The position numbers were made by a program, and so were the translations under genes. Positions 1 to 33,094 of a stretch of DNA of 33,094 nt are shown here, piece by piece. The stretch spans positions 1 through 33,094 of the forward strand of contig DUEU01000072.1 of assembly GCA_011191985.1 (NCBI GenBank), written 5' to 3'. Position 1 is the stretch's first letter; every line of letters starts with the position of its first letter. The DNA is from Dehalococcoidia bacterium. GTDB taxonomy: Bacteria > Chloroflexota > Dehalococcoidia > Dehalococcoidales > W111. The notes under the pieces were generated by a model that was given only the letters and a program-made list of their open reading frames with translations, was not told the origin of the DNA and did not search any database.

Positions 1-945
1 CTCGAGTTCGGCACCACCAGGGTGGGGTTGGGGGTGCAGACCCTGGATGAAGAGATATACCGCCGGGTGCGGCGTGGCCACACGGTTGAGGATGTGGTCC
101 GGGCTAGCGGCTTGCTCCGGGAGCATGGCCTTAAGGTGCATTACCACTGGATGCCGGGGCTACCCGGGGCTACCCCAGAGACGGACCTGGCGCTGTTCCG
201 GGAACTTTTTAGCGACGCCCGCTTCCGGCCGGATGGCCTGAAGCTCTATCCGACCATGGTGGTTGCCGGCACCGAACTGGAGAGATGGTACCGGGCGGGG
301 GATTATCATCCCTATGATGATGATACCATGACCGACCTAGTCTGTCGGCTCAAGGCGGCGGTGCCCAAGTATGTCCGGATTTCCCGGGTGCTTCGTGACA
401 TCCCGGCCCGTTATATTGTCGGCGGCCTGAAGGACTCGCTGCGCGGTCCGGTCCGGGAGCGAATGAAGGCGCAGGGGGTCGAGTGCCGGTGCATCCGCTG
501 CCGGGAGTATGGTCACCGCCAGCAGATTGGTCGGGAGATAGGCGCTCCTGGCCTGACCAGAATGGGCTACGAGGCGTCGGGAGGCCAGGAGATTCTGCTG
601 TCAGTTGAGGATGAGAATGAAACGCTGTTCGGCCTGTTGCGGCTGAGAATTCAGTCACGGCCACCACCGGAATTAGGGCCGGCGGTAAACGGAAAGCTGG
701 CCCTGATACGGGAGTTGCACGTCTCTGGCCCCGAGGTCCCCCTGAAGGAGCGGCGGTCCGGGGCGGCCCAGCACCGGGGCTGGGGTAAGCTGCTTATGGC
801 CGAAGCCGAGCGCATCGCCGTAGAGGAGTTTCGGGTGCCTTCTATAGTTGTCTTAAGCGGCACCGGCGCCAAAGAGTACTACCGCACCGAGTTCGGCTAT
901 AGCTCGAAAGGGAACTACGTGGTGAAAAGCCAGCCCCTCCCCTGA
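1..945 (+). CDS. elp3: Elp3-type tRNA U34 radical SAM/GNAT enzyme (5' truncated)
   Basis: The reading frame is open from base 1, so the N-terminal part with the radical SAM CxxxxCxxC cluster lies outside the window. GTG at 22 is only an internal codon. What remains is the distal half of the radical SAM domain (GVQTLDEEIYRRV, RGHTVEDVV, HYHWMPGLPG), then the Cys pair region CRCIRC, then a C-terminal GNAT acetyltransferase domain (LIRELHVSG, QHRGWGKLLMAEAE, YYRTEFGY). This order is diagnostic of Elp3, which uses acetyl-CoA and SAM to build carboxymethyl-type modifications on wobble U34 of tRNAs. In eukaryotes tRNA-Glu(UUC) is a known target, and a tRNA of that type is encoded at 12305. The next gene converges from the minus strand 12 bases after the stop. 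Confidence 0.93.
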   Translation, partial: LEFGTTRVGLGVQTLDEEIYRRVRRGHTVEDVVRASGLLREHGLKVHYHWMPGLPGATPETDLALFRELFSDARFRPDGLKLYPTMVVAGTELERWYRAGDYHPYDDDTMTDLVCRLKAAVPKYVRISRVLRDIPARYIVGGLKDSLRGPVRERMKAQGVECRCIRCREYGHRQQIGREIGAPGLTRMGYEASGGQEILLSVEDENETLFGLLRLRIQSRPPPELGPAVNGKLALIRELHVSGPEVPLKERRSGAAQHRGWGKLLMAEAERIAVEEFRVPSIVVLSGTGAKEYYRTEFGYSSKGNYVVKSQPLP

Positions 946-957
946 AGCCCGTCCTGA

Positions 958-1335
958 TTAAGAATCCCGGTCGTTTTCTATCTGTTCCAGCCGGGCGTCC
1001 CCGATACCGAAGTGATGGGCAATCTCATGCTGCACCACCCGCTGTATCTCGGCGATAATTTCGTCATCGTTTCGGCACGTTGCTTCTATCGGTTTCTGAA
1101 ATACGGTTATAATATCCGGCGTCACCAGCCCGTAGTGGCTACTGCGCCGGGTGAGGGGCACGCCCTCGTAGAGGCCCAGCAGGGTGTGGCCGCGCTTCAG
1201 CCCCACGCTGGCTAACTGGTGTTTGGTTGGCCAGTCGGCCACCATCACATCGATGTTTTCCATTCGTTGGTGGAACTCCTCAGGCAGGGCCTCAACTGCC
1301 CTGAGTACTAGCCGCTCAAATCTCTCTCTGTCCAT
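958..1335 (-). CDS. Zincin-like metallopeptidase (DUF1025/PF06262 type)
   Basis: A 125-residue protein with the zinc-protease motif HEIAHHFGIGD near its C-terminus (H103, E104, H107, D113). The N-terminal FERLVLRAVEALPEEF and the phrase LLGLYEGVPLTRRS are typical of the small PF06262 family, whose substrates are not established. I chose ATG at 1335. An upstream TTG at 1353 would add six residues and overlap the MBL gene by 8 bases, but the family's conserved part begins at the ATG. It lies 10 bases downstream of the MBL-fold gene, so the two are probably cotranscribed. No signal peptide is seen, so it is likely cytoplasmic. Confidence 0.87.
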   Translation of the reverse strand: MDRERFERLVLRAVEALPEEFHQRMENIDVMVADWPTKHQLASVGLKRGHTLLGLYEGVPLTRRSSHYGLVTPDIITVFQKPIEATCRNDDEIIAEIQRVVQHEIAHHFGIGDARLEQIENDRDS

Positions 1336-1345
1336 AATCCCGCTC

Positions 1346-2116
1346 TCAGTCAAGCTGTGCCAGGTCGAATTTCATGCCGTCGCGGGCCGCTATCACCGTT
1401 ACGCCGGTCTCCTGGGACAGCCTTTCCGCTACCTGCCACGGCCTGGCCCGCCACACGGTCATACCGAAGTGGGTCAGAATGGCCATTTTCGGTTTCAGTT
1501 CTTTTATGATGTGCCCGGCATCGGGCACCGAGAGGTGGTCGTAAGGGTGGTTGGCCTCAAGCCGGACGACATTGATAACCAGCAGCTCGCCGCCGTAGCT
1601 GCGGCACAGGCCGTCGAAGTAGCGGCTATCGGCAATGTATGAGAAGGTGTGCCGCGCCCGGAACACCATCCCGTAGGTCTCTACCTGGTGGATGTGCCGG
1701 ACCGGCGTAGTAAAAGAGACATCACCCACCGAGTATGACTTGCCTTCCGCCAGGACTTCGATACTTTCCAGGTAGCCCTTCAGGTAAGAGAAGATAATTG
1801 GCTCGGCCTCCAGGGCATCGGCCGGGGCAAAAAGCCGTCCCTGCCGCCTCAGGCCACCCCGGGACATCGCTTCGACCATGATGTTGACATCGGCGGAGTG
1901 GTCCAGGTGGCGGTGCGAGACAATGATAGCCGCCAGCTTCTCGGGCTTCAGTTTCCTCCTGGCCGCCTGGACGATGCAACCAGGACCGGGGTCAACCAGT
2001 ATCTCGGTTCCGCTTAAGCTTAACCACAGGCCGCCGGAGGCCAGAATCTGGCTGGTCACCATGAAACGGGCCCCGCCAGTTCCCAAGAAAGTTATGCTGT
2101 CGCTCTTGTCGGCCAT
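1346..2116 (-). CDS. MBL-fold metallohydrolase, RNase Z-like superfamily
   Basis: A 256-residue metallo-beta-lactamase-fold protein. The N-terminus ITFLGTGGAR and the dimetal motif HRHLDH (H68, H70, D72, H73) are intact. A later Asp in YIADSRYF and a C-terminal His in ILTHFG supply the remaining ligands. The LGTGG start resembles RNase Z and related phosphodiesterases, but the protein is shorter than RNase Z and no exosite arm is obvious, so substrate is not assigned. No Shine-Dalgarno sequence precedes the ATG. A promoter-like pair (TTGTCA/TATAGT on the minus strand) ends only about 10 bases upstream, so the mRNA may be almost leaderless. It is first in a pair with the metallopeptidase gene. 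Confidence 0.87.
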   Translation of the reverse strand: MADKSDSITFLGTGGARFMVTSQILASGGLWLSLSGTEILVDPGPGCIVQAARRKLKPEKLAAIIVSHRHLDHSADVNIMVEAMSRGGLRRQGRLFAPADALEAEPIIFSYLKGYLESIEVLAEGKSYSVGDVSFTTPVRHIHQVETYGMVFRARHTFSYIADSRYFDGLCRSYGGELLVINVVRLEANHPYDHLSVPDAGHIIKELKPKMAILTHFGMTVWRARPWQVAERLSQETGVTVIAARDGMKFDLAQLD

Positions 2117-2126
2117 GACTATACTA

Positions 2127-2156
2127 ACTATAAAGTAATAACATTACTGCTGACAA
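2127..2156 (-). promoter_or_regulatory. Putative promoter of the MBL/metallopeptidase pair
   Basis: On the minus strand TTGTCA (2151-2156) is followed after 18 bases by TATAGT (2127-2132). The predicted transcription start falls at about 2120, four bases or so before the ATG at 2116, and no ribosome-binding site is present between them. Confidence 0.4.
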
Positions 2157-2189
2157 CCGCCGTTTTAAACATAAATTATTAATCAGACT

Positions 2190-2218
2190 TTGACGATTGC
2201 CGGGCGGCCCGTTAAAAT
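2190..2218 (+). promoter_or_regulatory. Sigma70-type promoter of the HIT gene
   Basis: TTGACG (2190-2195), a 17-base spacer, then TAAAAT (2213-2218). The transcription start should lie near 2225, leaving a short leader that carries the AAGGAGA ribosome-binding site at 2235-2241. Confidence 0.6.
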
Positions 2219-2248
2219 AGTACCGAATTACCGATAAGGAGACGGAAA

Positions 2249-2722
2249 GTGGAACACCTCTGGGCGCCGTGGCGAGTAGAATATATCCAGCAGGAAAAGC
2301 CGGCAGGCTGTATCCTGTGCGATAAGCCGGTTGAGGATAACGATGCTCGGAATTACCTCCTGTACCGTGGTGAGAATAACTTTATCATGCTTAACAGCTT
2401 CCCCTATAACACCGGCCACCTGATGGTGGCACCCTATCGCCATGTCGCCAGCCTGGAAGAGCTGACCGATGCCGAGCTTCACGAGCACTTTGAGATAGTC
2501 CGCCTGAGTATCAAGGTCATACGACAGGTGTATCACCCGGATGGCTTTAATGTCGGTATCAACATGGGGAAGGTGGCCGGCGCCGGCATAGATGACCATA
2601 TTCACACTCATATCGTACCGCGCTGGCAGGGAGACACCAACTTTATGCCGGTGATGGCGGATATAAAGATAGTTAACGAAGCCCTGGCAGAGACCTACCA
2701 GAGGCTAAAAGAACAATTTTAA
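2249..2722 (+). CDS. HIT-family nucleotide hydrolase/phosphorylase
   Basis: A 157-residue histidine-triad protein. The catalytic triad HIHTHIVPRW is complete (H117, H119, H121), and an N-terminal CILC pair (C21, C24) could bind zinc. The opening MEHLWAPWRVEYI is typical of the bacterial Ap4A-phosphorylase/ADP-sulfurylase-like HIT branch (as in mycobacterial Rv2613c), which cleaves or phosphorolyses dinucleoside polyphosphates. The GTG start is preceded by a strong AAGGAGA at the right distance, and the motif expected at the N-terminus begins exactly there. It has its own consensus-like promoter and appears monocistronic. Confidence 0.92.
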   Translation: MEHLWAPWRVEYIQQEKPAGCILCDKPVEDNDARNYLLYRGENNFIMLNSFPYNTGHLMVAPYRHVASLEELTDAELHEHFEIVRLSIKVIRQVYHPDGFNVGINMGKVAGAGIDDHIHTHIVPRWQGDTNFMPVMADIKIVNEALAETYQRLKEQF

Positions 2723-2750
2723 ACTCGTAAAATAGCACTGCTTGTTTTTA

Positions 2751-3008
2751 CTACCTTCCATACCTTAGCTTGGCATACAGGAGTGTCACCACCAACAGCG
2801 CCCCGGTGGTGTTCCAGACGATGACCGGGAGAAGCCCCAGAATAATCCCGTAGGCCAGCCAGGCGATGGTTCCCAGCAGCAGTAACGAGGTAAAAAGCGT
2901 ACTTATCTCGCGGGCGCTCTTAAGCCGAAAGACGCGGACCAGTTGCGGAATAAGGCTGCATGTTACCAGTGCCCCGGCGATGAGACCCAGTAATTCTACT
3001 AAAGTCAA
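2751..3008 (-). CDS. SemiSWEET/PQ-loop small membrane protein
   Basis: An 85-residue protein made of three hydrophobic segments, which is the usual size for a bacterial SemiSWEET half-transporter that dimerises. It has the PQ motif in SLIPQLVRVFRLKSAREIS at the end of helix 1, and a WN pair (VIVWN) in helix 3 where SemiSWEETs bind sugar. It probably sits in the cytoplasmic membrane; the substrate (sugar or another small solute) is inferred only from the family. The TTG start is supported by an AGGAGGT six bases upstream. It converges on the HIT gene and diverges from the Mo-hydroxylase operon. Confidence 0.87.
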   Translation of the reverse strand: MTLVELLGLIAGALVTCSLIPQLVRVFRLKSAREISTLFTSLLLLGTIAWLAYGIILGLLPVIVWNTTGALLVVTLLYAKLRYGR

Positions 3009-3113
3009 GATGCGACCTCCTGTATGGCAATATTCGGGTCTATTGTAACATAACTTGGCGCTTGAGGATTGGCCCGTCGCCCGTATTATGGGGAAGTTAC
3101 CAGCGCCGCGAAT

Positions 3114-3143
3114 TTGCGATTATCGGGGGGTATAGTGTATAGT
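3114..3143 (+). promoter_or_regulatory. Putative promoter of the Mo-hydroxylase operon
   Basis: TTGCGA (3114-3119) is separated by 18 bases from TATAGT (3138-3143). A transcription start near 3150 would leave a leader of about 20 bases containing the AGGGGGT ribosome-binding site before the ATG at 3169. Confidence 0.45.
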
Positions 3144-3168
3144 ATTTCCAAACCAGTAGGGGGTAACG

Positions 3169-3717
3169 ATGGAAGGTGATAGTAAAGTAACGATTAGAAG
3201 GGTAAAGGATAGTCAGAAGGGCAGCATCAGCTTGACCGTGAACGGCTGGTTATACGAGCTGGCGGTAGGCGATAAGCCGGGTGAAGTTGCCCCGTCGCAT
3301 ACCCTGGCGCATACCCTACGGGAGACGCTGCGTCTTACCGGGACAAAGATAAGCTGCGACCATGGTGCCTGCGGCGCATGCACGGTTATTATGGACGGCG
3401 AAACCGTTCTGTCGTGTATTACCCTGACCATGGATTGTGATGGCAAGAGTATAACGACTATTGAGGGGCTGGAGGACCTGGAAACGGGGCAGCTGCACCC
3501 GTTGCAGCAGGCATTTATCGACAATACGGCCTTTCAATGCGGTTTCTGCACCCCGGGAATAATAATGAGTGCCAAGGCGCTGCTGGATGAGGACCCTTCC
3601 CCAACGGAAGAGGCTATCAAGCAGGCTCTTTCCGGCAACTACTGCCGGTGTATATCGCACTACGAGGTCATCAAGGCAGTAAAGGAAGCGTCAGGAAGGA
3701 GTGATACCAATGGCTAG
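3169..3717 (+). CDS. Mo-hydroxylase small subunit, 2 x [2Fe-2S] (CoxS/XdhC-like)
   Basis: A 182-residue ferredoxin-type subunit of the xanthine oxidase family. It relays electrons from the molybdenum centre to the FAD subunit. The N-terminal plant-ferredoxin cluster has C63, C68, C71 and C83 (CDHGACGAC then LSC). The C-terminal helical domain carries the second cluster through C124, C127, C159 and C161 (CGFC, CRC). All eight ligands are present. The protein has about 20 extra residues before the first beta strand. It is the first gene of a three-gene operon, overlapping the large-subunit gene by 8 bases. Gene order S-L-M differs from the M-S-L order of classical CO dehydrogenase operons. Confidence 0.95.
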   Translation: MEGDSKVTIRRVKDSQKGSISLTVNGWLYELAVGDKPGEVAPSHTLAHTLRETLRLTGTKISCDHGACGACTVIMDGETVLSCITLTMDCDGKSITTIEGLEDLETGQLHPLQQAFIDNTAFQCGFCTPGIIMSAKALLDEDPSPTEEAIKQALSGNYCRCISHYEVIKAVKEASGRSDTNG

Positions 3718-5971
3718 AGGCTACCGGCATATAGGTAAGGCGACACCGCGTAAGGATGCCCGGGCAATCGTCACCGGTAAGGCACCGTATATTGATGATA
3801 TCAGGCTCACGGGGATGCTTTTCGGTAAGGTCTTGAGGAGTCCGCATGCCCATGCCGTAATCAAGAACATTGAGACGACCAGGGCGGAGAAATTGCCCGG
3901 CGTCAAAGCGGTGCTTACCTATAAAAACGTCCCTCAGTGGAACTGGGGATTACCCCGGCATGAAAGTACCCTCGACAGCAAGGTGCGTTATGTAGGCGAC
4001 AGCGTAGCCTTGGTCGCTGCGGAAACCGCAGAGATAGCCGAGGCGGCCTTGGAGCTAATAGATGTGGAGTACGAAGTGCTGCCGCCTGTCTATGACGCTC
4101 AGGAAGCCATGAAGCCCGGCGCGCCACAGCTATTCACGCAGTTCCCCAATAACACTCTTCCCCCCGATCCCATCAAGATCGACCCCAAACTATTGCAGCA
4201 TGTCGTCATGGGTGATGTCGAAAAGGGGTTTGCCGAAGCTGACTTCGTCGCCGAAGGGTCGTGCTCTTATGAGAACTTCCCCCATCCCCTGCCACCGGAA
4301 CCCCCCGGGGTTATCGCTGAATGGGGAGAGTTAGGTGAGCTGACCTTATATGTCGCGTCGCAATCGGCGGCTATGAATAAATACACTGCACAACCGGTTC
4401 TCGGGTTGGCTGACATCCGGGTTATCGGTACTCAATGCGGCGGCAGTTACGGGACAAAAAATGCCAATCTCCGCCCGCTTACCCAGGCTGCGGCCCTGGC
4501 CAAAGTTACCCGCCGGCCGGTCTTCCTTTACTATAACAAGGTCGAACACTTCGAAGCCTACACAGTGCGACTGGCTTCCCGTATTGATATCAAGGTAGGT
4601 ATCAAGAAGGATGGCATGGTAACGGCAGTATCGGGCGAGTGGATCGTGGGCGGGGGTGCCTATACCGAGTCGGGAAAGTACCAGATTGCCGTCGGTCTCG
4701 GCGAGACGATGGTTTTGCTGCGGTGCCCCAACTGGAACCTTCGCTCCAAGCTTATCTGTACCAATCGGATCCCGACGGGAGTCGTCAGGGGGTTCGGCGG
4801 TCAGGAGCTTGAATGTGCCTGGCTGCCAGTATTATCTATAGCCATGGAAAAGGCCGGTCTTGACCCGGTGGAGTTCTTTAAAAAGAACTATGCCAAGGCT
4901 GGTGACGGCTACTTCTGGCGCGACGGCAACTGGTGGGTCTGCCGTGGTGTGGACTATTCCAAGGCGATGCAGAAGGGGGCCGAAGTCTTTGGCTGGAAAG
5001 ACAAGTGGAAAGGGTGGGGCGTACCTACGTCTATCGAAGGTAACAAGAGGCGTGGGGTGGGTGTCGGGGTCCACGGTAATGCTGACGTGGGTGAGGACGA
5101 TTCCGAGGCATGGGTTAAACTGAGTCCTGACGGCCGGGCTATCGTACATGCCTGTGTATCGGAGTCTGGCCCCGGCCAGAGGAGCAGCCTGTGCAAAATG
5201 GCCGCCGAGGTGCTGAATCTGCCCCTTGACCGGGTCAATATAACGCCCCCGGATACACATGTGAACCCGTTTGAATTCGGACTAGTTGGCTCTAGAGGGA
5301 CTTTTACAGTCGGCTCCGCCGTAATACAGGCGGCCGAGGATGCCCTCCGCAAGCTGCTGGAACTTGCTGCCCCGGTGCTCGGCGCCAGACTGGAAGACCT
5401 GGAGACTGAAGACGGGCTGATATATGTCAGGGATAAGCCGGAAAGGAAGGTTCCCTGGCGTAAAGTGATGGGCATTGCCCGTACCGTGACCGGTCTGGGG
5501 CGTTTCGAGACCGACTTCTCTCTGCCTAGCTGCCTGATGCAGTTTGTGGAGGTAGAGGTGGATATTGAGACAGGGAAGACAGATTTACTGCGTGTCGTTT
5601 CGGCTACCGATTGCGGGCAGATTATAGACCCCCTGGTGCTGAATGGCCAACTCCACGGGTCCCTTGGGGCGGCAGGTATAGATACTGCCCTATATGAAGA
5701 GACTATTCTTGATAAGAATACAGGGCGCGTGTTGAACGGCAATATGTTGGACTACAAGTGGCGCACGTTCCTTGACCTTCCCCAGACCCAGAACGTGATT
5801 CTAGAGACGCCTATTCCGAGTCACCGCTTCCATGCCATAGGGATTGGTGAAATAGCCACCTCACCCGGCCCCAGCGCGGTGCTTATGGCCATCTCTAACG
5901 CAATCGGAAAGAGGATACTGGACTATCCAGTGACAGCTAGTAAGATCCTAAAGGCCTTGGGTAAGATATAA
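3710..5971 (+). CDS. Mo-hydroxylase large subunit, molybdopterin-binding (CoxL/XdhA-like)
   Basis: A 753-residue catalytic subunit. The N-terminal a/b hammerhead domain begins GYRHIGKATPRKDA and includes LRSPHAHA. The C-terminal molybdopterin domain follows, with QCGGSYGTK (the GGGFG-like loop), VVRGFGGQE (the active-site Arg loop) and HAIGIGE, whose Glu (about residue 714) matches the catalytic base of the family. The active-site loop is not the AYRCSFR of form I CO dehydrogenase, so CO oxidation is unlikely. The substrate (aldehyde, purine, N-heterocycle or aromatic acyl-CoA) cannot be read from sequence. I chose ATG 3710 because AGGAAGGAG lies 8 bases upstream; the GTG at 3701 falls within that ribosome-binding site. 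Confidence 0.94.
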   Translation: MARGYRHIGKATPRKDARAIVTGKAPYIDDIRLTGMLFGKVLRSPHAHAVIKNIETTRAEKLPGVKAVLTYKNVPQWNWGLPRHESTLDSKVRYVGDSVALVAAETAEIAEAALELIDVEYEVLPPVYDAQEAMKPGAPQLFTQFPNNTLPPDPIKIDPKLLQHVVMGDVEKGFAEADFVAEGSCSYENFPHPLPPEPPGVIAEWGELGELTLYVASQSAAMNKYTAQPVLGLADIRVIGTQCGGSYGTKNANLRPLTQAAALAKVTRRPVFLYYNKVEHFEAYTVRLASRIDIKVGIKKDGMVTAVSGEWIVGGGAYTESGKYQIAVGLGETMVLLRCPNWNLRSKLICTNRIPTGVVRGFGGQELECAWLPVLSIAMEKAGLDPVEFFKKNYAKAGDGYFWRDGNWWVCRGVDYSKAMQKGAEVFGWKDKWKGWGVPTSIEGNKRRGVGVGVHGNADVGEDDSEAWVKLSPDGRAIVHACVSESGPGQRSSLCKMAAEVLNLPLDRVNITPPDTHVNPFEFGLVGSRGTFTVGSAVIQAAEDALRKLLELAAPVLGARLEDLETEDGLIYVRDKPERKVPWRKVMGIARTVTGLGRFETDFSLPSCLMQFVEVEVDIETGKTDLLRVVSATDCGQIIDPLVLNGQLHGSLGAAGIDTALYEETILDKNTGRVLNGNMLDYKWRTFLDLPQTQNVILETPIPSHRFHAIGIGEIATSPGPSAVLMAISNAIGKRILDYPVTASKILKALGKI

Positions 5972-5987
5972 ACGGAGGTAAAGCATA

Positions 5988-8351
5988 GTGAAAGGTTTCA
6001 ACCTCGTCAACGCAAGAACTGTTGACGAAGCTGTCAAATTGCTGAAGGGCTATAAAGGTAAAGCCAAATTAATCGCCGGTGGGACAGAATTGCTCGGAGA
6101 GCTTAAGGACAGGGCGCTGCCGGCGTACCCTGAGGCTCTGATAAACATCAAGACCATCCCTGATATGGGCTATATCAGGGAAGAAGCTGGAGTACTGAAA
6201 ATTGGAGCTTTAACTAAGCTTCGCGAAATGCAAACCTCTCCAGTCGTGAAGGAGAAGTATAAAATACTGGCTCAAGCAGCCCTTTCCGTGGCGTCACCGC
6301 AAATAAGGAACATGGGAACTGTTGGCGGTAACCTTTGTCAGGATGTCCGGTGCTGGTACTACCGGTATCCTCACCAAGTCGGAGGGCGGATCATGTGCCA
6401 TCTGAAGGGTGGCAAAGGCTGTTACGCTTTGAATGGGGAGAACCAGTACCACTCTATATTTGGTGGTTCCAGAGCAGCCAGCCCTCCTTGCTCCTTAGCT
6501 TGCCCGGGCAATGTGGATATCCCCTCATACCTGAGCAAAGTAAGAGAGGGTGACCTGCGTGAAGCGACTGAGATACTGCTCGACTCTAATCCGATGCCAT
6601 CAATAACCGGGCGAGTGTGCCCCCACTCCTGTGAGCAGGAGTGCAACCGGGGCGATTTCGATGAACCGGTGTCAGTAAGAGATGTTGAGCGGTTCATGGG
6701 TGATTATATCCTTGAGCACGCAAATGAAATCATCAAATCACCGGAGAAGAAAACCGGCCAGAAGGTGGCCATCGTCGGCTCAGGACCGGCCGGATTAACT
6801 GCTGCCTACTACCTGGCCAAGCGGGGCCACGCCGTCACCGTGTTTGAGGCATCTCCCAAAATTGGGGGCATGATGCGGCTGGTTATTCCCGATTACCGCC
6901 TGCCCAAGGATGTGCTGGATGCCGAGATTGAAAAGATACTGAGGATCGGTGTTGAGGCAAAAGTTAATACTGATGTGCAATCGATTGACGACCTTTTCCA
7001 GCAGGGCTATGATGCCGTCTTTCTTGCCTTAGGTGCTCACAGCAGTACCAAGATGCGGATTAAAGGCGAAAGTTTGTCCAGTGTCATGGATGGCATGAGC
7101 TTCCTTAGCGCCGTAAACTTGGGTGAGCGGGTTAATTTGGGAGACAGGGTGGCGGTGATTGGCGGGGGGAATACCGCGATAGATAGTGCCCGCGTTGCTC
7201 TTCGCCTGGGTGCCAAGGAGGTTACCATAGTCTATCGCCGGACCAGGGCTGAAATGCCAGCCAGCGGCGACGAGGTCGAAGAGGCGCTCAGTGAAGGTAT
7301 CAAAGTGGTCTTCCTGGCGACTCCAACCGAGATAAAGAGAGCGAAAGGTCAATTAGAGCTAGTTTGTACCCGGATGGAGCTTGGTGAGCCAGATGCCAGT
7401 GGTCGGCGGCAGCCGGTGCCAGTTGCTAGGAGTGAGTTCTCGGAGTACTTTGACTCTGTAATAGCTGCCGTCGGGCAGACTCCAGATATTCCAGGGCAAT
7501 TTGGCCTTAGGGTTAGAAGACAAAAGACCCTTCAGGTTGATCCCGATACCCAGGCTACTGATAGACAGGGGGTTTGGGCTGGTGGTGACGTGGTAACCGG
7601 CTCGGCTACTGTAATATCAGCCATTGCTGCTGGGAAAAGGGCCGCCGCATCTATTGACCGCTATCTAACAGGAGCGGAAGCAGCAACCAAGGATAAGGCA
7701 ACAGGGCAAACTTTCTTAAAGTTCAATAATGAGTATCTAAAAAAGACAAGCAAGGCCAAGGCACCGACAGTTCCATTATCTGACAGGAGCCTGGATGTTG
7801 AGGATACCTTCGGACTGGGCTTGACCGAAATGGAAACGGAAGCGAATCGGTGCTTCAATTGTAGCTGTTTGGCCGTTAACACGTCAGATATTGGTGTAGT
7901 GCTCGTCGCTTTAGAGGCAAAGGTAAAGATTGCCGGACCGGAGGGCATTAGGATAATCCCAATTAATGACTTCTTCGGTTCCTTAGGGAACGTTCTCGGG
8001 ACAGAAGAGGTGGTAACCGAGATTCAGGTCACCCGCCCTCCAGAGAAAGCCAAGCAGGCGTTCCTCAAATTCAGACTGCGGGAGGCCGTTGATTTTGCCA
8101 TTGTCAGTGTTGCCTCGGTCATTGACAGCAGCGATGGGGTGTGCCAGGACGCCAGGATAGCTCTTGGGGCCGTGGCGCCGGCGCCCGTCAGGGCAGCGGC
8201 GGCCGAGCAGGCCGTCAAGGGTAAGGCTATTGATGTCGCCACGGCCGAAGCGGCTTCAGCGGCTGCCGTAGCCGGTGCCATCCCTCTCAGCGAGAACGCC
8301 TATAAAGTCGAGATAGCCAGAGCGCTGGTGAAAAGGGCCCTGCTCTCCTGA
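5988..8351 (+). CDS. Mo-hydroxylase FAD subunit with nested GltD-like NAD(P) oxidoreductase
   Basis: A 787-residue protein, against about 290 for a normal CoxM/XdhB FAD subunit. Residues 1-160 are the N-terminal half of the FAD subunit (AGGTELLGELK, NMGTVGGNLCQD, then C122, C137 and C145 of an HcrB-like [4Fe-4S] loop ending HSIFGG). Residues about 161-625 form a whole GltD-like module: Fe-S cysteines C168, C172, C211, C215 and C219, FAD site VGSGPAGL (263-270), NAD(P) site IGGGNTAID (391-399) and the second FAD motif AGGDVVTG (531-538). From C627 the FAD subunit resumes (CLAVNTSD, VALEAKVKI, IPINDFF, then the CO-dehydrogenase flavoprotein C-terminal domain). The frame is uninterrupted. Inferred role: pass electrons from the Mo centre to, or from, NAD(P). 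GTG start with GGAGGT upstream. Confidence 0.92.
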   Translation: MKGFNLVNARTVDEAVKLLKGYKGKAKLIAGGTELLGELKDRALPAYPEALINIKTIPDMGYIREEAGVLKIGALTKLREMQTSPVVKEKYKILAQAALSVASPQIRNMGTVGGNLCQDVRCWYYRYPHQVGGRIMCHLKGGKGCYALNGENQYHSIFGGSRAASPPCSLACPGNVDIPSYLSKVREGDLREATEILLDSNPMPSITGRVCPHSCEQECNRGDFDEPVSVRDVERFMGDYILEHANEIIKSPEKKTGQKVAIVGSGPAGLTAAYYLAKRGHAVTVFEASPKIGGMMRLVIPDYRLPKDVLDAEIEKILRIGVEAKVNTDVQSIDDLFQQGYDAVFLALGAHSSTKMRIKGESLSSVMDGMSFLSAVNLGERVNLGDRVAVIGGGNTAIDSARVALRLGAKEVTIVYRRTRAEMPASGDEVEEALSEGIKVVFLATPTEIKRAKGQLELVCTRMELGEPDASGRRQPVPVARSEFSEYFDSVIAAVGQTPDIPGQFGLRVRRQKTLQVDPDTQATDRQGVWAGGDVVTGSATVISAIAAGKRAAASIDRYLTGAEAATKDKATGQTFLKFNNEYLKKTSKAKAPTVPLSDRSLDVEDTFGLGLTEMETEANRCFNCSCLAVNTSDIGVVLVALEAKVKIAGPEGIRIIPINDFFGSLGNVLGTEEVVTEIQVTRPPEKAKQAFLKFRLREAVDFAIVSVASVIDSSDGVCQDARIALGAVAPAPVRAAAAEQAVKGKAIDVATAEAASAAAVAGAIPLSENAYKVEIARALVKRALLS

Positions 8352-8465
8352 AGAAGCGCTGACAGAAGGCGCTTGAGCTGCCGGCTGGGGCTTGTCCGAT
8401 CTATCCCGGTCATGAAACCCGGCGGCATAATCTGCTGAGTATGTTGCCTGCATTGAAATTACATC

Positions 8466-9740
8466 ATGGCTACTAATGAATTACGTCAACCATCTGGGGC
8501 CAGACAGGGCCTTTTCTATGGCTATGTAGTGGCGTCGTCGTCGTTGCTTATCTCAATGTCGGCCTATGGTGTGCATAGCGCCTTTGGTATCTTTTTCAAA
8601 CCGATGTCAGGCGACCTCGGCTGGACCAGAGCCGTGACCTCGGGTGCTGTCTTAATTTTCTGGGTGATACACGGCTTTATGAGCATCGTTATCGGGAGGC
8701 TCAATGACCGGTTTGGCCCTCGAGTGTCGATGACTTTTTGCGGCCTATTCCTAGGCACAGGCTTTTTGCTGATGTCACAAATTAATGCTGTCTGGCAGCT
8801 GTACCTGTTATTTGGCGTGGTGATAGGCTTTGGGATAGGCGGCACCTTTGTCTCGCTGGCGTCAACCGTGGCCAGATGGTTTGTTAAGCGGCGGACCGTA
8901 ATGACCGGCATTGTTGTCGCCGGCTCGGGCTTGGGTCAGATGATAATACCGCCGTTGGCCAGCTATTTTATCTATAACTATACCTGGCGCCTGGCCTATT
9001 TAATACTGGGTGGTATTGCCCTGGTAGTTATTGTCGTACTGGCTCAGCTTTTACGCCGCGACCCGGCCCAAAAAGGGCTTAGACCTTACGGCGAAAATGA
9101 GGTAGAAGAGCAGCAGTTCAAACCGGAGCCACCATCATCCTTTACCCGAGAGGCAGTTAAGAGCCGGCAGCTATGGGTGGTTATCACCATGATATTCTGT
9201 CTTGGCTATAGTGTTTCTAGCATCATGGTCCATATTGTTCCCCATATAACTGACCTGGAGATCTCCCCCGCCACTGCCGCCGGCATTTTTGCCACAATGG
9301 GAGGGGCGGGCATTGTTGGCCGGGTGGTACTGGGGGCGGCTGCCGATAGAATCGGTAATAAGAATGCCTTCATCATTGGCTTTGCCTTGATGGCACTTAT
9401 TTCGTTCTGGCTCATACCGGCTACCACGGCATGGTCAATTTATGTATTCGCTATCATCTTTGGCGTTGCTTCCGGAGGTTGTGTTGCCTCGGAGTCACCC
9501 CTGGTGGCAACATTGTTTGGATTGAAAGCGCACGGCTTGCTTCTGGGGTTTGTGGTCTGCGGCTTCAGCGTCGGTGCTGCTATCGGTCCGTTTGTGACTG
9601 GTTATATATTTGATATCGACAATAGCTATCGAGTGGCCTTCTTTATTTGTGCCTTTCTGGCTATTTTCGGTCTCGTATTGAGTGTAATTTTAAGGCCGAC
9701 CGGCATGGGCGGAGAGCCGGCGCCGCACATTCAGAGCTAG
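8466..9740 (+). CDS. MFS transporter, monocarboxylate/oxalate-formate-like
   Basis: A 424-residue protein with about 12 hydrophobic segments. It opens GLFYGYVVASSSLLI and has the MFS loop 2-3 signature as GRLNDRFGPR, with a central cytoplasmic loop around residues 200-235. The pattern resembles the OFA/MCT (monocarboxylate) branch of the major facilitator superfamily, so a small organic anion is the likely cargo; this is inference. It follows the Mo-hydroxylase operon by 114 bases on the same strand and could import that enzyme's substrate. No clear Shine-Dalgarno sequence precedes the ATG. Confidence 0.9.
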   Translation: MATNELRQPSGARQGLFYGYVVASSSLLISMSAYGVHSAFGIFFKPMSGDLGWTRAVTSGAVLIFWVIHGFMSIVIGRLNDRFGPRVSMTFCGLFLGTGFLLMSQINAVWQLYLLFGVVIGFGIGGTFVSLASTVARWFVKRRTVMTGIVVAGSGLGQMIIPPLASYFIYNYTWRLAYLILGGIALVVIVVLAQLLRRDPAQKGLRPYGENEVEEQQFKPEPPSSFTREAVKSRQLWVVITMIFCLGYSVSSIMVHIVPHITDLEISPATAAGIFATMGGAGIVGRVVLGAAADRIGNKNAFIIGFALMALISFWLIPATTAWSIYVFAIIFGVASGGCVASESPLVATLFGLKAHGLLLGFVVCGFSVGAAIGPFVTGYIFDIDNSYRVAFFICAFLAIFGLVLSVILRPTGMGGEPAPHIQS

Positions 9741-9753
9741 AGCGAAACGTGAT

Positions 9754-9784
9754 TAGACTGCCCCCAAGCCAATTCGCAGCCCTG
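9754..9784 (-). repeat. Degenerate copy of tRNA-Glu 3' end (possible att scar)
   Basis: Aligned to 12300-12330, 26 of 31 positions agree by eye, including an unbroken tgcccccaagc and aattcg. The matched part of the tRNA gene is its 3' acceptor strand and T-arm, in the same orientation. Such a fragment cannot fold as a tRNA on its own. Integrases that target tRNA genes leave direct repeats of exactly this part. Confidence 0.5.
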
Positions 9785-9925
9785 GCTGCTAAAGCCATTT
9801 GCCTCTGTAAAGGATATCATTTATAAAGTTAAAGTCACATATACTTACCCACTTCCCTAAATTCTGGTCTAGCATGGAAACAGAACTCCTTTTGGGCGGC
9901 GGAGTTCAATAAGGCCCGATGCGGT

Positions 9926-9954
9926 TTGCATATATCGCGGAGTAATGGTAGTAT
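9926..9954 (+). promoter_or_regulatory. Putative promoter of the second MFS gene
   Basis: TTGCAT (9926-9931), a 17-base spacer and TAGTAT (9949-9954). Transcription from about 9961 would give a leader of about 80 bases that contains the hairpins at 9982-10006. Confidence 0.4.
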
Positions 9955-9981
9955 TGGCGGTTAGAATGTAACGCTCTCCTT

Positions 9982-10006
9982 AGGCTTATGGCTTTCCAAA
10001 AAGCCT
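9982..10006 (+). promoter_or_regulatory. Alternative hairpins in the MFS leader
   Basis: AAGCCT (10001-10006) can pair with AGGCTT (9982-9987), while the overlapping AAAGCC (10000-10005) can pair with GGCTTT (9990-9995) with a 4-base loop. The two folds exclude each other. No T-run follows, so it is not a simple terminator. Confidence 0.3.
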
Positions 10007-10039
10007 GGCTCTCGAGTTGATTGGGACAGGGCATATCAG

Positions 10040-11338
10040 ATGACCAATTCAAAGCGCCCCCGCTTCAGGTTGTTCTACGGGTGGTACATTGTTGGCGCCT
10101 GTGTCTTGATTTCGGTGTATTGTTCCGGAGTCATGATTCGCAGTTTAACCGCACTTATTGAGCCGATAGTAGATGAGTTTCACTGGGGTTATGCCCTGGT
10201 CTCTGTTGCGGCTTCAATAGGTGGTCTGGAATCGGGCCTTCTATCTCCCCTGGTGGGCTTTCTTTTTGACCGCTGGGGGCCGAGGAAGCTAATTTTCGCC
10301 GGGGCTACTATTACCGGTTTCGGCTTGTTGCTACTAAGCCGTACCAACTCCCTGGCTATGTTTTACGGTTCATTTATACTCATAAGCACCGCCTTAAGCG
10401 TAAGTGCCGGTGTCGTCCCGATTGCGCTGGTAGGTAACTGGTTTCGCAAAAGGGTATCTCTGGTCACCGGCATTGTAGTGAGCGGTGTCGCTGCCGGAGG
10501 CGTTATGGTACCGCTGGTAACGTGGGTTATCGATACTTATGATTGGCGGACGGCAATGGTAATTTTTGGCCTCGGAGCGTGGGTCATCATCTTTCCACTG
10601 GCACTAATAGTGCGGCATCGGCCGGAAGATTACGGTTATCTACCTGATGGTGAGGTAAGCCAAGCAGTAGACGTTTATGAAGTCCAGCCGTCAGAGCAAT
10701 ACCGAGAGCCAGATATTGGTGCCAAACAGGCCTTTAAAAGCCGGGCCTTCTGGCACTTCTCACTGGGGATGGTGTGTCATTTTACCTTGGCGATTGCCGT
10801 AACAACCCATGTGATGCCTTATCTAAGCAGCATTGGTATCCCCCGGGCGACTTCCAGCTTGGTAGCTATGGCTATACCGTTAGTGACTATCGCTGGCCGT
10901 CTCAGCTTTGGTTGGTTAGGGGACAGGCTGGACAAGAGGCGGATAACGGCTTCGGGGATGGCCCTGATGGTTATCGGTATGCTCCTGTTTAACTACGTTG
11001 ATATTGCCGGGACATGGCTGATGATAGCATTCATTATATTCTTCGGCATCGGCTACGGGGGACCGGCTCCTATGTTAGCGGCTTTGATAAGGGAATATTT
11101 CGGTCGGATCAGTTTGGGTACTGTCCTAGGCATGGCTATGGGTGTGGCTTATATTGGTAGCCTGATAGGACCGCCCCTGGCTGGCTGGATATATGACGTA
11201 TATGGCAGCTATCAGGGTGCCTGGTTTATCATGGCCGGTGTGTCCTTTGCCGGTATGGTTAGCTTTATGACTGCCCCTCGTGCTAGTCGTGCAATGCTAG
11301 TGGCCGGTAAGTTAAAAGACCAGGCGAACGCGTTCTGA
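10040..11338 (+). CDS. MFS transporter, monocarboxylate/oxalate-formate-like
   Basis: A 432-residue carrier with about 12 membrane segments. It opens RLFYGWYIVGACVLIS and has the signature FLFDRWGPRK after helix 2, a VVSGVAAGG stretch in helix 5, and a central loop ending RHRPEDYGYLPDGEVS. Those same phrases recur in the carrier at 26577, so the two are paralogues; it is less like the neighbour at 8466. The likely cargo is an organic anion, by family only. It lies inside the segment bounded by the tRNA-Glu gene and its degenerate 3' copy. Downstream, GCTCC/GGAGC could form a weak hairpin without a T-run. Confidence 0.9.
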   Translation: MTNSKRPRFRLFYGWYIVGACVLISVYCSGVMIRSLTALIEPIVDEFHWGYALVSVAASIGGLESGLLSPLVGFLFDRWGPRKLIFAGATITGFGLLLLSRTNSLAMFYGSFILISTALSVSAGVVPIALVGNWFRKRVSLVTGIVVSGVAAGGVMVPLVTWVIDTYDWRTAMVIFGLGAWVIIFPLALIVRHRPEDYGYLPDGEVSQAVDVYEVQPSEQYREPDIGAKQAFKSRAFWHFSLGMVCHFTLAIAVTTHVMPYLSSIGIPRATSSLVAMAIPLVTIAGRLSFGWLGDRLDKRRITASGMALMVIGMLLFNYVDIAGTWLMIAFIIFFGIGYGGPAPMLAALIREYFGRISLGTVLGMAMGVAYIGSLIGPPLAGWIYDVYGSYQGAWFIMAGVSFAGMVSFMTAPRASRAMLVAGKLKDQANAF

Positions 11339-11498
11339 GTTTTGACCGGCTCCATTAACGGATACGGAGCTTGAAAAACAGAAAATGCTTAAGCTATTTT
11401 GCGAACTATTTCCCTTAAAACACAACATCTTTTAGTAAAATCCGATTCGACTATGTTATACTTTCTGGTGAAATATGTTAGTTTGAGGTCTAATTTTC

Positions 11499-12149
11499 AT
11501 GGATGTTATTGAGGCTATTTTAACCCGTCATAGCGTGCGTGACTTCAGCTCCAAGCCGGTCCCCAAGGAGACTGTAATGAATATTTTGGAGTTAGCTACT
11601 CGCAGTCCATCCGGCGGTAATAGTCAGCCATGGGAGGTCTTCGTCGTCAGTGGTGCTACTATAGAAAAGATTCGTAAGATGTATCGGGAACGTTTGCAGG
11701 GTGGTGGGGCAGGGACCCCGTCTGAAAGGCCTCCTCTGCCGTCTTTTATCCAGGAGCGTATGACCACCGTCAGAAACGAACGGTTAAAATTGCTGGGATT
11801 GGACCCTGCTGATCCAGCATCGGCCAAAGTCTTTACGGAGTGGTCCTCCCGGCTTTACGGGGCCCCGGTACTGGTGGTAATTTGCATGGATAAAGCCTTG
11901 TCTTCTGATTTGGATATCGGAATATTTATTCAGAGCATCTGTATAGCCGCCCAGGGCTATGGGGTCGATTCCTTTATCGCTGGAGGCTTTCTATCGCAAC
12001 CGGACATTTTGCGCCGGGAACTGGAAATTCCTGAGAGCTTAAATATCGTCGCCGGTATTGGTCTCGGCTATCCTAATCCTAATAGTATTATTAATACCTA
12101 CCGCAGCCCCCGTCGGCCGGTCAGCGAAGTAGTTAGATACAAGAGTTAG
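11499..12149 (+). CDS. Nitroreductase-family FMN oxidoreductase
   Basis: A 216-residue protein of the nitroreductase (NfsA/FRase I-like) fold, normally an FMN-binding homodimer that uses NAD(P)H. The N-terminal FMN-phosphate motif RHSVRDF (residues 10-16), the SPSGGNSQPW motif (about 36-45) and the C-terminal GIGLGYP are intact. An insertion of about 35 residues rich in Gly, Pro and charged residues follows the second motif, a place where family members vary in substrate specificity. The true substrate is unknown. The ATG lacks a clear Shine-Dalgarno sequence; a TATACT lies at about 11457. It sits with the preceding MFS gene between the tRNA-Glu repeats. Confidence 0.9.
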   Translation: MDVIEAILTRHSVRDFSSKPVPKETVMNILELATRSPSGGNSQPWEVFVVSGATIEKIRKMYRERLQGGGAGTPSERPPLPSFIQERMTTVRNERLKLLGLDPADPASAKVFTEWSSRLYGAPVLVVICMDKALSSDLDIGIFIQSICIAAQGYGVDSFIAGGFLSQPDILRRELEIPESLNIVAGIGLGYPNPNSIINTYRSPRRPVSEVVRYKS

Positions 12150-12304
12150 CTACGCGAGGTGTTGGCGGTATGAACCTGCTGCCATGACTGCCATTCACTA
12201 ACGACTAGCCTTGAGTTCCCCGGTGAGCTGGTCACCTTTCGCGGCTTTGGTCCTTGGTTTTATGTCGGGCATTTCCCCTACTTCATCGTGGGAATGACCT
12301 AGAA
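12150..12304. other. Intergenic region left of the tRNA-Glu gene
   Basis: No convincing gene. An open stretch of about 30 codons on the plus strand (about 12199-12300) lacks a start codon and a ribosome-binding site and ends just before the tRNA. It could be a remnant but cannot be assigned. No terminator with a T-run was found for either flanking transcript. Confidence 0.4.
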
Positions 12305-12377
12305 TGCCCCCAAGCGAATTCGAATCGCTGTTACCGGCTTGAAAGGCCGGTGTCCTAGGCCTCTAGACGATGGGGGC
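12305..12377 (-). tRNA. tRNA-Glu (UUC)
   Basis: Read on the minus strand, the 73 bases fold into a complete cloverleaf: acceptor GCCCCCA/TGGGGGC, D-stem GTCT/GGAC, anticodon stem CCGGC/GCCGG with loop CTTTCAA (anticodon TTC), variable TAAC, T-stem AGCGA/TCGCT with loop TTCGAAT, and discriminator A at 12305. CCA is not encoded. The anticodon UUC reads GAA/GAG. The gene's 3' end is duplicated, in decayed form, at 9754-9784. Confidence 0.96.
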
Positions 12378-12387
12378 ACAACCACTC

Positions 12388-12416
12388 AGTATAGCAAAGA
12401 ATCGGCAGGGAGACAA
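12388..12416 (-). promoter_or_regulatory. Promoter of the tRNA-Glu gene
   Basis: On the minus strand TTGTCT (12411-12416) and TATACT (12388-12393) are separated by exactly 17 bases. The transcription start is expected near 12381, four bases before the mature tRNA 5' end. Confidence 0.65.
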
Positions 12417-12447
12417 TGTTGCCGCCCTCGTCGCCCCCGGTCGCCAA

Positions 12448-12459
12448 ATATGCTACAAT
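12448..12459 (+). promoter_or_regulatory. Extended -10 promoter of the VTT gene
   Basis: ATATGCTACAAT contains TGC-TACAAT, an extended -10 element. It ends 9 bases before the ATG at 12469, with no ribosome-binding site between, so the mRNA may be leaderless. The same 12 bases occur on the minus strand at 16806-16817. Confidence 0.45.
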
Positions 12460-12468
12460 GCTGCCATA

Positions 12469-13074
12469 ATGGGTGTTACCGGTGGAGATAAACAGACCAC
12501 AGGAGTCTGGGCTTGGCTTGGCAGCCGGGCAATGCCTCTATTAACACTGCTCTTGGTCATAGCTATTACGGTGGTTATCTATTTTTACCGGGAGAGGATA
12601 GTTGAGCTAAAAGAATACGCCTATATCGGTGCTTTCCTTATCAGTCTTATCGGCAATGCCACTATAATTTTACCTATCCCGGTTCCCCTAGTACTGGCCT
12701 CGCTGGCGGCGGTTTTTTACGCCAACGCCGGCCTCGTCGGCGCGATTATGGTGGGGCTGGCTGGTGGGGCCGGGGCGGCCATCGGCGAATTGCTGGGTTA
12801 TACCGCCGGCTACAGCGGGCGCCGGGTCGTCACCAGAAGCAAGCTCTACGGCCGGCTTCTGGATTGGGTGCGGCGGTGGGGGGCTATTGCCATCTTCATT
12901 TTCTCCCTGGTGCCTTTCTTACCGTTTGACCTTGCCGGCGTGGCCGCCGGCGTCGTCCGCTTCCCTATGTGGAAATTCCTGGTTGCCTGCTGGCTGGGCA
13001 GGGCTATATTATATATAGTCATTGCCCTGGCTGGAGCGCTAGGCTGGGAGGTTTTAGTCTCTTACTTCAGTTGA
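12469..13074 (+). CDS. VTT/SNARE-associated (DedA-like) membrane protein
   Basis: A 201-residue integral membrane protein with a VTT domain. A first hydrophobic helix (MPLLTLLLVIAITVVIYF) is followed by the re-entrant region ILPIPVPLVLASLAAVFY and the Gly-rich GLAGGAGAAIGELLGYTAGY, then the conserved FIFSLVPFLPFDLAGVAAG and a final helix. DedA/TVP38 proteins flip or transport lipids or polyprenyl phosphates; the specific role here is unknown. ATG 12469 is preferred. An in-frame start at 12370 would lie inside the tRNA-Glu gene. It meets the minus-strand MFS gene tail to tail with a 13-base overlap. Confidence 0.88.
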   Translation: MGVTGGDKQTTGVWAWLGSRAMPLLTLLLVIAITVVIYFYRERIVELKEYAYIGAFLISLIGNATIILPIPVPLVLASLAAVFYANAGLVGAIMVGLAGGAGAAIGELLGYTAGYSGRRVVTRSKLYGRLLDWVRRWGAIAIFIFSLVPFLPFDLAGVAAGVVRFPMWKFLVACWLGRAILYIVIALAGALGWEVLVSYFS

Positions 13075-14351
13075 GACCAATCGGTCACTTTCAGCAGCAA
13101 CAATGACCCGACAACGAAATAGATAAAGCATATTAGGAGCATGACGGAATAGCCCAGGTTCGGGTCGTAGGTGTTGAAGAGGTCGATTAAGCGTCCGACG
13201 GTAAGGAGTACCAGGGCGCTACCGCCGGTGCCGGCCAGGTTGGCCAGGCCGAGATATCTTGCCTCCTCACCACTGGCTACCAGGTCCGTAGCCAGGGCCC
13301 AGCCGGTGCTTAAAAAAGCGCCGCTGGCAATCCCCAGGATGCCGCCGGCCAGTATCACCACCCCGTAGCTGTCGGCTAGAAACAGTACCGCAATCCCCAG
13401 CGCCCCGAAAAGGCCGCTGAAGATGGCGATGGGCCGGCGGCCTGTCCGGTCCGAGAGCCGTCCGGCCGGGTAGACCGCCGCCAGCATACAAATGCCGACC
13501 ACTATGAGAAGGTCACCGGTCACCGCCGCCGGGCTGGCTATGCCAACGACGTCCCTGATAAAGTACAGGGCAAATCTCTGCAGGATGGCGAAGGCCATGA
13601 GGACGAGGAGACGCGATACCAGGAACCAGATAAAGGCACGGTTTGCCCGGACATCAATCCGGAAACTCTGGTAAAGAGTGGGTAGCAGGGGTTGGCGCGA
13701 ACCGCCGGCCGCCGGCCTTTCTCTGACGGTCAGGACGGTAGCCAGCATGGTTCCCAGCAGTATGGCCGCCAGGATACCCAGACTCAGCCACAGCCAGTGA
13801 GCCCCGCCGCCGGTGGAGTAGTGCTCCATAAAGAGGGCTATCAGGCGTACCAGGCTAACCCCGCCTACTATTTCTAGCAGGCTTTTTACCCCTGAAGCCA
13901 GCCCCCGGCGGTCTGCTGGCACCAGGTCGGGAATAAATCCCTGGTACGGGGCTTGGGCTACGTTGCAACTGACCTGCAACAGGCAGTAGATGGCGAAGAC
14001 GGTAACATAATCTGCGGCGAAGCCGATGCCGGAGATAAGCAGCACCGCCACCGCCGCGCCGCCCAGGATGTAGGGTCTTCGTCGGCCCCATCTGAGGCCG
14101 GAGCGGTCGCTGAACGCCCCGGCTATCGGCTGGGTGACCATCGCTAGTAATAAACCGGCCGCGGAGATATAGCCGAGGTAGGTATTTTTCTCGGCCTCGG
14201 CGACAAAGTCCAGCAGCCGTAGCGGCAGGACAATACTGTGCAGGCTGTTCCACAGGGCAGCGAGGGCGAAGCCGAATATGGTAATCTTGACGTAGTTAAT
14301 GGGGCCAAATCCGCGGGTATCATTGCTTGCCGGCGAGCGAGCTGCCATCAT
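13062..14351 (-). CDS. MFS transporter (GPH/sugar-carrier-like)
   Basis: A 429-residue carrier with about 12 membrane segments. The loop 2-3 signature is GAFSDRSGLRWGRRRPYIL, longer than in the OFA-type carriers elsewhere in this window and typical of the GPH/SLC45-like sugar transporter branch. A second copy, GRLSDRTGRRP, lies after helix 8. Substrate is not readable from sequence. It is the last gene of a minus-strand run (K+ channel, argC, small protein, carrier), 11 bases after its upstream neighbour. It starts ATG ATG with GGGGGC just before. Confidence 0.9.
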   Translation of the reverse strand: MMAARSPASNDTRGFGPINYVKITIFGFALAALWNSLHSIVLPLRLLDFVAEAEKNTYLGYISAAGLLLAMVTQPIAGAFSDRSGLRWGRRRPYILGGAAVAVLLISGIGFAADYVTVFAIYCLLQVSCNVAQAPYQGFIPDLVPADRRGLASGVKSLLEIVGGVSLVRLIALFMEHYSTGGGAHWLWLSLGILAAILLGTMLATVLTVRERPAAGGSRQPLLPTLYQSFRIDVRANRAFIWFLVSRLLVLMAFAILQRFALYFIRDVVGIASPAAVTGDLLIVVGICMLAAVYPAGRLSDRTGRRPIAIFSGLFGALGIAVLFLADSYGVVILAGGILGIASGAFLSTGWALATDLVASGEEARYLGLANLAGTGGSALVLLTVGRLIDLFNTYDPNLGYSVMLLICFIYFVVGSLLLLKVTDWSQLK

Positions 14352-14362
14352 GCCCCCAGTGC

Positions 14363-14695
14363 CTACCAGAATTCAACCTGGGTGATTGATTCGGCTTCGG
14401 TGATGAGCCGCCGGATGCTGTCCTGTGCTGACTTGTCCGAGATTGGCTCCACCTCAGTTACCGGTAGGCCGTCGGCATTGGTCCGCTTGTGCCAGCTGAT
14501 TATGTAACCCGGTACCAGGACATAGCCCCAGGTTCCGAGGCCGCAGCACGAAGAGTCTATCACCGCCTGTCCCATGACATAAAGCACCTCCCGGCCGTTA
14601 TATTCCAGACGGACTTCCCGTCGTGGGGTGTAATAGCCGGCGATGCAGGTTACGTCCTGGTTTACCGGTAGATGGGTATATTCAAGCCGGTATAT
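14363..14695 (-). CDS. Conserved-looking small protein of unknown function, unusual start
   Basis: Not assigned to a family. The open frame runs from the argC stop to 14363. The first conventional start, GTG at 14587, gives 74 residues. The 36 codons before it also look coding (YRLEYTHLPVNQDVTCIAG, YYTPRREVRLEYNGREVLYV), and a strong GGGGGAGGTG (14701-14710) sits five bases before an ATA codon at 14693-14695. I therefore give the longer 110-codon frame. Features: Cys in TCIAG, a CC pair in IDSSCCGLGTWGY, and a C-terminal Glu-rich tail. No membrane helix or signal peptide. It sits between argC and an MFS gene in one operon. Confidence 0.6.
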   Translation of the reverse strand: MYRLEYTHLPVNQDVTCIAGYYTPRREVRLEYNGREVLYVMGQAVIDSSCCGLGTWGYVLVPGYIISWHKRTNADGLPVTEVEPISDKSAQDSIRRLITEAESITQVEFW

Positions 14696-14710
14696 GGTTT
14701 CACCTCCCCC

Positions 14711-15739
14711 TCAGGGATAGACCGCTGGTGCCTGGAGCCCGGTTGTCTCCGGCAGGCCGAGCATCAGGTTCATGTTCTGGATGGCCTGCCCCCCGGCTCC
14801 CTTGACCAGATTGTCGATAGCACTGATGACGATGAGCCGACCTGTCCTGGGGTCAACAGTGGGATAGATGAGGCAGAAGTTGCTGCCCCAGGTGTGTTTG
14901 CTGTGCGGTGGCGCTGCTACCACCCTGACGAAGGGCTCGTCACGGTAAAAATCGTGGTAGAGTTGCCTTACCGCCTCGGCTGATTTTTTATTACCCGACG
15001 CCGGCGGGGCGTAGGCGGTGGTCAATATCCCCCGGGTCATCGGTATCAGGTGTGGGATAAAGGTTATCGAGGGGGATTTTTGCCGGTGCAGCAGTCCCAG
15101 CTCCTGGATGATCTCGGGCAGGTGCCGGTGTCCGTCCAGGGCATAGGCCGTGATGTCCTCGTTGGCCTCCGAGTAGTGGGTCTGCAGGCTGAGGGTCCGG
15201 CCGGCCCCGGATACCCCGGACTTGCTGTCGATGATGATGTCGGGTTCAATTAAGTCGTGCCTCAATGCCGGGGCCAGGGCCAGTATTGCCCCGGTGGGGT
15301 AGCAGCCGGGATTGGCCACCAGCCGTGCCGAGGCAATTTTGCTCCGGTACAGCTCGGGCAGGCCGTATACCGCTTCGTCAAGCAGCTGCGGGGCGGGGTG
15401 AGTGAAGTCGTACCAGCGGGGATAGTCTTCGGCATTCTTCAGCCTGAAATCGGCACTGATATCGACTACCTTGACGCCGCGGTCAAGCAGGGCGATAACT
15501 TCTTTGGCGCTCTCCTTGTGCGGCATGGCAGAGAAGGCGAATTCCACCGCGCCTATCTCGCTGTCAATAACCAGCTCCGAATCGGTCAGGTGGGGGAAGA
15601 CCTCGTTTAGCTTCTTGCCGGCGGCGCTGCGTCCGCTAATGGAGGCAAGCTCTACCCCGGGGTGATGAGCGAGCAGCCTTGCCAGCTCGACACCAGTATA
15701 ACCGGTAACATTTATAATACCGACCTTGATTCCACTCAT
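14711..15739 (-). CDS. argC: N-acetyl-gamma-glutamyl-phosphate reductase
   Basis: A 342-residue enzyme of arginine biosynthesis that reduces N-acetylglutamyl-5-phosphate to the semialdehyde with NADPH. The N-terminal Rossmann motif VGIINVTGYTGVEL and the catalytic-Cys motif NPGCYPTGA (C146) are intact, as are SGVSGAGR and the later HRHLPEI and PHLIPMTRG. The length is normal for the family. Other arg genes are not adjacent. It is preceded at 26 bases by the K+ channel gene, and its stop codon directly abuts the ribosome-binding site of the following small gene, so cotranscription is likely. Confidence 0.96.
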   Translation of the reverse strand: MSGIKVGIINVTGYTGVELARLLAHHPGVELASISGRSAAGKKLNEVFPHLTDSELVIDSEIGAVEFAFSAMPHKESAKEVIALLDRGVKVVDISADFRLKNAEDYPRWYDFTHPAPQLLDEAVYGLPELYRSKIASARLVANPGCYPTGAILALAPALRHDLIEPDIIIDSKSGVSGAGRTLSLQTHYSEANEDITAYALDGHRHLPEIIQELGLLHRQKSPSITFIPHLIPMTRGILTTAYAPPASGNKKSAEAVRQLYHDFYRDEPFVRVVAAPPHSKHTWGSNFCLIYPTVDPRTGRLIVISAIDNLVKGAGGQAIQNMNLMLGLPETTGLQAPAVYP

Positions 15740-15765
15740 GATAACCCCCCAGAGCCGTAGAATAT

Positions 15766-16815
15766 TTAATCGCTGAGCTTTACCCCCTCAAACGCTTCTT
15801 CCAACACCCCCAACCTCTTTTTAGTGCCGATAACAATCAGCCGGTCGCCGTCCTCGATAGTCTCTTCATCAGACGGGTTGGCCAGCAGTTTGCCGCTCTT
15901 CTTTCTCATCGCCAGAACGGTAATGCCGGTCTTGCTCCGGGCTGTCTTCAGTGTCATCCCGGCTAGCGGCGAATTTCCGCCGATATCGACATTCTCCAGT
16001 TCCATCTCGCGGCCTCGCCCGTAGGTTACGGTATCGATAAAATCGACCACGGCCGGTCGCAGGGCCAGCATTGCCATGCGCCGCCCGCCAATTCGGTGCG
16101 GAGAAACGATGCGGTCGGCACCGGCCCTTTTTAATTTCGTCTCCACTTCGCGGCTGTTGGCGCGGGCGGCGATAAACAGGTCCTTATTAAGTTGCCGTGC
16201 CGAGAGCGTGATATAGGTATTCTCGGCATCGCTGTCCACGGCAGCCACCAGCCCCCGGGCCCTTTCAATACCAGCTTCCTTCAGCACGTCGTCGCTGGTG
16301 GCGTCCCCCATTATATAGAGGTACCCTGCCCTTTCCACCCAGTCGACGCTGTCGGATCGTTTGTCGACAACGACAAAAGGGGTCTCTTCCTCGGTAAAGA
16401 CATGGGCAATTTCCTCGCCGACTTTGCCGTAACCGCAAAGGATGAAGTGTCCGTTCAGCTTGGCAATCCTGTCTTTCATTCTTCTTCTCCCCAGTGTAGT
16501 CCCGAAGTAGCCCTGAACGATATAACCGACCACACCCATCAGGGCATACAGGGCGCCGCCGACACCGCCGACAATCAGAAATACACAGAAGATGCGCCCC
16601 CCGGTGCTTAGCGGGTGTACCTCAGAGTAGCCGACCGTGGTTATGGTTGTCACCGTCATGTAGAGGGCATCCAGAAATGACCAGCCCTCGATAATCATGA
16701 ATCCGGCAACGCCTACCAGTATAATGCCGGTTAAGCCATATATCCCGAATAATAGTCTGGCCCGTGGGCTCATAAATAGCTGCCTGTCGTCTAGTTTCGC
16801 CATCAATTGTAGCAT
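15766..16815 (-). CDS. Two-helix K+ channel with RCK (TrkA-type) domains
   Basis: A 349-residue membrane channel of the MthK/Kch type. Helix 1 (about 20-42) is followed by the pore helix and selectivity filter TTVGYS (residues 59-64), helix 2 (about 75-100), an RCK/TrkA-N Rossmann domain starting ILCGYGKVGEEIA (GYGKVG 128-133), and a TrkA-C domain at about 260-345. It should conduct potassium under ligand or nucleotide control. The start is uncertain: ATG 16815, ATG 16803 (residue 5) and ATG 16773 (residue 15) are all in frame, and an extended -10 element overlaps the first two. It is first in a minus-strand operon with argC. Confidence 0.92.
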   Translation of the reverse strand: MLQLMAKLDDRQLFMSPRARLLFGIYGLTGIILVGVAGFMIIEGWSFLDALYMTVTTITTVGYSEVHPLSTGGRIFCVFLIVGGVGGALYALMGVVGYIVQGYFGTTLGRRRMKDRIAKLNGHFILCGYGKVGEEIAHVFTEEETPFVVVDKRSDSVDWVERAGYLYIMGDATSDDVLKEAGIERARGLVAAVDSDAENTYITLSARQLNKDLFIAARANSREVETKLKRAGADRIVSPHRIGGRRMAMLALRPAVVDFIDTVTYGRGREMELENVDIGGNSPLAGMTLKTARSKTGITVLAMRKKSGKLLANPSDEETIEDGDRLIVIGTKKRLGVLEEAFEGVKLSD

Positions 16816-16817
16816 AT
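16806..16817 (-). promoter_or_regulatory. Extended -10 element at the K+ channel start
   Basis: The minus strand reads ATATGCTACAAT, identical over 12 bases to the element before the VTT gene at 12448. If it is a functional promoter, transcription begins inside the annotated frame and translation would have to start at the ATG at 16773. Confidence 0.3.
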
Positions 16818-16860
16818 AATGCCGTTATATGGCATTCGGAACGGGAAAAAGCCCGGGCAA

Positions 16861-16890
16861 TTGCCGATAACGGCGGAAGTATGTTAAAAT
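16861..16890 (+). promoter_or_regulatory. Putative promoter of the citrate/homocitrate synthase-like gene
   Basis: TTGCCG (16861-16866) followed after 18 bases by TAAAAT (16885-16890); TTAAAA would give a 17-base spacer. The leader to ATG 16924 would be about 27 bases. Confidence 0.4.
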
Positions 16891-16923
16891 TAATATACCT
16901 CTTTCGGCCACAGGGTTAGAGCT

Positions 16924-18168
16924 ATGCCCAGAATATATATACTGGATGTTACCAATCGTGACGGGGTACAGACGGCCAAGCTTGGGCTGTCCAAGATTGA
17001 AAAGACCCTGCTCAATATCTACCTGAACAAGATGGGCGTATTTCAGTCTGAGTTCGGCTTCCCGACCACCAAGCATGAGTCTCTGTATCTTCAGGCCAAT
17101 CTGGAGCTGGCGGAGATGGGCGTCCTTAAACCCATTCGTCTCGGTGGCTGGATACGGGCAACGGTCGGTGACGTGGAGACGGCTTTCAAGCTGGTACCGA
17201 ACATCAGGCACCTCAACCTGTCCATATCTACCTCGGAGCAGATGATTACCGGCAAGTTCCAGGGGAGAAAGAAGAAACACGACGTTATTCACGACATGGT
17301 AGAGGCGGTTGATGCTGCCTGGGCTAAAGGTGCGGAGAGCGTTGGCGTTAACGCTGAGGATGCCTCCAGAACGGCCCCGGAATTCCTGGTTGATTTCGGC
17401 CTGGCGGCCAAGGAGCACGGTGCCAACCGGCTGCGCTATTGTGATACCCTGGGTTACGAGGACCCGTTCACCATTTATAAGAGCTGCCGGTTTCTGGCGG
17501 AGAAGCTCGGTATCCCCATCGAGATACACTGCCACGGTGACCTCGGCATGGCGGTAGCTAACTCTGTTGCCGGGGCCAAAGGGGCTATCGACGGCGGGCA
17601 GGATGCCTATATAAATACCACCGTCAACGGCATCGGGGAGAGGGCCGGTAATGCCGACCTGGTGGCTGTCGTCCTGGCCCTTACCAAGTCCAAGGGTTTC
17701 GCCGGCAAGTACCGGCTGGGCAGGAAGATAGACCTGTCCCGGGCCTGGAAGCTGGCCAAATTCGCCAGCTATGCCTTTGACATCCCGATACCGATTAACC
17801 AGCCCGGCGTCGGCGCCAACGCCTTTTCTCATGCCTCCGGTATACATGCCGACGGCGTGCTGAAGGACCCGGAGAACTACGAGCTTTATGGCTATGAAGA
17901 GTTGGGCCGGGGTGAGCCGGAGTTCGTGGAGACGGGACGGGAGATTATTGCCGGCCAGTACAGTGGTATATCCGGCTTCAGCCATATAATGGGCAAGAAG
18001 GACGTGTCGTTCCGCCGCAGGAGTCAGGAGCAGGCCCGGGAGATCCTGGAACTGGTAAGGTACGCCAACGTGGAGAGCCACAAGCCACTGGTGGAAGACG
18101 AGCTTCTTTTCATAGCCAGATATCCCAAGATAGCCAAGAGGCTGCTGACGCTTACCCCGCTGGAATAA
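16924..18168 (+). CDS. Re-citrate/homocitrate/isopropylmalate synthase-family enzyme
   Basis: A 414-residue HMG-CoA-lyase-like TIM-barrel protein that condenses acetyl-CoA with a 2-oxo acid. The N-terminal catalytic motif is TNRDGVQT (R12, D13). The metal-binding HCHGDLGMAVANS contributes H202 and H204, and GIGERAGNADL (236-246) completes the site. The C-terminal subdomain (HASGIHADGVLKDP) is present, but the long LeuA allosteric domain is absent. That excludes ordinary LeuA and leaves homocitrate synthase, citramalate synthase or Re-citrate synthase. In Dehalococcoides a protein of this family annotated as homocitrate synthase was shown to be a Re-citrate synthase, so that role is a fair inference here. 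Confidence refers to the family. Confidence 0.92.
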   Translation: MPRIYILDVTNRDGVQTAKLGLSKIEKTLLNIYLNKMGVFQSEFGFPTTKHESLYLQANLELAEMGVLKPIRLGGWIRATVGDVETAFKLVPNIRHLNLSISTSEQMITGKFQGRKKKHDVIHDMVEAVDAAWAKGAESVGVNAEDASRTAPEFLVDFGLAAKEHGANRLRYCDTLGYEDPFTIYKSCRFLAEKLGIPIEIHCHGDLGMAVANSVAGAKGAIDGGQDAYINTTVNGIGERAGNADLVAVVLALTKSKGFAGKYRLGRKIDLSRAWKLAKFASYAFDIPIPINQPGVGANAFSHASGIHADGVLKDPENYELYGYEELGRGEPEFVETGREIIAGQYSGISGFSHIMGKKDVSFRRRSQEQAREILELVRYANVESHKPLVEDELLFIARYPKIAKRLLTLTPLE

Positions 18169-18214
18169 CCGTTGTGTCCGGGGCGGCGGGCAGATCTCTA
18201 CCGGTAAAAACTAC

Positions 18215-18243
18215 TTGGCGAACCGCCCTGAAAAACCTATAAT
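18215..18243 (+). promoter_or_regulatory. Near-consensus promoter of the P-loop kinase gene
   Basis: TTGGCG (18215-18220), a 17-base spacer and a perfect TATAAT (18238-18243). The expected transcription start coincides with the GTG start codon at 18249, implying a leaderless mRNA. Confidence 0.6.
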
Positions 18244-18248
18244 AAGGT

Positions 18249-18836
18249 GTGAGCAGTAGCCAGCTTGAGGCCGATGTCGGGAGATTGGCGGAGAGCCTGG
18301 GTCAGCTTCCCGAGGCGACGGTCGCCCCGACTCTGGTGGTGGTCAGCGGCCTGCCGGGGACGGGAAAGTCTTCATTCAGCCGCCGCCTTGCCCAGAGGCT
18401 GCCCTTTCTCATTCTGGAAAGCGATGCCTTGCGTAAAACCCTCTTTAACCCGCCGGATTACAGCTTGGCGGAGAGCGGGCGCCTCTTTCGGGCCTGTCAT
18501 CTTATTATCCAGAGACTGCTGGAAAGGGGGATCCCGGTTATTTTTGACGCCACCAATCTATCAGAGAAGCACCGCGAGCGGCTGTACAGCATCGCTGACC
18601 ACCTGGGTGCCCGGTTGATCCTGGTGCGAGTCGAGGCACCGGCCGGGGTGGTGCATGAGCGGCTCGGGGCAAGGCAGCGAGGGGCGGCCCCGGCGACCAG
18701 TTCCGATGCCGATTGGGGTGTATACCAGAGAATGCGGCCATCGGTAGATAAAATCCGCCGTAAACATTATGCGGTGGATACCTCCCGCGATATTACCCCG
18801 GTCCTGGACAAGATTGTCCGGGAGGTAGGTCGTTAA
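18249..18836 (+). CDS. Small P-loop kinase (AAA_33 / polynucleotide-kinase-like)
   Basis: A 195-residue NTP-binding protein. Walker A is GLPGTGKSS (residues 34-42), followed by ESDALRKTL where related kinases bind substrate phosphate. The Walker B-like strand is VIFDATNLSEKHR (97-109), the pattern of AAA_33 proteins such as polynucleotide kinases, zeta-toxin-type kinases and aminoglycoside or gluconate kinases. The substrate is unknown. The lid region contains RLGARQRG. The GTG start at 18249 directly follows a TATAAT and has no good ribosome-binding site, so initiation may be leaderless. The leucyl aminopeptidase gene follows after 26 bases. Confidence 0.87.
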   Translation: MSSSQLEADVGRLAESLGQLPEATVAPTLVVVSGLPGTGKSSFSRRLAQRLPFLILESDALRKTLFNPPDYSLAESGRLFRACHLIIQRLLERGIPVIFDATNLSEKHRERLYSIADHLGARLILVRVEAPAGVVHERLGARQRGAAPATSSDADWGVYQRMRPSVDKIRRKHYAVDTSRDITPVLDKIVREVGR

Positions 18837-18862
18837 TCGGCACTACGGAAAGGAGATTGGAG

Positions 18863-20347
18863 ATGGAGCTTAAAGCCTTAACCGGCGATATCACCAAGGT
18901 TGAAACGGGGGCTATTATCACCTTTTTCCCAGAAACGGAGGAGTTGAGCGGGGAGATAGCCAGAATTGATGAGGCCCTGGGGGGGGCTATTGCCGGGCTG
19001 GTCAGCCAGGGCGAGATTAAGGGTAAGCTTAACGAGATTACGGTTATCCACAGCCTGGGCAGGCTGCCGGCAGACCGGGTGGTGATTGCCGGTCTGGGTA
19101 AAAGGACGGAGCTGACCCCGGACCGGGTTCGCGGCGCGGTGGCTGAGGTCTGCCGGCACCTGCAGCGGAAGAGGGTCGGCACGGCTGCCGCCGGTGTTCC
19201 GGTGGTGGGTATAGATAACCCGGAGAAAGCGGCGCAGGTGATTACGGAGGGGGCGCTGCTTGGCACCTACTCATTCCGCCGGCATATCACCAGAGAAGCG
19301 GAGGTGGGTGAAATAAAAGAGCTGAGCCTGGTGGCCGCCGGCGATATAAAGAGCCTGGAACAGGGTATCCCCCAGGGCCGGGTACTGGCCGGCGCGGCCA
19401 ATCTGGCCCGGGATATGGTCAATGAGCCGGGGAACTTTATGACGCCCAGCGATATGGCGGCGATGGCGGCGAAGCTGGCGGAGACCCATCAGATTGAGCT
19501 TGAGGTGCTGGAGCGGGAGCAGATGCAGGCGCTGGGCATGGGTGGCCTGCTGGGGGTTGCCCAGGGTAGCCAGCAACTGCCAAAGTTTATCGTCCTCCGC
19601 TATCGGGGGCGGGGCGCCGATGAGGGGATTGATATCGCCCTGGTCGGCAAGGGGATAACCTTTGACTCCGGGGGGATTTCTATTAAACCCTCGGAAAAGA
19701 TGGAGGAGATGAAGGGCGATATGGCCGGCGGAGCGGCCGTTATGGCGGCGGTTAGCGCTGTTGCCCAGCTTAAGACCCGGCTTAATATTGCCGCTATTGT
19801 GCCGGCAACAGAAAACCTGCCTAGCGGTAGCGCCCTGAAACCAGGGGATACAGTAACCGCCATGAACGGCAAGACCATCGAGATTATCTCCACCGATGCC
19901 GAGGGCCGTCTGATTCTGGCCGATGCCCTGGCCTATGCCGGTAAGCTTGGCGCCAGGTATGTTGTCGATGTGGCCACCCTGACCGGTTCCATGAGGATTG
20001 CCTTGGGTGATTTGTACACTGGTGCCTTTGGCAACAATCAAGAACTGACTGACAAGATAGTTGCCGCCGGTAAAGAAGCCGGCGAGCTTGTCTGGCCAAT
20101 GCCGTTAGTGGAGCAGTATAAGGAGCAAATCAAGAGCGAAGTTGCCGATATCAAGAATGTCGGCTCACGCTGGGGAGGCTCCATCACCGCCGCGCTGTTT
20201 CTGGCCGAGTTCGTGGGCGACACCCCTTGGGTCCACCTTGATATTGCCGGCACTTACTGGAGTGAAAAGGAACAGGGCTGCATTACCAAAGGGGCTACCG
20301 GGGTGCCGGTGCGCACTCTGGTCAACCTGGTGCTGTCCCTAGCTTAA
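18863..20347 (+). CDS. pepA: Leucyl aminopeptidase (M17 family)
   Basis: A 494-residue cytosolic exopeptidase that removes N-terminal residues from peptides with two bound metal ions. The catalytic domain is complete: VGKGITFDSGG (K263, D268), MKGDMAGGAAV (D286) and the signature STDAEGRLILADAL (D345, E347, R349), which has Ser where many homologues have Asn. The N-terminal macro-like domain covers about residues 1-165. ATG 18863 is chosen over TTG 18857 because AAAGGAGA lies at the right distance. It follows the kinase gene closely. A gap of 98 bases with a new strong AAAGGAGG separates it from the MBL gene. Confidence 0.95.
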   Translation: MELKALTGDITKVETGAIITFFPETEELSGEIARIDEALGGAIAGLVSQGEIKGKLNEITVIHSLGRLPADRVVIAGLGKRTELTPDRVRGAVAEVCRHLQRKRVGTAAAGVPVVGIDNPEKAAQVITEGALLGTYSFRRHITREAEVGEIKELSLVAAGDIKSLEQGIPQGRVLAGAANLARDMVNEPGNFMTPSDMAAMAAKLAETHQIELEVLEREQMQALGMGGLLGVAQGSQQLPKFIVLRYRGRGADEGIDIALVGKGITFDSGGISIKPSEKMEEMKGDMAGGAAVMAAVSAVAQLKTRLNIAAIVPATENLPSGSALKPGDTVTAMNGKTIEIISTDAEGRLILADALAYAGKLGARYVVDVATLTGSMRIALGDLYTGAFGNNQELTDKIVAAGKEAGELVWPMPLVEQYKEQIKSEVADIKNVGSRWGGSITAALFLAEFVGDTPWVHLDIAGTYWSEKEQGCITKGATGVPVRTLVNLVLSLA

Positions 20348-20445
20348 CTCAGAAAGAAGATTTAAGCTGCGGTGTTGAACCGTTCGGCTGGGCCTGTTCT
20401 CGCGAATTGACCTGGGCAGGCTAATGCAGAAAGGAGGTCTTAGTC

Positions 20446-21087
20446 ATGAAAATAAAGTACTTGGGCCATTCTTCTTTCCTGATTACCTCGGATGACGGAA
20501 CCCGGATAATTACCGACCCCTATAATACCTCGGAGGACCTGACCTATGGGGAAATACGGGAGTCGGCCGACATCGTAACCGTGAGCCATGATCACTTCGA
20601 CCACAACAATGTGGCGGCGGTCCGGGGTAACCCCGAGGTGGTCAGAAGGTCAGCCAAGGTCAAGGGGATAGATTTCAAAGGTATCCCCAGCTACCATGAT
20701 GAGGCCGGGGGGACTATGCGGGGGAGCAATACCATCTTCTGCTTTGCGGTTGACGGCGTCAGGGTCTGCCACCTTGGCGACCTGGGCCATCAGCTCAGTG
20801 ATGAACAGGTGGCCGGGCTGGGCGAGGTGGACATACTGCTCGTCCCGGTGGGCGGCTGTTTTACCATTGATGCCCGGGCTGCCACCGAGGTCTGTGACTG
20901 CATAAAACCCAGGGTGATTATCCCCATGCACTTCAAAACTGATAGAAGCCTTCCGGAATTAGCTGGTGTGGAAGATTTCATCCACGACAAGGATAATGTC
21001 GACCGATTGGGCACCAGCGAGATGGAGTTCAAATCGGGAGCGTTGCCGACAGGTACCAGGATTATGGTCCTGACATCGGCGTTATAG
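20446..21087 (+). CDS. MBL-fold metal-dependent hydrolase (UlaG/COG2220-like)
   Basis: A 213-residue metallo-beta-lactamase-fold protein. It starts MKIKYLGHSSFLI, typical of the COG2220 branch that includes UlaG-type lactonases and many uncharacterised hydrolases. Metal ligands are in SHDHFDHNN (H48, H50, D52, H53), with further ligands in HLGDLGH and the C-terminal PMHFKT. The substrate is unknown. A perfect AAAGGAGG precedes the ATG. It shares no obvious pathway with its neighbours pepA and mobA. Confidence 0.92.
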   Translation: MKIKYLGHSSFLITSDDGTRIITDPYNTSEDLTYGEIRESADIVTVSHDHFDHNNVAAVRGNPEVVRRSAKVKGIDFKGIPSYHDEAGGTMRGSNTIFCFAVDGVRVCHLGDLGHQLSDEQVAGLGEVDILLVPVGGCFTIDARAATEVCDCIKPRVIIPMHFKTDRSLPELAGVEDFIHDKDNVDRLGTSEMEFKSGALPTGTRIMVLTSAL

Positions 21088-21169
21088 GCAGACACTTCAT
21101 TATTATTGACGATAGTGGTAAAATATTAGCGGGGGTGAAGTCAGGGTAAGTAATTCGAGTACTGATGCC

Positions 21170-21793
21170 TTGGATATAAGCTGTATTGTCCTGGCTGGTG
21201 GTAAGGGCTCGCGTTTAGGGCACAATAAGGCCGAGGTAATAATAGGCGGTAAAAGCTTATTCCAGCGGGTTCTCTGTCGGGTCAGTTTTCTTAAAAGTGA
21301 GGTTATTGTTGTTGCCAGCGCCGATGGGTTAGCATCGTGGCCGGCTGGTTATTCAAGTCACAAAGTAGTTGCTGATATCTATCCTGATAGAGGTCCACTG
21401 GTTGGCATATACACCGGTCTAACCACGGCCAGTTCCTTTCATAGCCTAGCGGTTGGTTGTGATATGCCGTTCTTAAACCGAGCCCTACTGAGCCACATGA
21501 TAAAGGTTGCCCCGGGCTTCGATGTGGTGATTCCGCGAGTAGATGACATGGTGGAGCCATTGCATGCCCTCTACTCAAAGAACTGCCTGGCCCCAATAGA
21601 GGACATGGTTGAGCGAGGTGACCTGAGTGTCCACAGCCTGCTGGGCTTGGTCAGGGTCAGGTATGTGGATAGCGATGAGATTGACCGGTTCGACCCCGAG
21701 CACCTGAGCTTGTTCAATGTCAATACTCCGGACGAACTGGACAGGGCACGAAGCCTGGTTGAACAGGGAGCGGTTGTTAATGATAAGTGCTGA
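21170..21793 (+). CDS. mobA: Molybdenum cofactor nucleotidyltransferase (MobA/MocA-like)
   Basis: A 207-residue nucleotidyltransferase. The NTP-binding loop LAGGKGSRLGHNKA (K20) is at the N-terminus, GPLVGI at 75-80, and the metal-binding Asp is in GCDMPFL (D98). MobA adds GMP and MocA adds CMP to Mo-molybdopterin; xanthine-oxidase-family enzymes in bacteria often use the CMP form, so the nucleotide here is open. The first conventional start is TTG 21170, without a clear ribosome-binding site. An earlier unconventional start is possible, because the frame stays open upstream past a GGGGGTGA. It overlaps moeA by 14 bases. Confidence 0.88.
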   Translation: MDISCIVLAGGKGSRLGHNKAEVIIGGKSLFQRVLCRVSFLKSEVIVVASADGLASWPAGYSSHKVVADIYPDRGPLVGIYTGLTTASSFHSLAVGCDMPFLNRALLSHMIKVAPGFDVVIPRVDDMVEPLHALYSKNCLAPIEDMVERGDLSVHSLLGLVRVRYVDSDEIDRFDPEHLSLFNVNTPDELDRARSLVEQGAVVNDKC

Positions 21794-23060
21794 GCAGGCT
21801 TTGGAGATGATTCTGGCCCGTATTGATATCCTGGAAGCGGAGGAACGCCCTGTTCTGGACTCCTTAGGACAGGTCCTGGCCGAGGATGTCTTCTCCACCA
21901 TTGATATCCCCCCGCTGGACAACTCCGCTATGGACGGCTATGCCATCCGCGCTGAAGATACCCGGGGGGCCAGCCCTAGGGCCCCCCGGGTTCTGCGTGT
22001 TATTGATACTGTGATGGCCGGTTCTATTTCTAGCTGCGAGGTGGCCCCGGGTACCGCCATTCGCATAATGACCGGGGCACCGGTGCCGAAAGGGGCCGAC
22101 GCCGTGGTCAGGTTTGAGGATACCGACGAAGCCGGGCGTCAGCAACCCGGTGAGTCGGCGCGCCCCCCTGAGATAGGTATCCGGCGGGAAGTGGCGGTGG
22201 GGGCCGACATTCGTCGGGCCGGAGAGGACGTGGGCCGGGGTTCCTGGGTGCTTGACCGGGGAGCCGTAATCCGGCCGGCGGAAATCGGAGTTCTGGCATC
22301 GCTGGGGCGGGCTACGGTGAAAGTAATCCGCCGCCCGGTAGTGGCTATTCTAGCTACCGGCGATGAACTGGTGAACGCAGGCGAGCCGCTGCCGCCGGGT
22401 AAAATCTACAACAGTAACACCTACAGTCTGGCCGCCCTGGTGCTGCGTTACGGAGGGGTCCCCAGGATTCTGGGCATCGCCTCGGATAGGGAGGATGTGC
22501 TGGTGAATCGGCTCAGCCGTGGTCTGGATGCCGACCTGCTGATAACCAGCGGTGGTGTCTCGCTAGGTGACTATGATGTGGTGAAGGATGTCTTGGCCAA
22601 AGAAGGAGAAATCAACTTCTGGACAGTTCGCATCAAGCCGGGCAAGCCGCTTGCCTTCGGCACCGTTAGAGGCACGGACAGGACGGGCGCTGCCCGGAAC
22701 ATCCCTCTCCTCGGTCTGCCGGGCAATCCGGTTAGCGTTATGGTTACCTTTGAGCTATTCGCCCGCCCCGCCATACTCAAGATGATGGGCCGGCGTTATC
22801 TCGCCAAGCCGGTGATAGAGGCTGTTCTTGAAGATTCTATTGAAAACAGCGACGGGCGCCGTGTCTTCGCTCGGGCCGTGGTTGAGGAACGGGATGGCCA
22901 GTATTTTGCCCGGACGACCGGTCCTCAGGGTTCCGGCATTCTGACCTCGATGAGCCTGGGCAACGGCCTGGCGATTGTTCCTGAGGATGAAGCAGGGGCC
23001 GGGCCCGGCGATAGGGTTCAGGTGATGATGCTTGATTGGAGTCAGGAGCTCTGGAATTGA
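21780..23060 (+). CDS. moeA: Molybdopterin molybdenumtransferase
   Basis: A 426-residue enzyme that inserts molybdate into adenylylated molybdopterin. The N-terminal MoeA domains include DNSAMDGYAIRAED and the signature MTGAPVPKGADAVVRFEDT. The MoCF-biosynthesis domain carries LATGDELV, TSGGVSLGDYD and RIKPGKPLAFG, and LPGNPVSVMVTFELF leads into domain IV. ATG 21780 is preferred: GGGAG lies upstream and the protein starts at the family N-terminus (MISAEQALEMIL). An in-frame GTG-type start at 21717 would sit deep inside mobA. The gene overlaps mobA, so the pair is translationally coupled. It contains an 11-base-pair GC hairpin at 21961-21990. Confidence 0.95.
   Translation: MISAEQALEMILARIDILEAEERPVLDSLGQVLAEDVFSTIDIPPLDNSAMDGYAIRAEDTRGASPRAPRVLRVIDTVMAGSISSCEVAPGTAIRIMTGAPVPKGADAVVRFEDTDEAGRQQPGESARPPEIGIRREVAVGADIRRAGEDVGRGSWVLDRGAVIRPAEIGVLASLGRATVKVIRRPVVAILATGDELVNAGEPLPPGKIYNSNTYSLAALVLRYGGVPRILGIASDREDVLVNRLSRGLDADLLITSGGVSLGDYDVVKDVLAKEGEINFWTVRIKPGKPLAFGTVRGTDRTGAARNIPLLGLPGNPVSVMVTFELFARPAILKMMGRRYLAKPVIEAVLEDSIENSDGRRVFARAVVEERDGQYFARTTGPQGSGILTSMSLGNGLAIVPEDEAGAGPGDRVQVMMLDWSQELWN
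21961..21990 (+). repeat. Perfect 11-bp inverted repeat inside moeA
   Basis: CCCGGGGGGCC (21961-21971) and GGCCCCCCGGG (21980-21990) are perfect inverted copies around an 8-base loop. The whole arm is G/C. It encodes the segment TRGASPRAPR between two MoeA domains, a region likely to tolerate sequence change. Confidence 0.7.
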
Positions 23061-23061
23061 A

Positions 23062-23081
23062 CGATTATCTTCGATTATCTT
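23062..23081 (+). repeat. 10-bp tandem repeat after moeA
   Basis: CGATTATCTT occurs twice back to back, starting immediately after the moeA stop codon. It is short; function unknown, possibly slippage. Confidence 0.5.
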
Positions 23082-23107
23082 GTAGAGCGGGGCAGGGGGT
23101 CATCTGT

Positions 23108-23127
23108 CCCGCCAGGAGGCGGGCGTG
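23108..23127 (+). promoter_or_regulatory. Hairpin over the ribosome-binding site of the DUF362 gene
   Basis: CCCGCC (23108-23113) pairs perfectly with GGCGGG (23118-23123) around the loop AGGA. The Shine-Dalgarno AGGAGG (23114-23119) is in the loop and first stem bases, and the GTG start follows at 23125. The fold would limit ribosome access unless opened, for example by translation or transcription coupling with moeA. Confidence 0.5.
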
Positions 23128-23856
23128 ATATTTGATGCCGCCGAATTCACCTTCAAGGCGACCCCGGCCATATCCCGGGCCAGGCGGGTATTGATAAAAC
23201 CAGCGGCATCCTACCCCTTACCCTACCCGGCCACCACCAGCCGTGGTATACTGTCGGTAATAATCGAGGGTATCCGCGCCGTCAGCGATGCCGATATTAT
23301 TCTGCTCGAGGGCACCCTGGGCGGGGACTCGGTGCAGCCGATATACCAGGCCCTGGGCTATGATTTCCCAAGGGTACTGATGCTGGACGTGAAAGACTGT
23401 ATCTGGGTGGAGGTTGATAATCCGCTGCCCAAGCCCCTGGTGGTGCCGACCTTCTGGGTGCCTAATGTTATCCTGTCGAGTGACTACCTGATAAGTGTTG
23501 CCCCGCTAAAGGTGCTGGGTGGCCAGGCCAGCCTGAGTATAATGAATCTGCTATCGGCGCTGCCCAGCAGCAAGTATGGCAGCGGGACACAGAACGACTG
23601 GAGCGTGTTGTACAGCCTGGGGATAGATAAAGTGATTGCCGACCTCTACTTCACCCTGCCCTTCGACCTTGGCATCGTCGAGGCCCGCCAGAAGTTCGTT
23701 AGCAGTAGCGACCCTACCCACGGTGAGGTCGAGGAGTGTGGTAAGATATTTGTCGGGGAGCCGTACGAGATAGACTGTGAAGCCTCGCAGACGCTCCAGC
23801 TCAGGGCGGATTATCTTGAGGCCATCCGGGAAGCCCGGGTCGGTTTCGAGGTCTAG
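23125..23856 (+). CDS. DUF362-like protein
   Basis: A 243-residue protein. The segment RRVLIKPAASYPLPYPATT followed by a helix (GILSVIIEGIRAV) and DIILLEGT matches the opening of DUF362 domains, in which a Pro/Asn-containing loop follows VLIKP. Here the usual Asn of KPN is Ala. No ferredoxin cysteines are present, although many DUF362 proteins carry them. Function of the family is poorly known; some members are linked to Fe-S or cofactor metabolism. GTG start with AGGAGG five bases upstream, inside a hairpin. It lies 64 bases after moeA, so a link with molybdenum cofactor is possible but unproven. Confidence 0.72.
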   Translation: MIFDAAEFTFKATPAISRARRVLIKPAASYPLPYPATTSRGILSVIIEGIRAVSDADIILLEGTLGGDSVQPIYQALGYDFPRVLMLDVKDCIWVEVDNPLPKPLVVPTFWVPNVILSSDYLISVAPLKVLGGQASLSIMNLLSALPSSKYGSGTQNDWSVLYSLGIDKVIADLYFTLPFDLGIVEARQKFVSSSDPTHGEVEECGKIFVGEPYEIDCEASQTLQLRADYLEAIREARVGFEV

Positions 23857-23874
23857 AAAGTTGGGTCCGGTAAG

Positions 23875-24285
23875 TTGGTAGAAGAAGATATAAGCGCGGA
23901 ACAGCCCGCAGAGCGGTGGTTTATTGACCTTGAGCGGTTCCTACAAAGTAATCGCTCATTCTTTGCCCTGGCCCGGGAGTGCCTGTGCCCCGCCTGCCGG
24001 CAGCGGTTGACAGCAACACCGCCGGAGATTGCTGCCGACGACCTGCTGGCGACTATCGGTGGTTGCTGCTCAAAGACGGCGGGATTCATTCATGGTGAAT
24101 TGCCCATCCTGGAGAGCGTGTTCCGCCTTTTCCTGGCCAACCGGAACCAGCCCCTTGACCTGGATGAGATGGCGCGAGAACTGAATGAGCGACGGGCTGT
24201 GGGCGGTTACCGCACCTCGCCGCAGGTTCTGTCCCGCCTCCTTATGAATGACCGTTACTACGGCCTGGGGCGGTTTGAAGGCTAA
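23875..24285 (+). CDS. Unrecognised protein with CxxC motif
   Basis: A 136-residue frame that I cannot assign to a family. It has a Cys-rich centre (CLCPACRQRL, then GGCCSKTAG), which could bind zinc or an Fe-S cluster, and a C-terminal part (LDLDEMARELNERR, SPQVLSRLLMNDRYYGLGRF) that looks like a helix-turn-helix or winged-helix fold. No signal peptide or membrane helix. The only conventional start is TTG 23875, 18 bases after the DUF362 stop and without a good ribosome-binding site. It is probably cotranscribed with moeA and the DUF362 gene, and converges on acylphosphatase. Confidence 0.7.
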   Translation: MVEEDISAEQPAERWFIDLERFLQSNRSFFALARECLCPACRQRLTATPPEIAADDLLATIGGCCSKTAGFIHGELPILESVFRLFLANRNQPLDLDEMARELNERRAVGGYRTSPQVLSRLLMNDRYYGLGRFEG

Positions 24286-24296
24286 CCGTAGGGGGC

Positions 24297-24590
24297 CTAA
24301 TATCTTATGTTAAAACCGGTGTACTCACCGGTATGTCCTGACCAGTCCGTCTCCACCCTCTTCACTCTGGCCGCCGGCGGCCCTTTATGTAGGTAATTGA
24401 CTAACTGCTCCAGCCGGTTGCGCTCCCCTTCGGCGCGCACTTCCACCGCCTCCCCGCCGGGCAGGTTGCGTACGTAGCCGCTTAGAGCCAGTTCTCTGGC
24501 GCGCCAGCAGACAGAAGCACGGAAGAAAACGCCCTGTACGCGGCCCTGGACTACAGCACGGACTGCGGCCAGTTCGCTATTGGGGGTCAT
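24297..24590 (-). CDS. acyP: Acylphosphatase
   Basis: A 97-residue enzyme that hydrolyses acyl phosphates. The active-site signature VQGRVQGVFFRASVCWRA carries the phosphate-binding Arg (R24), and SGYVRNLPGGEAVEV provides the catalytic Asn (N42). The size is normal for the family. The true start is ATG 24590, which overlaps the radical SAM stop codon as ATGA, showing translational coupling. The frame is open further upstream only because it shadows the neighbouring gene. It is the last gene of the rnc-side minus-strand run. Confidence 0.93.
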   Translation of the reverse strand: MTPNSELAAVRAVVQGRVQGVFFRASVCWRARELALSGYVRNLPGGEAVEVRAEGERNRLEQLVNYLHKGPPAARVKRVETDWSGHTGEYTGFNIRY

Positions 24591-25516
24591 ATGACAAACC
24601 TCAGCGGGCTCGACTGGCGCCTGTCCAGCCGGAATAAGCCCTGCTGGTGGGCCATCTCTATGGCTTCCTGAACCTCCTGCCAGTTCACCGGGCGGGCCAG
24701 TTGCGGCCTGCCGAATGCCTGATGGCAAGGGTGATACTGGGCCATAACATTGAGGTAGGTCTCGGCGGAGACTTCCCGGGCCAGGAAACGGGTGACCTCC
24801 TCTGTCCCGGCCAGCCGGTCGGGCAGTACCAGGTGGCGTACCAGGAGGCCGCGGTAGGCAATACCCTGCTCGTCCAGACGGAGGTCGCCGACCTGTCGGT
24901 GCATTTCCTTAACGGCGGCTTGGTTTATCCGGGGATAATCTTTTATGCCGGAAAGCTGCTCGGCGAACTTTTCATCGGCGTACTTCATATCCGGCATGTA
25001 GATATTGACGATGCCGTCCAGCAGGCTCAGGGTTTCCAGGGAATCGTAGCCGCCGCTGTTATAGACCAGGGGTAGATAGAGCCCGTTGCTTGCCGCCAGT
25101 TCCAGTGCTTCCAGTATATGGGGCACGACATGGCTCGGGCTTACCAGATTGATATTATGGCAGCCCCGATCCTGGATGGAGAGCATTATCTGAGCCAGCT
25201 TCTCGCTGGTGACCGGCACACCTTCCCCCGACTGGCTTATGGTATAGTTCTGGCAGAAGATACAGCGCAGGTTGCAGTAGGTGAAGAATATGGTTCCCGA
25301 ACCCTGCCGGCCCACCAGTGGTGATTCCTCACCGAAGTGGGGCCCATAGCTGGAAACCATCGCCGGCCGGGTGATGGTGCATTTGCCGCTTTCGCCGGCC
25401 AGGCGGTTTACCCCGCAGTGGCGAGGGCATACCCGGCACTCTGCCATCATGGCCCTGGCCCTGGCCACCCGGGCCTTCAGTTCCCCGCTGTTCAGGAGAC
25501 TGTGGTAGGCAGCCGT
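24587..25516 (-). CDS. PflX-like radical SAM protein (COG1313)
   Basis: A radical SAM protein related to pyruvate-formate-lyase activases. The cluster motif is CNLRCIFC (C65, C69, C72 counted from GTG 25468). Four more N-terminal cysteines (C11, C14, C18, C30 in CRVCPRHCGVNR and GKC) are characteristic of the PflX/COG1313 group, whose substrate is unknown. NINLVSPSHVVPHILEAL and YNSGGYDS are also typical. The first conventional start is GTG 25468, but family-like sequence (AAYHSLLNSGELKARV) continues upstream to an ACG at 25514-25516 with GAGGAG eight bases before it. I give the longer form; the ACG start is inferred. The acylphosphatase gene overlaps by 4 bases. Confidence 0.85.
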   Translation of the reverse strand, partial: TAAYHSLLNSGELKARVARARAMMAECRVCPRHCGVNRLAGESGKCTITRPAMVSSYGPHFGEESPLVGRQGSGTIFFTYCNLRCIFCQNYTISQSGEGVPVTSEKLAQIMLSIQDRGCHNINLVSPSHVVPHILEALELAASNGLYLPLVYNSGGYDSLETLSLLDGIVNIYMPDMKYADEKFAEQLSGIKDYPRINQAAVKEMHRQVGDLRLDEQGIAYRGLLVRHLVLPDRLAGTEEVTRFLAREVSAETYLNVMAQYHPCHQAFGRPQLARPVNWQEVQEAIEMAHQQGLFRLDRRQSSPLRFVI

Positions 25517-25521
25517 TTGTC

Positions 25522-25668
25522 CTACTCCTCTTCCTTCCGTTCCTTCTTCCCCTTGGACTTTATCACTTCTACGGTTGCCGGTGAGGGCACGATTGAAGCG
25601 GGCGCTATCTTTTTGGCGTCCTTTCTAGACTTCTTCGGCTCTCGTCGTCGGTAATCTCGACTGCCCAT
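25522..25668 (-). CDS. Small highly charged protein, 48 residues
   Basis: A 48-codon frame, ATG at 25668, with GAGGTG five bases upstream. It begins MGSRDYRRREPKKSRKDAKK, has a Pro/Ala/Val middle (APASIVPSPATVEVIK) and ends in a run of Lys and Glu (KGKKERKEEE). The composition suggests a disordered nucleic-acid- or ribosome-binding peptide, but no family is assigned; I recall similar short frames in Dehalococcoidia genomes, which is weak support. Its stop codon lies five bases before the proposed start of the radical SAM gene, whose ribosome-binding site is inside this frame's 3' end, so they are probably cotranscribed. Confidence 0.7.
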   Translation of the reverse strand: MGSRDYRRREPKKSRKDAKKIAPASIVPSPATVEVIKSKGKKERKEEE

Positions 25669-25730
25669 GAGACACCTCATCCCGATTATCGGACTACGGG
25701 TACTCCTGGTAGAAGTTTAGCAAAAGGTGG

Positions 25731-26423
25731 TTATTGTGTAAAGACCCGCCGTAACGCCGCGCGGGCTGCTTCCGTTTCGGCCGCTTTCTTGCTCTTACCC
25801 GACCCTTTGGCCAGTACGGTATTATCTATCCTTACCTCGACGGTGAACGTCTTGTCGTGGTCCGGGCCGGCCGCTGCCACCAGGTGGTAGGTAGGTGTCA
25901 GTTGCCACTTCGCCTGGGTGAATTCCTGCAGTTGCGATTTATAGTCAACCCCGCTGCCCTGAGCCAATACCTTGTCCAGCTCGGTGTCAAAGAGCCTGAG
26001 GACGAATTCTTGGGCGATCGTCGGCCCATGGTCAAGGTAGACGGCGGCGATTACCGCTTCCAGGGCGGCGGCCAGGTTTTTCGGCTTGTTGCGGCCGCCA
26101 CCGGCTTCCTCCCCTTTTCCCAAGTAGAGATAGTTACCCAGGCCGATGGTGGCCGCGATACGGGCCAGGCAGCTCTGTCGCACCAGGGTGGAGCGCAAAC
26201 GGGTCATTTCCCCTTCACTGAGAGGGGGAAGGCCGTGGTGCAGTCTCTCCGCTATAATTAAACCCAGGACAGCGTCTCCCAGGAACTCCAGTCTTTCGTT
26301 GGAATGAGCTGTAAAGGCCGGGTTTTCGTTACTGTATGAGCTGTGTACCAGGGCCTGCTCCAGTAGCGACCGATCATTAAACGAGATGCCCAGGGCTTGC
26401 TGTAGACTATTTAGGTCAGGCAT
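25731..26423 (-). CDS. rnc: Ribonuclease III
   Basis: A 230-residue double-strand-specific endoribonuclease that processes rRNA precursors and structured mRNAs. The catalytic signature NERLEFLGDAVLG (residues 42-54) is intact, with a second acidic site in AAALEAVIAAVYLDHG. A double-stranded-RNA-binding domain covers about 155-228 (DYKSQLQEFTQAK ... GSGKSKKAAETEAARAAL). ATG 26423 gives the normal N-terminus; the frame extends upstream to 26501 only by chance. The 48-residue gene follows 62 bases downstream, and the MFS gene is divergent. Confidence 0.96.
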   Translation of the reverse strand: MPDLNSLQQALGISFNDRSLLEQALVHSSYSNENPAFTAHSNERLEFLGDAVLGLIIAERLHHGLPPLSEGEMTRLRSTLVRQSCLARIAATIGLGNYLYLGKGEEAGGGRNKPKNLAAALEAVIAAVYLDHGPTIAQEFVLRLFDTELDKVLAQGSGVDYKSQLQEFTQAKWQLTPTYHLVAAAGPDHDKTFTVEVRIDNTVLAKGSGKSKKAAETEAARAALRRVFTQ

Positions 26424-26495
26424 AACTAAAGTTCCCCTTATCAATAACCATAAACGTGTTAATACCGTGCTGTCAAATTCGGCTCTGCTTAAGCG

Positions 26496-26525
26496 TTGCA
26501 CACCGGGCGGTGCTGGTAGTATTAT
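26496..26525 (+). promoter_or_regulatory. Putative promoter of the third OFA-type MFS gene
   Basis: TTGCAC (26496-26501), an 18-base spacer and TATTAT (26520-26525). The transcription start would fall near 26532. Confidence 0.4.
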
Positions 26526-26576
26526 CAGTGAAGAACCGCCTCAGATATGTCCAGAGACGGCGTCTGCTTTGTTATC

Positions 26577-27854
26577 ATGTACACCAGTGAGGAGAGACGG
26601 CGGCTGTTCTACGGGTGGTGGATTGTCGGCGCCGGTTTCATCATTTCGTTGTTTTCCGGCGGGGTCATCTTTTACGGGTTCACCGCCCTTTTTGAGCCGA
26701 TAGCCAGCGAGTTTGAGTGGAGCTACGTGCAGGTCTCGCTGGCCGCTTCGCTGCGTGGTATGGAGATGGGCCTTCTTGCCCCCTTAGTGGGGATACTCGT
26801 TGACAGCTGGGGGCCAAGGCGTTTAATTGTTGCCGGTGCTGTCATTATGGGTTCGGGCCTGATACTGCTGGGCCAGGTCAACTCTCTGGCCGCGTTTTAC
26901 GGGTCCTTCGCCGTAATTGCTATCGGTATTAGTGCCATGAGCGGTACCGTAATGCTGACCTCGGTGGTCAACTGGTTTCGCCGCAAGGTGGCCCTGGCCA
27001 CCGGAATTATGGTCAGCGGCCTGGCTATCGGGGGCCTTCTGATTCCGGTGGTCACATTGCTTATCGACGAATGCGGCTGGCGCATGGCAATGGTCATCCT
27101 CGGCCTGTGTGCCTGGGTTGTAGTTATACCGCTGGCACTTTTCTTCCGTCATAGGCCCGAGCAATATGGCCATTTGCCGGACGGCGAGGTGAGCAGCACC
27201 GTGATTGTTGAGGAGAATCGAGTTCCCGCTCAGGGTACCCCGGCCGGTGTCTCGGCCGCAGGGATAGGGACGAGGCGTGCGTTCTGGCACATTTCTCTGG
27301 CCACTATGCTTCAGATGCTGATAATGAGTTCCGTTTCCACGCACATCATGCCCTATCTCACCAGTATCGATGTCTCCCGGTCGGCAGCCAGTCTGGTGGC
27401 TGGCGTCGTACCGCTGGCCAGCATCGGTGGCCGCCTTGGCTTCGGCTGGCTTGGCGATAAATTTAACCCGAAGATAGTGGCCGCCCTGGGTTGTGTTCTT
27501 ATTACTCTGGGCATGCTCTGTTTTGGTGGTCTTATCACCGGGTGGACATGGCTGCTGCTGCCGTTTATCGTCTGTTTCAGTACCGGCTGGGGGGGTAGTG
27601 TCGTGGTGAGGGTAGTTTTAATCCGAAAATATTACAGTCGGGGTCAGTTTGGCCGTACCTACGGCTTTCTCATCGGCATATCGACTTTTGGCCACGTGGC
27701 CGGGGCCCCCCTGGCCGGGTGGGTATTTGATGAGTGGGGGGCCTATTTCGGGGCATGGTTTGCTATGGCGGCACTGGCGGTTGTTAGTCTGGTCATTTTT
27801 CTCACTGTCCCGCCTAGCAGACGAAGGGTGCCGCCGTCTGATAAGTCCCGGTAG
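26577..27854 (+). CDS. MFS transporter, paralogue of the carrier at 10040
   Basis: A 425-residue carrier with about 12 membrane segments. It begins MYTSEERRRLFYGWWIVGAGF and has GILVDSWGPRR after helix 2, MVSGLAIGG in helix 5, and a central loop ending FRHRPEQYGHLPDGEVS. These match the carrier at 10040 nearly phrase for phrase, so they share recent ancestry, while cargo (probably an organic anion of the oxalate-formate/monocarboxylate type) is inferred from family only. ATG 26577 aligns with the paralogue's start; an in-frame ATG at 26547 would add ten unrelated residues. Neither has a strong ribosome-binding site. Confidence 0.9.
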   Translation: MYTSEERRRLFYGWWIVGAGFIISLFSGGVIFYGFTALFEPIASEFEWSYVQVSLAASLRGMEMGLLAPLVGILVDSWGPRRLIVAGAVIMGSGLILLGQVNSLAAFYGSFAVIAIGISAMSGTVMLTSVVNWFRRKVALATGIMVSGLAIGGLLIPVVTLLIDECGWRMAMVILGLCAWVVVIPLALFFRHRPEQYGHLPDGEVSSTVIVEENRVPAQGTPAGVSAAGIGTRRAFWHISLATMLQMLIMSSVSTHIMPYLTSIDVSRSAASLVAGVVPLASIGGRLGFGWLGDKFNPKIVAALGCVLITLGMLCFGGLITGWTWLLLPFIVCFSTGWGGSVVVRVVLIRKYYSRGQFGRTYGFLIGISTFGHVAGAPLAGWVFDEWGAYFGAWFAMAALAVVSLVIFLTVPPSRRRVPPSDKSR

Positions 27855-27914
27855 GGGGAAGTTGTGGGCTGATGTATAATTATGAATATGGGGAGGTTCG
27901 GGGCGGACCCGGGG

Positions 27915-27939
27915 CTTCCTGAAACTCAGGAGGACTGAG
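27915..27939 (+). promoter_or_regulatory. Switch-like hairpins over the ZIP gene ribosome-binding site
   Basis: CTTCCTGA (27915-27922) can pair with TCAGGAGG (27926-27933, one G-U pair) around the loop AAC, burying the whole AGGAGG. An alternative fold pairs CTCAG (27925-27929) with CTGAG (27935-27939) and puts GAGGA in the loop. The folds exclude each other. A TATAAT at 27875-27880 could drive a leader of about 60 bases. Confidence 0.45.
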
Positions 27940-27945
27940 CGGGAG

Positions 27946-28761
27946 ATAGAAATCAACTTCCTGCAAAACTTTCATCCGGTGGTACAGGCGCTGCTGGCGA
28001 CCTGCTTCACCTGGGCTATGACAGCGCTGGGGGCCGCTGCCGTTTTTATGGCCCGGGACATCAGCCGCCGGGTGCTTGACGCCATGCTTGGTTTTGCCGG
28101 CGGCGTAATGATTGCCGCCAGTTACTGGTCACTGCTGGCGCCGGCGATAGAGATGTCCGAGGGCAAAGGTATCCCCCCCTGGGTGCCGGCGGTCGTTGGC
28201 TTCCTGGTCGGGGGCATATTCTTGCGAGTTACTGACCGATTGCTGCCCCATCTGCACCTCGGCTTTCCCACGGCGGAAGCCGAGGGCATTAAAACAGGCT
28301 GGCGCCGGAGCACATTGCTCATCCTGGCGATAACGCTGCATAACATTCCGGAAGGGCTTGCTGTCGGCGTAGCCTTTGGCGCGCTGGCGGCTGATTTGCC
28401 GGTGGCCTCTATGGGAGCGGCCGTGGCGCTGGCTATCGGCATCGGTATTCAGAATTTCCCGGAGGGGATGGCGGTCTCCCTGCCCCTGCGTCGTGAGGGT
28501 ATGTCCCGCCGTAACAGTTTCTGGTACGGCCAGCTGTCGGCGGTGGTTGAGCCTATCGCTGCGGTTATTGGTGCCGCGGCAGTGGTCGTGGCTCAGCCGA
28601 TACTACCTTATGCCCTGTCTTTTGCCGCCGGGGCTATGATATTTGTCGTCATTGAGGAGGTAGTTCCGGAGGCTCAGCGCGGCGGCAATACTGATCTGGC
28701 GACCATGGGCGGCATGCTCGGCTTTACCGTGATGATGCTGCTTGACGTTGCCCTTGGTTAG
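27946..28761 (+). CDS. ZIP-family metal transporter
   Basis: A membrane protein of the ZIP (ZupT/GufA-like) family that moves Zn2+, Fe2+ or Mn2+ into the cytoplasm. The two metal-site helices carry [10 protein letters not shown] (H121 from GTG 27979) and [10 protein letters not shown], and a later helix has [10 protein letters not shown], all intact. About eight membrane segments. The first conventional start is GTG 27979, but the family's N-terminal segment ([19 protein letters not shown]) continues upstream with no ATG, GTG or TTG before the stop at 27883. I extend to ATA 27946; the exact start is uncertain. The Shine-Dalgarno AGGAGG is at 27928, 12 bases before it. Confidence 0.88.
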
Positions 28762-28931
28762 ACCTTAAAATATCTCAGCGTCGTAATGAAGGCGATAACC
28801 AGAGAAGAACGACGTTTCCCGCAATTGTCACTGGAGACAGAGCGTTCACCATATCGGGTAAGGGCATGACAACTATAGTTACGGCACTGACCTGAACGGA
28901 CAATAATAAAGTAAGGGAGGTAAACAGAACA
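28762..28931. other. Intergenic region before the SDR gene
   Basis: No gene is seen in these 170 bases. They contain the perfect palindrome AACTATAGTT (28871-28880) and GGGAGG (28915-28920) before the SDR ATG. No confident promoter hexamers with 17-base spacing were found. Confidence 0.4.
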
Positions 28932-29786
28932 ATGGCTCAGAGATTAGCAGGTAAGTCAGCGGTGGTAACCGGGGGTGGGGATGGCATTGGCCGAGGAGTG
29001 GCTTTAGCCCTGGCTGCCGAGGGAGCCAGGGTGGTAGTTAATGATATCGCCCGTGAATCCGATGGCACGAGTAAGGCCGACAGTGTGGTTGCCGAGATTG
29101 TGAAGGCCGGTGGCTCGGCCGTTGCTAATTATGACAGCGTGGCCACGATGTCGGGTGGGGATAATATTGTCAAAGCGGCCACCGACAACTTCGGTCGAAT
29201 TGATATCCTGGTTTGCTGCGCCGGTAATCACAACCGGATGCCTATTGTTGAGATGACGGAGAGGGACTGGGATTCAATCATAGAAGTCCATTTGAAAGGG
29301 CATTTCACCTGTTGCCGGGCGGCCGCCGTGGAGATGGTAAAACAGAAAAGTGGCCGAATCATCAATTTCTCTTCTCGCGCTGGCTTCAGCTATTTTGTTG
29401 GCCCTCCTAACAGTGTGGCCTATGCCGCCGCCAAGGCGGGTATTCTGGGTCTTACGGCGCAGCTGTCGGGAGAAATGAAGGAGCACGGCATAACCGTGAA
29501 CGCCATATTGCCCAGTGCCGTAACCAAGCTCTTCCCCGAGGAGCGGCCCAAGGTCGGTGGCGGTGAGACGGGGGCGCCGGATACGGTGGCCCCGATAGTC
29601 ACCTATCTGGCCACCGACGAAGCCCAGAATATCACCGGCCAGTTCTTCTATGCTACCGGCGGCGACATCTGTATCTACAGCCGGCCGATACAGATACCCG
29701 GGCCACATATGTTCATTCGCAAGCCTGGTAAATGGACCGTTGATGAGCTTATCGAGGTTATTCCCCCGCTGGTCAAGCTTGGCTAG
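28932..29786 (+). CDS. Short-chain dehydrogenase/reductase, hydroxyacyl-CoA type
   Basis: A 284-residue NAD(P)-dependent SDR. The cofactor motif is TGGGDGIGRG (residues 13-22), followed by NDIA at the end of strand 2, CCAGNH for the NAG motif, catalytic Ser in NFSSRAG (S147/S148) and YAAAK (Y164, K168). The VVVNDIARESDG pattern and a C-terminal extension of about 40 residues resemble the dehydrogenase domain of multifunctional (R)-3-hydroxyacyl-CoA enzymes, so an acyl-CoA substrate is a reasonable guess. It is followed after 63 bases by the MmgE/PrpD gene and probably forms an operon with it. Confidence 0.9.
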   Translation: MAQRLAGKSAVVTGGGDGIGRGVALALAAEGARVVVNDIARESDGTSKADSVVAEIVKAGGSAVANYDSVATMSGGDNIVKAATDNFGRIDILVCCAGNHNRMPIVEMTERDWDSIIEVHLKGHFTCCRAAAVEMVKQKSGRIINFSSRAGFSYFVGPPNSVAYAAAKAGILGLTAQLSGEMKEHGITVNAILPSAVTKLFPEERPKVGGGETGAPDTVAPIVTYLATDEAQNITGQFFYATGGDICIYSRPIQIPGPHMFIRKPGKWTVDELIEVIPPLVKLG

Positions 29787-29849
29787 CCGTCCCGGCAAAT
29801 TAATGGTACTCTTAGAGGTTGAGCCTTACTGCCGATAAGGAGGCGTGAA

Positions 29850-31262
29850 ATGGCAGAACCCGTTTCAGCCCGTGAACCGGACCCAATGAGTGTCCTGTGT
29901 AAAATGGTCGTAGATACAAAATACGATGATTTACCGGACAACGTGATTAATTATGCCAAGAAATGCGTACTGGATACCATGGCCGTTATCGTCGGTGGTT
30001 CTGCCATGGAAAGTGTTGCTGAGGTAGTTGACTTTGTTAAAGACAAAGGGGGTAAACCAGAGAGTATCATCCCCTTCTATGGCGGCCGGGTGCCGGCTGC
30101 AGAGGCAGCTTTTGCCATCGGGCCCATGGCCCGCGCTATGGATCTGGGTGATGCTCATTCGGAGGGTGGTCACTGCAGTGAGTACATCCTCCCGGCGCTG
30201 CTGGCGGCAACCGGACTCAAGGATAAGGTGTCCGGCCGGGAGTTCATCACCGCCCTTGTTGTCGGTCAGGAGATGCTGGTGCGTATCGGTGTCGCCTTCG
30301 GGGTGGTCAGTAAGGCAATACCGGCCAATCAGATAGGCGGGCATTACATATTCGGATGCATAGCCTCCGTGGGCAAGCTGCTTGGTCTGAGCCGGCAAGA
30401 GCTGGAGAACGCCGAAGGTATCGGCCGCGGCATGACGCAGCCGCATGATGTGGCCATGCTGGCGCCCCCGTCGCATATGGTGCGCGTCCATCACAGTTTT
30501 ATCGCCCAGGACGCCATTAACGCCTGTCTCCTGGCCAGGAGAGGCATCACCGGCCCTCGGGGCGAGCTGACCGATGTCCTGGCTGGCCCCAAGGGATATC
30601 TGGCTTTCGCCCATTGGACGACTAAACCGGAGTTAATGACGAGGGGGTTGGGTGAGGAATGGGAAATGTTGAATATCGGCATGAAGCCGAACCCGGCCTG
30701 CGGCTGTACCCACACCTCCATAGAGGGGATAACGGAGCAGATGAAGGAGCATGACTTTGAAGCCGGCGACATTGCCGATATTGGGCTTGACGTGTCCCCG
30801 GTAATATGGTCGGCGGTGTGTTTACCCAAGGAAGAGAGATGGAACCCCCGGACGGTAGCCGAGTGCCAGTTTAGTTTACCCTATATCGTAGCGACGGCGG
30901 CCTTTGATAAAGACGTGTTTCTGGACTCATACACCCCGGAGGCGAGGGCACGCCAGGATGTTCGTGAGCTGATGACCCGGATATCGGCCCGCAAGGACTC
31001 CGGTTTGCCATCGTTTGCGGTGAGGGTCAATACCACGCTGAAAGACGGCCGGCAGTTTTCCACAGAATGTATATACTGCAAAGGGCAGCCGTCAAAGCCT
31101 TTTACCGAGGCGGAACTGGTGGCCCGGTTTAAGAAATGCGTCCCCTATTCGGCTTATAAGCTGAGTGATGCCGCCGTTGGCTCGGTAACCGGGGCGCTTA
31201 TAGACTTGGAGAACGTCGAGGATGTAACAGGCAGCCTGCTGGCGCCTTTAACTCCCCAGTAA
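29850..31262 (+). CDS. MmgE/PrpD family protein
   Basis: A 470-residue protein of the MmgE/PrpD fold, which includes 2-methylcitrate dehydratase, cis-aconitate decarboxylase and iminodisuccinate epimerase. The N-terminal helical domain has NYAKKCVLDTMAVIVGGS, the active-site region ARAMDLGDAHSEGGHCSEY contains the conserved Asp and His residues, and the second domain begins at about residue 275 (IGMKPNPACGCTHTSIEG). The reaction here is not known. A strong AAGGAGG precedes the ATG. Next to the SDR and opposite an Fe-S oxidoreductase of fatty-acid/acyl-CoA type, it may act on a branched or dicarboxylic acid; that is inference. Confidence 0.92.
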   Translation: MAEPVSAREPDPMSVLCKMVVDTKYDDLPDNVINYAKKCVLDTMAVIVGGSAMESVAEVVDFVKDKGGKPESIIPFYGGRVPAAEAAFAIGPMARAMDLGDAHSEGGHCSEYILPALLAATGLKDKVSGREFITALVVGQEMLVRIGVAFGVVSKAIPANQIGGHYIFGCIASVGKLLGLSRQELENAEGIGRGMTQPHDVAMLAPPSHMVRVHHSFIAQDAINACLLARRGITGPRGELTDVLAGPKGYLAFAHWTTKPELMTRGLGEEWEMLNIGMKPNPACGCTHTSIEGITEQMKEHDFEAGDIADIGLDVSPVIWSAVCLPKEERWNPRTVAECQFSLPYIVATAAFDKDVFLDSYTPEARARQDVRELMTRISARKDSGLPSFAVRVNTTLKDGRQFSTECIYCKGQPSKPFTEAELVARFKKCVPYSAYKLSDAAVGSVTGALIDLENVEDVTGSLLAPLTPQ

Positions 31263-31266
31263 GCGG

Positions 31267-33094
31267 CTATTGCTGGTCCGGCAGTGCTCGGGCCACAATC
31301 TCGGCCAGGTCCAGAACCTGCGCCCTATCTTCGGCGTTCAGGTCCTTTAGCCCGTCCTCAAACATAATAATACAGTACGGGCAGCAGGCACATATGGTCT
31401 CGGCGTTTTTCTCCAGGGCTTGTTCCACCCGGGCCACGTTGATGTGTTTGCCGATGCTTTCTTCCAGCCACATCCGCCCGCCCCCGGCCCCGCAGCAGAA
31501 GGAGTTGTCGTGGTGGCGCGCCATCTCTACCGGCTTGCTGCCGGTGGCCGAGGTTAAGGCATGGCGGGGTGCTTCATAGACTGCGTTGTGGCGTCCCAGA
31601 TAGCAGGAATCGTGGAACACTATATTACCCGGCGGCTGGGTGCCGTTCAGTTTCAGCCGGCCCTCTTTAATCAACTGGCTGATAAGTTCGCTGTGATGAA
31701 CGACTTCCAGTTCGGCGCCGTACTGGCGGTAGTCGTTTTTCAGGGTATGGTAGCAGTGGGGGCACTGGGTTATAACCTTCCTGACCCTCCTCTCGGCAAA
31801 TAGCCTGACATTCTCGCTGGCAATCTTGTCGAATACGTATTCGTTACCCAGACGGCGCAAGCTGTCGCCGCAGCACAGCTCGTCTTTACCCAATATGCCC
31901 CAGGAGATGCCGGCGGCGGCTAAAATCCGGGCGATGGCCAGGGTTGTCCGGCGGTTGCGGGCATCGAAGGCCCCGGCGCAGCCGACAAAGAACAGGTATT
32001 CGGTGCTATCGGCCTCAAAAGGCTTTACCTCTACCTGGGCCGTCCACTTGGTGCGGTCGCCGGGGGCCATGCCCCAGGGATTGGAGCGCTGCTCTATATT
32101 CTCGAAGAAGGTCAGCAGTTCACCGGGGAACCGGGACTGCATCTCAACCAGGTTTCGCCGCAGGTCGATAATCCGGGGGAACTGCTCAATGAATGCCGGA
32201 CACACCTCCACGCAGGCACCACAGGTGGTGCAGGCCCAGATGGCATCCTCGGCTATGCTGCCGTCCCGGTGATTACCAATCAGGGGCAGGTTCGCCTTTT
32301 CACCGGCGCTGATTAGTGGGCCGTTCTTTAGCAGGTTGCTCTTGATATCATGGATAATCAGTCTCGGGTTCAACGGTTTATCGGTGCTGGTGGCGGGGCA
32401 GCAGTCGGAGCACCGGCCGCACTCGGTGCAGGCATAAGAGTCGAAAAGCCCCTTCCAGGTGAACTCATTTACTTGGCTGACACCGAACGAGCTGCCCTTC
32501 CGAAACTCCTCTCTGGGCATCAAGTTGACCCGGGACAGGTTCCTGAAGAAGCAATTAGGAATGGCAGTGAGGATGTGCATATGCTTGCTGTAAGGCAGGT
32601 AGTTGAGGAACAGCAGCAGTGCTGCGGCGTGAATCCACCATAAGACCCGGCCGAGCACTTCCAGGGTGCCGTTTGATGTGCCTGAGAGCCAGCCGGCGAC
32701 GAGGCTAGAGAAGGGCATAAAGCTGGCGGCCCTTTCCAGCCCGCGGGCAATCTCGCTGGCATGCAGGCCGAAGAAGGCGAGCATCAAAATAGCCACCAGC
32801 GACAGGATAAAGAAGGCGTCACGGCTGCGGGCTTCGATGTAGGCCGGGGGAAATACCGAGCGGCGGACAGCGGCCACCATCACCGCCAACAGGGCCAGCA
32901 GCGAGACAATATCAAAAATGAGCGCCAGTACGTTGTGGGCAACGATGGAGAGTCGGGACAGACTGATGTAATCGGGGAACAGGCCATGCAGCAGAAACTC
33001 GGCATTGGCAATCAGCAGGGCTAAGAAGCACCAGAAAAGGACAGCGTGGTTCAGGCCGAACACATATCGGCGGGTGATGGTGCATAGCTGGGCG
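31267..33094 (-). CDS. Membrane Fe-S oxidoreductase, HdrD/ETF-quinone-reductase-like (5' truncated)
   Basis: The frame is open to the right edge, so the N-terminus is missing; GTG 33063 is probably internal. Counted from there: NarI/DsrM-like membrane helices to about 160, two [4Fe-4S] ferredoxin motifs (C212, C215, C218, C222; C278, C281, C284, C288), then two CCG domains (C362, C397-C398, C434, C437; C487, C523-C524, C561, C564) as in heterodisulfide reductase HdrD. Proteins of this layout pass electrons from electron-transfer flavoprotein to menaquinone in several anaerobes, coupling acyl-CoA oxidation to the quinone pool; that role is inferred. It ends 4 bases from the MmgE/PrpD stop, on the opposite strand. 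Confidence 0.92.
   Translation of the reverse strand, partial: AQLCTITRRYVFGLNHAVLFWCFLALLIANAEFLLHGLFPDYISLSRLSIVAHNVLALIFDIVSLLALLAVMVAAVRRSVFPPAYIEARSRDAFFILSLVAILMLAFFGLHASEIARGLERAASFMPFSSLVAGWLSGTSNGTLEVLGRVLWWIHAAALLLFLNYLPYSKHMHILTAIPNCFFRNLSRVNLMPREEFRKGSSFGVSQVNEFTWKGLFDSYACTECGRCSDCCPATSTDKPLNPRLIIHDIKSNLLKNGPLISAGEKANLPLIGNHRDGSIAEDAIWACTTCGACVEVCPAFIEQFPRIIDLRRNLVEMQSRFPGELLTFFENIEQRSNPWGMAPGDRTKWTAQVEVKPFEADSTEYLFFVGCAGAFDARNRRTTLAIARILAAAGISWGILGKDELCCGDSLRRLGNEYVFDKIASENVRLFAERRVRKVITQCPHCYHTLKNDYRQYGAELEVVHHSELISQLIKEGRLKLNGTQPPGNIVFHDSCYLGRHNAVYEAPRHALTSATGSKPVEMARHHDNSFCCGAGGGRMWLEESIGKHINVARVEQALEKNAETICACCPYCIIMFEDGLKDLNAEDRAQVLDLAEIVARALPDQQ

Follow-up and report, generated by a model that had tools for sequence, protein, structure and literature searches.

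A GltD/NfnB-like NAD(P)H oxidoreductase nested within the flavin subunit of a xanthine-oxidase-family molybdenum enzyme of Dehalococcoidia

The S-L-M operon and its split flavin subunit

We analysed a stretch of 33,094 nucleotides (the window) from a Dehalococcoidia genome, in which an operon of the order S-L-M encodes the small, large and medium subunits of a xanthine-oxidase-family molybdenum enzyme; S and L lie directly upstream of M. The features of the operon and of the genes downstream are listed below, where residue numbers refer to M and fractions to the nested proteins of our alignment.

3169..3717, + strand: small subunit S, 182 aa, two [2Fe-2S] domains (Pfam Fer2/Fer2_3, Fer2_2)
3701..5971, + strand: large molybdopterin subunit L, 756 aa (Ald_Xan_dh_C, MoCoBD_1, MoCoBD_2)
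5988..8351, + strand: medium subunit M with nested oxidoreductase, 787 aa, a single uninterrupted ORF
5988..6467, + strand: first host half, residues 1-160 (FAD_binding_5; predicted loop ligands C122, C137, C145)
6468..7865, + strand: nested GltD/NfnB-like NAD(P)H:FAD module, residues 161-626 (Fer4_20, Pyr_redox_2; PDB matches NfnABC, StnC, NfnB)
6489..6689, + strand: predicted [4Fe-4S] ligands of the insert, C168, C172, C211, C215, C219, E234 (invariant, 51/51)
6777..6794, + strand: FAD motif GxGPxG of the insert, residues 264-269 (G264, G266 and P267 51/51, G269 50/51)
7161..7172, + strand: NAD(P) motif GGGN, residues 392-395 (G392-G394 51/51, N395 50/51)
7233..7241, + strand: Y416-R417-R418, NADP(H)-type motif (described, with assays, in PMC7596348)
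7851..7868, + strand: C622-x2-C625-x-C627 junction (invariant, 51/51), where the distal cluster of the insert would meet the host cluster
7866..8351, + strand: second host half, residues 627-787 (CO_deh_flav_C), plus stop
8466..9740, + strand: MFS transporter (MFS_1), a possible substrate carrier if functionally linked
10040..11338, + strand: second MFS transporter (Pfam), possibly linked in function

The start codon of M is GTG at 5988, preceded by GGAGG; for L, translation could also begin with the ATG at 3710. The cysteines of S are found at positions 63, 68, 71 and 83 and at 124, 127, 159 and 161. Concerning the downstream genes, oxalate/formate- and lactate-type MFS models match the product of 8466..9740 below cut-off. 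A third MFS transporter, encoded at 26547-27854 of the window, shares 49% identity with the product of 10040-11338.

The Pfam search of residues 1-787 returned FAD_binding_5 (4-118; 132.5 bits, cut-off 27), Fer4_20 (165-244), Pyr_redox_2 (259-549) and CO_deh_flav_C (698-786; 60.5 bits, cut-off 25.5), which are the four domains named in a first-pass annotation of the window. Both junctions also lie where that annotation had put them: the FAD subunit breaks after HSIFGG (G160) and restarts at CLAVNTSD (C627). Judged by its sequence, M is a xanthine-oxidase-family FAD subunit split by a GltD/NfnB-like NAD(P)H oxidoreductase of about 466 aa. The description of the insert as GltD-type, with single sites for FAD and NAD(P), agrees with its Pfam domains and its near-invariant motifs. 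The flavin motifs of the host are likewise kept (AGG: A30 G31 G32; TIGGN: T111 G113 G114 N115, all near-invariant), in line with the two flavins per chain expected in the first-pass annotation. No curated NCBIfam model scores the insert above its cut-off (the best is NF009410, 496.7 against 516; TIGR01316 reaches 360 against 472), and the combined architecture is covered by no Pfam or NCBIfam model.

The AlphaFold2 model of M, built from a 60-sequence alignment and without cofactors, is confident overall (mean pLDDT 85.7, pTM 0.84), with the exception of residues 118-133, a part of the cluster loop with pLDDT below 50. As the host makes up 41% of the chain and the insert 59%, a pTM of 0.84 would be hard to reach with unassembled or floating host halves. 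In a Foldseek search against the PDB, the best 50 matches are of the GltD type only, so that the host fold was not probed by this comparison.

Cysteines of the cluster loop, the insert and the shrunken companions

The alignment comprises 60 proteins, 51 nested and nine uninserted. The distance from host residue 160 to the equivalent of C627 is 461-487 residues in all 51 nested proteins versus 2-5 in the uninserted ones. C122, C137, C145 and C627 are invariant in all 60, C627 being present in 9/9 of the uninserted relatives, and these four residues are predicted to form the host's own [4Fe-4S] loop. The first three had been reported as retained, and the fourth ligand had been expected after the insert, a position which C627 takes with and without the insert.

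The spacing of the loop cysteines had also been likened to that of HcrB. HcrABC, 4-hydroxybenzoyl-CoA reductase (4-HBCR; PDB 1rm6), likewise consists of S, L and M subunits, with an extra [4Fe-4S] loop in the FAD subunit; its donor is a low-potential ferredoxin. HcrB lacks the insert and differs in its third loop cysteine: out of positions 122, 138, 146 and 155, which we take to be its loop ligands, three align with M (C138 with C145), while C146 is unmatched in M and M has C137 in addition. M scores 146.4 bits on the HcrB model TIGR03195, far below the cut-off of 404.55, and the score on TIGR03194 is likewise far below cut-off. By contrast, the FAD-subunit cysteines of E. coli PaoB (PaoABC, 5g5g) and of 5y6q_B, both uninserted, align at C122, C137, C145 and C627. 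These comparisons are based on phmmer alignments of an uninserted paralogue (L011), carried to the window via protein alignments. The cysteines themselves are therefore as described, but the likeness to HcrB spacing is nearly a coincidence, since HcrB uses a different cysteine in place of C137 and PaoB matches all four.

Looking at the insert, C168, C172, C211, C215, C219 and E234 align one-to-one with C47, C51, C90, C96, C100 and E117 of NfnB (4ylf_B), where C47 and C100 belong to the distal cluster and C51, C90, C96 and E117 to the proximal one (PMC7596348). The remaining distal ligands of NfnB, C39xxC42, have no counterpart before C168, either in the alignment to 4ylf_B or in the nested set. 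In StnC and NfnABC, a tail of the form RCLECGC or RCLxCGC stands at the alignment position of C622 and C625, and the GltD domain of StnC (residues 102-565) carries two clusters in a linear chain from NADPH (PMC10482914). We infer that C622 and C625 complete the distal cluster, replacing the N-terminal CxxC of the NfnB type; the two ends of the insert would then meet at its own cluster, an arrangement that would lend itself to insertion into a loop. A single residue separates C625 from C627, so that the distal cluster and the loop cluster would have to be close neighbours. This CxxC at the C-terminal end of the insert, beside a host ligand, is the key to the wiring proposed below and is absent from the first-pass annotation. 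All 11 predicted ligand cysteines are invariant in 51/51 nested proteins.

Five loci of Bacillota encode, directly after M, a shrunken nested paralogue of 520-565 aa, here called M2 (L064:8436-10127, L022:8562-10163, L027:8576-10177, L030:8358-10055 and L041:8380-9942). All five lack AGG and TIGGN of the host, E234, and the NAD(P) motif GGG along with the greater part of its Rossmann domain; GxGxxG of the insert is missing in four. Based on an invariance set of six M proteins, 44 of 222 M-invariant residues survive in all five M2, including 11 of the 12 invariant cysteines, and these 11 are exactly the predicted ligand set. The one cysteine lost, C117, was never a predicted ligand. The hypergeometric value of this retention is 6e-8, a descriptive figure which ignores relatedness.

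Distribution and ancestry of the nested protein

The source genome (2.0 Mb, 97 contigs) contains two further full-length nested copies (59% and 55% identical) as well as two paralogues without the insert, 327 and 330 residues long, all on other contigs. The uninserted paralogues represent the empty site: in them, the equivalent of 626/627 comes almost immediately after residue 159/160. Fragments at G000:C34:5924-6238 and G000:C35:9-179 of the same genome match the C-terminal half of the host and suggest more copies or remnants.

A scan of GTDB genomes left 80 loci, and the nested protein is found in 56 of them (57 genes). Its hosts belong to Bacillota, deltaproteobacterial MAGs, Chloroflexota, Synergistota and Spirochaetota; among them are Enterocloster asparagiformis DSM 15981, whose chromosome sequence is complete, and the isolate Acetobacterium tundrae. 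In the order of the window, 6 of 151 sampled genomes contain it; these score at least 780 bits, and free GltD-like proteins no higher than 518. For the class of E. asparagiformis the figure is 2 of 99, this species counted. These frequencies do not draw on a search of 400 genomes of the phylum at E<=1e-170, which scored two candidates per genome only. Overall, the nested arrangement has a patchy distribution, with anaerobic hosts in four or more phyla. Among 72,556 plasmid records, no nested copy was found at E<=1e-60.

There are also differences in gene order and content. An extra S-L pair precedes S-L-M in L025, L055 and L073, where two Mo subunits may share a single nested M. In L068:5998-11139 the order is M-S-L, not S-L-M, preceded by an MFS gene resembling the second transporter of the window. 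An uninserted M of Gracilibacteraceae (L089:507-6984) adjoins NuoE/F/G-like genes, which may provide a Mo enzyme of this kind with a different diaphorase. In Archaeoglobaceae, L081:563-1555 encodes a FAD subunit without the insert which has junction residues of the nested type (YHSVFG, CIAVNPSD) and groups with the nested L016, a possible secondary loss.

In the insert tree, all nested inserts form one clade apart from the free GltD-like proteins (100/100), from which a single acquisition of the insert in evolution is read, and the insert of the window is sister to the remaining nested ones (99/98). A swap specific to the window, considered as its insert resembles free GltD more, was ruled out by this 100/100 placement. 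The host-domain tree does not keep the nested proteins together: a single nested clade was rejected by the AU test (p 0.011, for a clade not named in advance), mainly owing to L081, L089 and the main uninserted clade, all of which lack the insert but branch between nested proteins. The history therefore includes losses, swaps or transfers.

Concerning the cofactor, YRR is found in the window and in the L015-L019 group, as is usual in free relatives, whereas 46 of the 51 aligned nested proteins have CLE, SLE, CVE or TLE, which are of the NAD(H) type. Work on DsrL found that the YRR enzyme uses NADP(H) only and that enzymes without YRR prefer or require NAD(H) (PMC7596348). The window enzyme is accordingly predicted from its motif to use NADP(H), and its two paralogues and most other nested enzymes NAD(H). 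YRR versus xLE follows the insert tree, and the pattern is consistent with one switch from YRR to xLE in a derived clade. Both types occur in one genome with three nested enzymes, the window having YRR and L009 and L010 having CLE.

A proposed electron line, its direction and its alternatives

In our proposal, S-L-M is a xanthine-oxidase-family Mo enzyme whose flavin subunit, M, houses a complete NAD(P)H dehydrogenase inside its [4Fe-4S] loop. Electrons from NADPH would enter the FAD of the insert and pass to the proximal cluster (C172, C211, C215, E234), the distal cluster (C168, C219, C622, C625) and the loop cluster (C122, C137, C145, C627), from which they would reach the host FAD, the two [2Fe-2S] clusters of S and finally Mo in L. 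With the distal and loop clusters adjacent, the insertion would swap a diffusible donor for a fixed wire. The direct connection to NAD(P)H suggested in the first-pass annotation finds support here as predicted wiring. In vivo, an aromatic acid, free or as its CoA ester, may lose a hydroxyl or similar group at the cost of NADPH, although the chain would be reversible. To our knowledge, none of the nested enzymes has been purified. Taken as a whole, with its leaning towards reduction, we consider this hard-wired line from NADPH to Mo in S-L-M to be probable. On direction alone we lean only slightly towards reductive running in vivo, and reductive dehydroxylation of an aromatic acid or CoA ester is a plausible reaction.

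Several pointers speak for reduction. Among solved structures, L is nearest to 4-HBCR alpha (closest PDB match, E 3.4e-75); NADPH usually acts as a donor; three related loci of deltaproteobacteria encode an acyl-CoA ligase next to S-L-M (L017:1-12355, where Liv-type ABC transporter genes come next, L018:59-1654 and L019:8410-10005); and Ucdh, a related phenol dehydroxylase discussed below, is driven by NADH in vitro. The ligase-flanked loci point to a CoA-ester substrate; at the window locus no CoA ligase was found. The reductive reading is weakened by the curated models for 4-HBCR and xanthine dehydrogenase, on which L obtains near-equal scores, both far below cut-offs.

The same wiring could also run in reverse: the enzyme would then be a dehydrogenase that takes electrons from an aldehyde or N-heterocycle at Mo and passes them to NAD(P)+. 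Most members of the family are oxidative, including the periplasmic aldehyde oxidoreductase PaoABC, and the matching loop cysteines of PaoB count against reduction. DsrL, which belongs to the same oxidoreductase family, runs in both directions, and NAD+, to which the motif of the 46 nested proteins would correspond, is usually the better cellular acceptor (PMC7596348). The NADP(H) motif of the window favours a donor role instead, and the likeness of L to 4-HBCR and the three ligase-bearing loci also speak for reduction. We regard the oxidative direction as a real possibility, though not the one we expect.

The insert may otherwise be passive or regulatory, with ferredoxin or a separate diaphorase as the true donor. 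Uninserted relatives work without it, and one of them (L089) is grouped with NuoE/F/G-like genes; but 51 nested proteins from several phyla show near-invariant motifs for FAD and NAD(P), and even M2 retains the CxxCxC junction, which makes a passive insert unlikely.

Less likely still is that the nested flavin bifurcates, splitting the electrons of NAD(P)H between ferredoxin and the Mo branch. This was raised in the first-pass annotation after the example of NfnB, with which the insert shares its fold, the proximal Glu ligand and a flavin arginine, and one chain would hold two flavins and three predicted [4Fe-4S] clusters. The arginine, R304, matches R201 of NfnB, which stabilises the anionic semiquinone, but equally R239 of StnC, which does not bifurcate (PMC10482914). 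An NfnA-like partner was not found beside the gene in the window or in the paralogues, and one linear path would use all three predicted clusters, so no second branch would be left. The suggestion is not upheld by these comparisons. Finally, a false join at 6470 or 7850, from assembly or a frameshift, can be set aside, since the same junctions are repeated in two paralogues of the same genome and in 56 loci, one of them in a complete chromosome.

Known systems close to this one include StnC of StnABC (8oh5) and NfnABC (9bov, 9n5u), in which a GltD domain with the RCLxCGC tail also lies inside a larger Fe-S protein; the linear NADPH > FAD > [4Fe-4S] chain of StnC resembles that proposed here. 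There, the GltD domain is located among NuoG-like domains and feeds a separate bifurcating module, whereas in M it is inside a Mo-hydroxylase flavin subunit. NfnB, GltD and domains I-III of dihydropyrimidine dehydrogenase share the Fer4_20 and Pyr_redox_2 fold and the proximal Glu ligand with the insert, but their distal CxxC is N-terminal and that of the insert C-terminal. The parallel with YgfK drawn in the first-pass annotation proved unfair: YgfK is likewise GltD-like and NAD(P)H-linked, and a Mo hydroxylase is encoded nearby, but it is a separate enzyme, assayed with SsnA as a yanthine reductase and not as an electron partner of the Mo subunit (PMC12507026), and the score on TIGR03315 is 357 against a cut-off of 835.

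Urolithin C dehydroxylase of Enterocloster, Ucdh, is a xanthine-oxidase-family phenol dehydroxylase driven by NADH in vitro (PMC12771579). We considered it as a characterised nested enzyme, but it is probably un-nested: its subunit letters suggest the order M-S-L, like that of an un-nested set which adjoins the nested operon in E. asparagiformis (L021:8977-12723, with the un-nested M at 8977-9951 and the nested one at 5998-8379). The L of this set reaches 412.8 bits against 4-HBCR alpha. This set is a candidate Ucdh homologue.

Each module is already known, as are GltD modules embedded in larger proteins (StnC). The nesting in the cluster loop of a Mo enzyme, the CxxCxC junction, the patchy spread and the cysteine-only M2 are undescribed in the literature searched, an incomplete set with few subscription papers. 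If the wiring is true, an Fe-S cluster loop can act as a socket for a whole NAD(P)H dehydrogenase, whose last cluster touches that of the host. The nested proteins would then mark out an uncharacterised group of Mo enzymes linked to NAD(P)H, of which one genome often encodes several; its members occur in gut Bacillota (Enterocloster, Gemmiger, Hungatella), acetogens, deltaproteobacteria and Chloroflexota, and curators would have a family to name. The wiring would also bear on the reductions carried out by gut and sediment anaerobes, such as phenol dehydroxylation and its electron route from NADH.
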